Below are positions 1 to 44,092 of a stretch of DNA of 44,092 bases, in pieces; the first letter of the stretch is position 1; every line of letters begins with the position of its first letter. Below the pieces are notes generated by a model. That model was not told the origin of the DNA, ran no database searches, and saw nothing but the letters and a program-made list of their open reading frames with translations. The translations under genes were made by a program, and so were the position numbers. The DNA comes from Deltaproteobacteria bacterium (lineage in GTDB: Bacteria; Desulfobacterota; Syntrophia; Syntrophales; UBA2210), in contig JAFDAS010000022.1 in NCBI GenBank assembly GCA_019313695.1, forward strand, positions 1-44,092. The letters run 5' to 3'.

Positions 1-1
1 C

Positions 2-196
2 ATGCAAGAGCCCTGGAAGGAGCCCCTGCCCGACTTCATCGAGTCATTGTACAGGAAGCGTTTCAAGAAGGATCGTCCGGAGAATGTCAGGTCGGTCGAG
101 CGAATGGTGAAGGAAGAGAAACGAAAGCAAGCAGAGCGGAAGGCTCAAAAACAGCAAGAACAGGATCGCCAACAATCACCTGATTCGAGGCGTTAG
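2..196 (+). CDS. Hypothetical charged protein, possibly a C-terminal fragment
   Basis: Up to 64 residues are visible and the reading frame may continue upstream of the window, so this is probably the tail of a longer protein. The second half is extremely rich in Lys, Glu, Gln and Arg (roughly residues 25-64) and should form a charged helix; no enzyme motif is recognised. The stop codon TAG lies inside the sequence GTTAGAT (192-198), which I read as the boundary of the following integron-like cassette, so the last codons may have been altered by cassette insertion. The DNA is clearly more GC-rich than the LysE-type gene that follows. Function unknown. Confidence 0.35.
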   Translation: MQEPWKEPLPDFIESLYRKRFKKDRPENVRSVERMVKEEKRKQAERKAQKQQEQDRQQSPDSRR

Positions 197-211
197 ATTT
201 AGGAGAAAAAG

Positions 212-838
212 ATGATCGATAGTTCAAATTTCACTCTGTTTGTCGTAACTTCAATCGTTGTCATTCTAATGCCTGGTCCTGCGATGCTGTTTGTTATTTC
301 AAACGGATTAACAAAAGGTCCAAAAGCCAGTATTGCAGCTGCATTCGGGACTACTGCCGGTGTTTTTTTTCACCTATTTTGTGCCGCATTTGGATTGGCG
401 GTTATTCTGAAAACATCTGCAATTGCATTTGCAATAGTAAAATTTTCTGGGGCAGCTTATCTGATTTACTTGGCAATAAAAACACTGTTAAATAAAGAAG
501 AAATAATTAATCAACTAAGCGGGCATGAAAAAACGGGCAACTCAATTTTCTGGCAGGGTATCTTCATTAACATATTGAATCCTAAGCTTTCGATTTTCTT
601 TTTATCCTTTTTGCCTCAATTCATTGATCCCAATATAGCTTCTACCACATCACCAATTCTGATTTTCGGCATCATTTTCATGGCAATGACAATTATCATT
701 TTTATATGCTACGGCATTTTTTCATCTTTATTGCGCCAAAAAGTCCTAAGTAGCCCAAGGATATTAAAAACTATCAAATGGTGTTTTGCGTCTGTTTTCA
801 TGGCGTTGGGTGTAAGACTGGCTTTATCTGAAAAATAA
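212..838 (+). CDS. LysE/RhtB family amino-acid exporter
   Basis: This 208-residue inner-membrane protein has the normal length and layout of the LysE/RhtB superfamily, whose members export amino acids or homoserine lactone-like compounds. The N-terminal segment carries the family motif MPGPAML (about residues 20-26), an aromatic GAAYLIYL segment lies near residue 80, and an NPK motif near residue 123 is followed by FLPQF. About six hydrophobic segments are visible. The ATG at 212 is preceded by AGGAG at 201-205. It is the only gene of cassette 1. Its AT-rich codon use differs from the second LysE gene at 1037, so the two are not recent duplicates. The substrate cannot be told from sequence. 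Confidence 0.85.
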   Translation: MIDSSNFTLFVVTSIVVILMPGPAMLFVISNGLTKGPKASIAAAFGTTAGVFFHLFCAAFGLAVILKTSAIAFAIVKFSGAAYLIYLAIKTLLNKEEIINQLSGHEKTGNSIFWQGIFINILNPKLSIFFLSFLPQFIDPNIASTTSPILIFGIIFMAMTIIIFICYGIFSSLLRQKVLSSPRILKTIKWCFASVFMALGVRLALSEK

Positions 839-844
839 TTTGGA

Positions 845-903
845 ATCTAACCATCGCAGTCCACCCGACCGCTTGTGCCTCGCGACCGGTGACCGCGGCC
901 GTT
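845..903 (+). other. attC-like recombination site (interrupted)
   Basis: Box R'' is ATCTAAC (845-851). The spacer and stem sequences 852-900 can fold on themselves, with CGC-GTC-ACC paired to GGT-GAC-GCG and an unpaired C. The right box would be GTTAGCC, now found at 1012-1018. Only its first three bases, GTT (901-903), remain next to the stem because a 108-bp inverted-repeat element lies in between. Read instead without the insertion model, GTTGAGC at 901-907 also fits GTTRRRY. Confidence 0.5.
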
Positions 904-1011
904 GAGCCTGTCGAAAAACTCTAAACCCGTGGTTTTAGGGTTCGTAAGTAGTTGATTTTATTGCATGCGAAATGGACAAATTAGCCACTTTTGTACTTTT
1001 TCGACAGCCTC
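904..1011. mobile_element. Small inverted-repeat element (MITE-like) in the attC box
   Basis: The ends are inverted repeats: GAGCCTGTCGAAAAA (904-918) and TTTTTCGACAGCCTC (997-1011), matching at 14 of 15 positions. The element is flanked by GTT on both sides (901-903 and 1012-1014), a possible 3-bp target duplication. It has no credible gene. Removing it restores GTTAGCC directly after the attC-like stem. Confidence 0.5.
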
Positions 1012-1012
1012 G

Positions 1013-1710
1013 TTAGCCTTTAGTCAGGAGAAAACAATGAATATGGAAGTTTGGATTCCCTTTGTCTTCGCAACAACCTTGATACTGGTTATACCGGGCC
1101 CGACAATCATCCTGGTAATAAGCCAGGCGATAGCGCACGGTCGTAAAGCTGTATTACCGCTTGTTGTGGGTGTAACACTTGGTGATTTTACGGCAATGAC
1201 ACTTTCGCTTTTGGGGCTTGGTGCGATCATGGCATCCTCCGCGGCGCTCTTTTCTGTGCTTAAGTGGATCGGAGCCGTTTATCTCATATACCTTGGCATC
1301 AAGCTCTGGCGATCAAATCCAAGGAAACACGAAACCAGGCTTTCGGCGACAAGGACTTCAACGCAGTCCATATTCAAAAGCGCCTTCATCGTGACAGCAT
1401 TGAACCCTAAGAGCATAGCTTTCTTCGTCGCATTTCTGCCACAGTTTATCAGCACGCAAGGTGAAGCATTTCCACAATTTCTGTTTTTAGGGGCAACGTT
1501 TCTTTTTCTTGCGGCTTTAAACGCGACTCTATATGCCCTTTTTGCTGGACAGCTCCGTGATACGTTGCAGAATGCAAAAGTGCAGTGCTGGTTCAATCGC
1601 TGTGGTGGAAGTGCGCTTATCGGCGCGGGCATTGTCACCGCAACTCTACAGAGCTCTTCGTAATCGGCTAACCAAGCTAATTCAACCGCCGCGAATTACC
1701 ATCCGCGGCG
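1013..1710 (+). mobile_element. Integron-type gene cassette 2 (LysE exporter)
   Basis: The segment begins TTAGCC after G1012. After the gene's stop codon comes GGCTAAC (1666-1672), the exact reverse complement of GTTAGCC, followed by a GC-rich hairpin (CGCCGCG and CGCGGCG arms around 1687-1709). This parallels cassette 1. A right-hand GTTRRRY box is not seen before the convergent radical SAM gene, so the site appears truncated and the array seems to end here. Strictly, GGCTAAC deviates from RYYYAAC at one base. Confidence 0.5.
1037..1663 (+). CDS. LysE family translocator
   Basis: The 208-residue membrane exporter is of the LysE/RhtB superfamily. It shows the signature IPGPTIIL near residues 19-26, a GAVYLIYLG segment about residue 80 and an NPK motif followed by FLPQF about residues 123-137. 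The frame extends upstream to 965, but ATG 1037 is chosen because AGGAG lies at 1026-1030 and the preceding codons fall in a non-coding inverted-repeat element. It is the second of two tandem exporters in cassette-like packaging and shares family but only limited sequence identity with the first. The exported substrate is unknown; amino acids or homoserine lactone-like molecules are typical for the family. Confidence 0.85.
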   Translation: MNMEVWIPFVFATTLILVIPGPTIILVISQAIAHGRKAVLPLVVGVTLGDFTAMTLSLLGLGAIMASSAALFSVLKWIGAVYLIYLGIKLWRSNPRKHETRLSATRTSTQSIFKSAFIVTALNPKSIAFFVAFLPQFISTQGEAFPQFLFLGATFLFLAALNATLYALFAGQLRDTLQNAKVQCWFNRCGGSALIGAGIVTATLQSSS

Positions 1711-1713
1711 ATT
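1686..1713 (+). terminator. GC-rich hairpin after LysE gene 2
   Basis: CGCCGCG and CGCGGCG can pair around a short AT-containing loop. It may act as the terminator of the LysE gene and/or be the inner stem of a truncated attC site. The run of T after it is short. Confidence 0.4.
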
Positions 1714-1745
1714 CTTCAGTATAAGAAAACAGTGACAGCTTGTCA

Positions 1746-2963
1746 CTATTTTACTATAAAACACCGCGGGTCTTCAGCTAAATAATCGCCTGTATACGCC
1801 CATGCCCTTCCCCTGCAGCCTCCGCAGATTGTCCTGTAGCGGCAATCTCCGCAGTCTCCTTTCAGGGTTTTTTCTCTGTTTCTCAGGTTGATGAATACTT
1901 CAGATTCCTCATATATCTTTTTGAATTCCGTTTCCCTTACATTGCCTGCCGCGACTTCAACAAAGGGACAGGGCCATACTTCACCATTGGATTTGATGTA
2001 AACGAATCCCCGCCCGGCGGCACAACCGTGAAATACCTTTTCCGCGAGTTTAAGCGATATGCCGGTATTCATCCCCTTTTTCTTGAGTATATAAGGCCAG
2101 TATTGCGGACCGGCTACCGGCTCTATTATGGTTTTCACATTTTTCTGTTTCGATGATATGAGTTCTCCGAGTTCTTGATTCGCTGACTTTTTAAGGGTAG
2201 CCTTTTCAATCTTTTCGCCTCTGCCGACGGCAACCAGTTGATACATAAGCATAATGCTCGCATCCTGTTTGTCCACAAAATCGATCAGCTCCGGCAGATA
2301 GGGCATGTTGATCTCCATGGCCGTAGCGTTTATCTGAAGGAGAATGCCGGCTTTTTTTGTCGCTTCCATTCCCCGCAAGGCAAGATCGAAGGCGTCGGGA
2401 CTGTTCCTTATATGGTTATGTACCTCGGGATTTGCCGCATCGAGACTGATCGCGTTGCAGACAACGCCATGTTCCTTCAGCCTGAACGCCATTTCTTCAT
2501 CGATCAATGTTCCGTTTGTGGCGATAATATTGGCGAAACCGGCGTCTTTTGAATGCTTGAGGAGTTCAAATATGTCGGGCCTGACAAGAGGTTCCCCGCC
2601 TGTATAGACAAGGGTGCGAAACCCATCGACCTCTGCAAGACCGTCAATCAGCCTTTTCCCCTCATCCGTTGAAAGATCGTCCGGATTCGGTTTTCCGCTC
2701 GAGGCGTGGCAGTGAATGCATCTCAGATTACATGCCGATGTTACTTCCCAGGCGGGATGTCCGGGGTAGCCGATGCATCCCATGCCCATAGCGCCATTAG
2801 AAACGGGGATCGATTTTAAGGCATCATGGAAGAGCCAGTGCGGTAATTTTCGCCAGCCGTTCAAGTATCCCATAAGCATGGCAGAACCCATCTGCCTGAA
2901 TAGAAGGGATGGCGGCCAGAAAAAGGGCTTTATCTTTTTGTAGTCTGGAGTTTCTGAGTTCAT
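1746..2963 (-). CDS. Radical SAM/SPASM protein, AhbD/NirJ-like
   Basis: This 405-residue protein has a radical SAM core with the [4Fe-4S] motif CNLRCIHC (Cys78, Cys82, Cys85), a TGGEPL motif near residue 115, and a C-terminal SPASM domain rich in cysteines (CPF near 325, then CGDCRYRTICGGCRGRA and a final Cys near the end). The ending, with CGGCR, TGDYLAEDP and C, resembles the haem-synthesis group NirJ/AhbC/AhbD and PqqE-like peptide-modifying enzymes. The family uses S-adenosylmethionine to make a 5'-deoxyadenosyl radical. The substrate is not assignable here. It lies downstream of a UbiA-type gene on the same strand. A ~155-bp palindromic repeat separates the two, so it may have its own promoter. 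No good ribosome binding site is visible. Confidence 0.75.
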   Translation of the reverse strand: MNSETPDYKKIKPFFWPPSLLFRQMGSAMLMGYLNGWRKLPHWLFHDALKSIPVSNGAMGMGCIGYPGHPAWEVTSACNLRCIHCHASSGKPNPDDLSTDEGKRLIDGLAEVDGFRTLVYTGGEPLVRPDIFELLKHSKDAGFANIIATNGTLIDEEMAFRLKEHGVVCNAISLDAANPEVHNHIRNSPDAFDLALRGMEATKKAGILLQINATAMEINMPYLPELIDFVDKQDASIMLMYQLVAVGRGEKIEKATLKKSANQELGELISSKQKNVKTIIEPVAGPQYWPYILKKKGMNTGISLKLAEKVFHGCAAGRGFVYIKSNGEVWPCPFVEVAAGNVRETEFKKIYEESEVFINLRNREKTLKGDCGDCRYRTICGGCRGRAWAYTGDYLAEDPRCFIVK

Positions 2964-2980
2964 ACGTTTTGTCGAATCTA

Positions 2981-3138
2981 AGGAATCAAGAATAAATAAG
3001 TTATACAGATTGCGCCGTAATGTTGTTTGTTTTCAAGGCGTGTTGAAGCGGGCATAACGAGTTATGTACGCTTTGACACAACACAGAAAACAAGCAAAAG
3101 GATAAGCAAGGTGTATGAGTTATTTATGCTTGCTGACT
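2981..3138. repeat. Long palindromic dispersed repeat, copy 1 of 3
   Basis: The sequence begins AGGAATCAAGAATAAATAAG and ends near TTATTTATGCTTGCTGA. Its two halves are imperfect reverse complements over nearly the whole length, so it can form one long hairpin. Nearly identical copies lie at 23384-23541 and 41990-42139. CTAA flanks both ends, which could be a short target duplication. It sits between the end of the UbiA-type gene and the start of the radical SAM gene. Confidence 0.85.
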
Positions 3139-4063
3139 AAATAAATGCGAGTATATAAGAACCGGTTGTACCGAGATTTACGGCAATATTGAGACCGCAA
3201 AGAACTTCAAGCGAGCTGTGTTTTCTGTGTTTTCCATTCAATACGGCGACAACAATAACTGCCGATAGAACCATGACAGGTATATACAAATAAAGGGCCT
3301 TGAATGGGACGTCTGCTTTAAGAGACAGAAACATGGCTATCCATGCAAGTATGGATACTGCCGAATAAATCGCGACTCCTCGTTTTATTCCCAGGCGAAC
3401 CAGCATGTTTTTCTTGCCGGCCTTTTTGTCTGCCGGATAATCAGGAAATTCATTGAGCAGGATCACATTGAATATGGTCATTCCGATCGGCAATGCAATC
3501 CAGTGGATGATAGAGTTTATATAACCTGTTTGTATATAGAATGCAGCCGCTACCGGAAGCCATCCATAGCAAAGCCCTATAATAAGCTCTCCCAATCCGC
3601 TCGATACCAGCCGGACCGGTTTTGTAGAATAGAAAAAACCGAAAAATAAACCGATGGCGCCGAGCAATATGGTATACGGACCGGTTTTGAGGCCAAACTG
3701 AAGGACAAGGCCGATAATGCCGGCAATTGTGATGGAAGCAAGGCTTGTCCACAGAGCGGCCCTGCGCGGGATAATTTCCGATGGAAACACCCTTGACCCC
3801 CCGGCAAACCTGCTCTTGTGTATTTTTTGGGATATTATATCTTCTTGATAGTCGAAATATTCTCCGGAGTGATATGTGGAGAGCATGATAAGAATTACGG
3901 CCGATATGCCGAGGATAAAGACGGGTGCATCGAAGGTGTTCTCCAATCTCCATGCCAGCAAAGCGCCAAGGATAAAGGGAAGCATGCCCACTGTATGGAA
4001 AGGCGGTCTCGACAGTTTAATCCAGCCGGATATCGTTGTTGTAATATTTACTGTTTTCGTCAT
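3137..4063 (-). CDS. UbiA family prenyltransferase (MenA-like)
   Basis: The 308-residue integral membrane protein is of the UbiA superfamily, which transfers polyprenyl chains onto aromatic or quinone precursors. It has about eight or nine hydrophobic segments and the two acidic Mg-diphosphate-binding regions: GEYFDYQED in the first third, and NEFPDYPADKKAGKK in the second half, the latter typical of MenA-like 1,4-dihydroxy-2-naphthoate prenyltransferases. A longer start at TTG 4096 is possible; ATG 4063 is preferred because homology begins just after it. Neither start has a clear ribosome binding site. It is downstream of hisS on the same strand. Menaquinone synthesis is a reasonable guess, but the acceptor is not proven. 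Confidence 0.75.
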   Translation of the reverse strand: MTKTVNITTTISGWIKLSRPPFHTVGMLPFILGALLAWRLENTFDAPVFILGISAVILIMLSTYHSGEYFDYQEDIISQKIHKSRFAGGSRVFPSEIIPRRAALWTSLASITIAGIIGLVLQFGLKTGPYTILLGAIGLFFGFFYSTKPVRLVSSGLGELIIGLCYGWLPVAAAFYIQTGYINSIIHWIALPIGMTIFNVILLNEFPDYPADKKAGKKNMLVRLGIKRGVAIYSAVSILAWIAMFLSLKADVPFKALYLYIPVMVLSAVIVVAVLNGKHRKHSSLEVLCGLNIAVNLGTTGSYILAFI

Positions 4064-4096
4064 GGATAAGAAATTCCAAACATAAAGCACTGCCAA

Positions 4097-4261
4097 ATGC
4101 CGAGATTGCCACAGTAATCTGTCCTCTTTTTCCTGGTTATGAACTCAGACAAGTTGTGAATCCTCTCTTGGTAAAATGGTTCAGGGTTCAGGGTTTCGTT
4201 CCCAATTCATCATTTCCCGACTCGTCGGGATTGGACGTTCGATGTTCATTCCCTTTGGGTC
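4097..4261. other. Intergenic region with short repeats
   Basis: The region contains a run of GGTTCAGGGTTCAGGG type (about 4178-4195) and the perfect palindrome TCCCGACTCGTCGGGA (4215-4230). The latter is one of four copies of a 19-bp element found also at 36261, 37098 and 38339. No gene is evident. Confidence 0.6.
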
Positions 4262-5551
4262 TCAGGGTTGAAAAAACTTACTCCCCGATCCCCGATCCCT
4301 GATCCCTTTTACAATACTCCCGGCATCGTTTATGTCCACGGACTTCTGGGTTCCATCGCCCATGTTCCTGAGCTGGGCCGCTCCCTCCTCCATTTCCTTT
4401 TCACCTATTATCAGCGTGTGGGAGCAGTTCAGTTTATTCGATCGTTTCATCTGACTCTTGAGGCTCTTGTCCGAGAAGTCCATTTCAGCCCTGATGCCGG
4501 CAAGTCTGAGCGTATTGCAGAGGGAAAACGCGAAGCCCTGGGCCTTGTCGCCAAGGGCCGCGATGAAGATATTCGGACGCCCGGCGTCTTGTCCGTTCGC
4601 GTCGGGTATCATTGAGATAAGCCTGTCGAACCCTATCGCGAATCCTATCCCCGATATATCCGGACCACCCAGCATTCGCACAAGGCCGTCGTATCTGCCG
4701 CCGCCCGTGACAGCGTTTTGCGCCCCCAGCGACTGCGTGGTGATCTCAAAGGCGGTCCGTGTATAGTAATCGAGCCCCCGCACCATCTTCGTGTTTATTA
4801 TAAATGGAATATGGAGGATTCCGAGATATTTCTTCACCTCTTCAAAATGCTCCCCGCACTGGGCGCATATAAAATCCAGAATCACCGGGGCTCCGGATAT
4901 AATCTCCTGACAGGATTCATTTTTGCAGTCAAATATTCTCAGGGGGTTTGTGACGAGCCGTCTGCGGCAATCCTCACACAGTTTGTCTTCCCTGTTTTTC
5001 AGGAAACCCGTTACCTTTTCCCGAAACGCCGGACGGCACTTGTCACATCCCAGGGAATTGATCTCAAGGTTCAGATTGTCAAGACCGACTTCACTCAGAA
5101 GATACATCAACATCGACATCAGCTCCGCGTCTATTCGGGGATCTTCCTGTCCCAGAAACTCGACATTTATCTGGTGAAACTGCCTGAATCGCCCTTTCTG
5201 CGGTCTTTCACGTCTGAACATAGGCCCTATGGTAAAGAGCCTTGCCACAGGGTCCTTTTCGTATATGTGGTGTTCTATATACGCGCGGATGACGGATGCG
5301 GTCGCCTCGGGGCGCATTGTGAGATACTCATTTCCGCGGTCAAGGAATGTGTACATCTCTTTTTCAACTATATCGGTGGCCTCGCCGATGCCCCTTTTGA
5401 AGAGTTCGGTCTTTTCCAGGATGGGAATTCTTATCTCCTGGATGCCGAAATTGAAAAATATCTCGCGTATCTTTTCTTCGACACGCTGCCATTTGGGTGT
5501 TTCATCCGGCAGTATATCGCGAAATCCCCTTACCGATGTTATTTTTGCCAT
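4262..5551 (-). CDS. hisS: Histidyl-tRNA synthetase
   Basis: The 429-residue class II aminoacyl-tRNA synthetase charges tRNA-His. Diagnostic pieces are VRGFRDILPDE at the N terminus, the motif 2 loop GPMFRRERPQKGRFRQFHQ, the histidine-specific LDYYTRTAFEI segment, and motif 3 with GIGFAIGFDRL. A C-terminal anticodon-binding domain follows. The start is ATG 5551, with GGGAGAG 8-14 bases upstream; the frame continues further upstream without a better site. The last dozen residues (RDRGSGSKFFQP) are encoded by GGGATC-type intergenic repeat DNA rather than conserved sequence, so the original stop was probably lost and the tail extended. It follows comEC on the same strand. Confidence 0.95.
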   Translation of the reverse strand: MAKITSVRGFRDILPDETPKWQRVEEKIREIFFNFGIQEIRIPILEKTELFKRGIGEATDIVEKEMYTFLDRGNEYLTMRPEATASVIRAYIEHHIYEKDPVARLFTIGPMFRRERPQKGRFRQFHQINVEFLGQEDPRIDAELMSMLMYLLSEVGLDNLNLEINSLGCDKCRPAFREKVTGFLKNREDKLCEDCRRRLVTNPLRIFDCKNESCQEIISGAPVILDFICAQCGEHFEEVKKYLGILHIPFIINTKMVRGLDYYTRTAFEITTQSLGAQNAVTGGGRYDGLVRMLGGPDISGIGFAIGFDRLISMIPDANGQDAGRPNIFIAALGDKAQGFAFSLCNTLRLAGIRAEMDFSDKSLKSQMKRSNKLNCSHTLIIGEKEMEEGAAQLRNMGDGTQKSVDINDAGSIVKGIRDRGSGSKFFQP

Positions 5552-5622
5552 CGCAGATTCTCTCCCATGAATTCGAGCGAAAATTACTAACATATATCAG
5601 GAGAAAAGGCAAAGTAGAACTG

Positions 5623-8172
5623 TTATGAGTCCACGGCTTCCGACCCCTGATATCTGACTTCTATATCTTCTCCATCCATTCTTATGGTTACCGCGCCGTT
5701 TTTGTCTGTCCTCAGAACTCTTATCCCCGCTCTTGCGTATCTGTCAAGCACGTCCGAATTGGGAAATCCGAACGCGTTATCCGGTCCGCAGCTTATGACG
5801 ATGATTTCGGGTCGGACCGCCTTGAGGAATAGCGTGGAGCTGGATGTGCCTGCTCCATGATGTGGCGCCATGAGGATATCCGCCCTCAGATCCATTCCGG
5901 AGGCTACAAGTTCGGCCTCGGCGAACTTTGATATATCAGCGGGGAGGAGGATACTCTTGTTGCCGAAAGTTATTTTCATTACTATCCCGTTGTTGTTGTA
6001 ATCAAAGTCCGGAAAATGGAGGCCTTTTCCCGATGCCGATTTTGCCGGGTTCAGTATACTTATGGAAACGCCTCCGATTGTTTGCTCCGGCGTGGTTTTG
6101 TCCACAATCCTGTGACGGATAGCCTTTTTCCTGATGACTTCATTCAATCTCCGGAAGGATTCATTCTTCGATTCACAGCCATTCGACCAGAGCTCCCCCA
6201 CCTCAAAGTTTTCGGTCAGGAAGGGAAGGCCGCCGATATGATCCTGGTCGGGATGCGTGAGTACCATGATGTCCACCTTCTTTATCTTTTCGCGCCACAG
6301 ATAAGGCGCCACCACGTATTTCCCCAGGTCGAAACTCCTGTCGTAGAATCCGCCGCCATCCACCAGCATAACCTTCCCCCCGGGGAACTTTATCAGCGTG
6401 GAGCTGCCCTGTCCCACATCTATGAACGTTATTTCGAGGTGTTTTCGACCGGAGGTTTTCATGTTTGTATAAAAGGCATCGGCAGCGAAGAACAGCAGAA
6501 TGAAGCTCAGGAATAGCGTCAGAAAACTTTTCCTGTTGGCCATATACATGTCTCCGAGACGCGTGATCATAACCGGAAGGAAACGGGTTTTCCTGCCGCC
6601 GGAGAATTCATGACCTGTTTCGCCCTCCTTTGATTTCCACGCGTCTGCCAGCTTCAGCGCTGTAATAATCAGAAGATAGTAGAAGATAATCTCAGGAACC
6701 GTCGGCGTTGTTACGTGGAAGCTCGAAAAGGAGAAGGATGACAGAAAATCGACGATGGAAACGGATATCCGGATAAAGAAAGAGGCGGCCTGTATAAACG
6801 CTGTCGCGATCGGCGCGAAGGGAGCGGCAATGATGAACAATATTCCCAGCGGGAGGACGGCGAATCCTGTTATCGGTATGATAAACAGGTTGGAGAGAAG
6901 CGCGATGGCTGACACCCTGTTGAAATAGAGGGCGATAAGGGGATATGTGCCGATCATGGCGCTGAGGCTTACCACGGCAAAGAGGGCGATGTCTGTGATG
7001 CCCTTCCTGAAAAGTCCCACTTCTGTTCCTTTTGGAATCATGCCGCCCAGTGTCGGTGTTATGAGAATAATGGAGGCAACTGCCGCAAAAGAGAGCTGGA
7101 ACGAGACATCGAACAGGGACGCGGGGGTTATGATAAGAATGGCAAATGCCGCGAAGGCCAGTATGTTTAAAAGATCGCGCCCTCTCCCCGCAAGGAGCGC
7201 GATGAGGAAACAGAGTATCATAATGGTAGCTCTTATCGTTGATATGCGAAGACCGGCAATGAAAGCATAACTTATTATGGGTATGACGGCGAACAGGGCG
7301 GATACCTTGAAGATGTTAAATCTCAGCAGGAGGTATTCCGAAGACTTCATGATGGTTCTGATGATAATGAGAGAAAGAAAGGCTATTATGCCCACATGCA
7401 GCCCCGATATGGCAAGGATGTGGGAGACTCCAGCCCTGTTGAACTTGTCGGCGATCTTTTCCGGAATGCGCTCTTTTTCTCCCAGAATGAGAGCCTGCAG
7501 GATTCCGCCTTCAGGGGAGGGTGCGTTTTCCAGGATTAGCCCCCTGAGGCGGGAACGGTATCTCTCTATCCGCGTCTTGAGATAATTTCCCGCGCTTTCC
7601 CTCATGATGACGATGTCCGAAGGCCTGCTTACATATCCGCGCAGGCGGATGCCCCTGTAGAGGAGGTATCTTTTATAGTCAAACCCGCCGGGATTGTTGA
7701 AATTGTGTGGCTCTTTAAGTCTGACCTTCACTCTGATATAGTTGCCGTATTTAAATAGGTTATTGCTATCCTTGACGGAAAGAAGTATCTTTCCTTTCAC
7801 GGGAACGGCGATTCCATCTCTGATGATCCTTGAGGAGCTGATAACGAGGCTGGTTTTATCGCGCGATACCCGGGGAGGGCTGCACACCAGCCCTTCAATT
7901 GTCAGCTTTTCTTTACCCGCGTGCAGCGTTATGTCGTCCCCGCCGCAGTATGGATGAAGGTAGAAATTTATATTGAGAATGCCAAGCAGGAACAGGGATA
8001 TGATCAGACAGAAGGCAACAGTACCCCTCCGTCCCGCGACAACTGAGAAGAACAGCGTTGCAAGGGTTGCCAGAAGTGTCACAAGCGTCAGGGCGCCGGG
8101 TATGTTGACAAGGCTTCCGGCGGTTATTCCCGAGATGAGCGCTACGAGCAGGGGGATTACCGGTCTTCGCAT
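5623..8172 (-). CDS. comEC: ComEC/Rec2 family DNA-uptake channel protein
   Basis: The 849-residue inner-membrane protein has the full ComEC layout: an N-terminal hydrophobic region with a DUF4131-type periplasmic domain (about residues 1-210), the central Competence domain with many membrane segments (about 220-520) including AISGLHVGIIAFL, and a C-terminal metallo-beta-lactamase-like domain (about 575-840) with THPDQDHIGG near residue 635 and a later HHGAG. In naturally competent bacteria ComEC carries single-stranded DNA across the inner membrane, and the beta-lactamase-like domain is proposed to be the nuclease. It is divergent from pilS at 8247. Type IV pilus regulation next to comEC fits a DNA-uptake context, but competence itself is only inferred. 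Confidence 0.9.
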   Translation of the reverse strand: MRRPVIPLLVALISGITAGSLVNIPGALTLVTLLATLATLFFSVVAGRRGTVAFCLIISLFLLGILNINFYLHPYCGGDDITLHAGKEKLTIEGLVCSPPRVSRDKTSLVISSSRIIRDGIAVPVKGKILLSVKDSNNLFKYGNYIRVKVRLKEPHNFNNPGGFDYKRYLLYRGIRLRGYVSRPSDIVIMRESAGNYLKTRIERYRSRLRGLILENAPSPEGGILQALILGEKERIPEKIADKFNRAGVSHILAISGLHVGIIAFLSLIIIRTIMKSSEYLLLRFNIFKVSALFAVIPIISYAFIAGLRISTIRATIMILCFLIALLAGRGRDLLNILAFAAFAILIITPASLFDVSFQLSFAAVASIILITPTLGGMIPKGTEVGLFRKGITDIALFAVVSLSAMIGTYPLIALYFNRVSAIALLSNLFIIPITGFAVLPLGILFIIAAPFAPIATAFIQAASFFIRISVSIVDFLSSFSFSSFHVTTPTVPEIIFYYLLIITALKLADAWKSKEGETGHEFSGGRKTRFLPVMITRLGDMYMANRKSFLTLFLSFILLFFAADAFYTNMKTSGRKHLEITFIDVGQGSSTLIKFPGGKVMLVDGGGFYDRSFDLGKYVVAPYLWREKIKKVDIMVLTHPDQDHIGGLPFLTENFEVGELWSNGCESKNESFRRLNEVIRKKAIRHRIVDKTTPEQTIGGVSISILNPAKSASGKGLHFPDFDYNNNGIVMKITFGNKSILLPADISKFAEAELVASGMDLRADILMAPHHGAGTSSSTLFLKAVRPEIIVISCGPDNAFGFPNSDVLDRYARAGIRVLRTDKNGAVTIRMDGEDIEVRYQGSEAVDS

Positions 8173-8246
8173 AAAAGTTATTCACCGTTCGGGGGTTCAG
8201 GGTTAGCCTTCAGCCTTAAACCTGTTACAACATCGGAGGAGATTCC

Positions 8247-9923
8247 GTGAAAAACAGCCGGCAGGAACAAAAAACCGTAAAGGCGAGAGTACAGTGGCTG
8301 ATATTCTTCAGGATTGCGATAGCGTCATTCCTGTTCGGTGTCGCGGCCATTATTCAGTTCAGGATGCCGGACTCGCCATCGCTTCACTCCATCCACGCTA
8401 TATATATCATAGTGGGGATAACATATCTCCTCTCCATTTTGTATGTCTTCCTGTTGAAGTCAATAAAAAATATCTCCATAAATGTGTATATCCAGAGCCT
8501 TCTCGATACCCTGCTGGTTACCGGCCTTGTGTATTCCACAGGAGGGATAGAGAGTGTTTACTCCACGCTGTACCCTCTGATTATACTATATTCCGCCCTC
8601 TTTCTGGGAAAAAACGGGGCGGCGTTCGTTGCCTCCGCCTGCAGCATATTCTACGGGCTTCTGGTGGATCTTGAGTTCTATGGCGCTATTCAACCGATTT
8701 ATGGCGGGACATACCAATACAGTGTTGAGGCGGGGCATGTCTTCCTGCGGATATGCATCCATGTTGCCTCCTTTTATGTGGTGGCCCTGCTGGCGAGTTT
8801 CGTGGTGGAGATGGAAAGAAAAACAAAAGCGCTCCTTTCAGAGAAGGAAAGCGCCTTTGACCAGCTGGACATACTCCATAAGAGTATCATTGAATCCGTG
8901 GGCTCCGGTGTCATGACCGTGGATCTTGAGGGCAGGATAAAGTCTTTTAACAGGGCGGCTGAGGAGATTACCGGAATACCGTCTTCCGGCGCCATGGACA
9001 GGATTATTGACGATATATTCCCTGATTTTTCCGGTGCAATGAGCAGTGCGACAGAAAGGGGGGAGGGTTCCCCGGTGGCAAGACGTTTCGAGATCGGATT
9101 ATCATCAAAGAGAGACGCGGCGACACTGGGATTTTCCATATATCCCCTTATCGATCCGGAAGGAAATGATATAGGCAGGATATTTATATTTCAGGACTTG
9201 ACATCCATCAAGAAGATGGAGAAGGAGATTGAAAAGAGCAGAAGACTGGCGCTTATGGGCGAGATGTCGGCAGCCCTGGCGCATGAACTGAGAAGTCCGC
9301 TCGCGTCTATCAGCGGCTCCATAAAACTGCTGACGGAGGACCTCAAGCTGGAAGAGTCGGACAGGAAACTTATGGAAATCATCCTTATGGGGAAAGATCA
9401 GCTGGAGAATCTCGTGAGGGACTTCCTGCTGTTTGCCAGACCCGATACACGGGATCGCTGTAAGATAGATGTCGCGGGTATCATGGACGAAGTGCTTGAA
9501 TCTATCCGTTTTTCCCCCGGGTGGAACGGAAACGTTGAGGTTGTAAAGAACCTGTGCGTGCAGAATGAAATATACGGGAACAGGACAGAGATAAGGCAGA
9601 CCCTGTGGAACATAGTGTCGAACGCGTTTCAGGCGATGCCGGAGGGGGGGACGCTGGAGATCGAAACAAGACTGGATGCTGGTGAAGATAATCGTGAGGC
9701 TCTCGAGATATTCGTCCGCGACACCGGGTGCGGGATAGAAGAAAAGCATATGAAGAATGTGCGCGAACCTTTTTACACGACGAAGGAAAAAGGCACGGGG
9801 CTGGGGCTTGCGGTTGTGAGCAGAATAGTTGAAAGCCACGGGGGCACGTTCAGGATTGAAAGTGAACCGGGCAATGGAACAAGATGCACAATTCTGCTTC
9901 CCGTTGCCGAAAGGAGTTCGTAA
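8247..9923 (+). CDS. pilS: PilS-like membrane sensor histidine kinase
   Basis: This 558-residue kinase has about six N-terminal membrane segments (residues 15-190), as in PilS, then a short coiled coil, a PAS domain (about 205-315), a HisKA dimerisation domain with the phospho-acceptor in AHELRSPL (His346), and a HATPase domain (about 430-555) with N, G1 (DTGCGI) and G2 (GTGLGL) boxes. The start is GTG 8247, with GGAGGA at 8235-8240. Its stop overlaps the start of the NtrC-type regulator by one base, so the two are translationally coupled. The pair lies upstream of a type IV pilin gene with a sigma-54 promoter, which supports the PilS assignment. Confidence 0.85.
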   Translation: MKNSRQEQKTVKARVQWLIFFRIAIASFLFGVAAIIQFRMPDSPSLHSIHAIYIIVGITYLLSILYVFLLKSIKNISINVYIQSLLDTLLVTGLVYSTGGIESVYSTLYPLIILYSALFLGKNGAAFVASACSIFYGLLVDLEFYGAIQPIYGGTYQYSVEAGHVFLRICIHVASFYVVALLASFVVEMERKTKALLSEKESAFDQLDILHKSIIESVGSGVMTVDLEGRIKSFNRAAEEITGIPSSGAMDRIIDDIFPDFSGAMSSATERGEGSPVARRFEIGLSSKRDAATLGFSIYPLIDPEGNDIGRIFIFQDLTSIKKMEKEIEKSRRLALMGEMSAALAHELRSPLASISGSIKLLTEDLKLEESDRKLMEIILMGKDQLENLVRDFLLFARPDTRDRCKIDVAGIMDEVLESIRFSPGWNGNVEVVKNLCVQNEIYGNRTEIRQTLWNIVSNAFQAMPEGGTLEIETRLDAGEDNREALEIFVRDTGCGIEEKHMKNVREPFYTTKEKGTGLGLAVVSRIVESHGGTFRIESEPGNGTRCTILLPVAERSS

Positions 9924-11278
9924 TGGCAAAAATCCTCGTTGTTGACGATGATCAGGGGATGAGGGACTATCTCGAGATCATGCTTTCCAGAGAAGGTTAT
10001 GATGTAAACACGTCTCCCGGAGGGAAGGAAGCCTTGGCCCTCTGCAGGAAACGCAAATTTGATCTTGTTATTACCGACCTGAAAATGTCCGGCATGGACG
10101 GGATCGGTCTGCTCAAGTCCCTGAAAGAGATATCCCCGGAGGTCATGATCATCCTGATAACGGGGTACGCCTCCGGAGAGACGGCCCTTGCCGCCATGAA
10201 GGGGGGCGCGTATGATTATCTTGAAAAGAACTTCGAGCCGGATGATCTGAAGAACCTTGTAAAAGAAGCCCTGAGCAAGAAGGGAGTTGGCAAGGAAGAC
10301 GCGCAATTCATGAAGGATGTAAAAAGCTCGCCCTTCTTTGGAAAGATGACGGGGAAGAGCGAGGGGATGATGAAGGTGTATAAGGACGTCAAAAAGACGG
10401 CGGAGACCGTTGCCAATGTCCTTATCCTGGGCGAGAGCGGCACAGGCAAGGAGCTTGTCGCCCGGGCCATACATGAGAACAGCTCCCGGAAGGATGGCCC
10501 CTTTGTCGTCATAAATTGCGGCGGCATACCGGAAAATCTCCTGGAGAGCGAACTGTTCGGTTACATGAAGGGTTCATTCACCGGCGCGTATGCCGATAAG
10601 GCGGGACTCTTCGAGGTGGCGCACGGGGGGACAATCTTTCTTGACGAAATAGGCGAACTCTCCCCCTTCCTGCAGGTCAAGCTTCTCAGGGTTGTGCAGG
10701 AAAAGACCTTCAGAAGGGTAGGGGGATCAAGAGATATCAGCGTGGATGTAAGGATCATTTCCGCTACAAACCAGAATCTGGAGGAGCGTGTAAAAAGCGG
10801 CGGTTTTCGTGAGGATCTGTTTTACCGTCTTAACGTCATACCCCTGAAGGTTCCCCCCCTGCGGGAACGCAAGGAGGATATACCCCCTCTGGTCGATCAT
10901 TTCCTGGAGAAATATTCCAGGGAATATAACAAGGAGATCAAAAAGATATCACCATACGCGATGAGCCTGCTCGTAGAATACCCCTTTCCTGGGAATGTAA
11001 GGGAGCTTGAAAATATCATTGAGAGGAGCGTCGCCCTCGAGACCACCAACATCATCCTGCCGGAAAATCTTGAGATATCTGAGGCGGGTGACCCGCCGCT
11101 GACCTCCGCCGACGATCTTGAGATATCTGAAGAGGGCCTGGACCTGAATGAAGAGGTCGCAAAATTCGAGAAAAACCTCATGAAAAAAGCGCTTCAGAAG
11201 GCGGGGGGATCAAAGACGAAGGCCGCAAAACTCCTTAAGGTAAGCCTGGATTCCCTCCGCTACAGGCTTGATAAATAG
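9923..11278 (+). CDS. pilR: PilR-like sigma-54-dependent response regulator
   Basis: The 451-residue NtrC-family activator has a receiver domain with phospho-acceptor Asp52 and acidic pocket DDD (8-10). Its AAA+ domain has Walker A GESGTGKE (about 170-177), the sigma-54 contact loop as GSFTGA (about 217-222, Ser in place of the usual Ala) and Walker B FLDEIGEL. A Fis-type helix-turn-helix lies at the C terminus (GGSKTKAAKLLKVS). ATG 9923 overlaps the stop of the kinase gene, so the longer upstream frame is rejected. The likely target is the pilin promoter at 12284-12298, but other sigma-54 promoters elsewhere may also be served. Confidence 0.9.
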   Translation: MAKILVVDDDQGMRDYLEIMLSREGYDVNTSPGGKEALALCRKRKFDLVITDLKMSGMDGIGLLKSLKEISPEVMIILITGYASGETALAAMKGGAYDYLEKNFEPDDLKNLVKEALSKKGVGKEDAQFMKDVKSSPFFGKMTGKSEGMMKVYKDVKKTAETVANVLILGESGTGKELVARAIHENSSRKDGPFVVINCGGIPENLLESELFGYMKGSFTGAYADKAGLFEVAHGGTIFLDEIGELSPFLQVKLLRVVQEKTFRRVGGSRDISVDVRIISATNQNLEERVKSGGFREDLFYRLNVIPLKVPPLRERKEDIPPLVDHFLEKYSREYNKEIKKISPYAMSLLVEYPFPGNVRELENIIERSVALETTNIILPENLEISEAGDPPLTSADDLEISEEGLDLNEEVAKFEKNLMKKALQKAGGSKTKAAKLLKVSLDSLRYRLDK

Positions 11279-11286
11279 GGGGTCAC

Positions 11287-11337
11287 AGTTTCCGGTTTAC
11301 AGTTCCCGTGAACTGATAACCGGAAACCGATTTTCCA
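11287..11337 (+). terminator. Strong hairpin after pilR
   Basis: GTTTCCGGTT with ACAGTTC on the left pairs with GAACTG and AACCGGAAAC on the right around a four-base loop, followed by GATTTT. It directly follows the pilR stop and probably ends the pilSR transcript. Confidence 0.65.
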
Positions 11338-11360
11338 CCTTCCGATATGCCACTTTTCTA

Positions 11361-11389
11361 TTGACCTGACGAGACAAAGTGTTTACTAT
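11361..11389 (+). promoter_or_regulatory. Sigma-70-type promoter of the toxin-antitoxin pair
   Basis: A -35 TTGACC (11361-11366) and a -10 TACTAT (11384-11389) are separated by 17 bases. It gives the Phd/PIN pair its own promoter between pilR and the pilin gene. Confidence 0.6.
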
Positions 11390-11423
11390 TAAATTCAAGT
11401 AGCCATTCAGGGGGGGTGTCCTC

Positions 11424-11678
11424 ATGAACACAGTAACAGCCAAACAATTAAAACAATCGACAGGCGAAATTATCAAGAGAGTTAGATCCGGCGAACAGTT
11501 GACCGTTACTTATCGAGGAAAACCTGTCGCCGTTATTGTCTTGCCGCCGGAAAGTCAATTGGATAAGCCGGGATCGTTTGATGAGGTATGGAAAGGTATC
11601 GAAGATACCCTGCGTCAAACAGAACCGGAATTCAAGGGATGGCAGGAGGCAGTAAAATGGGTACGAAAAAGGATTTAG
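11424..11678 (+). CDS. Phd/YefM family antitoxin
   Basis: The 84-residue protein has the Phd/YefM N-terminal fold: TAKQLKQSTGEIIKRVRSGE followed by a beta strand TVTYRGKPVAVIVLP. This domain dimerises and binds the operon's own promoter, while the C-terminal part (residues 45-84, with a Trp-rich end) should wrap and neutralise the toxin. It overlaps the PIN toxin gene by 22 bases, the normal antitoxin-first arrangement. GGGGGGTGT lies 8-16 bases before the ATG. The pair is placed between pilR and the pilin gene, so it looks inserted into a pil locus. Confidence 0.85.
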   Translation: MNTVTAKQLKQSTGEIIKRVRSGEQLTVTYRGKPVAVIVLPPESQLDKPGSFDEVWKGIEDTLRQTEPEFKGWQEAVKWVRKRI

Positions 11679-12118
11679 TATTAATCGATACAAATATTTT
11701 TGTCATAGATCTCCGCTACAAGAGAGATGCTAATTACAAGACAAATTTATATTTTCTTGATTATGTATCTGAAAAACAGACCGGTTTTACAACCATTGTT
11801 AACCTGCTGGAGCTTTGCGGGGTTCTCTCTTTTAATTTGAATGAAAAGCAATTATCGGGATTATGGATCTACTTTCAGGACAGATATAATGTAACTGTTT
11901 TACCATCGCCTGATATCATCGCCGGTTTCCCGAGCATACGAATTAATGAAATATTTGATATAATTAAAAATAGATCCTCGCTTGGTGACGCCATGGTTAT
12001 GGCCACCGCCCATAAATATCTGCCCTTCGTTTCAACGATGATTACCTGGGACAAGATTCATTTTAAGGATAAATTTTCCGGCGCCGTTCTGACACCGGCA
12101 GAATTTCTAAGGAAATAG
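11657..12118 (+). CDS. PIN-domain toxin (VapC-like ribonuclease)
   Basis: The 153-residue PIN-domain protein is likely the RNase toxin of the pair. The first acidic residue is in LIDTNIFV (about residue 11), a Glu lies in NLLELCGV, and the third and fourth acidic positions lie in SSLGDAMVMATA and TWDKIHFKD near the C terminus. ATG 11657 has AGGAGG at 11645-11650; the longer frame start inside the antitoxin gene is unlikely. Its partner is the Phd-type antitoxin upstream. The RNA target cannot be predicted. Confidence 0.85.
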   Translation: MGTKKDLVLIDTNIFVIDLRYKRDANYKTNLYFLDYVSEKQTGFTTIVNLLELCGVLSFNLNEKQLSGLWIYFQDRYNVTVLPSPDIIAGFPSIRINEIFDIIKNRSSLGDAMVMATAHKYLPFVSTMITWDKIHFKDKFSGAVLTPAEFLRK

Positions 12119-12283
12119 GGACATCTGTACATATTTCCCCTTCAAAACCGTGAAAATCACCGGTTTTCCTTTCGATTCCAGCGGTAGGCCGCCTGGGCGG
12201 AGAAAAATCGCCCCTGAAGAACATTCCGTAATATCAGTAGATTACACAAACATCGGGGTGGATTATGCCAGCAAAAGGCGATC

Positions 12284-12299
12284 TGGCATACTCGTTGCA
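12284..12299 (+). promoter_or_regulatory. Sigma-54 (-24/-12) promoter of the pilin gene
   Basis: TGGCAT at 12284-12289, five bases, then TTGCA at 12295-12299. The invariant GG and GC are exactly ten bases apart. Transcription should start around 12310, about 64 bases before the pilin ATG. It fits activation by the adjacent PilR-like regulator. Confidence 0.85.
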
Positions 12300-12373
12300 A
12301 TTCCTCCAGATCAAAGGCAACTATTGAAACCTTTGAAATTATCAAAAAAACCAGAGACAAGGAGGAACGAACC

Positions 12374-12769
12374 ATGTTAATTAAAATGAACAAGATGAAG
12401 AATCAGAAGGGTTTTACGCTGATCGAGCTGATGATCGTCATCGCGATTATCGGAATCCTGGCGGCAATCGCCATCCCGCAGTTTTCGGCGTACAGGGCAA
12501 GGGGTTTCAACGCGCAGGCAAACGCGGATGTGAAAAACGCGTATACGGCGGCACAGGCATACTTTGCGGAGAATCCAACCTCGGCTGTGACTCTTGATCT
12601 CTTAAAGACTCATGGTTTCAAGGAAAGCACCGATGTGACTACAGCCGTTACAGCGAGTAAAGATACCCTGTCTACTCTTGAAATAACATCTTCGCCTGGC
12701 AACGGCACACTGGTCTATACGGTTGACTTAAACGGTACCATTACATCGGCTGCTAAGTCGTCGTCGTAA
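12374..12769 (+). CDS. pilA: Type IV pilin (PilA-like major pilin)
   Basis: The 131-residue prepilin has a short basic leader ending in Gly, cleaved before Phe by prepilin peptidase (QKG/FTLIEL), and the invariant Glu5. The hydrophobic N-terminal helix with IAIIGILAAIAIPQF is assembled in the pilus core. A globular domain of about 70 residues follows, rich in Thr, Ser and Ala. AAGGAGGA at 12359-12366 supports ATG 12374; later in-frame ATGs exist within the leader. The gene has its own sigma-54 promoter and ends in a strong terminator. Aromatics in the mature helix fall at positions 1, 24, 27, 32 and 51, as in Geobacter PilA, although the protein is twice as long. Confidence 0.92.
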   Translation: MLIKMNKMKNQKGFTLIELMIVIAIIGILAAIAIPQFSAYRARGFNAQANADVKNAYTAAQAYFAENPTSAVTLDLLKTHGFKESTDVTTAVTASKDTLSTLEITSSPGNGTLVYTVDLNGTITSAAKSSS

Positions 12770-12780
12770 AGGGGTGGATG

Positions 12781-12907
12781 GGGGTCAAGTCTGCTCTTGA
12801 CTCTAATGGAATGGGGTCAAGTCTGCTCTTGACTCTTGACTCATTCCAACCTTGACCACTAACACAGTTGTTTCACAGAAAAGGGGGCCTAATCGCCCCC
12901 TTTTTTC
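12781..12907 (+). repeat. Terminator-bearing dispersed repeat, copy A
   Basis: Two tandem units of GTCAAGTCTGCTCTTGACTC are followed by CATTCCAACCTTGACCAC, AACACAGTTG and a hairpin with AAAAGGGGGC (12879-12888) pairing with GCCCCCTTTT (12895-12904). The hairpin is the pilin terminator. Related copies lie near 13678, 13847 (partial), 16555 and 17585. Confidence 0.85.
12879..12907 (+). terminator. Rho-independent terminator of the pilin gene
   Basis: A ten-base-pair GC-rich stem with a six-base loop is followed by six T. It can also act on the minus strand, since A precedes the stem. Confidence 0.9.
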
Positions 12908-12935
12908 TGACCCCTGACCCCTGACCCCTGACCCC
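12907..12935 (+). repeat. Tandem CTGACCC repeat (four units)
   Basis: Four head-to-tail copies of a 7-bp unit lie between the pilin terminator and the stop codon of the convergent PIN gene. Confidence 0.85.
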
Positions 12936-13324
12936 TAAATAACGAGCATTAACCCGGATACATATTTGAAATGCTGATCTTTCGAAAATAATTTTAGACC
13001 ATACTGCAATGCAACTGAGGCGATCCATATATCATTAGTCGGTATCGGTTTTCCATTTTCCTTTAAACCATTCAGGACTTCGGCATAAAATTCTGCTGTA
13101 TCCTCATCAACGCCATACATCTTCACGCGTGGTGTATCCAAAAATCCTTCCAGTTCTTTCCTGTTTTCCGGCTCTCGATTGCCGCCCTTGAAACCGGATA
13201 GCAGTTCGCCAATACTAACGGCACAAATTCCTATTTCATGAGATTGCTGCAAAACTGCAATAGTTTCAGAATCTCCCTTCATGGCATATGAATAAATGTT
13301 CGTATCAATCAGAACCTTTTTCAT
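12935..13324 (-). CDS. vapC: PIN-domain toxin VapC
   Basis: The 129-residue PIN-domain RNase has the active-site acidic residues in LIDTNIYSY (Asp7), SIGELLSGF (Glu near 41), TNDIWIASVALQY (Asp near 100) and SKDQHF (Asp near 119). The size and order fit VapC/FitB toxins. It overlaps the antitoxin gene by four bases (ATG inside the preceding stop region), a typical coupled toxin-antitoxin operon on the minus strand. The final residues end beside a CTGACCC tandem repeat. Confidence 0.9.
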   Translation of the reverse strand: MKKVLIDTNIYSYAMKGDSETIAVLQQSHEIGICAVSIGELLSGFKGGNREPENRKELEGFLDTPRVKMYGVDEDTAEFYAEVLNGLKENGKPIPTNDIWIASVALQYGLKLFSKDQHFKYVSGLMLVI

Positions 13325-13581
13325 AACCAGAGCTCCTTGTCTATTTTCCTTTCCGTATCAATTTTTCCCTGAATCCTGTCAAATTCCCCTTGAGACCACC
13401 TTCCGAATATATGGTCTAAGTCATGATATACTGCTGTAAACTTTTTTTCTTTTATCATGCCGAAATGACGCCTTATTGTATCTATGACAACCTGATTTAC
13501 ACTTTTACCTTCCTGTCTGGCTGCCTGTTTCATTTTTTCCGACAGAGCAGAATCTATTCCTCTCACAGTTATTGTTTTCAT
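13321..13581 (-). CDS. Ribbon-helix-helix (FitA/VapB-like) antitoxin
   Basis: The 86-residue antitoxin has an N-terminal ribbon-helix-helix DNA-binding segment: strand KTITVRGID, then two helices through GKSVNQVVIDTIRRHF. A C-terminal toxin-binding tail contains Trp residues. ATG 13581 is preceded by AGGGGAG, better than the upstream ATG at 13611. It is followed by and overlaps the PIN toxin gene. Two ATGACATCAT sites upstream are likely operators. Confidence 0.85.
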   Translation of the reverse strand: MKTITVRGIDSALSEKMKQAARQEGKSVNQVVIDTIRRHFGMIKEKKFTAVYHDLDHIFGRWSQGEFDRIQGKIDTERKIDKELWL

Positions 13582-13601
13582 TGTGCTTACTCCCCTATTA
13601 A

Positions 13602-13662
13602 ATGACATCATTTACCGCAATCATTATGACATCATATTATACAACCATTTTCAAAATGTCAA
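13602..13662 (-). promoter_or_regulatory. Promoter and repeated operator of the minus-strand TA pair
   Basis: On the minus strand, TTGACA (complement of 13657-13662) and TATAAT (complement of 13636-13641) are 15 bases apart. Two copies of ATGACATCAT (13602-13611 and 13626-13635), 24 bases apart start to start, lie downstream of or beside the -10. This suits cooperative binding by a ribbon-helix-helix antitoxin. Confidence 0.65.
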
Positions 13663-13677
13663 ATAATTTTCTGATTG

Positions 13678-13771
13678 GGGTTATCAAGTCTGCTCTTGAC
13701 TCATTTCAACCTTCACCCACCAACACAGTTGCTTGACAGAAAAAGGGGGCTTAATCGCCCCCTTTTTTCTT
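13678..13771 (+). repeat. Terminator-bearing dispersed repeat, copy B
   Basis: The order matches copy A: ATCAAGTCTGCTCTTGACTC, TTTCAACCTT, CAACACAGTTGCTTGACAG and an AAAAAGGGGGC/GCCCCC hairpin with a T run (13741-13770). A partial further copy (TCAAGTCTGCCCTTGACTC) follows at 13850-13869. Confidence 0.85.
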
Positions 13772-13773
13772 TC

Positions 13774-13838
13774 AAGTAGCGTTGCCCCTCCGTGGGCAAC
13801 ATGGTGGCGGGGCACAGAGGCCCCACGCTACGCTTCTA
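13774..13838. repeat. Branched palindromic repeat, copy 1
   Basis: The outer arms AAGTAGCG and CGCTACGCTT enclose two inner hairpins, GTTGCCC/GGGCAAC and a GGGGC/GCCCC pair. A near-identical copy lies at 16613-16677. Both immediately follow a copy of the terminator repeat. Confidence 0.8.
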
Positions 13839-13931
13839 AGAAATGGGTTATCAAGTCTGCCCTTGACTCATTCTAATCCGCCAACTGTGTCGGCGGTGTT
13901 GTGCAAGTTGACAGATGAAAGGTTTTTGCGG

Positions 13932-15218
13932 TTATCCTGTTAGCATAAGAAAATTGGTTGCCGGGATTACAAAACAGTTTCCGGGAAATGTTTCAACTTT
14001 TCCGGCATTATGGACAATCTGGTAAAATGGGATGTTGAGCTTTTCTCCATAAAATCTACCTGCTTTGCTGATATCAGTGTCGCTTTCCTTTGTCTCAAAC
14101 AGGCAAACTGGATGATTGTCTTTTACCAGGACAAAATCAACCTCCCGCTTTTCTCTGTCACGGAGATACCGGATTTCAAAATTCCCCAGGCCGGTTTCTG
14201 TCATTCTTGCCGCCATACGTATAAGGCTGACGGCCATAAGGTTTTCAAAAATAACTCCAGGTTCAGACAGCATCGACCAGTCAAAGAAATAGAGCTTCTT
14301 CTCCTTTTTTATTGCCCGTGCTATTTTTTTATGCCAGGGACGCAGTGTAAAAACCAGATAAAGACCCTGCAATATATCTATCCAGTTCTTTATGGTATCG
14401 TATTTTTTCCCCAGGTCTTCACTCAATGACGGGATACTAATCTGAGAGCCGACTTTTGCGGGAAGGATTTCCACCAGCGTCTCAAGGCCTTTAATGTCTG
14501 CAATCCGTGAAAGATCCCGCACATCTTCTTTTGTCAGCAGGTTCCTGTAATTATTCTGCCACCTTCGATGAAACTTTTCTGTGCCCCTGAGAAACGGCTC
14601 CGGGAACCCTCCGAATTTCAACAGCTTTTCAAGGGCTTCATCCGCTCCCTGTGTTTTAGCCTCCCTCGCGCGTCCCGCCAATAGGTTGCCGTCGGCAAAA
14701 ATCTCGCCGTCATTGAGAATATGAGAAAAATCGGCCGTGACCTCCGGAAGTCCCAGCGGAAAAAGCTGATAGGAAAAGTATCGTCCAACCAGTGAGTCTC
14801 CGGATTTTTGAAAATAGCCGAGCATGGCGGAACCTGTAACAAGAAGCTGCATTTTTTCGCGGTTAATATCATAAAAACCTTTAAGAATATTTCTCCATTC
14901 CGAATGCTTATGAATCTCATCAAACACGAAAGGAACAGGATCATTCTTGAACTTCTCATCGATAATGTTCCGAAAATAGAGCGGATTCTTCTTGTACTCT
15001 ACCATTAATGATGGGTCATCCCAGTTAAAGTATGTGTCTTCCGAGCCGACTGACGTAAGCCATTTCTGAGCGAAAGTAGTTTTTCCCACCTGCCTGGGAC
15101 CAGTCAGAAAGATCATCTTTCCCGCTGTCATTTCAGGATCAAATATATATCTGCCAATTAATCGTTCCATGGCGCTTATTATCCATATCGCTGGAATATT
15201 GTCAAGACCATTTTCCAT
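13932..15218 (-). CDS. AAA ATPase with DUF4143 domain
   Basis: The 428-residue protein has an N-terminal P-loop (GPRQVGKTT, residues 40-48) and Walker B (FVFDEIH, about 97-103) of the AAA_14 group. A C-terminal DUF4143 domain follows (about 205-400), ending in a nuclease-like fold region with DREKREVDFVLV and FETKES. Proteins of this layout are common in anaerobic bacteria and archaea, often near toxin-antitoxin genes; their role is not established. Start ATG 15218 is the longest; MERL (codon 17) is an alternative. It is divergent from a second protein of the same architecture at 15359. The region upstream of its end carries dispersed repeats. Confidence 0.85.
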   Translation of the reverse strand: MENGLDNIPAIWIISAMERLIGRYIFDPEMTAGKMIFLTGPRQVGKTTFAQKWLTSVGSEDTYFNWDDPSLMVEYKKNPLYFRNIIDEKFKNDPVPFVFDEIHKHSEWRNILKGFYDINREKMQLLVTGSAMLGYFQKSGDSLVGRYFSYQLFPLGLPEVTADFSHILNDGEIFADGNLLAGRAREAKTQGADEALEKLLKFGGFPEPFLRGTEKFHRRWQNNYRNLLTKEDVRDLSRIADIKGLETLVEILPAKVGSQISIPSLSEDLGKKYDTIKNWIDILQGLYLVFTLRPWHKKIARAIKKEKKLYFFDWSMLSEPGVIFENLMAVSLIRMAARMTETGLGNFEIRYLRDREKREVDFVLVKDNHPVCLFETKESDTDISKAGRFYGEKLNIPFYQIVHNAGKVETFPGNCFVIPATNFLMLTG

Positions 15219-15248
15219 AGTTATGGACTATTATCGATAGGGGAATTG

Positions 15249-15362
15249 GTGGATACAGATCATGACAAGCCTGTCATTAAGATTAAGATGGCCGAAAAAG
15301 ATTGTGAAAATACGAAATACAACTTTACATTTTCACGGAATAAATATATGTTCCTGCCATGA
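15249..15362 (+). CDS. Possible 37-residue leader peptide or gene remnant
   Basis: This short frame starts at GTG 15249 (or TTG 15246) with AGGGGAA just upstream. It encodes a charged peptide containing KPVIKIKMAEKD and ends in a TGA that overlaps the ATG of the next ATPase gene (ATGA). Such an overlap usually signals translational coupling. No relatives are recognised. It could be a real small gene, such as an antitoxin-like partner, or the remnant of a longer gene cut off by the divergent neighbour. Confidence 0.35.
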   Translation: MDTDHDKPVIKIKMAEKDCENTKYNFTFSRNKYMFLP

Positions 15363-16528
15363 TCACTCGGGAAATAACACAAGAGTTAATTGAATCGGTA
15401 AAAGAATATCCGGTGGTAACTGTTTTCGGGCCACGACAGTCCGGAAAAACCACGCTTGTCAGAATGACATGTCCGGACAAACCTTATTTCTCAATGGAAG
15501 ATCCTGATGTCCGCATGGCCGCAGAAACAGATCCACGGGGTTTTTTAAATAATATTCCCGATGGCGCGATACTTGATGAAATACAACGTTCGCCTGAACT
15601 TTTATCATATATTCAAAGGATTGTTGATGAAAAGCAAAAAACCGGCATGTTTATTCTGACCGGAAGCCATCAGCCGGATGTCCATCAAGCGGTAAGTCAG
15701 ACCCTGGCAGGCAGAACGGCCTTGCTGACTCTGCTCCCTTTTTCTCTACCGGAGCTTTTCAAGTATAAGAAAAAGTGGGGGGCGTATGAACTAATTGTAA
15801 AAGGCGCTTTCCCTCGGTTACATCAGGAAAATCTATCCGTTACTCGTTTTTACAATGGATATGTTCAAACTTATGTGGAACGGGATGTAAGAACGCTTCT
15901 TAATGTCAAAGATCTGAATTTGTTCCAACGGTTTTTAACGTTGCTGGCCGGTCGCGTCGGACAGGTTGTCAACTACACATCCCTTGGTAATGATATCGGA
16001 CTGTCAGCGCCATCAGTCAAGAACTGGATAAGTATTTTAAAAGCGTCTTTTGTCATCTTTGAATTACACCCGTTTTTTGAAAACATCAACAAGCGGGTGA
16101 TAAAATCTCCAAAAATCTATTTTACTGATACAGGACTCGTTTCACATCTGCTGGGAATTGAAACTGTCAATCAAGCCAAACGCGATCCCCTTCGTGGGGG
16201 ACTGTATGAAAATCTTATCATCCTGGAAATATTGGAATCCCTTTATAATCAAGGTAAGCGTCCGGATTTATTTTTCTATCGAGACACTCATGGGAACGAA
16301 GTCGATTTGGTAATCAAGCAGCAAAGACAATTAATCCCCATTGAAATCAAATCAGCAGCAACCTTTAACAAAGATTTTTTGAAAGGAATTTTGAAATTCA
16401 GGGAGCTGGCCAAAGACCGCTGCCGACAGGGATATGTTCTGTATAACGGCAAGGATAAATACCAACTTAATGACATTTTTGTACAAAACATTCTTATTCA
16501 CGGGGGGCTGAAAAATCAAGAATCATAG
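15359..16528 (+). CDS. AAA ATPase with DUF4143 domain
   Basis: The 389-residue protein has Walker A GPRQSGKTT (residues 24-32), Walker B AILDEIQR (about 70-77), a sensor-like ILTGSHQ, then DUF4143 (about 185-345) with YFTDTGLVSHLLG and a C-terminal GNEVDLVI...PIEIKSA segment reminiscent of restriction-endonuclease-like folds (D...E-x-K). It shares architecture with the divergent gene at 13932 but is diverged in sequence. ATG 15359 overlaps a short upstream frame. Cellular role unknown; ATP-dependent and cytoplasmic by prediction. Confidence 0.85.
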   Translation: MITREITQELIESVKEYPVVTVFGPRQSGKTTLVRMTCPDKPYFSMEDPDVRMAAETDPRGFLNNIPDGAILDEIQRSPELLSYIQRIVDEKQKTGMFILTGSHQPDVHQAVSQTLAGRTALLTLLPFSLPELFKYKKKWGAYELIVKGAFPRLHQENLSVTRFYNGYVQTYVERDVRTLLNVKDLNLFQRFLTLLAGRVGQVVNYTSLGNDIGLSAPSVKNWISILKASFVIFELHPFFENINKRVIKSPKIYFTDTGLVSHLLGIETVNQAKRDPLRGGLYENLIILEILESLYNQGKRPDLFFYRDTHGNEVDLVIKQQRQLIPIEIKSAATFNKDFLKGILKFRELAKDRCRQGYVLYNGKDKYQLNDIFVQNILIHGGLKNQES

Positions 16529-16554
16529 GGATCATTCTTGGTAACCTCACTCAT

Positions 16555-16605
16555 CACAACAGTTGCTTGACAGAAAGGGGGGCCTAATCGCCCCCTTTTT
16601 TCTTT
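16555..16605 (+). repeat. Terminator-bearing dispersed repeat, copy C (short)
   Basis: CAACAGTTGCTTGACAGAAAG is followed by a GGGGGC/GCCCCC hairpin and a T-rich run. It lacks the left GTCAAGTCTGC part. It serves as the terminator of the ATPase gene at 15359. Confidence 0.8.
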
Positions 16606-16612
16606 TTCTATC

Positions 16613-16677
16613 AAGTAGCGTTGCCCCTCTGTGGGCAACATATCTGCGGGGCACAGAGGCCCCGCGCTACGCTTCTT
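16613..16677. repeat. Branched palindromic repeat, copy 2
   Basis: AAGTAGCG and CGCTACGCTT arms surround GTTGCCC/GGGCAAC and CGGGGC/GCCCCG hairpins. It is nearly identical to 13774-13838 and again follows a terminator repeat. Confidence 0.8.
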
Positions 16678-16828
16678 AAAACAAGTTACTTTTCATTATA
16701 ATGCAGTCGTGTCGGCCATAGCGGAGCTTCTTACGAAAAAGCATCAAGCTTCAGATTTCCTGATCCCCGACCCCTTTGACAGGACGGATGAGAAATGACC
16801 GACGTGACTTGACTTGTGAATTGAGAAT

Positions 16829-16879
16829 TTGACATGATCACCTTTAAACGTTATACTTTGATCAACGCTTTTGTATAAC
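16829..16879 (+). promoter_or_regulatory. Promoter and palindromic operator of vapBC
   Basis: TTGACA (16829-16834), a 17-base spacer and TATACT (16852-16857) make a near-consensus promoter. The perfect inverted repeat GTTATAC (16850-16856) and GTATAAC (16873-16879), 16 bases apart, overlaps the -10 and should be bound by the AbrB-type antitoxin. Confidence 0.75.
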
Positions 16880-16901
16880 ATTTGGTTTGATGGAGAAAAC
16901 T

Positions 16902-17171
16902 ATGAAATCTTCAGATATCATGAAAGCAAAGGTCTCGGCCAAGGGCTGGGTCGTGATCCCGGCAGCGTTGAGAAAACGCTTTTGCCTGAAGCCGGGTGAC
17001 ACTGTTGAATTTCAGGCAAAGGAAGACCGCATAACTCTTATCCCGGAGATTGCGGACCCGGTTGAAGCGCTGTATGGAAAACTGGCAGGGAAAACATCCC
17101 TGACGGAAGCGTTGCTTAAAGACAGGGCTGAAGAACTGAAGCATGAAGAAGCTGACTTACATATTCGATAG
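16902..17171 (+). CDS. vapB: AbrB/SpoVT-type antitoxin (VapB)
   Basis: The 89-residue antitoxin has an N-terminal swapped-hairpin AbrB domain: KAKVSAKGWVVIPAALRKRF, then LKPGDTVEFQAKEDRITLIP. The C-terminal charged helix should contact the toxin. ATG 16902 is chosen with GGAG at 16892-16895; an ATG at 16890 is also in frame. It overlaps the PIN toxin gene by 29 bases. Autoregulation through the palindrome overlapping the promoter is likely. Confidence 0.85.
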   Translation: MKSSDIMKAKVSAKGWVVIPAALRKRFCLKPGDTVEFQAKEDRITLIPEIADPVEALYGKLAGKTSLTEALLKDRAEELKHEEADLHIR

Positions 17172-17547
17172 TTTCGCTGTTATAGCATATCTCCAGGCCG
17201 AGCCGGGCGGTCAGGAAGTAAGAGAACTGCTGAAAAAATCGGACGCGGGGAAAATATCCGTTCTGATGAGCGCCATAAATCTCGGGGAGATTATATACAT
17301 TATCGAGCGTAAGTTGGGACGCAGTATCGCGGACAGCATTTTACATGATATATTCGAATTACCGGTGCAATTAGTCGAATCAACCATGCCCCGTGTCCTG
17401 TCAGCGGCGCATATCAAAGCGCGATACGCAATATCCTATGCCGATGCCTTTGTTGTTGCTCTATCTCATGAGAAAAAGGGAATAATTGTGACAGCCGATC
17501 CGGAATTTAAACAGGTCGAATCACTGGTGGATATTTTGTGGCTTTAA
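17143..17547 (+). CDS. vapC: PIN-domain toxin VapC
   Basis: The 134-residue PIN-domain RNase has acidic catalytic residues in IFDSFAVIAYL (Asp9), NLGEIIYIIER (Glu near 48), SYADAFVVAL (Asp near 99) and TADPEF (Asp near 118). It starts inside the antitoxin gene, so expression is coupled. This is the third PIN toxin in about 6 kb; the three are only distantly related to each other. The gene is followed by copy D of the terminator repeat. Confidence 0.88.
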   Translation: MKKLTYIFDSFAVIAYLQAEPGGQEVRELLKKSDAGKISVLMSAINLGEIIYIIERKLGRSIADSILHDIFELPVQLVESTMPRVLSAAHIKARYAISYADAFVVALSHEKKGIIVTADPEFKQVESLVDILWL

Positions 17548-17584
17548 AAGCACCTATCTGATGACAGTAGCTATCGTGATATTC

Positions 17585-17670
17585 ACAAGTCTGCTCTTGA
17601 CTCTTTCCAACCTTGACCACCAACACAGTTGCTTTATAAAAAAAGGGGGCTTAACCGCCCCTTTTTTCTT
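17585..17670 (+). repeat. Terminator-bearing dispersed repeat, copy D
   Basis: CAAGTCTGCTCTTGACTC, TTTCCAACCTTGACCAC, CAACACAGTTGCTT and a hairpin with AAAGGGGGC and GCCCCTTTT plus a T run. It ends the vapBC transcript. Confidence 0.85.
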
Positions 17671-17843
17671 TTGTAAATTTTTCTATTGCCAGATTAAGCT
17701 GAAATGCTATAGTGATTTCTCTTTTTGTCGTGGAGAGAGTACCATTCTGTAATTATATTTTTACCGGCGTTTCTGAAAAAAGTTAACCGGGGATAATGGT
17801 GCAAGGCCTGCTGTGCAAATTATAGTATAACGGGGTAATCACA

Positions 17844-19769
17844 ATGAAGCTGCGAAGCAAGACATCGTTGATTATGGTCGCTATCATAATAGCGGTTTTA
17901 GGCATTACCGGGATTTCTTATCTCTACTTTCTTGAGAATTCCCTGAGAAATTCCATTTATGACGGGCTGGAAAGTATTTCCGACACCTCATCACAGGTTG
18001 TTTCAAGATTCCTCGATGATACCCGGAGAGAGGCACTGTCTGTTGCCCTGGCATTGGACAAAAAAGCCCTTGAAGAGAGGGATATCCCAAAGATTGAAGA
18101 AAAACTGAGAGAATTGCTGGGTATATTCCCGAAGTTTGGAAATGGCATGTTTCTTCTGGATAAAGACGGGAAACTCTGGGTTGATTATCCGAAGTATCAG
18201 AAGACAAGAGGAATGGATTTGTCTTTTCGCCCATATTTCAAGAGAACCATGAAAGAACAGGCAGGTATTATCGGTGTTCCGTACAGATCGGTGAGGACGG
18301 GTAATCCGGTACTCACCTTTACCGCCCTGCTGAGGGACGCCTCTGGTCAGGCGCTGGGGCTTCTGGGCTGTTCTGTCCAGCTGAATTCTCCTCTGGCCCT
18401 GGAGGGTATAAGACAAACGAAAATCGGCCGGTCAGGGTTTATTTATGTATATGATAAAACAAGATTGTTGATTCTCTACCCCGAAAACGCAAGAATTTTA
18501 AAGGAGGATGTCAAACCGGGAGCCAACAGATTATTCGATGCCGCCATAGAGGGATTTGAGGGGGTTGGAGAGACCGTCGATTCCCACGGGGTACCCATGC
18601 TCGTTTCGTTTAAGCATGTGCCCGGGACAAACTGGATTGTCGCCGCGCAGCAACCACAGAGTGAGGCCTTCGCCCCTATCAGGGCTGCCCGTGAACGGAT
18701 AATTTACGGCATTATCATTGCCGTTCTCATTACTGTCCTTATTGTGTCCTTTGCCGTTCGCGGGATTACTGAACCCATATTAAGGCTTCGCAGGGCTACC
18801 ATGCTGTTCGATACCGGGAACGCGGCAGAAAGAGACGGGTGCATAAAGGAGCTGGAAGGTATAAGGCGGGGGGATGAAATAGGTGATCTTGCCATTGCCT
18901 TCAGGGAGGTATGCGGTAGCCTTGATAAGACGATGATATCACTTAGAGATTACGCTATAGACTGGGAGCGAACATTTAATTCGGTGTCGGATGCCATTTT
19001 TATACTGGACAGAGAAAACCGGATCACGCGCCTTAACCGTTCAGCCGCGAACCTGAGGAATATTAAGCCCGAGGATGCGGTTGGCCAGTCGTTCTATAAA
19101 TTAATGCATGGAACTGACAGACAGCCTGATTATTACCCTGGTCCAGGGGATCTGGTTACCGGAACACCGCATAGAATAGAAGTTAAAGGAATACTGGGCA
19201 ATATTTTTAAATTAACCTTAATGCCGCTTGTGAATGAGTCGGGCGAGATTGTTGGAACTGTATGCACGGCCAGGAATATCACTGATCAAAGACGCGCGGG
19301 AGAGGTTTTAAGGAAAAGGGAAAGAGAGCTGAAGGTTAAATCCCGGAATCTCGAGGAGGCCAATATTGCCTTGAAGGTTTTGCTGAAACACAAAGACGAG
19401 CATAAGGAAGAACTCGAGGAAAGAGTTTTAGATAATGTTCGAAAGCTTGTTTTGCCCTATGTTGAAAATTTAAAGAACGGCAAGCTTGACGTTAAGCAGG
19501 CAACCTATGTGGAAATCATAGAGACAAATTTAAATGAGATCATTTCCCCATCTTCAAAGAATCTGTCCTCAGCGTATTTCAATCTCACCCCGAGAGAGAT
19601 TCAGGTGGCCGACCTTATTAAAGGTGGCAAGACCAACAAGGATATAGCCGAATTGCTGAATGTTTCTCTGAGGGCAATTGAATTCTACAGGGAAAATATC
19701 AGAAGGAAACTCGGTTTAACGCATAAGAAGCTTAATCTGAAGTCTCACTTGCTGGCCTATAAGTCGTAA
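17844..19769 (+). CDS. Membrane-bound Cache-HAMP-PAS regulator with LuxR-type HTH
   Basis: The 641-residue one-component regulator has an N-terminal membrane helix (about 8-28) and an extracytoplasmic double Cache domain (about 35-280). A second helix (about 288-308), HAMP, PAS (about 373-490), a charged coiled coil (about 490-570) and a C-terminal LuxR/GerE helix-turn-helix (about 578-641, with LTPREIQVADLIKGGKTNKD) follow. Cache domains usually bind small carboxylates or amino acids outside the membrane. There is no kinase or receiver domain, so signal sensing and DNA binding are on one polypeptide tethered to the membrane. It lies upstream of a symporter and acyl-CoA genes on the same strand, so local control is likely. 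A weak GG-N10-GC (17798-17811) precedes it. Confidence 0.85.
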   Translation: MKLRSKTSLIMVAIIIAVLGITGISYLYFLENSLRNSIYDGLESISDTSSQVVSRFLDDTRREALSVALALDKKALEERDIPKIEEKLRELLGIFPKFGNGMFLLDKDGKLWVDYPKYQKTRGMDLSFRPYFKRTMKEQAGIIGVPYRSVRTGNPVLTFTALLRDASGQALGLLGCSVQLNSPLALEGIRQTKIGRSGFIYVYDKTRLLILYPENARILKEDVKPGANRLFDAAIEGFEGVGETVDSHGVPMLVSFKHVPGTNWIVAAQQPQSEAFAPIRAARERIIYGIIIAVLITVLIVSFAVRGITEPILRLRRATMLFDTGNAAERDGCIKELEGIRRGDEIGDLAIAFREVCGSLDKTMISLRDYAIDWERTFNSVSDAIFILDRENRITRLNRSAANLRNIKPEDAVGQSFYKLMHGTDRQPDYYPGPGDLVTGTPHRIEVKGILGNIFKLTLMPLVNESGEIVGTVCTARNITDQRRAGEVLRKRERELKVKSRNLEEANIALKVLLKHKDEHKEELEERVLDNVRKLVLPYVENLKNGKLDVKQATYVEIIETNLNEIISPSSKNLSSAYFNLTPREIQVADLIKGGKTNKDIAELLNVSLRAIEFYRENIRRKLGLTHKKLNLKSHLLAYKS

Positions 19770-19939
19770 ATAGATACATCCCCCCATACCACCCCATCCT
19801 TTCTTGTATTAACCTCTTGAAAACCTTGTGCATAATCGCAAATCGGAAAACACGAAAGTCCCAGTTTTAAATGGTAATTATACGGTATTTATTTGGTGTT
19901 GACTGATTATCCTGCAGTGATAATGAAAAGACCATAAAA

Positions 19940-19977
19940 CCGTGAAACCTGAAACCGCTCTGGTTTTGTGTTTCGGG
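19940..19977 (+). promoter_or_regulatory. Leader hairpin upstream of the symporter genes
   Basis: CCGTGAAACCTGAAACC and GGTTTTGTGTTTCGGG can pair around GCTCT. No T run follows, so it is more likely an operator or mRNA leader structure than a terminator. A possible promoter, TTGACT (19899-19904) with TAATGA 16 bases on, lies just upstream. Confidence 0.4.
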
Positions 19978-20023
19978 ATAATAAACGGGATAGCTATTAA
20001 TAAAAAAGAAAGGAGGTGAAGAT

Positions 20024-20125
20024 ATGGATTTTTTGACAGGAGCAGCCTACTGGGGAATCGCCGTTCTTGTGGTTATTAACACGATAATTGTCTTAAAGAT
20101 GAAAATAGATATCGGAGACAAATAA
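20024..20125 (+). CDS. 33-residue membrane protein, likely symporter accessory subunit
   Basis: This short gene has an excellent ribosome binding site (AAAGGAGGTGA at 20008-20018) and encodes a single hydrophobic helix (about residues 7-24) followed by a basic, then acidic, tail (KMKIDIGDK). It lies 52 bases before the sodium:solute symporter gene. Very small one-helix proteins are known to accompany several Na+-coupled transporter families, so an accessory role is the natural reading. Sequence alone does not prove it. Confidence 0.7.
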   Translation: MDFLTGAAYWGIAVLVVINTIIVLKMKIDIGDK

Positions 20126-20177
20126 CTTCATCAATCAAGTTGTAAAAAACACTGTTTAGAGCAGGGAGGATGATTAT

Positions 20178-21698
20178 ATGGAATATTTAGCTAACAATGG
20201 AGTGATATTGGCCTGGATTTTTGTCTACATAGGTATCTGTTTGTATATCGGTTATTTTTTCAAGAAAAAGGCCGCTGAGGGAGTGCATGAGTTTTACATC
20301 GCCAAGAGGGAAATACCGGGGTGGGTAGTTTCTCTTGCCTTTTACTCAACGTTTATCAGTACGAATACTTACATCGGACAGGCGGGAAAGGCTTTTGGGG
20401 CCGGTCTTTGCTGGGCATGGGTCGGGCTTTTCTGGACGGCGTTTTGCATGATCTCCTGGCTTCTGTTAGGTCCGAGAATGAGAAAACAGACCGCCAATTT
20501 ATCTTCAGTAACCATTCCCGATTATTTTGATTATCGGTATAAGAGTTCATTGTCAAAGGCGATAAGAGTATTAGCCGCTGTTGTGATTATATTTGCCACA
20601 CTGTGGTATATGGTCGGAATCACCAAGGGTTGTGCCCACCTGTTGCAGTCGGTTCTGGGTATACCCTATGTATGGGGAGCTTTTCTCATAATTTTCATAA
20701 CCTGTGCCTATACCGTGTGGGGTGGGATGTACAGTGTGTTGTGGACCGACGCGATTCAGGGTTTGATGATGTTCTTTGTGGCGATCATCCTTGTAATGCT
20801 TCCGGCAATGTATGTTGGCGGCTGGGGAGAGTTGATGCAGAACGTTTCGTATGTCACTCACGTGACCAAGAAAGGGGTGCCGATGGAAAACGGTCTGGTA
20901 ACCTTCTGTTCCCTTGTGTCATTCATGTATATTCTGGGAATAGGTCTGGCAGTGGGTATGAAACAAATCGCTGAACCCCGTTGCCTGATCAGGTTCTACT
21001 CCGTAGATAACGCGAAGAGCATGAAGTTTGCGATGATCGCAACCCCGATATTTCTGGGGATCTCTCTTATATGCGTAATGGGCTTGGGCGCTCTTGTGCA
21101 TGGTATGACTACAGAGAATGAGGCGGCTTATCTAATCAAACACACTGATCAGGTGGTTGGGTTTATGCTGGCAAAATTCGGTAATCCCTGGCTGAGCGGT
21201 ATTTGTCTGGCCGGATTGTTTGCCGCGGGCATGTCCTCCCTCGCATCGGTCATGCTGATAGTTGGGACTGCCGTTATCGGAGATATCTGGAACCTGTATA
21301 AGCCACTGCCTCCGGCGAAGATAGTTACCAACACAAAATGGACCATTTTTCTCTACTGCATTATAGTGTTTGTTGTAACTGCCAACCCGCCTGCCGGGAT
21401 AGTAGAATTGACGGCCTTCGCGGGGGCGGTCTTCGCCTCCAGTTTCTTCCCGGCAATTTTTGGGGGACTCTATCTGCGCTGGGGCACTGGACATGCGGCC
21501 TTCTGGTCCATGCTGATTGGTATGGTAAGCTGTATAGTGTGGAGGTTTGGTTTCAGGTTTAATGTCGCGGGCCTGAGGGATATCCATGAAATCATCCCAT
21601 CTTTCCTTCTTGCCTTTTTTGCCTATTTGATAATTGCCAAGATGACGCAGAATAAAGTTCCTGAAAAAAAACATCTCGATATGGTTTTCGGGAGTTAG
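20178..21698 (+). CDS. Sodium:solute symporter (SSS family)
   Basis: The 506-residue inner-membrane transporter is of the SSS family, with about 13 hydrophobic segments and the LeuT-like pattern. YIGQAGKAFGAG follows TM2, CAYTVWGGMYSVLWTDAIQGLMMF covers TM5-6 in positions conserved across the family, and a LAGLFAAGMSSLASVM segment near residue 340 contributes to the Na+ site. It imports an organic solute, usually a carboxylate, amino acid or sugar, with Na+. GGGAGGATGATT precedes the ATG. The neighbouring CoA-transferase and decarboxylase genes suggest a carboxylic acid as substrate (inference). Confidence 0.88.
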   Translation: MEYLANNGVILAWIFVYIGICLYIGYFFKKKAAEGVHEFYIAKREIPGWVVSLAFYSTFISTNTYIGQAGKAFGAGLCWAWVGLFWTAFCMISWLLLGPRMRKQTANLSSVTIPDYFDYRYKSSLSKAIRVLAAVVIIFATLWYMVGITKGCAHLLQSVLGIPYVWGAFLIIFITCAYTVWGGMYSVLWTDAIQGLMMFFVAIILVMLPAMYVGGWGELMQNVSYVTHVTKKGVPMENGLVTFCSLVSFMYILGIGLAVGMKQIAEPRCLIRFYSVDNAKSMKFAMIATPIFLGISLICVMGLGALVHGMTTENEAAYLIKHTDQVVGFMLAKFGNPWLSGICLAGLFAAGMSSLASVMLIVGTAVIGDIWNLYKPLPPAKIVTNTKWTIFLYCIIVFVVTANPPAGIVELTAFAGAVFASSFFPAIFGGLYLRWGTGHAAFWSMLIGMVSCIVWRFGFRFNVAGLRDIHEIIPSFLLAFFAYLIIAKMTQNKVPEKKHLDMVFGS

Positions 21699-21729
21699 AA
21701 GTAGAGGTGTGACTTAATTGCTTAATTGG

Positions 21730-21775
21730 GGTGTCCCTGCAAGAATCAGGGGCATCCCTTCTTAAGGGTTTTGTG
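21730..21775 (+). terminator. Terminator after the symporter gene
   Basis: GGGGTGTCCCTG pairs with CAGGGGCATCCC, followed by a second small stem CCCTT/AAGGG and TTTTG. It separates the symporter from the CoA-transferase gene. Confidence 0.7.
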
Positions 21776-21829
21776 TGAAGTTATTGAAGTTAAAAGGTCA
21801 AGATAAAAGACAAAAAGCTGGAGGAAACA

Positions 21830-23041
21830 ATGAGCAGAGCTTTGGAAGGTATAAGGGTTGTTGATTTAAGCCATGTTCTGGCGGCGCCGACATGCACTAT
21901 GTTCCTGGCGGATCTTGGAGCGGATGTTATTCATATCGAACCGTTTCATGGAGACGATTCAAGGGAATTCGGGCCTTTTGTCGGTGAGCCTGGCAAAGAC
22001 AGAAGCGGTTATTTTATAAGCCTCAACCGTAACAAGAAAAGCATGGTCTTGAATTTGAAGAACGAAAAGGGAAAGAAGATTCTCCGTGAATTGATCGAGG
22101 TTTCTGATGTTGTTGTTGAAAATTTCAGGCCTACGACAATGAGGAAGCTGGGTTTTGGCTGGGAAGATATTCAAAAGATAAATCCGAAGGCGATCTATGC
22201 CTCCATATGCGGGTTTGGCCATGATGCTCTTCCCGAATATACCGAACGTCCGGCTTACGATATGGTGGCGCAGGCCTACAGTGGTATTATGAGCATCACG
22301 GGACCGGAGGGAGGCCCGCCATGCAGAGTCGGATCATCTGTCGGGGACATCTTTGCCGGCCATCAGGCGGTTATCGGGATACTTGCGGCATTGTACAAAC
22401 GGGAAGAAACGGGGAGGGGTCAGCATCATGATGGCTCTATGGTGGACGGCCTGTTTACCGTGCTGGAAAATGCCGTTGCCAGATATACCATCAGCGGAGA
22501 AATTCCCGGACCGCTGGGAGGGGCGCATCCTTCCATCACACCCTTTCAGGGATTCAAAACCGTGGATTCCTGGATCATAGCGGCTATCGGCACGGATGGC
22601 CTGTGGGTGAAGTTTTGTACAGTCATAGGCAGAGAAGATCTCCTCGATGATCCGAAATACAAGACTAATCCCCTCAGGACCGAGAACAAAAAAGAGCTTA
22701 TTCCCATTCTTGACGTTGAGATGGCGAAAAAAACGACCAGGGAATGGGAAGGTATTTTTGAGGATGCGGGATTGCCGTATTCTCCGATTAACAATATAAA
22801 GGAGATCTGTGAAGACCCGCATATAGCGCATAGAAAAATGCTGGTAGAGATTGATCAGCCCGGGATAGGCAAGATGGAAATCGCCGGTTCGCCGATCCAT
22901 CTGTCCGAAACACCGGGCGAGGTTTATGCTCCTGCGCCGCTCCTCGGACAGCACTCAGAAGAGGTTTTAAAAGAGATCCTCGGTTATTCCCAGGAAGAAA
23001 TCGGCAGTCTGAAGGAAGAGGGAGTGATAAACGGCGCGTAA
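21830..23041 (+). CDS. CaiB/BaiF family (class III) CoA-transferase
   Basis: The 403-residue cytoplasmic enzyme exchanges CoA between acyl-CoA and a free carboxylate through an aspartyl-CoA thioester. The N-terminal GIRVVDLSHVLAAPTCTMFLADLGADVI and NRNKKSMVLNLK segments are family hallmarks, and the catalytic Asp is Asp173 in SSVGDIFAGHQ. Length is normal. GGAGG lies 7-11 bases before the ATG. Family members that activate glutarate, succinate, itaconate, carnitine and others cannot be told apart here. Proximity to glutaconyl-CoA decarboxylase genes favours a dicarboxylate such as glutarate or glutaconate (inference). Confidence 0.88.
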   Translation: MSRALEGIRVVDLSHVLAAPTCTMFLADLGADVIHIEPFHGDDSREFGPFVGEPGKDRSGYFISLNRNKKSMVLNLKNEKGKKILRELIEVSDVVVENFRPTTMRKLGFGWEDIQKINPKAIYASICGFGHDALPEYTERPAYDMVAQAYSGIMSITGPEGGPPCRVGSSVGDIFAGHQAVIGILAALYKREETGRGQHHDGSMVDGLFTVLENAVARYTISGEIPGPLGGAHPSITPFQGFKTVDSWIIAAIGTDGLWVKFCTVIGREDLLDDPKYKTNPLRTENKKELIPILDVEMAKKTTREWEGIFEDAGLPYSPINNIKEICEDPHIAHRKMLVEIDQPGIGKMEIAGSPIHLSETPGEVYAPAPLLGQHSEEVLKEILGYSQEEIGSLKEEGVINGA

Positions 23042-23383
23042 AATCAAAGTTTTCCCTGACACAGTCGGAGATTCCCCGCAGCTTGTCGGAGTTATACATG
23101 GCTGCGGGGATCTTCAATTTTGACATTTCGAGGAGCGTCGGCAACTTTCCCATTTTCGATGTCTGTATTCGCTTTGCCTCTGGCTTGCGTCTGCTGGAAC
23201 AGGCGGACGGAAGCCATGGTTGTTTATTGTCTGGAAACCGTGAGATGAGTTTTTTCCTTGCTTGCAGATAAACTGCTAAATATCGGCTATTTGACTGAAG
23301 ATATTATCAAAGAGTTTATTGACTCCTCCATGGAATCACTGTAATATCCGCATTTGCCGCTTGCCAGCTGAGGGCAAACGCTA
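23042..23383 (+). other. Gene-poor stretch with hairpin and possible gene remnant
   Basis: A hairpin of CCCCGCAGC and GCTGCGGGG (about 23074-23108), followed by a T-rich stretch, probably ends the CoA-transferase transcript. At 23258-23344 a 28-codon frame from TTG reads like a protein C terminus (LTEDIIKEFIDSSMESL) but has no convincing start and no recognised family; it may be a remnant. The dispersed palindrome follows at 23384. Confidence 0.5.
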
Positions 23384-23541
23384 AGGAATCAAGAATAAAT
23401 AAGTTATACAGATTGCGCCGTAATTTTGTTTGTTTTCAAGGCGTGTTGAAGCGGGTATAACTGGTTATGTAAGCTTCGACACAACACAGAAAACAAGCAA
23501 AAGGACAAGCAAGGTGTATGAGTTATTTCTTCTTGCTGACT
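23384..23541. repeat. Long palindromic dispersed repeat, copy 2 of 3
   Basis: It starts AGGAATCAAGAATAAATAAG and ends TTCTTCTTGCTGA, differing from copies 1 and 3 by a few substitutions. CTAA is found at both edges. It lies between the CoA-transferase gene and the frameshifted carboxyltransferase gene. Confidence 0.85.
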
Positions 23542-23575
23542 AAAGTTGAGTTATTAATATGAAAGGAAGATAGAG

Positions 23576-25104
23576 ATGGGAGTTACAGTAGATAAAATCA
23601 GGGAATTCGAAGAAAAAAGGGATGACTTGTTGACCATGGGCGGTGAAAAAAACGTTCAAAAGCAGCATGACAGAGGGAAACTGACAGCTCGCGAGAGAAT
23701 TGATCTGCTTTTCGACAAAAACACCTTCCAGGAAACACAGCTGTTTGTGAAACATCGTTCCACTCTGTTCGGGATGGATAAAAAAGATATCAAGGCCGAT
23801 GGTGTTATTACCGGTTTTTTGTGGCCTCCCAGGATTTTACCAGTTCCGGTGGCAGCCTTGGCGAAATGCACGCAAAAAAGATATGGAAAGTTATGGATAT
23901 GGCAATGGATGCCAAAAAGCCCTTTATCGCCTTAAATGATTCGGGCGGGGCGCGTATTCAGGAGGGAGTTCCATCTTTGGAAGGTTACGGCGGAATTTTT
24001 TATCGTAACACCGTTGGGTCAGGATATATCCCTCAGATTACCGTAATTATGGGACCTACCGCAGGGGGGGCTGTATATTCGCCAGCCCTTACGGATTTTG
24101 TTTTCATGGTCAAAAAAACCAGCCATATGTATATAACCGGGCCGGATGTAATTAAAGCGGTTATCGGCGAGGAGGTCACGCATGAAGAATTAGGTGGAGC
24201 CGTGGCCCATGCGGAAAAAAGCGGTGTTTGTCACGTTGCTGCTGAGAACGATGAAGACTGTATCACTAAGGTGAGGGATTTGTTGTCCTATCTCCCGGAT
24301 AGTTGCCATAGTCCTCTCCCTGTTAAGGAATGTGCCGACATCCCCGACAGAGAATGCCCGGAACTTGATGATATTGTTCCGGACAGGGCGACACGTGGTT
24401 ACGATATGAGAAAAGTTATCATGGCAGTCGCGGATAATAGCGAGATGTTTGAATCCCATGAACTCTGGGCAAAAAGTATCACAGTGGCCTTTATCAGGGT
24501 TATGGGACAGCCGGTCGGCGTTATTGCAAATAATCCAAAATTCACCGCGGGTGTTTTGGATTACAAGGCTTCCGACAAGGCATCGCGGTTTATCAGATTC
24601 TGCGACGCTTTTAATATACCGATTCTGACTTTTGCCGACGTCCCAGGATATATGCCGGGAACGGAACAGGAATGGGCGGGTATTATTACACACGGGGCCA
24701 AGCTTCTTCACGCGTACTCTGAAGCCACTGTACCCAAAATTACCGTGGTTGTCCGCAAGGATTATGGTGGAGCCTACATCGGCATGTGTTCCAAGTCTCT
24801 TGGAGCCGATTACATTATGGCCTGGCCGACCGCGGAAATAGCCGTAATGGGCGCTGAGGGTGCGTGCAACATAATCTACCGGCGTGAAATTGCTGGCGCC
24901 GAGGATCCAGCGGCCAAACGCGCCGAACTGGTTGGAGCCTATGAAAAACAGTTCAACAATCCGTATTTTGCGGCAAATTTAGGGATTATTGACGAGGTTA
25001 TTGCGCCCAGGGAAACAAGGAAAAGGGTTGTGGCTCTCCTTGAAGCATTCAAAGATAAAGTGGAAATAAGGCCTCCTAAAAAGCATAATAATATTCCGCT
25101 TTAA
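23576..25104 (+). pseudogene. Frameshifted acyl-CoA carboxylase beta / MmdA-like carboxyltransferase
   Basis: Together the two frames encode a carboxyltransferase of the PccB/MmdA family. The first (23576-23823) gives the normal N terminus through KADGVITGF. The second, from about 23821, starts at VASQDFTSSGGSLGEMHAKK and runs to a normal C terminus (RPPKKHNNIPL), with the acyl-CoA and biotin site motifs SGGARIQEG, GPTAGGAVYSPALTDF and ADVPGYMPG intact. The break is at a run of six T (23815-23820). Homologues have about eight or nine more residues between TGF and VASQDF, so bases were lost as well as the frame. GTG 23821 has no ribosome binding site. Unless slippage at the T run rescues it, no full-length protein is made. 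Confidence 0.8.
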
Positions 25105-25201
25105 TCCAGCGGCAGCCCCGTCCGTAAGGGCGTGGAGGCTCGTAAGAATTTCTTCCCTGAACTGAATGAGGAAAACCGTAAGGGGAGAACGGAGGAAATG
25201 A

Positions 25202-25732
25202 TTGTTGGATAAAAAAACCCTGGTTCATTCAAGAGATGTATCGATAAACATTTTCAGCATGGATGACGGCACTCTTCTTGCGGAAGGATCGCTCAGAGAC
25301 AACAGAAAGTTTCCATCCTATTCCTATGCGGCCAAGAGGTTTATCGATCCCGGGGATATTCATCATATCGTTGTAAGATTGTATGTTTCTGTTCCGGAAA
25401 ATGTAATTACCAGGGCCGAGGCAGATATGATAGCGGTTCCGGGGGGCGGAATATGCCTTGAGATAAAGGACAGCATCAAGAATCTGGCCGGTGTTTGTGT
25501 CAAGCGGGGTTTTACAAAAAAGGTGCTGGATATCATGGGGGATGTCAGAGGGTGTCTACATATAAGGAGCCTCGTTATTGCCATGGGATCAGCCATTGTG
25601 CAGGCTCAGTATCACAGGGTGGAGAAAGACAGCCCTGGCACGGATATACCGGAGATGGATACATCCATTTTTAAAAACAGTTGCTGGCTGTGGAGAGAAG
25701 GCGGCCCATATATCGGGAAGGCGAAAAGTTAA
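25202..25732 (+). CDS. DUF2889-like protein
   Basis: The 176-residue protein resembles DUF2889 in layout: an early R-D-hydrophobic strand, DDGTLLAEGSLRDNRKF, a GDIHHIVVRLYVS strand, a central Cys-Leu segment, GFTKKVLDIMGDVRGCLHI and an end with QAQYHR. The biochemical function of that family is not established; members often lie among acyl-CoA or aromatic-acid catabolic genes. Start TTG 25202 (or TTG 25205) is preceded by GGAGG at 25191-25195. It lies 97 bases after the carboxyltransferase frame and is followed by a strong terminator. Assignment to the family is from memory of the pattern. Confidence 0.6.
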   Translation: MLDKKTLVHSRDVSINIFSMDDGTLLAEGSLRDNRKFPSYSYAAKRFIDPGDIHHIVVRLYVSVPENVITRAEADMIAVPGGGICLEIKDSIKNLAGVCVKRGFTKKVLDIMGDVRGCLHIRSLVIAMGSAIVQAQYHRVEKDSPGTDIPEMDTSIFKNSCWLWREGGPYIGKAKS

Positions 25733-25755
25733 GGGGGCGGTTACTTGATAGAAAA

Positions 25756-25786
25756 GGGGGCTTATTTGCCCCCTTTTCTATTGCCG
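25756..25786. terminator. Bidirectional terminator
   Basis: AGAAAAGGGGGC and GCCCCCTTTTCT form a long stem with a short loop. T-rich sequence follows on both strands, so it can end both the DUF2889 gene and the convergent biotin-carrier gene. Confidence 0.8.
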
Positions 25787-25825
25787 CAGAGGAGAACCCC
25801 CTCCACTATGTTTTCCAACCCCTTT

Positions 25826-26038
25826 TTACTCTATGACAACCAGAAGCTGGTCGGCTTCCACTACGTCCTTTTCCTTTACCTTTATCTCTTTTACGGTTCC
25901 ATCTGCTGGGGCGCAGATCGGGTTTTCCATTTTCATTGCCTCAAGGATTAACAACTCATCGTCTTCCTTTACCTCGTCACCGACGTTAACCAGAACTTCA
26001 ATAATGTTCCCCGGCATCGGAGCCAATACTTCTTCCAT
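25826..26038 (-). CDS. Biotin carrier protein of a decarboxylase/carboxylase
   Basis: This 70-residue protein is just a biotinyl domain. The modified lysine is Lys36 in ILEAMKMENP, and two flanking half-motifs (VLAPMPGNI at the N terminus, APADGTVKEI after) give the barrel fold. ATG 26038 is fixed by AGGAGGT 16-10 bases upstream, ruling out the longer frame. It lies downstream of the decarboxylase alpha gene on the same strand. In Na+-pumping decarboxylases this domain (GcdC/MmdC) carries CO2 from the alpha to the membrane beta subunit. It lacks the long Pro/Ala-rich linker of classic GcdC. Confidence 0.88.
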   Translation of the reverse strand: MEEVLAPMPGNIIEVLVNVGDEVKEDDELLILEAMKMENPICAPADGTVKEIKVKEKDVVEADQLLVVIE

Positions 26039-26175
26039 TTTCAAATTACCTCCTGAATGATTTAAAATTGCCTGCACGCGTCGTTGCGTACAGGATACTG
26101 TACTGTTTGCTATCACATTTGATGCAGTCATGTCACTATAAAAAACCTGTCGGCGACCGTTTTTTGCCCCTACCG

Positions 26176-27945
26176 TTATTCTTCTTTTTTCGGGCGGTCG
26201 AGACCGGTTACGATCTGTGACTGAATGAGTCTCGGGAGCATCATGTGATGACGCGGACAGATCGATTTTGGATTCTGATAGACTGAATTGGTAAATGCCA
26301 CCATGTAGTCCCGCAGCTTTTCGAAGTGCACAACCTCATCCACCAGACCCGCCTTCGCGCAGTACATCGGGCGCGACTTATCATAGTAATGCTGCACCAT
26401 GTCATTCATCTTTTCAAGAACAGGATCGAGTGATCTGCCGGCATCTTTCTCTTTGACAAGCCTTCGGGAGTAGCTGGCTGCCGCCGCGGTTTCCCCGTGC
26501 ATGACGTAGATCTCTGTAGCGGGGGTGCCAAGTGAAAAAGCATTGGTATTATTGCCCTGGGGGCCTCCCATTACATAATGCGCCGCGGCCGTTCCCTTGC
26601 GGAGGATAACAACCATCTGTGGTACCTTACTCTGCTCGATGGAATAAATGAGGGACTGCCCCAGTCCGAGCAGTTCCGCTTTTTCCGCGATGTCGCCGAC
26701 ATCGATACCGGATGTATCCTGGAACCAGATAATCGGAATACGGTCACGACCGCACTGGGTCACGAATTCATTTATCTTGATCAACCCCTGGCGGTAGAGC
26801 CTGCCGCCGACACCGTTATACTCATTAGTGTATTCCGGATAGTTCGGCAATATCCCCTGGCGGTTTCCGATCGCGCCCATCAGAAAACCGTCGATCATGA
26901 CGAGTCCTGTATAGACCTCCGGACCATACCCGGGCCTGAATTCGAGGTGCTCAGAATTATCGACCAGCCGGGCAAGGACGTTATCAAAATCATACCCCGC
27001 CTTCTGATTATAGGGAACAATGGATGCAATTTCAGAGGGAGAAAACTTCGGCTCGGCCGGTTCGCTCAGTCTGAAGAATCTGGGGTCATAGGCGGGCATC
27101 CCTTCCATGTACTCTTTCAGGGCATCCAGTACCTGATTTTCTTCTTCAAATACATATCTGAAGTAACCGGTTTCGTCGTAATGGACCTTGACGCTCCCGG
27201 GTGGCACCTGTTTGAAGTGCCTTGTCGCGTCGATCAACTGCTCCGCCCCTTCCTCGTCAAAAAATCCTTTGGGACTCATACCGCCGACGATTCCGCCGCC
27301 GCCTACCGCAATGTTGCAGTCCTTGTGGGCCAGAAGTATCGTGGGGCTGATCCCCTGGTAGCCGCCACCGGCGGGGTTGGTTCCGTAAATGCCCGCCAGT
27401 ATTGGAACACCTGACACTTCCAGTTCCGCGTGGCGGAAAAAACAGGTTCCCTGTCCGCGACGATTGGCGTAGACCTTTTCCTGCTCGGGCAGTTTGACTC
27501 CGGAACAGTTGACCAGCCATACAAGCGGCAGGTTTAATGTTTTGGCGATGTCGGTCACGCGGAGGTTGTTGTCGGCCTGTCCCGCTATCCATGCGCCGGC
27601 TATCCACTTGTTGTTGAAGCCGATAAGCGCGCACCACTTGCCGCTGATCCTCGCAATGCCGTCCACAACACCGGTACTCCCCGATTCTTCATGTTCCGGA
27701 TCATATATGGTGTGAAGCGGAAAGAACATTCCCGGATCCACGAGATATTCGATCCGTTCCCAGACAGTCTGTTGCCCGCGCTTATGAACTAAATCAACGG
27801 GAAGACCGAAGTCCCGGATTCGCTGATCCTCCGCCTCGATCTCATTCATCACCTCATTCATCCGGGCGACGCTTTCCTGAGCCCTCTTTACCTGTGAATC
27901 CCTCAGAGGTTTGCCGAACTCTTTCATATTTAAATAGGGTATCAT
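26176..27945 (-). CDS. gcdA: Glutaconyl-CoA decarboxylase alpha subunit (carboxyltransferase)
   Basis: The 589-residue carboxyltransferase has the length and layout of GcdA (about 587 residues) rather than of PccB/MmdA (about 510). Tandem crotonase-like domains carry VNCSGVKLPEQEKVYANRRG, GTNPAGGGYQGISPTILLAHKDCNIAVGGGGIVGG split across residues 180-225, and in the second half WFQDTSGIDVGD and YVMGGPQGNNTNAFSLGTPATEI. It transfers CO2 from glutaconyl-CoA (or a close analogue) to biotin, giving crotonyl-CoA. The biotin carrier gene is downstream; the IclR regulator gene lies 87 bases upstream on the same strand. The beta and small membrane subunits are encoded divergently at 29207-30493. Confidence 0.85.
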   Translation of the reverse strand: MIPYLNMKEFGKPLRDSQVKRAQESVARMNEVMNEIEAEDQRIRDFGLPVDLVHKRGQQTVWERIEYLVDPGMFFPLHTIYDPEHEESGSTGVVDGIARISGKWCALIGFNNKWIAGAWIAGQADNNLRVTDIAKTLNLPLVWLVNCSGVKLPEQEKVYANRRGQGTCFFRHAELEVSGVPILAGIYGTNPAGGGYQGISPTILLAHKDCNIAVGGGGIVGGMSPKGFFDEEGAEQLIDATRHFKQVPPGSVKVHYDETGYFRYVFEEENQVLDALKEYMEGMPAYDPRFFRLSEPAEPKFSPSEIASIVPYNQKAGYDFDNVLARLVDNSEHLEFRPGYGPEVYTGLVMIDGFLMGAIGNRQGILPNYPEYTNEYNGVGGRLYRQGLIKINEFVTQCGRDRIPIIWFQDTSGIDVGDIAEKAELLGLGQSLIYSIEQSKVPQMVVILRKGTAAAHYVMGGPQGNNTNAFSLGTPATEIYVMHGETAAAASYSRRLVKEKDAGRSLDPVLEKMNDMVQHYYDKSRPMYCAKAGLVDEVVHFEKLRDYMVAFTNSVYQNPKSICPRHHMMLPRLIQSQIVTGLDRPKKEE

Positions 27946-28032
27946 TTTTGTATCCTCCCTTCTTATTTCCTGAATTTCCTGGATTGTTTTAATGGTAAAG
28001 CACTTATGATTATCAGAAGAATAACGTACCCT

Positions 28033-28848
28033 CTAAGATGAATTTCCACTGTAACATCCCGTAGCCTCTGAAAAATCCCTGCCCGCGAGAAGCAGCTCCT
28101 CTATGCACATCTTGCGGTGGTCATAATTGTTGAAACGTACCTCAGGCATTGCCAGACTTGCCGCGGCCTGTACGGGGGGCATACCCTGATAAAAGGCAGA
28201 GAATGGAACGCTCAGAGCCCCGAGACCCTGCCAGGCTTCCCCCAGACTCGAGGAGTAACCTTGCTCCCTGATCAGGGCGAGCTCTGGGATGAGCTGCTCT
28301 ATTTCAACAGTTGTGTTATTGGTTAGCGGTTCAAGCTTTATTTTCGCCAGATATTTGTCAATAAAATCCTGCGGGGAGAAGGCCAGCAGGCATTTAGATG
28401 TGGCGCCGGCATAAAGCGGGGCCCTGTTTCCAACCGGCATGGTGGCCTTCAATTCCTGGGTGGATTCCAGACTGCTGATACAGATCCGGGAGATGCGGTC
28501 TGTGTCTATTATGCTAAGGTGTGCGGTCTCCCCGGTCCGGGACAGGAGCCGTTTCATAAACGGCATGGCTATTCGCGTAATCGGGTAATTGTCCTGCAGG
28601 GCACGGAAGAATGAAAGATAAATATTCCCAAGACTGTACAGTCGCGTGTTCGGATCCTGCCTGATGAATCCATAAGCCTTCAGAATTTGCAGGATCCTCT
28701 GGATAGTGGACGGGCTGAAACCGAGATGCGCGCTCAACTCTCTCACACCCCAGGATGGTTGCCCTTCGCGGAATACCATGAGAATCATAAGGGCCTTTTC
28801 AATGGAATTGATCTTGTTTGGTAAGTTGGCCTTGTCAGATTGTTCCAT
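28033..28848 (-). CDS. IclR family transcriptional regulator
   Basis: The 271-residue regulator has an N-terminal winged helix (about 10-75, with SIEKALMILMVF and LGFSPSTIQRILQILKAYGF) and a C-terminal effector-binding domain (about 90-255) with APLYAGATSKCLLAF. IclR proteins bind small carboxylates or aromatic acids and control adjacent catabolic genes. It lies between the divergent halves of the decarboxylase locus and is co-directional with gcdA. A TTCC-N7-GGAA palindrome (29082-29096) between it and the membrane-subunit genes is a plausible operator. Confidence 0.88.
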   Translation of the reverse strand: MEQSDKANLPNKINSIEKALMILMVFREGQPSWGVRELSAHLGFSPSTIQRILQILKAYGFIRQDPNTRLYSLGNIYLSFFRALQDNYPITRIAMPFMKRLLSRTGETAHLSIIDTDRISRICISSLESTQELKATMPVGNRAPLYAGATSKCLLAFSPQDFIDKYLAKIKLEPLTNNTTVEIEQLIPELALIREQGYSSSLGEAWQGLGALSVPFSAFYQGMPPVQAAASLAMPEVRFNNYDHRKMCIEELLLAGRDFSEATGCYSGNSS

Positions 28849-29206
28849 AATACAAAATACCGTTTTATCTTATGCGTTGTTTCTGCATGCCATATTAAAA
28901 CACCTTTTGTCAAGAGGAAAAAATTATTGGTTTATATGGAGATTCTATAGTTTGAAAAAAATAAGAAATTCCAGTGGGATATGAAACTTTCGCGGGATTG
29001 TTCCGATGGTGGAGTAAAAAGTCTTGACACGGTGCCGGTGCCGTAGTATGGAACCAGACATTACCAACATATGGCATACTGTTCCGCATAGTGGAATTTC
29101 CCGGGGGAGTGGGCATTGGGAGAACAAGTCCCGATTTTAATCGAGACTGGAAATTCTAAGGCTACTTCGCCATGGAAAAAATAACAAGAGATAATAGAGG
29201 TGAGCA
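28849..29206. other. Divergent control region
   Basis: No gene is seen. TTGACA at 29024-29029 with a weak TATGGA 17 bases on could start the gamma/beta transcript. The palindrome TTCCGCATAGTGGAA (29082-29096) would be downstream of it, fitting a repressor site. A TGGCATACT at 29072 looks like half a sigma-54 promoter, but GG and GC are 11 rather than 10 apart. Confidence 0.5.
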
Positions 29207-29350
29207 ATGATTGATTGGGGGAAAGCTTTGGAGACGTTTGTTGTTGGATTTGGTGGGGTATTCCTTACTCTGGTTATATTGCAGACGGGAGTGAGCATAT
29301 TTTCGAAGATTGTCGTGGGTGTAACAAATATGACTAAGAAGGAAGGTTAA
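29207..29350 (+). CDS. Small membrane subunit of the Na+-pumping decarboxylase (OadG/GcdD-like)
   Basis: The 47-residue protein has one hydrophobic helix (about 10-28: TFVVGFGGVFLTLVILQ) followed by a short basic tail, the layout of gamma/delta subunits that tie the alpha subunit to the membrane beta subunit. AGAGGTGAG lies before the ATG, and the beta gene follows 18 bases after the stop. It lacks the longer C-terminal tail typical of OadG, so it is at the small end of the family. Confidence 0.75.
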   Translation: MIDWGKALETFVVGFGGVFLTLVILQTGVSIFSKIVVGVTNMTKKEG

Positions 29351-29368
29351 GGAGGTTAAACAACGGAC

Positions 29369-30493
29369 ATGGATTTCAGTGTATTTCAAAAGATATTTTT
29401 AGATATGGGTTTTGTGCATTTAACATTTGGCAATATTATAATGTGGGGAATAGCCCTCACTTTTATCGTTCTGGCAATAACCAAGAATTATGAGCCGTTG
29501 CTCTTAATTCCCATCGGGTTTGGAATGTTTATCGTGAACCTTCCGCTGACAGACCTCATGGTAGAAGGGGGTCTCCTCTGGGTACCTTACCATTACGCCA
29601 TTGATCACTTCGACTTAATCCCGCCGATTATTTTTATGGGCATAGGCGCCATGACCGACTTCGGTCCCGTTATAGCCAATCCCAAGATGCTGCTTCTTGG
29701 AGCGGGAGCGCAGTTTGGTGTTTATGTTACCTTTTTTGGGGCTCTCCTATTTGGTTTCACCATGCCTGAAGCCGCCGCTATCGGAATCATAGGGGGGGCT
29801 GATGGTCCCACCACCATATTTCTGACTTCCAAGCTTGCCCCGCACCTTCTCGGCGCGACGGCGGTGGCCGCTTATTCATACATGGCGATGGTTCCGATTA
29901 TCCAGCCACCCATAATGAAGGCTTTAACCAGTAAAGAAGAACGTAAGATCAAGATGAAGCAGCTGCGTACGGTCAGTAAGATTGAAAAAATCGGATTTCC
30001 TCTGGTAGCGACGCTGATTATCTGCCTGCTTATTCCCGCTGCCGCGCCGCTGGTCGGCATGATGATGGTCGGTAATCTGTTTAAAGAATCCGGTGTGGTG
30101 GAACGTCTCTCCAATACAGCCCAGAACGAGCTGATAAATATCGTTACGATATTCCTGGGTCTCTGCATAGGCGCTACCATGCCTGCGGAGGTCTTTTTGA
30201 AACCGTCGTCCCTGTTCATATTCTGTCTCGGTCTGGTTGCCTTTTCTTTCAGCACTGCCGCGGGGCTTCTCCTGGCCAAGTTTATGAACCTGTTTTTGAA
30301 GGACAAGATAAATCCCCTGATCGGTGCGGCCGGTGTATCGGCGGTGCCTATGGCTGCCCGTGTCGCTCAGGTCGTGGCAAGGGAAGAGGACAAGCGTAAT
30401 TTCATTCTTATGCATGCCATGGGGCCGAATGTTGCCGGTACAATCGGTACCGTGTCAGCAGCCGGTCTCTTTCTTACCATGCTGGCAGGCTGA
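29369..30493 (+). CDS. gcdB: Sodium-translocating decarboxylase beta subunit
   Basis: The 374-residue integral membrane protein is of the OadB/MmdB/GcdB family. It decarboxylates carboxybiotin and couples this to export of Na+. Family motifs are [19 protein letters not shown] (about 91-110), [20 protein letters not shown] (about 138-157), and a C-terminal [13 protein letters not shown] and [11 protein letters not shown] (about 325-365). About ten hydrophobic segments are seen. GGAGGT lies 12-18 bases before the ATG. It is the membrane partner of the alpha subunit and biotin carrier encoded on the opposite strand. Confidence 0.92.
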
Positions 30494-30907
30494 AATAGAA
30501 GTATATGTCTGATCATATTTTATTGTGAATAAGATTGAATAATGGGGGGGGGGGGAGGCTACGGCCTCCCACAGCCATACAGTGCAGTGAAAACGCAGAA
30601 TGATATTTAATGCCTGAGTAGTTACGATTTTTTATTACGAATAGATTTATTAACGTAATCAGCGGGAAGTGTCCGTTCTTTTATATCCCCCCCGTTTTTT
30701 TGTATGTGCCTTTAATCTTTGCCCTTTTTTCGATTTCACACCATCCGGAGATGTTTTTCCGGTTTTTCGGTCTTGACAAATTCATCCACACAATTAATAT
30801 TACGTGCCTGCCTATCTGTTAATGGGGGCATTTATTACGTCACCGCACACTGTTTTTCATTAGCTTCAGTGCGTTATGCGGGATGAACGATTGAGAGGGC
30901 TTAAACG
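30494..30907 (+). other. Intergenic region with poly-G hairpin and cmk promoter
   Basis: A run of 12 G (30544-30555) leads into the hairpin GGGAGGC/GCCTCCC with a TACG loop (about 30553-30570). There is no T run. TTGACA (30773-30778), 16 bases, then TAATAT (30795-30800) is a good promoter for cmk with a leader of about 100 bases. No other gene is seen. Confidence 0.6.
30773..30800 (+). promoter_or_regulatory. Sigma-70-type promoter of cmk
   Basis: TTGACA and TAATAT are separated by 16 bases; the -35 is a perfect consensus. Confidence 0.65.
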
Positions 30908-31606
30908 ATGGAGAAAAGACTGACAATCACGGTGGATGGTCCCGCGGGTTCCGGGAAGAGCACCGTAAGCAGAATACTTGCCGAAAGAATATCCTATATG
31001 TATCTGGACACGGGGCTCCTTTACAGGGCTATTGCCTACAAGGCGATGCAGCGTGGAATATCCATAGCGGATGATGAGGCGCTTCGTGAATTGTGCGACG
31101 GCATTAATATTCCCCTTGAGGCGGATGGAGATATGAGGGTTCTGGTAGATGGAGAGGATGTATCAGGTCCCGATTTTATCGGGACCAGAACTGAAGAGAT
31201 AGGCATGCTTGCCTCTTCGATATCTGCGGTCTCCGCGGTGAGGGACGCTCTTCTTCCGCTTCAGAGAAGCGCAGGAGAACATGGGGGCATAGTGACAGAG
31301 GGTAGAGATATGGGAACGGTGGTGTTTCCCAATGCGGATGTGAAGTTCTTTCTGGATGCCGATGTCGATGAACGCGCAAGGCGCAGGTACGAGCAGCTGG
31401 TGGAGAATGGAGGAAACGCCAATCTCGATGAAGTCAAACGGGGATTAGAGACGAGAGATTATCGGGATACAAGGAGAGCGGTAGCTCCGTTGAAACCGGC
31501 AGACGATTCCGTTATCATTGATACCACAGGAATAGATATAGAGGAAGTGGTCAGGATGATGATGGTTATAGTGAAAGAGCGCGCAAAGGGGGTTGGGGCC
31601 GGATAG
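30908..31606 (+). CDS. cmk: Cytidylate kinase
   Basis: The 232-residue nucleoside monophosphate kinase phosphorylates CMP/dCMP using ATP. Visible features are the P-loop VDGPAGSGKST (residues 9-19), YLDTGLLYRAIA (CMP-binding), TEGRDMGTVVFPNADVKFFLDA (about 135-155) and the lid with ERARRRYEQL. The C terminus is a little longer than usual. It lies 128 bases before the Mrp antiporter genes on the same strand and is probably a separate housekeeping unit. Confidence 0.95.
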   Translation: MEKRLTITVDGPAGSGKSTVSRILAERISYMYLDTGLLYRAIAYKAMQRGISIADDEALRELCDGINIPLEADGDMRVLVDGEDVSGPDFIGTRTEEIGMLASSISAVSAVRDALLPLQRSAGEHGGIVTEGRDMGTVVFPNADVKFFLDADVDERARRRYEQLVENGGNANLDEVKRGLETRDYRDTRRAVAPLKPADDSVIIDTTGIDIEEVVRMMMVIVKERAKGVGAG

Positions 31607-31734
31607 GTGCCGGCCGATAAATCGCAGCCAACGCCAAAAAATACTTGAAAAACCCGCCGAATAATTGCTAAGTAGCGCATCGAAATTTTAAAATAAGCGG
31701 GTGTTGTAAGCAAAAGAGAGGATAACGCTATTTC

Positions 31735-33219
31735 ATGGAAACCATTATATCTGCAAAACCGCTGCTGGCTGTGGCAGTTTCGCTTTTTGGTTCTCTTTTT
31801 ATTGTCATCTGCGGCAAAAAGCCCAATCTGAGAGAATCCTGCAGCATTACGATCGCGCTGATCAAATTTGGCATTATTATTTCCATGTTGCCTGTCATTC
31901 TCAGCGGTAAGAGGGTGGTGTATAACCTTGTTGAGATTCTTCCAGGCGTGAATATAGCCTTCCGGGTTGATTCACTCGGTCTGCTGTTTGCGATAGTAGC
32001 TTCTTCCCTGTGGATCGTCACGACCATTTATTCGATAGGATATATGCGTCCCCTCAAGGAACACTCGCAGACGAGATATTACGCGTTCTTCGCGCTGGCT
32101 CTCTCTTCGGCCATTGGCGTTGCGTTTTCCGCCAATCTCCTCACGCTGTACATGTTTTACGAGATGCTGTCACTTTCCACCTATTCCCTTGTTACTCATC
32201 ATCAGGACTCGGAGGCCCGGTCCGCTGGGAGAAAGTATCTGACCTATCTGATGGGAACATCCATAGCGTTTTTCCTGCCTGCAATGATTATTACATATTA
32301 TCTTACAGGCACCCTGGATTTTGCCGACCAGGGTATTCTGGCAGGAAAGGCGGGAGGACCGATGCTTATCTTTACGTTCGTGCTCTTTATTGCAGGAATC
32401 GGCAAGGCTGCCATAATGCCCATACACTCCTGGCTGCCCTCCGCCATGGTGGCTCCGACTCCGGTCAGCGCTCTCCTGCATGCCGTCGCCGTTGTCAAGG
32501 TAGGAGTATTCTCCGTGCTGCGGATCTGTTTCCACATATTCGGGATCGATCTCATGCACGCTCTTTCACTCGATGTGTTTCTGCTCTATTTCATATCTGT
32601 TACTATCATTGTCGGTTCATTGTTCGCTCTCAAACAGGATGACCTCAAGGCAAGGCTCGCGTATTCCACTGTAAGCCAGCTTTCCTACATAGTCATGGCC
32701 GGTGGTTTGATAAGTATCATGGGCATGACAGGGGGGGTTATTCATATAGTCATGCATGCCTTCGGAAAGATAACACTCTTTTTCTGCGCCGGTGCCATCA
32801 TCGCCCATACCGGCTTCAAGAAGATCAGTGAGATAAAGGGGATCGGTAAGATGATGCCCATCACTATGACAGCATTTTTCTTCGGATCACTGAGTGTTAT
32901 AGGCATACCCCCGATGGGCGGTTTCATAAGCAAGTGGTATCTTGCACTGGGCTGCATAGAAGCCGGCCAGATTCCCATACTGGTTGTTATTCTGACCAGC
33001 TCTCTCCTGAACGCGGCCTACTTTCTGCCTATAACATATAATGCTTTCTTTTCCAGTGGACCCAATTTTGATGACTCAACAAGGTTCAACGAGGCCCCCA
33101 TCTTTGCGGTTATTCCACTCGTGTTTACCGCCTTTGCGTCTTTCCTGTTATTCATCCATCCGGGATTTTTTCTCGAACTGGCAAGGATGACCGCAAGGGC
33201 TGTAATGGGATCCGGATAG
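31735..33219 (+). CDS. Mrp/Nuo-type antiporter subunit D-like protein (first copy)
   Basis: The 494-residue membrane protein is of the NuoL/M/N-MrpD family with about 14 helices. The proton-channel segment has GKAAIMPIHSWLPSAMVAPTPVSALLHAVAVVKVG (conserved Lys and His of TM7-8, split around residues 222-256). A Glu lies in YMFYEMLSLSTYSLV, and HAFGKITLFFCAGAI carries the TM12 Lys. Such subunits move protons or Na+. It heads a cluster completed by Mrp subunits at 37122-41503, and another D-type gene ends that cluster. No separate MrpA large subunit was found. Confidence 0.85.
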   Translation: METIISAKPLLAVAVSLFGSLFIVICGKKPNLRESCSITIALIKFGIIISMLPVILSGKRVVYNLVEILPGVNIAFRVDSLGLLFAIVASSLWIVTTIYSIGYMRPLKEHSQTRYYAFFALALSSAIGVAFSANLLTLYMFYEMLSLSTYSLVTHHQDSEARSAGRKYLTYLMGTSIAFFLPAMIITYYLTGTLDFADQGILAGKAGGPMLIFTFVLFIAGIGKAAIMPIHSWLPSAMVAPTPVSALLHAVAVVKVGVFSVLRICFHIFGIDLMHALSLDVFLLYFISVTIIVGSLFALKQDDLKARLAYSTVSQLSYIVMAGGLISIMGMTGGVIHIVMHAFGKITLFFCAGAIIAHTGFKKISEIKGIGKMMPITMTAFFFGSLSVIGIPPMGGFISKWYLALGCIEAGQIPILVVILTSSLLNAAYFLPITYNAFFSSGPNFDDSTRFNEAPIFAVIPLVFTAFASFLLFIHPGFFLELARMTARAVMGSG

Positions 33220-33302
33220 TTTGTTGTAATTCTCTGCTGTTTTGCCGAGAATAGAGACCGGCTGCTATCATGGTTGTGGCTTTGGCGCTTTGGGATAACA
33301 TC

Positions 33303-34823
33303 ATGGATATGAACAAAATTTTATTGATTGATGATGAAGAAGATAGCCTCGACATTCTCTCCCTTTCTCTGAAAAGTGAGGGGTATGATGTAATCGCCGC
33401 CGCCTCCGGTGAGGAGGGTCTTGATGCTTTTGAGAGAGAATCTCCCCCGATTGTTCTGACCGACCTTAATATGCCTGGGATGGATGGGATTGATGTCCTG
33501 AAGAGAGTGAAGAACAGTAATCCCGACACTGAGGTTATCGTTATTACGGGTCACGGAGATATGGATTCCGCTATAGATGCCCTGCGGTATGGTGCTTCCG
33601 ATTTTATAAATAAGCCGGTTAGAGAAGAGGCGCTGCAACTGGCCCTGAAGAGGGCCAAGGAAAAACTTGTTATAGGGGAAAAGCTCAGGGCATACACGAC
33701 GGATCTGGAAAACATGTGTCATATAGCCATTGGGGAGATAAAGCGAAAGTCCGATTTCCAGGATAAACTGATAACCAGTTCCAATGATGGAATTGTGGCG
33801 ACTGACGAAAATGGCAGAATCATTATATTTAATCCTGGAGCGGAAGCTATTTTCGGGGTTCCCCGGATTGAAGTTGTGAGGAAACTGGATTTTACGCAGT
33901 TGTTTCCCCCGGAGATAGCGGAAGTGTTCAGTCTGATGTTCAGCAGGGGAAGGGACATGAGAGATGTGGGCTGGAAAGATGTTATGATTCACGGGAGGGG
34001 TGGAGATGATGTCCCTGCCAGATTTTCCGGCACACTCCTTCATGATAGTGAAGATATTATCGGAAGTGTTGGGTTTTTTCAGGACCTCAGGGAGATAAAA
34101 CGTCTTGAAGGGGAACTTGTGAAATCCGAAAGACTGGCGGCAATAGGCCAGACAGTTGCCAGGCTGGCCCACTACATAAAGAACATTCTTGCCGGTCTCA
34201 AGGGAGGGACATATGTCGTAAATATTGGTCTTGACAAGAATGATACCGATAAGCTAAGAACGGGCTGGCATATGGTAGAGAGGAATGTGGGACGGATTTC
34301 TTATCTTGTTGCCGACCTGCTTGCATATTCCAGGGAACGTGACCCGGAATACAGAAATTGCCTTCCAAATGATATTGTCGAAGATGTTTGCGAGTTGCTG
34401 GATGGAATGGCAATGGAAAATCAAATTAAGGTTGAGAGGGATTTTGATCCATCCATAAAAGAGGTCTCGATGGACCCGGATATGGTTCATCGTGTCCTCC
34501 TCAATCTGGTTTCGAATGCTGTGGATGCCTGTATATCTGACTTTGACGAAAAGAAACAACACAATGTCAGGGTGGGGGCACGACTTGAAGATGACAATGT
34601 AATAAGATTTGAAGTGGCTGATAACGGCTGTGGAATGAATGAAAAGGTCAAAAGCAAGATATTCTCGGCCTTCTTCAGCACAAAGGGGGGAAGGGGCACC
34701 GGTCTTGGCCTGCTGGTTGTTCAGAAACTGGTTCAGGAACAAAACGGCAGCATAGAGATCCTGTCTGAGCCGGGTGAGGGATCAGTTTTTATCGTGCGGC
34801 TTCCCTATGAGAAGGTGGAGTAA
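33303..34823 (+). CDS. Hybrid receiver-PAS-histidine kinase
   Basis: The 506-residue soluble kinase has an N-terminal receiver domain with phospho-acceptor Asp54 (VLTDLNMPGMDG) and acidic pocket DDEED. A linker helix, a PAS domain (about 152-265) and a HisKA-like region with LAHYIKNILAGL (phospho-His) follow, then a HATPase with NLVSNAVDA, DNGCGM and GTGLGL. No membrane segment is visible. ATG 33303 is preferred over the upstream GTG because the receiver fold begins there. It lies between two parts of an Mrp antiporter cluster and directly before a single-domain response regulator, so a phosphorelay is probable. The signal is unknown. Confidence 0.88.
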   Translation: MDMNKILLIDDEEDSLDILSLSLKSEGYDVIAAASGEEGLDAFERESPPIVLTDLNMPGMDGIDVLKRVKNSNPDTEVIVITGHGDMDSAIDALRYGASDFINKPVREEALQLALKRAKEKLVIGEKLRAYTTDLENMCHIAIGEIKRKSDFQDKLITSSNDGIVATDENGRIIIFNPGAEAIFGVPRIEVVRKLDFTQLFPPEIAEVFSLMFSRGRDMRDVGWKDVMIHGRGGDDVPARFSGTLLHDSEDIIGSVGFFQDLREIKRLEGELVKSERLAAIGQTVARLAHYIKNILAGLKGGTYVVNIGLDKNDTDKLRTGWHMVERNVGRISYLVADLLAYSRERDPEYRNCLPNDIVEDVCELLDGMAMENQIKVERDFDPSIKEVSMDPDMVHRVLLNLVSNAVDACISDFDEKKQHNVRVGARLEDDNVIRFEVADNGCGMNEKVKSKIFSAFFSTKGGRGTGLGLLVVQKLVQEQNGSIEILSEPGEGSVFIVRLPYEKVE

Positions 34824-34869
34824 GGAGTAAGTTAACCCGAAACAATTAAAGCGCAAAGGAGAGTCTGTA

Positions 34870-35268
34870 ATGTCTAAGAGAGTTCTTGCCGTTGATGACG
34901 ATCCCGATATCATAATGTTTGTCAAGACGGTTCTGGAGGAGAATGGATATATTCCCCTGATAGCAAGGAACGGTGAAACAGGGCTTTCTATAGCGAGAGA
35001 CGAGGGTCCCGATCTGATAATACTGGATGTCTTAATGCCTAAGCAGAGCGGTATCCGTATGTACAGGGAATTGAAGAGCGATGAGACCCTCAAGGGTGTT
35101 CCGGTTATCATACTTTCCGGAATTGCAAGACGCACTTTCCTCCGTTCCCAGGAAGCCCTGACGGAGTTTGGAGATCAACCGGTGCCCGAGCCCGAGCTCT
35201 ATATGGAAAAACCGGTTGAGCCGGCGGAGCTGGCGGAGGCTGTAAAAGACCTGATAGACCGAAGTTGA
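34870..35268 (+). CDS. Single-domain response regulator
   Basis: The 132-residue protein is a lone receiver domain with acidic pocket DDD (9-11), phospho-acceptor Asp53 in LIILDVLMPKQSG and the conserved Lys in YMEKPVEPAEL near residue 118. There is no output domain, so it must act by protein contact or relay phosphate. AAAGGAGAG precedes the ATG. It follows the hybrid kinase by 46 bases and is followed by two universal stress protein genes. Confidence 0.9.
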   Translation: MSKRVLAVDDDPDIIMFVKTVLEENGYIPLIARNGETGLSIARDEGPDLIILDVLMPKQSGIRMYRELKSDETLKGVPVIILSGIARRTFLRSQEALTEFGDQPVPEPELYMEKPVEPAELAEAVKDLIDRS

Positions 35269-35294
35269 CAGACCCTTAGGGGACAGGGGATGAA

Positions 35295-36176
35295 ATGAAG
35301 AACAAGAAGTTGCTCTTTGTAACCCAGTTTGAAGAGTTGTGGTTTGATGCCCTCCGGTCTTTGATGGATTTAAGAAAAACAGGTTTTAACCACGTAGTAT
35401 TCCTGCATGTAATAGAAAGAGACAAAGTCGCCATGCACCGCGGCAAGGGTTATCTCAAGGATGAGGAGATAAAACTCCGGGAGATGGCGAATGTCCGCTT
35501 TATTGACTGGGCGGAGAGTCTTTTTGAGCAGGGTATGGAAGTGGGTGCATATATTGTTGTGGGGAATCCACTTCCAAAAATTATATCTACTGCGGCTGAA
35601 GAAGATGTGGACCTCATAGTCACGGGTCGGCACAAAAGGGGGAAGTTTGAGGAACTCTATGGCGGTTCTGAAACCTTGGAGATACTTGAAAGAACATCCA
35701 CGCCGGTGTTGGTGTACAAGTATATGCTGCCCTCCGGAAAAGTGAATGAAAAACCATTCGAAAGGCCTCTGCTTACAATGGACTGGTCTCCTGCCAGTGA
35801 AAAGGCCGCGGATTACCTCCTTTCGTTCAAGGATATCCTGAAGAAGGTGATAGTCATTCATGTGATCGGTGAAAAGGAATTTAAGAGTACATCGGCGATG
35901 GAGATACAGGCAATTCGAAAAGAAAACAGGCAGAAGCTCGAGAGGGTATGCTCTGCCTTTGAAAAAGAGGGTATAGAAGCCGAACCGCATCTCTACGTGG
36001 GCGGTACGTTTGAACAGATAGAAAAAGCGGCCAGTGAACGGGAAGCCTCGATGATTGTTGCAGGCACAACAGGTAAAAGCCCCCTGAAAGAAATATTTCT
36101 GGGAAGCGTTGCTAAAAAGTTGACCAAGCATTCAATGCTTCCAAGCCTGCTGGTTCCCGCGAGTGTTAAACTGTAG
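35295..36176 (+). CDS. Tandem-domain universal stress protein
   Basis: The 293-residue cytoplasmic protein consists of two UspA domains (about 1-145 and 155-290). The second has a complete ATP-binding signature G-x2-G-x9-G-S (GTTGKSPLKEIFLGS, about 255-269). The first has a degenerate version (GRHKRGKFEELYGGS), so only one half probably binds ATP. It lies 26 bases after the response regulator. Universal stress proteins often modulate transporters or kinases; here the neighbours are a phosphorelay and an antiporter. Confidence 0.9.
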   Translation: MKNKKLLFVTQFEELWFDALRSLMDLRKTGFNHVVFLHVIERDKVAMHRGKGYLKDEEIKLREMANVRFIDWAESLFEQGMEVGAYIVVGNPLPKIISTAAEEDVDLIVTGRHKRGKFEELYGGSETLEILERTSTPVLVYKYMLPSGKVNEKPFERPLLTMDWSPASEKAADYLLSFKDILKKVIVIHVIGEKEFKSTSAMEIQAIRKENRQKLERVCSAFEKEGIEAEPHLYVGGTFEQIEKAASEREASMIVAGTTGKSPLKEIFLGSVAKKLTKHSMLPSLLVPASVKL

Positions 36177-36191
36177 GGATGGGTGAAAGTA

Positions 36192-36347
36192 AATTTTGAT
36201 GGACTCGTAAAAAGTCGAAATATACACAATTTTGTCATTCCCGTGTAAACGGGAATCCAGTCCCGACGAGTCGGGATTAAGTAGTTATGCGTTTCTGGAT
36301 TCCCGCCTACGCGGGAATGACAGACTTTTTACGAAAGCATCAATTTT
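36192..36347. repeat. Palindromic repeat with CGGGAATGAC arms
   Basis: Outer arms ending in CGTAAAAAGTC and GACTTTTTACG, then inner arms GTCATTCCCG/CGGGAATCCAG and CTGGATTCCCG/CGGGAATGAC, all mirror each other around a central TCCCGACGAGTCGGGATTA (36261-36279). It lies directly upstream of the second stress protein gene. Confidence 0.85.
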
Positions 36348-36367
36348 CGGGAGGTAAAAGAGTAAAA

Positions 36368-37117
36368 TTGCTTTACGTAACTGATCTGAAGGAACGCGCT
36401 TCATCTTTTGACGTTTTTAAGAAACTCTTATTGTTAGAAAAGAAGGTATTCGACAGGGTGGTATTCGCCTTGCCTTCCTCCCCGGATGAGTGGATAAAAA
36501 ATCTCTCAAGTACGGAATTTCAATTCGAGACAAAAACAATCAGAAATTTTTCCTGTAAAGAGATCACGTCTCTTGCCGAAGAAGAACGAGTCTCCTTTAT
36601 TGTGGTTGATCTTGACAAGACTTCTCATGATACCACCCTCAGGGAGTTGGCGCTTAAGTCACGCAGGCCGGTTCTTGTGATGGGCCGGGAAAAGTCAGAC
36701 AAGGGGTTGTTTGATCACGTAATCTTTGCCACAGATTGGTCCCCTGCCTCTGCAAAAGTCATGGAGCATATTCTTACTTTCAGAGAACTTATAGATGAGC
36801 TGGATATTGTTCATGTTATCAGTGGGAAACTTACAGTAAAGGATATGCGAGAGCTTAAAGAGAGATTGGAACATACCAGAAAGATATGCCTGAACAAGGG
36901 TATAAATGCTGAATCACATATCTATGCCGGTGAAGTTGCGGAAGAGATCGTAACGGCATCTGAGGATTACAGGGGAACCATTATTGTCGTAGGGTCGGGG
37001 ACTGAGAAATCTTTCATGAAACGAATATTTAAGAAAAATAAGGTTTATAATATTATAAAAGATGCGGCTGTTCCGGTACTCTTTGTGCCGGCTGCAGTCC
37101 CGACGAGTAGGGATTAA
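36368..37117 (+). CDS. Universal stress protein, degenerate ATP site
   Basis: The 249-residue two-domain UspA-like protein starts LLYVTDLKER and has FATDWSPASAKVMEHI at the head of the second domain. The second-domain phosphate loop reads GSGTEKSFMKRIFKKNK, lacking the second and third Gly, so ATP binding is doubtful. No ATG fits: the upstream ATGs in frame lie within a palindromic repeat, so TTG 36368 after GGGAGGT (36350-36356) is chosen with low certainty. The last codons and the stop (PTSRD) are supplied by another short palindromic repeat (37098-37116). It precedes mrpE by four bases. Confidence 0.75.
   Translation: MLYVTDLKERASSFDVFKKLLLLEKKVFDRVVFALPSSPDEWIKNLSSTEFQFETKTIRNFSCKEITSLAEEERVSFIVVDLDKTSHDTTLRELALKSRRPVLVMGREKSDKGLFDHVIFATDWSPASAKVMEHILTFRELIDELDIVHVISGKLTVKDMRELKERLEHTRKICLNKGINAESHIYAGEVAEEIVTASEDYRGTIIVVGSGTEKSFMKRIFKKNKVYNIIKDAAVPVLFVPAAVPTSRD
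37098..37116. repeat. 19-bp palindromic repeat, overlapping a stop codon
   Basis: TCCCGACGAGTAGGGATTA, one of four copies with 4215-4232 (inverted), 36261-36279 and 38339-38357. This copy supplies the TAA stop of the stress protein gene. Confidence 0.85.
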
Positions 37118-37121
37118 GATT

Positions 37122-37844
37122 ATGGAAGTAACACTCTTTATTCATGCGGCGGACGACGCGTTCCGTATCCTGGAAAAAGCGAAGGAGCGGGCTGTGGGAT
37201 TGCTTGACACTGCCACTAAACTGACATCTGAGACAAGATGGATGGAGGAGAAAAAGGTACATGCTATCCTGAAGGGCGCGCAGGAGACAAAGTCGGGTTT
37301 TCAGAACTTTGTTGCCACTTTTTTGATGCTGTTCGGGTTCTGGGCATTGCTGTCCGGAAAGTTCGATGCATTCCACCTTTTTCTCGGTGTCGTCTGCTCG
37401 TTGATAATTGCGTATCTGAGTTACGACCTGCTGTTTGCCAATGTAAGGGTGGGGGATGTCAGGATTATTGTCCAGAGGTTTATTGGCTACATACCATGGC
37501 TTATACGTGAGATTGTCATGTCCAATTTTCATGTTGCCTACCTTGCCCTGTCGCCGAAAATGCCGATAGATCCCAAGGTCATTACGTTCAGGACCAAACT
37601 GGAGAGTGACATCTCGTGGGTGACGCTGGCCAATTCCATAACTCTAACGCCGGGCACCATCACTATGGATATAGAGGGAAGGGAGTTTATGGTGCATGCC
37701 TTGGACGGGAAAGTGGCTGATGATCTGGATACGGGGGAAATGGAGGACAGAGTGGCGCATATCTTTATGGAGGCCGACCATATATACATCCAGGATGTAT
37801 TGGATGTGTCCCGTGTATTCGCGAAATTGAAAAGAGGTATGTAA
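37122..37844 (+). CDS. mrpE: Mrp antiporter subunit E with N-terminal extension
   Basis: The 240-residue protein's MnhE domain begins at about residue 58 (FQNFVATFLMLFGFWALLSGKFD) and includes IPWLIREIVMSNFHVAYLAL and SITLTPGTITMDIEG, all family features. The first 58 residues are a hydrophilic, helical, Lys/Glu-rich extension absent from ordinary MrpE (about 160 residues). It starts five bases after the stress protein stop. MrpE is a small membrane subunit needed for assembly of the Na+/H+ antiporter. Confidence 0.85.
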   Translation: MEVTLFIHAADDAFRILEKAKERAVGLLDTATKLTSETRWMEEKKVHAILKGAQETKSGFQNFVATFLMLFGFWALLSGKFDAFHLFLGVVCSLIIAYLSYDLLFANVRVGDVRIIVQRFIGYIPWLIREIVMSNFHVAYLALSPKMPIDPKVITFRTKLESDISWVTLANSITLTPGTITMDIEGREFMVHALDGKVADDLDTGEMEDRVAHIFMEADHIYIQDVLDVSRVFAKLKRGM

Positions 37845-38300
37845 ATGATTATCAGCAGCGACGATATTATTATAAAGACCATCGCGAGAATTTTTGTGCC
37901 ATTTATACAGCTGTTCGCGCTTTACGTTATCATGCATGGTCACTACAGCCCGGGTGGAGGTTTTCAAGGAGGCGTTATCCTGGGCGCAAGTCTGGTGTTG
38001 CTCCTTATAACTCATGGTTATGAGGAGATGCGAAGGAGAGTTCCTGAAGGCGCAGTCATCCTGCTGGGGAGCCTGGGCCTCTTGATTTATTCAGGGATAG
38101 GGCTCACGTGCCTTCTTCTAGGTGGAAATTATCTTGATTACAGTCAATTGTCTGTGATCCTGCATGTCGACCCCGCGCATGCAAGGGCTATGGGGATACT
38201 GGGTATTGAGCTGGGCGTGGCTTTCGCGGTTATGGCGGCCGTGTGTTCCATATTTTTTGATATATCAACAGGCGGAATACTGCCTGAGGATGAGAAATAA
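37845..38300 (+). CDS. mrpB: Mrp antiporter subunit B (MnhB)
   Basis: The 151-residue MnhB domain protein contains IARIFVPFIQLFALYVIMHGHYSPGGGFQGG split across residues 13-43, the family signature, and GILGIELGVAFAV near 120-132. It has four hydrophobic helices. Its ATG directly follows the mrpE stop. In Mbh-type complexes it corresponds to MbhF. A 187-base gap with a repeat separates it from mrpF. Confidence 0.9.
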   Translation: MIISSDDIIIKTIARIFVPFIQLFALYVIMHGHYSPGGGFQGGVILGASLVLLLITHGYEEMRRRVPEGAVILLGSLGLLIYSGIGLTCLLLGGNYLDYSQLSVILHVDPAHARAMGILGIELGVAFAVMAAVCSIFFDISTGGILPEDEK

Positions 38301-38487
38301 AAAGAAGAAAAAGTGTAACTGCTCACCTGGTCAGGCTGTCCCGACGAGTCGGGATTAGGCTGAAGGACACAGAGGTCAGAATCCAGAATGTAGGCGGAAT
38401 AATTTTTTACGAGACCGTCATTTTTTATTCTGTCTGCTGACCCCTTACTTCTGAATTCTGGTTACGGCTTTGCCGTTGAGGTTTCAT
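38301..38487 (+). other. Intergenic region within the mrp cluster
   Basis: Holds the 19-bp palindrome copy at 38339-38357 and sequence of the CTGACCCCTTACTTCTGAATTCTGG type, common between genes in this window. No gene or promoter is evident; the operon is interrupted by repeat material here. Confidence 0.6.
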
Positions 38488-38748
38488 ATGAATGAATTTT
38501 TTGTTGTGGTCGGCCTCGGTTTGTGCCTGCTTGTTTTCCTTGTGCTTTACCGGGTTATATTCGGCCCCGGAGTATTCAACAGGATAGCTGCTGTCTCCGC
38601 TATAGGCACCAAGTCATTGATTATACTTCTTATCTTTGGATATATCTACAACAGGGTTGAGATGTTTATAGATATCAGCATGGTGTACGCGCTTCTCAAT
38701 TTTATCGGCTGTATCGCCGCGGCAAAATATCTGGAAATGGAAAGATAA
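38488..38748 (+). CDS. mrpF: Mrp antiporter subunit F
   Basis: The 86-residue membrane protein has three helices and the MrpF signature YRVIFGPGVFNRIAAVSAIGTK with DISMVYALLNFIG near the C terminus. GAGG lies six bases before ATG 38488. It is followed four bases later by mrpG. Confidence 0.9.
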   Translation: MNEFFVVVGLGLCLLVFLVLYRVIFGPGVFNRIAAVSAIGTKSLIILLIFGYIYNRVEMFIDISMVYALLNFIGCIAAAKYLEMER

Positions 38749-38752
38749 AAAT

Positions 38753-39067
38753 ATGACACACATAATGATTGCACTCTCGATATTATGTATCCTTGGCGGT
38801 TTTTTCTTCTTTACCACCGCAACGATAGGACTCTTGCGTTTCCCCGATTTTTTTACACGGCTTCACGCCACGGGGAAGGGTGATACGCTGGCAGTCTTCC
38901 TGTCGCTCATCGGTCTTGCTCTCTATGAGGGTTTTTCCCTGTCCGCTTTAAAGATAGTGATTATCGCGGTGTTTATGTTTATGGCCCAGCCGACCGCCAC
39001 ACACGCTATTTCCAGGGCGGGTATAAGGCGTGGGATCAAACCGTGGGTAAAAGGGGAAGAGAAATGA
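38753..39067 (+). CDS. mrpG: Mrp antiporter subunit G
   Basis: The 104-residue protein has three helices and the MrpG pattern TIGLLRFPDFFTRLHATGKGDTLA with a C-terminal PTATHAISRA. Its TGA overlaps the next ATG, so translation is coupled. Confidence 0.92.
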   Translation: MTHIMIALSILCILGGFFFFTTATIGLLRFPDFFTRLHATGKGDTLAVFLSLIGLALYEGFSLSALKIVIIAVFMFMAQPTATHAISRAGIRRGIKPWVKGEEK

Positions 39068-39309
39068 TCATAACCTTTGATATTATTATTCTGCTGTTTG
39101 TGGTCATGTGCGCGGTTGCGGCGATAACCGTGAAGGATCTTTTGAGCGCGGTTATGATTCTCGGAGCTTACAGCTTCTTCATGTGTCTCATGTGGACGCA
39201 GCTTGGCGCCGTTGACGTCGCTTTTACAGAGGCCTCGGTAGGCGCTGGAATAGGCACCATTCTCTTTATTGCCGCCGTGATGAAGACAACAAGGAGGACA
39301 AGAGATTGA
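39064..39309 (+). CDS. DUF4040/MbhD-type subunit (MrpA C-terminal part)
   Basis: The 81-residue, three-helix protein has AVAAITVKDLLSAVMILGAYSFFMCL and DVAFTEASVGAGIGTILFI, as in MbhD and the C-terminal end of MrpA. It is a separate gene here; the large NuoL-like part of MrpA is absent. Overlaps both neighbours by four bases. Confidence 0.88.
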   Translation: MIITFDIIILLFVVMCAVAAITVKDLLSAVMILGAYSFFMCLMWTQLGAVDVAFTEASVGAGIGTILFIAAVMKTTRRTRD

Positions 39310-39596
39310 AGACAGTGGGGTTGATTGTATCGATGATTGTGGGGGCGTTTCTTATTTATGGCACAATGGATATGCCCGATTGGGGGGACCCCAATTCTCC
39401 CGCCAGCCTTCATGTGTCACCCCGGTATATCATGAATACAGAGACAGAAACGGCAACGCCGAACATAGTAACCGCTGTTCTCGCCGACTACAGGGGGTAT
39501 GATACACTTGGTGAGACCGTGGTCATATTCACCGCGGGTATGGCATGTGTCTTATTGTTGAGAAGACGCAACAAGTTCAAAAAGAATCGAGGATAA
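39306..39596 (+). CDS. MbhE-type subunit (MrpB N-terminal-like)
   Basis: The 96-residue protein has two helices flanking a loop with DWGDPNSPASLHVSPRYI and TPNIVTAVLADYRGYDTLGE, the hallmark of MbhE and related MrpA/B segments. It starts at TTG 39306, overlapping the TGA of the preceding gene. It is followed by mrpC after 39 bases. Confidence 0.88.
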   Translation: MKTVGLIVSMIVGAFLIYGTMDMPDWGDPNSPASLHVSPRYIMNTETETATPNIVTAVLADYRGYDTLGETVVIFTAGMACVLLLRRRNKFKKNRG

Positions 39597-39635
39597 CCGG
39601 ATGCCGGCAGCGGTCCTCCCTGGGAGATTGATGTA

Positions 39636-40016
39636 ATGGATTTTATCATAGCGAAGTACAATTACTGGATATATATCATCCTTATGATGATAGGTTTCTA
39701 CGCGATGATCGCCAAGAATAACCTGATAAAAAAGATCATAGGCATGAATATCTTTCAGACGGCGATTATACTGTTTTTCGTCTCCATCGCCTACAAGAAG
39801 GGAGACGCCACCCTGCCTATCCTGACATACGCGGACGCACATGGCGCGCATGCCATACGCGCGGCCCAGTATATGAATCCCCTGCCGCATGTCCTGATGC
39901 TCACGGCGATAGTGGTTTCCATCGCGACGCTCGGAGTTGCGCTGGCCATTGCCATAATGATGTATAAAAAATATCACACACTGGAAGAAGATGAAATACT
40001 GAAGGCGATAAAATGA
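39636..40016 (+). CDS. mrpC: Mrp antiporter subunit C (NuoK-like)
   Basis: The 126-residue protein has three helices: IYIILMMIGFYAMI, GMNIFQTAIILFFVSIAY and MLTAIVVSIATLGVALAIAI. DPLPH-like NPLPHVLMLTAIV is conserved in MrpC. Its TGA overlaps the ATG of mrpD. Confidence 0.9.
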   Translation: MDFIIAKYNYWIYIILMMIGFYAMIAKNNLIKKIIGMNIFQTAIILFFVSIAYKKGDATLPILTYADAHGAHAIRAAQYMNPLPHVLMLTAIVVSIATLGVALAIAIMMYKKYHTLEEDEILKAIK

Positions 40017-41503
40017 TTTTAGAACAAGCCCCCATCCTGATAGTTGTTATACCCCTGATGTCCGCGATTGTTACGCCCTTGCTGGGGTGGTGGAAGAGAG
40101 ACCTGTGTTACCCGTGGGTTATACTCTCTCTTTTGTTTTCCACCCTGTGTTCGGTCATCGTATTGAACACCGTTATGCACGATGGGGTTATCCATTATTA
40201 CCTCGGTGGCTGGCTTCCACCGTGGGGCATCGAGTATGTAGTTGACCATCTGAATGCCATGATGCTTGTCCTGGTTTCAGGCAGTTCTCTGCTGGTGGCG
40301 GTGTACTCCAGGAAGAGTCTTGAAACGGAACTTCCTGACAGGATTGTATATTTCTACACCCTTTTTCTTTTGCAGGTTACGGGATTTCTGGGCATTGTTA
40401 TTACAGGTGATCTGTTTAATCTCTTTGTGTTCCTGGAGATAGCAGCTCTGTCCGGCTATGCCCTGATAGCGACGGGAGAAGACGGGGCCCCGCTTGCCTC
40501 TTTCAGATATCTTATTCTGGGCACTGTAGGGGCATGTTTCTATCTGTTAGGCGTCGGTTACCTCTACATGATCACAGGGTCTCTGAATATGGCTGATCTG
40601 GCTGAGATATTGCCGGGACTTTATGACTCCAAGGTGGTACTGGTTGCTTTTTCTTTCTTTATGGTCGGGATTGCCCTGAAGATGGCCCTTTTCCCCCTCC
40701 ATATGTGGCTGCCCGATGCCTATACCAAGGCCCCTTCGGTCGCAAGCGCCCTTATAGCTCCTTTGATGACCAAGATTGCCGTTTATGTGATGATAAGGAT
40801 AATGTTTACCGTATTCCGACCTTATTTTTCGATAGAACTCCTGCCCGTGACGAAAATCATGCTTTATGCCGGGATCATGGCTATCTTTGTCGGGGCAGTG
40901 ATGGCTCTGGCGCAGAAAGACTTTAAAAGGATGTTGTGTTATGTCGTTATAGCCGAAGTAGGCTATATGGTTGGCGGTGTGGGCATAGCCAATGCGGTGG
41001 CCATAAAGGGAGCGATCCTCCATATTATGAATGATGTTGTTATGACACTCGGCCTGTTTGCCGTGGCCGGCATTTTGACTTATAAAATGAAGAATCACGA
41101 GATTGTGGCGTTCAAACATATATTCAAAAAGATGCCTTTTACCATGGCTGCCTTCCTCGTTGTTGCATTATCGGTAATAGGCGTACCGCCTACCTGTGGT
41201 TTTTTCAGTAAATGGTATTTGATTCAGGGTTCTGTGATGGCCGGAAACTGGACATTTGTGGTTGCGCTTCTGTTTTCCAGTCTGGTTAATATAGTCCTGT
41301 TCTTCAGGATAATTGAGACCGGCTATTACGATTTTGATCCGGCAGGGAGTGAACATACCCATGAAGAAAATATAGTGGTAAATGAGGCGCCATTGAGCAT
41401 GCTGATTCCCACCTTTGTCGTGGCTGTGGCGATCATCCTCATCGGTCTTTACAATCAATCTATCCTTATCAATATTATCCAGTTTGCCGTGCCGAAATTA
41501 TAG
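40013..41503 (+). CDS. mrpD: Mrp antiporter subunit D (second copy)
   Basis: The 496-residue NuoN/MrpD family protein has about 14 helices, with the key Glu in LFVFLEIAALSGYALI, GIALKMALFPLHMWLPDAYTKAPS (TM7 Lys), and LHIMNDVVMTLGLFAVAG where TM12 carries Asn-Asp in place of the Lys seen in the first copy. It ends the antiporter cluster. No hydrogenase or Hdr genes follow, so this is an Mrp antiporter rather than a membrane hydrogenase in this window. Confidence 0.9.
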   Translation: MILEQAPILIVVIPLMSAIVTPLLGWWKRDLCYPWVILSLLFSTLCSVIVLNTVMHDGVIHYYLGGWLPPWGIEYVVDHLNAMMLVLVSGSSLLVAVYSRKSLETELPDRIVYFYTLFLLQVTGFLGIVITGDLFNLFVFLEIAALSGYALIATGEDGAPLASFRYLILGTVGACFYLLGVGYLYMITGSLNMADLAEILPGLYDSKVVLVAFSFFMVGIALKMALFPLHMWLPDAYTKAPSVASALIAPLMTKIAVYVMIRIMFTVFRPYFSIELLPVTKIMLYAGIMAIFVGAVMALAQKDFKRMLCYVVIAEVGYMVGGVGIANAVAIKGAILHIMNDVVMTLGLFAVAGILTYKMKNHEIVAFKHIFKKMPFTMAAFLVVALSVIGVPPTCGFFSKWYLIQGSVMAGNWTFVVALLFSSLVNIVLFFRIIETGYYDFDPAGSEHTHEENIVVNEAPLSMLIPTFVVAVAIILIGLYNQSILINIIQFAVPKL

Positions 41504-41541
41504 GTGCAAACGGCTTTCATGTCATTGCCTGAGCCGATGCC

Positions 41542-41991
41542 TTGAACGCAATCCATGATGACACAGCGGGGGTCGGGGTAAAAATAGCGCTGGAGACAAC
41601 GGCAGGGCAGGGCACCGCTCTTGGGTGCAGTCTTGAACAGATTGCCCTGATTAGCGAGGGTGTGAAAGAACATTCCAGGCTGGCATTTTGTCTTGATACG
41701 TGTCATATGTTTGTGGCAGGATACGATCTTCGGACGGAACAAAACTATCTTGATCTTTTTAGAAGGATTGATGATACAATAGGCAGGAAGAATCTGAGGG
41801 TTATTCACCTGAATGATTCAAAAAGAAAGCTGGGTTCCCGGGTGGACCGGCATGAGGATATTGGAAAGGGGACGATAGGCGTGGAAATGTTCAGGCTGAT
41901 CATGAGAGATGAATCCCTTAAGGATATTCCAAAGATTATAGAAACCCCCGGGGACATTGAAAATATTCAGTTGTTGAAAAGTTTTGTTTAG
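41542..41991 (+). pseudogene. nfo: 5'-truncated endonuclease IV gene
   Basis: Up to 149 residues match the C-terminal half of the AP endonuclease IV family (about 280 residues). Metal-ligand motifs present are ALETTAGQG (Glu), CLDTCHMF (Asp, His), VIHLNDSK (His), SRVDRHED (Asp, His) and IIETPG (Glu). The N-terminal half with two further zinc histidines is missing. Homology runs back through a TGA at about 41530 to within 30 bases of the mrpD stop. There is no ribosome binding site. The stop codon abuts palindromic repeat copy 3. It is very unlikely to make an active enzyme. Confidence 0.8.
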
Positions 41992-42139
41992 GAATCAAGA
42001 ATAAATAAGTTATACAGATTGCGCCGTAATTTTGTTTGTTTTCAAGGCGTGTTGAAGCGGGTATAACGGGTTATGTAAGCTTTGACACAACACAGAAAAC
42101 AAGCAAAAGGAGGTGTGTGAGTTATTTCTTCTTGCTGAC
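41990..42139. repeat. Long palindromic dispersed repeat, copy 3 of 3
   Basis: It starts AGGAATCAAGAATAAATAAG at the last two bases of the truncated nfo stop codon and ends TTCTTCTTGCTGA. It lacks about 8 bases present in the other copies near the right arm. TTTA and CTTA flank it. Confidence 0.85.
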
Positions 42140-42145
42140 TTAGTG

Positions 42146-42243
42146 CTTCGATTTGCAATTACTCACGCAGTACTGAGTCATGAGACATTGACAGCACCCA
42201 CTCGAAGTCTATATAAATTTGTAATCGTACTTGTAAATCGAAG
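42146..42243 (+). promoter_or_regulatory. Promoter enclosed by a 17-bp inverted repeat
   Basis: CTTCGATTTGCAATTAC (42146-42162) and GTACTTGTAAATCGAAG (42227-42243) are inverted repeats at 15 of 17 positions. Between them, TTGACA (42188-42193) and TATATA (42210-42215), 16 bases apart, form a likely promoter for the FG-GAP gene. Confidence 0.6.
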
Positions 42244-42300
42244 AACCTGGCAGAAATTTTACGGTATGTAACCGACGCAAAAACTTGTAAGGAGATTGGA

Positions 42301-43977
42301 ATGAAGAGGTACTTGATTTTTTTCTGTATTTTGGGTGTAGTCCTTTCCGGATCGGTATGGGCTGAAGATGCAAGAGACCAGAAAAAGGTGGCCGTGCTTC
42401 CTTTTTCGATTCATAGCTCGGAGGACATAAACTATGTCAGAGACGGGATATGGGATATGCTGATTTCCCGTCTCTCCGCAAGCAACGAAATAAACGTCAG
42501 CACCAAACAGAAAGTCAGAGAAGCGCTGGATAAATTAAATAAGAAGGAGATTACAGTTGCCGATGTTTATGGTTTCGGCAAAAGGCTGGATCTGGATTAT
42601 GTTGTGTGGGGAAGTATAACAAAGATCGGCAACAGCATAAGTCTTGATGCGAAACTTCTCGATGTGTCCACCTATAAAACACCTGTTGGTGTGTTTGAAC
42701 AGTGTCAGGGGATGAATGATGTGATACCCAGGATAGGTGATTTTGCAAAAAAGATAAACTACTATGTCCTGGGGAAGACCCCTCCGGCTCCCGGAATTGC
42801 GGCCCTGCCCGCGACCGGAGCGACAGGTTCACCCTCCAGGCTCTTGCAAGGTCTTGACGAGGCCGAGGTTATGAAGGCAAGACGAGGCACATTTACTTCT
42901 GTGATAAACCCTGCCTTTATCACAGCTGCCAACCCGCTTGCCCAAAAAGGATTCTGGATGAGTCAGAAATACAGAAAGACCTTCAAGGGAATGGATATAG
43001 GAGATGTTAATGGCGACGGTTTGAATGAGGTTGTAGTTATAGATGAACGCTCTGTAATGATATATCAAAAGATCAAAGAAGATTTCAAGCTTCTCAACAA
43101 GATCCCGGGAAAGGATCACGACAGTTATATCTCGGTTGACGTAGCTGATATGAATGGGAACGGAATAGATGAAATCATAGTGACGAACATACAAAACTAT
43201 AATCTTGAATCTTTCGTGCTGGAATTTCAGGATGAAAAGTTTGCCACGATAGCATCCGGCCTGAAATGGTTTTTGAGAGTTGTTACCATATCAGATGTGC
43301 CGCAATTGCTGGGACAAAAAAAGGGAATGGAAGAGTCCTTCAGCCGTCCCATATATGAGGTGGTTTACAGCAATGGAGAGTATGCAGAAGGGAAGCGAAT
43401 GTCTATACCACAGGGGCTTTCCGTTTATGGGCTTACCATCGACAGTGTGGACGAAAGTAATGCCAACAGAGTTATCGCACTCGATGACTACGGACACATC
43501 TGTATTTATAAAGAAACAACGGATTCTGCTTACTTCAAGATTCACGTTATAGGGGGAAGTGACAAACTGATATGGAAAAGTGATGATGTGTTCGGGGGGT
43601 CCAACAACTATTTTGATTTTGGGGACATCCTGGAAGCCAAAGACACCCCGGAGAAGGCATTCATCAAGGAAAGGATCCTTACCTATGATATCGATGGAAA
43701 CGGGAAAAAAGAGATCATTGTCGTCAAAAATCTGTCACCTATGGGAAGGGTGATGAAAAACGTCCGAACGTTTACGCGCAGTGAAATATATGATCTTGCG
43801 TGGGATGGTCTCGGACTGTCCGAGAACTGGAGGACAAAGAAGATTCAGGGGTATGTGGCCGATTATCAGATCAAAGATATAGATAACGATGGTAAGAACG
43901 AGATTGTGCTTGCTATAGGACTGGGGACGACCCTGTCGAGGAGTGTGATCGTGGCTTATGATCTGAAGATCCAATAA
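42301..43977 (+). CDS. Secreted FG-GAP/VCBS-repeat protein with FlgO/TolB-like N-domain
   Basis: The 558-residue exported protein has a signal peptide ending in SVWAED (residues 1-22). A domain like the TolB N-terminal/FlgO/CsgG group follows (about 25-160: KKVAVLPFSIHSSEDINYVRDG split, LDLDYVVWGSITKI), then a linker and beta-propeller repeats with four Ca-binding-type loops at about residues 235, 283, 463 and 526 (DVNGDG, DMNGNG, DIDGNG, DIDNDG), each followed by an E-hydrophobic strand. Such proteins sit in the periplasm or on the surface. AAGGAGAT lies before the ATG. It is an isolated gene; no partner is evident in the window. Confidence 0.8.
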   Translation: MKRYLIFFCILGVVLSGSVWAEDARDQKKVAVLPFSIHSSEDINYVRDGIWDMLISRLSASNEINVSTKQKVREALDKLNKKEITVADVYGFGKRLDLDYVVWGSITKIGNSISLDAKLLDVSTYKTPVGVFEQCQGMNDVIPRIGDFAKKINYYVLGKTPPAPGIAALPATGATGSPSRLLQGLDEAEVMKARRGTFTSVINPAFITAANPLAQKGFWMSQKYRKTFKGMDIGDVNGDGLNEVVVIDERSVMIYQKIKEDFKLLNKIPGKDHDSYISVDVADMNGNGIDEIIVTNIQNYNLESFVLEFQDEKFATIASGLKWFLRVVTISDVPQLLGQKKGMEESFSRPIYEVVYSNGEYAEGKRMSIPQGLSVYGLTIDSVDESNANRVIALDDYGHICIYKETTDSAYFKIHVIGGSDKLIWKSDDVFGGSNNYFDFGDILEAKDTPEKAFIKERILTYDIDGNGKKEIIVVKNLSPMGRVMKNVRTFTRSEIYDLAWDGLGLSENWRTKKIQGYVADYQIKDIDNDGKNEIVLAIGLGTTLSRSVIVAYDLKIQ

Positions 43978-44092
43978 ACTAAGGAATTGAAAATTAATAA
44001 CCTTTACACTATGGCAACTTTCGGCTTGATCTTATAGTTCCATTCACCGTGAAAACCTGATCGCTCTATACGAACATTCTTCAATTCTTTGT

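What the first reader, a model, noticed from the sequence alone, without database searches (positions are those of the whole stretch)
192..1710. Two tandem LysE exporter genes packaged as integron cassettes without a visible integrase
The start of each gene unit (GTTAGAT at 192, GTTAGCC at 1012) is the exact reverse complement of a 7-bp box just after that gene (ATCTAAC at 845, GGCTAAC at 1666), followed by foldable sequence. That exact pairing is expected of a cassette that once existed as a circle. The first gene is also AT-rich against its surroundings. Exporters of one family in adjacent cassettes suggest selection for the function. Seen: the boxes and stems. Inferred: recombination history.
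Basis: partly seen in the sequence, partly recalled or inferred. Interest (0 to 1): 0.6.

Follow-up and report, generated by a model that had tools for sequence, protein, structure and literature searches.

The report
Cassette site split by attC-targeting transposon

Summary
Cassette 1 (LysE1, about 193-902) is a real gene cassette: an attC covariance model built without the window finds one significant site in 44 kb (845-903, E 2.8e-4), and a Desulfobulbaceae MAG carries an 81%-identical LysE in a cassette array, the DNA similarity starting exactly at GTTAGAT and stopping exactly at the attC's GTT. Cassette 2 (LysE2) abuts that junction and has the matching end box, but no attC follows 1666 and none precedes 192. 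The genome's integron-integrase genes, on other contigs, look broken. New here: 904-1011 belongs to neither cassette. It is a 108-bp inverted-repeat element (MITE) lying between two GTTs, precisely in attC1's cleavage box. Relatives 72-93% identical occur in other Desulfobacterota; all ten ends in genome G032 abut attC. Full 1.84-kb copies encode an IS1182-family transposase; one lies in an attC at the same point. So this is an IS1182 lineage found mainly at attC, with MITE derivatives, mechanistically distinct from IS1111-attC elements and group IIC-attC introns. The cassettes are ordinary; the attC-targeting IS1182/MITE family is the interesting part, and its mechanism is inferred.

The parts
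2..196 (+). ORF of 64 aa, cut off by the contig start; its stop codon overlaps the cassette-1 start box. No family assigned; no attC detected in it.
192..198 (+). GTTAGAT, start of cassette 1 (recombination point G^TT)
   Evidence: sequence; DNA similarity to the Madre3 cassette begins here
212..838 (+). lysE1, LysE/RhtB-type exporter gene, 208 aa
   Evidence: PF01810, E 6e-39; 81% identical relative in a cassette array
845..903 (+). attC of cassette 1 (R'' ATCTAAC ... GTT)
   Evidence: covariance model R1, 24.3 bits, E 2.8e-4; pairing score above all 222 null sites
904..1011 (+). 108-bp MITE with 15-bp terminal inverted repeats (GAGCCTGTCGAAAAA / TTTTTCGACAGCCTC)
   Evidence: relatives in G032, G510, G492; ends shared with full-length IS1182-family elements
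901..903 (+). left GTT flanking the MITE
1012..1014 (+). right GTT flanking the MITE; single GTT in the unoccupied Madre3 attC
1012..1018 (+). GTTAGCC, start of cassette 2 and original R' of attC1
   Evidence: sequence; removing 904-1014 leaves GCGGCCGTTAGCC
1037..1663 (+). lysE2, LysE/RhtB-type exporter gene, 208 aa from ATG 1037
   Evidence: PF01810, E 4e-34
1666..1672 (+). GGCTAAC, end box of cassette 2; no attC detected after it
   Evidence: sequence; no model hit; next GTT at 1867
1688..1712 (+). short GC-rich hairpin CCGCCGCG...CGCGGCG, terminator-like, not attC
   Evidence: sequence; weak sub-threshold terminator-like Rfam match only; no attC model hit

Best explanation
The segment is the end of a decayed integron cassette array in a Desulfobacterota genome. 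Cassette 1 (LysE1 plus attC1) was acquired as an integron cassette; cassette 2 (LysE2) was joined to it at attC1's G^TT point and has since lost most of its own attC. Afterwards a 108-bp MITE, mobilised in trans by an IS1182-family transposase, transposed into attC1 at the R' box, leaving GTT on both sides. The same family, from full 1.84-kb IS copies to 78-111-bp MITEs, repeatedly and mostly in one orientation occupies the 3' foot of attC hairpins, so it is an attC-targeting lineage of a hairpin-targeting IS family. Because the IS end supplies GAGC after the left GTT, the upstream attC keeps an R'-like box and the element becomes the front part of the next cassette. Shown: the boundaries, attC1, the element, its relatives and where they sit. 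Inferred: transposition mechanism, how the target is recognised, and that attC1 still works.
For: attC model built without the window hits only 845-903 and all three expected sites around the Madre3 LysE. Window-Madre3 DNA similarity begins at CGTTAGAT and ends at GCGGCCGTT. Element relatives in G032 all lie between attC...GTT and GTT with different flanking cassettes: ten of ten ends abut attC model hits. In 395 phylum genomes GTTGRGNCTGTCGAAAAA occurs 37 times in 17 genomes, reversed pattern 0 times; 19 of 36 distinct ends abut attC model hits and 16 of 36 exceed every null site in a training-free score. Full-length copies of 1840 and 1838 bp carry an IS1182-family transposase, NF033551 274 bits against cut-off 270. 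G032 and seven of fifteen other IS-positive genomes have integron integrases above cut-off.
Against: About half of the IS ends are not at a detectable attC (G496, G532, G317, G475, G314 and others), so targeting is not absolute or several sub-lineages exist. Most of the attC sites at IS ends were used to train the model; five were not, two of those only at E 0.05-0.06. attC2 is missing, so cassette 2 rests on boxes and adjacency. No autonomous IS copy was found in the window's own genome. The GTT doubling could be a target duplication or a GTT belonging to the element.
Confidence: 0.82

Rival explanations
1. Plain tandem cassettes as the reader read them: the stretch 845-1018 is one long attC and nothing has been inserted.
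For: Outer boxes ATCTAAC 845 and GTTAGCC 1012 could be the ends of a 174-bp attC; the inner inverted repeat would be its arms.
Against: The complete attC fits 845-903 by model and by the Madre3 homologue, which has no such insert. The 904-1011 unit recurs in other genomes behind unrelated attC sites and shares its ends with full-length transposons.
Confidence: 0.04
2. The MITE copies are spread by the integron integrase as non-coding cassettes rather than by transposition.
For: Every copy at attC is bounded by GTT on both sides, the cleavage triplet of the integron integrase; integrases are present in many host genomes.
Against: The unit has no attC of its own: its circle would not carry an R''/L''/L'/R' hairpin ending at GTT (sequence). 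Full-length copies with the same ends encode a DDE transposase. Several copies lie outside detectable attC.
Confidence: 0.06
3. The elements target any hairpin foot or palindrome, as reported for IS1272, and attC sites are hit only because arrays are rich in hairpins.
For: IS1272 of the IS1182 family targets inverted repeats without sequence preference (PMC5678879). Some copies here are not at attC.
Against: The insertion base is always directly 5' or 3' of GTT at attC, mostly in one orientation, and the hairpin is kept rather than replaced. Terminator hairpins, far more common in a genome than attC, would be expected to dominate. This was not tested genome-wide.
Confidence: 0.3
4. Cassette 2 is not a cassette: lysE2 is an ordinary chromosomal gene next to which cassette 1 was inserted at a secondary GTT site.
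For: No attC after 1666; 63-72% relatives of lysE2 in the same order are chromosomal genes without attC boxes.
Against: Its start lies exactly on attC1's R' and is the complement of its end box. A 66% paralogue in the same genome (C33) ends TAATTGGCTAAC like the window's TAATCGGCTAAC and follows an attC model hit, E 0.008.
Confidence: 0.25

Closest known systems
Chromosomal integron gene cassettes / CALIN (clusters of attC lacking an integrase)
   Same: LysE1 with its own attC, cognate R''/R' boxes, array without linked integrase; CALINs are said to arise by integrase loss or off-target insertion (PMC8618304).
   Different: Only one attC is detectable on the contig, interrupted by a MITE; contig ends inside the array.
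IS1182 family (IS1272 subgroup), hairpin-targeting
   Same: Same transposase family; family members target palindromic sequences (PMC5678879).
   Different: IS1272 replaces the stem-loop and leaves no duplication; here the attC hairpin is kept, GTT is doubled, and the site is the attC R' box.
IS1111-attC group (ISPst6, ISKpn4)
   Same: Insertion sequences that target one end of attC sites (PMC11187229, citing Tetu and Holmes 2008 and Post and Hall 2009).
   Different: DEDD transposase with seekRNA and subterminal repeats, against a DDE IS1182-type transposase with terminal 15-bp repeats here.
Group IIC-attC introns
   Same: Mobile elements that use the attC stem-loop as target (PMC7923331).
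   Different: Retroelements, inserted at the TTGT/T motif in R'' on the bottom strand; no intron family matched the window.
MITEs flanking integrons (e.g. the 439-bp Acinetobacter MITE)
   Same: Short non-autonomous inverted-repeat elements associated with integrons (PMC3934969, abstract).
   Different: Those border whole integrons; these sit inside individual attC sites.

Membership tests
Integron gene cassette (cassette 1) | attC site with R''/L''/L'/R' structure at the 3' end | tested here: met
   Model hit 845-903, E 2.8e-4; score above all nulls
Integron gene cassette (cassette 1) | Cassette start complementary to its own R'' box and boundaries at G^TT | tested here: met
   GTTAGAT/ATCTAAC; similarity to Madre3 confined to these limits
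Integron gene cassette (cassette 1) | Found in an array in another organism | tested here: met
   Madre3 L028, attC hits on both sides
Integron gene cassette (cassette 2) | Own attC at the 3' end | tested here: not met
   R'' box only; no model hit after 1666
Complete integron | Adjacent integron integrase gene | tested here: not met
   None on the contig; damaged copies on C52 and C215
CALIN | Two or more attC sites without an integrase | tested here: not met
   One attC detected on the contig; contig begins in the array
MITE of an IS1182-family element | Short non-coding unit with terminal inverted repeats, many copies with different flanks | tested here: met
MITE of an IS1182-family element | Terminal repeats shared with an autonomous element encoding an IS1182 transposase | tested here: met
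   GAGCCTGTCGAAAAA / TTTTTCGACAGTCTC in the 1840-bp and 1838-bp elements; NF033551 above cut-off
MITE of an IS1182-family element | Mobilisation by that transposase | not testable with these tools
   Needs a transposition assay
IS1111-attC group | DEDD (IS110/IS1111-type) transposase | tested here: not met
   DDE transposase, PF13751 and NF033551
Group IIC-attC intron | Group II intron RNA structure | tested here: not met
   No Rfam match in the window

The most novel reading that the evidence does not exclude
A lineage of IS1182 transposases has evolved to recognise folded attC sites and insert at the G^TT cleavage point in a way that rebuilds the attC R' box, so that the IS or its MITE becomes a passenger of the downstream cassette and can be moved by the integron integrase as well as by its own transposase.
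Probability: 0.4. Interest if true: 0.75.

Novelty: new variant of a known kind. Interest (0 to 1): 0.55.

Why it matters
Two classes of attC-targeting mobile element came up in the papers searched here (IS1111-attC insertion sequences and group IIC-attC introns). A third, with an unrelated transposase, would show that attC hairpins are a recurrent target for mobile DNA, would help explain why cassette arrays break up in draft assemblies of these genomes, and offers a testable route by which transposons ride inside cassettes or freeze them in place. It also gives the hairpin-targeting habit reported for IS1272 a defined, sequence-marked target (attC plus GTT) in which to study it.

Tried and rejected
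Rfam search for known RNAs or introns in the window: no real match. Minimum-free-energy z-scores of the flanks did not discriminate attC. A first attC scorer had a null contaminated with real arrays and was replaced. The element was sought in plasmids and phages: no useful match; viral contigs gave six chance-like pattern matches without attC. Upstream ORF 2-196: no family. LysE cassettes sought in papers: none relevant. The idea that C33 repeats the whole GTTAGCC/GGCTAAC boundary pair was dropped: its GTTAGCC lies inside the attC model hit rather than at its end.

Full report
Observation. The window is the complete contig C113 (44,092 bp) of a 2.8-Mb, 282-contig draft genome. The phylum is Desulfobacterota by inference: the Desulfogranum mediterraneum contig NZ_AUCW01000038.1 appears among the 'same phylum' genomes as G240:C31 with the same length, 18,384 bp, and the same gene. 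Pairing of a GTTRRRY 7-mer with its exact complement 500-900 bp away is expected about once in a window of this size by simple counting and was observed once, so the boxes alone prove little.

Cassette 1. I built an attC covariance model from 16 sites, none from the window or from the comparison array; one, the published aadA1 attC, was written from my own knowledge and its presence in thousands of plasmid records confirmed at 98% identity. The model gives one significant hit in the window, 845-903, E 2.8e-4. A separate, training-free score of R''-L''-L'-R' pairing puts this site above all 222 GTTRRRY sites taken from non-integron DNA (24.0 against a maximum of 22.5). The best independent evidence is a Desulfobulbaceae MAG (Madre3, L028): an 81%-identical LysE lies between attC sites that the model also finds (1901-1954 and 2605-2663). 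Its DNA similarity to the window begins at CGTTAGAT and ends at GCGGCCGTT, exactly at the two recombination points. A 70% relative in Desulfogranum mediterraneum lies in ordinary chromosomal context without these boxes. Cassette 1 is therefore a horizontally exchanged cassette, in keeping with its low GC (0.362).

Cassette 2. LysE2 starts 18 bp after GTTAGCC and is followed by GGCTAAC, but the attC model finds nothing after 1666 and the next GTT is at 1867. Its 63-72% relatives in the same order are chromosomal genes without attC-like boxes. A second copy in the same genome (C33, 66%) ends TAATTGGCTAAC, against TAATCGGCTAAC here, and is preceded by an attC model hit (E 0.008). I take cassette 2 to be a cassette that has lost most of its attC, with moderate confidence. 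No attC precedes 192, so the left neighbour is not a recognisable cassette. The genome's integron-integrase genes look damaged: C52 reads in two frames (201 and 140 bits, cut-off 265) and C215 is cut by the contig end with a frame change; either could be assembly error. The attC model found no site on those contigs.

The element. Between the GTT that completes attC1 (901-903) and the GTT that starts cassette 2 (1012-1014) lie 108 bp with 15-bp terminal inverted repeats (GAGCCTGTCGAAAAA / TTTTTCGACAGCCTC, one mismatch). Taking out 904-1014 leaves GCGGCCGTTAGCC, in which attC1's R' is the exact complement of cassette 2's end box; the unoccupied Madre3 attC also has a single GTT. The element occurs once in its own genome. 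Five full-length relatives, 72-78% identical, occur in G032 of the same order, and three of 90-93.5% identity in G510 and G492.

Its targets. In G032 every GTT-flanked end, ten of ten, abuts an attC found by the model. The upstream attC sites and downstream cassettes all differ, so these are separate insertions. G032 carries two intact integron integrases (449 and 423 bits). A scan of 395 genomes of the phylum for GTTGRGNCTGTCGAAAAA found 37 sites in 17 genomes and none for the reversed pattern. Of 36 distinct ends, 19 abut attC model hits. Fourteen of these were in the model's training set; five were not (window, G032 C137, G510 C98, G164 C86, G236 C62), two of them only at E 0.05-0.06. Without any training, 16 of 36 exceed all null sites and 19 pass the 5% level, where about two are expected. 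Copies at attC nearly all have the same end towards attC; G164 C86 is the exception. Copies in G496, G532, G317, G475, G314 and a few others are not at a detectable attC.

The autonomous partner. Several copies run into a gene beginning MARYK.YDYD about 110-130 bp from the end; many are cut by contig ends, as expected of collapsed repeats. Two are complete: 1840 bp in G236, inside an attC with GTT on both sides and the next cassette start following; and 1838 bp in G272, GTT on both sides. The 518-aa transposase matches NF033551, IS1182 family, 274 bits against a cut-off of 270 (on a slightly truncated translation), plus PF13751 and PF05598. The window's element is thus best read as a MITE of this IS lineage. 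Seven of the fifteen other IS-positive genomes tested also hold an integron integrase above cut-off.

How it may work (inference). Some IS1182 members were said to target palindromes, and IS1272 was shown to insert at inverted repeats and replace them (PMC5678879). Here the hairpin is kept and the element sits at its 3' foot with GTT doubled, which may be a 3-bp target duplication or a GTT carried by the element. Because most copies begin with GAGC or GGGC, the left junction reads GTTGAGC or GTTGGGC, which fits the R' consensus GTTRRRY. If that site works, cassettes could still be inserted before the element, and the element would travel as the front part of the next cassette. Whether attC itself or any GTT-footed hairpin is recognised is open.

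Comparison and novelty. attC-targeting by IS1111-family elements (PMC11187229) and by group IIC-attC introns (PMC7923331) is known. I found no report of attC-targeting by the IS1182 family or of attC-specific MITEs in the open-access papers searched. Subscription papers and ISfinder could not be searched, so novelty is provisional. The cassettes themselves are ordinary. I rate the whole as a new variant of a known kind.

Noticed in passing
L009 (G000:C52) 420-1423: Integron-integrase-like gene split between two reading frames, next to ordinary metabolic genes and without a detectable attC.
   Followed up: partly
L010 (G000:C215) 1-1256 and 3198-3736: Second integron-integrase-like gene, cut by the contig end and out of frame; the other end of the contig has a tyrosine-recombinase tail followed by an ORF that looks to me like an IS91-type transposase (not tested).
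   Followed up: no
L039 (G000:C33) 362-1133: A second LysE2-type gene in the same genome (66% identical), preceded by an attC model hit and ending in GGCTAAC without an attC after it.
   Followed up: partly
L124, L137, L142, L145, L147 (G496): Seven copies of the inverted-repeat element with TCA|GTT on the left and mostly GTTAGCAA on the right, apparently in another repeated target rather than attC; its nature is unexplained.
   Followed up: no
L028 598-1232: The Madre3 cassette array upstream of LysE carries what looks like a HigB/HigA-type toxin-antitoxin cassette (by eye, not searched).
   Followed up: no
L086, L090, L092, L096, L097 (G032): A different dispersed repeat (GGTCATGGTGAGCCTGTCGAACCATGTA...) shares the GAGCCTGTCGAA word but not the GTT flank or attC context.
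   Followed up: no
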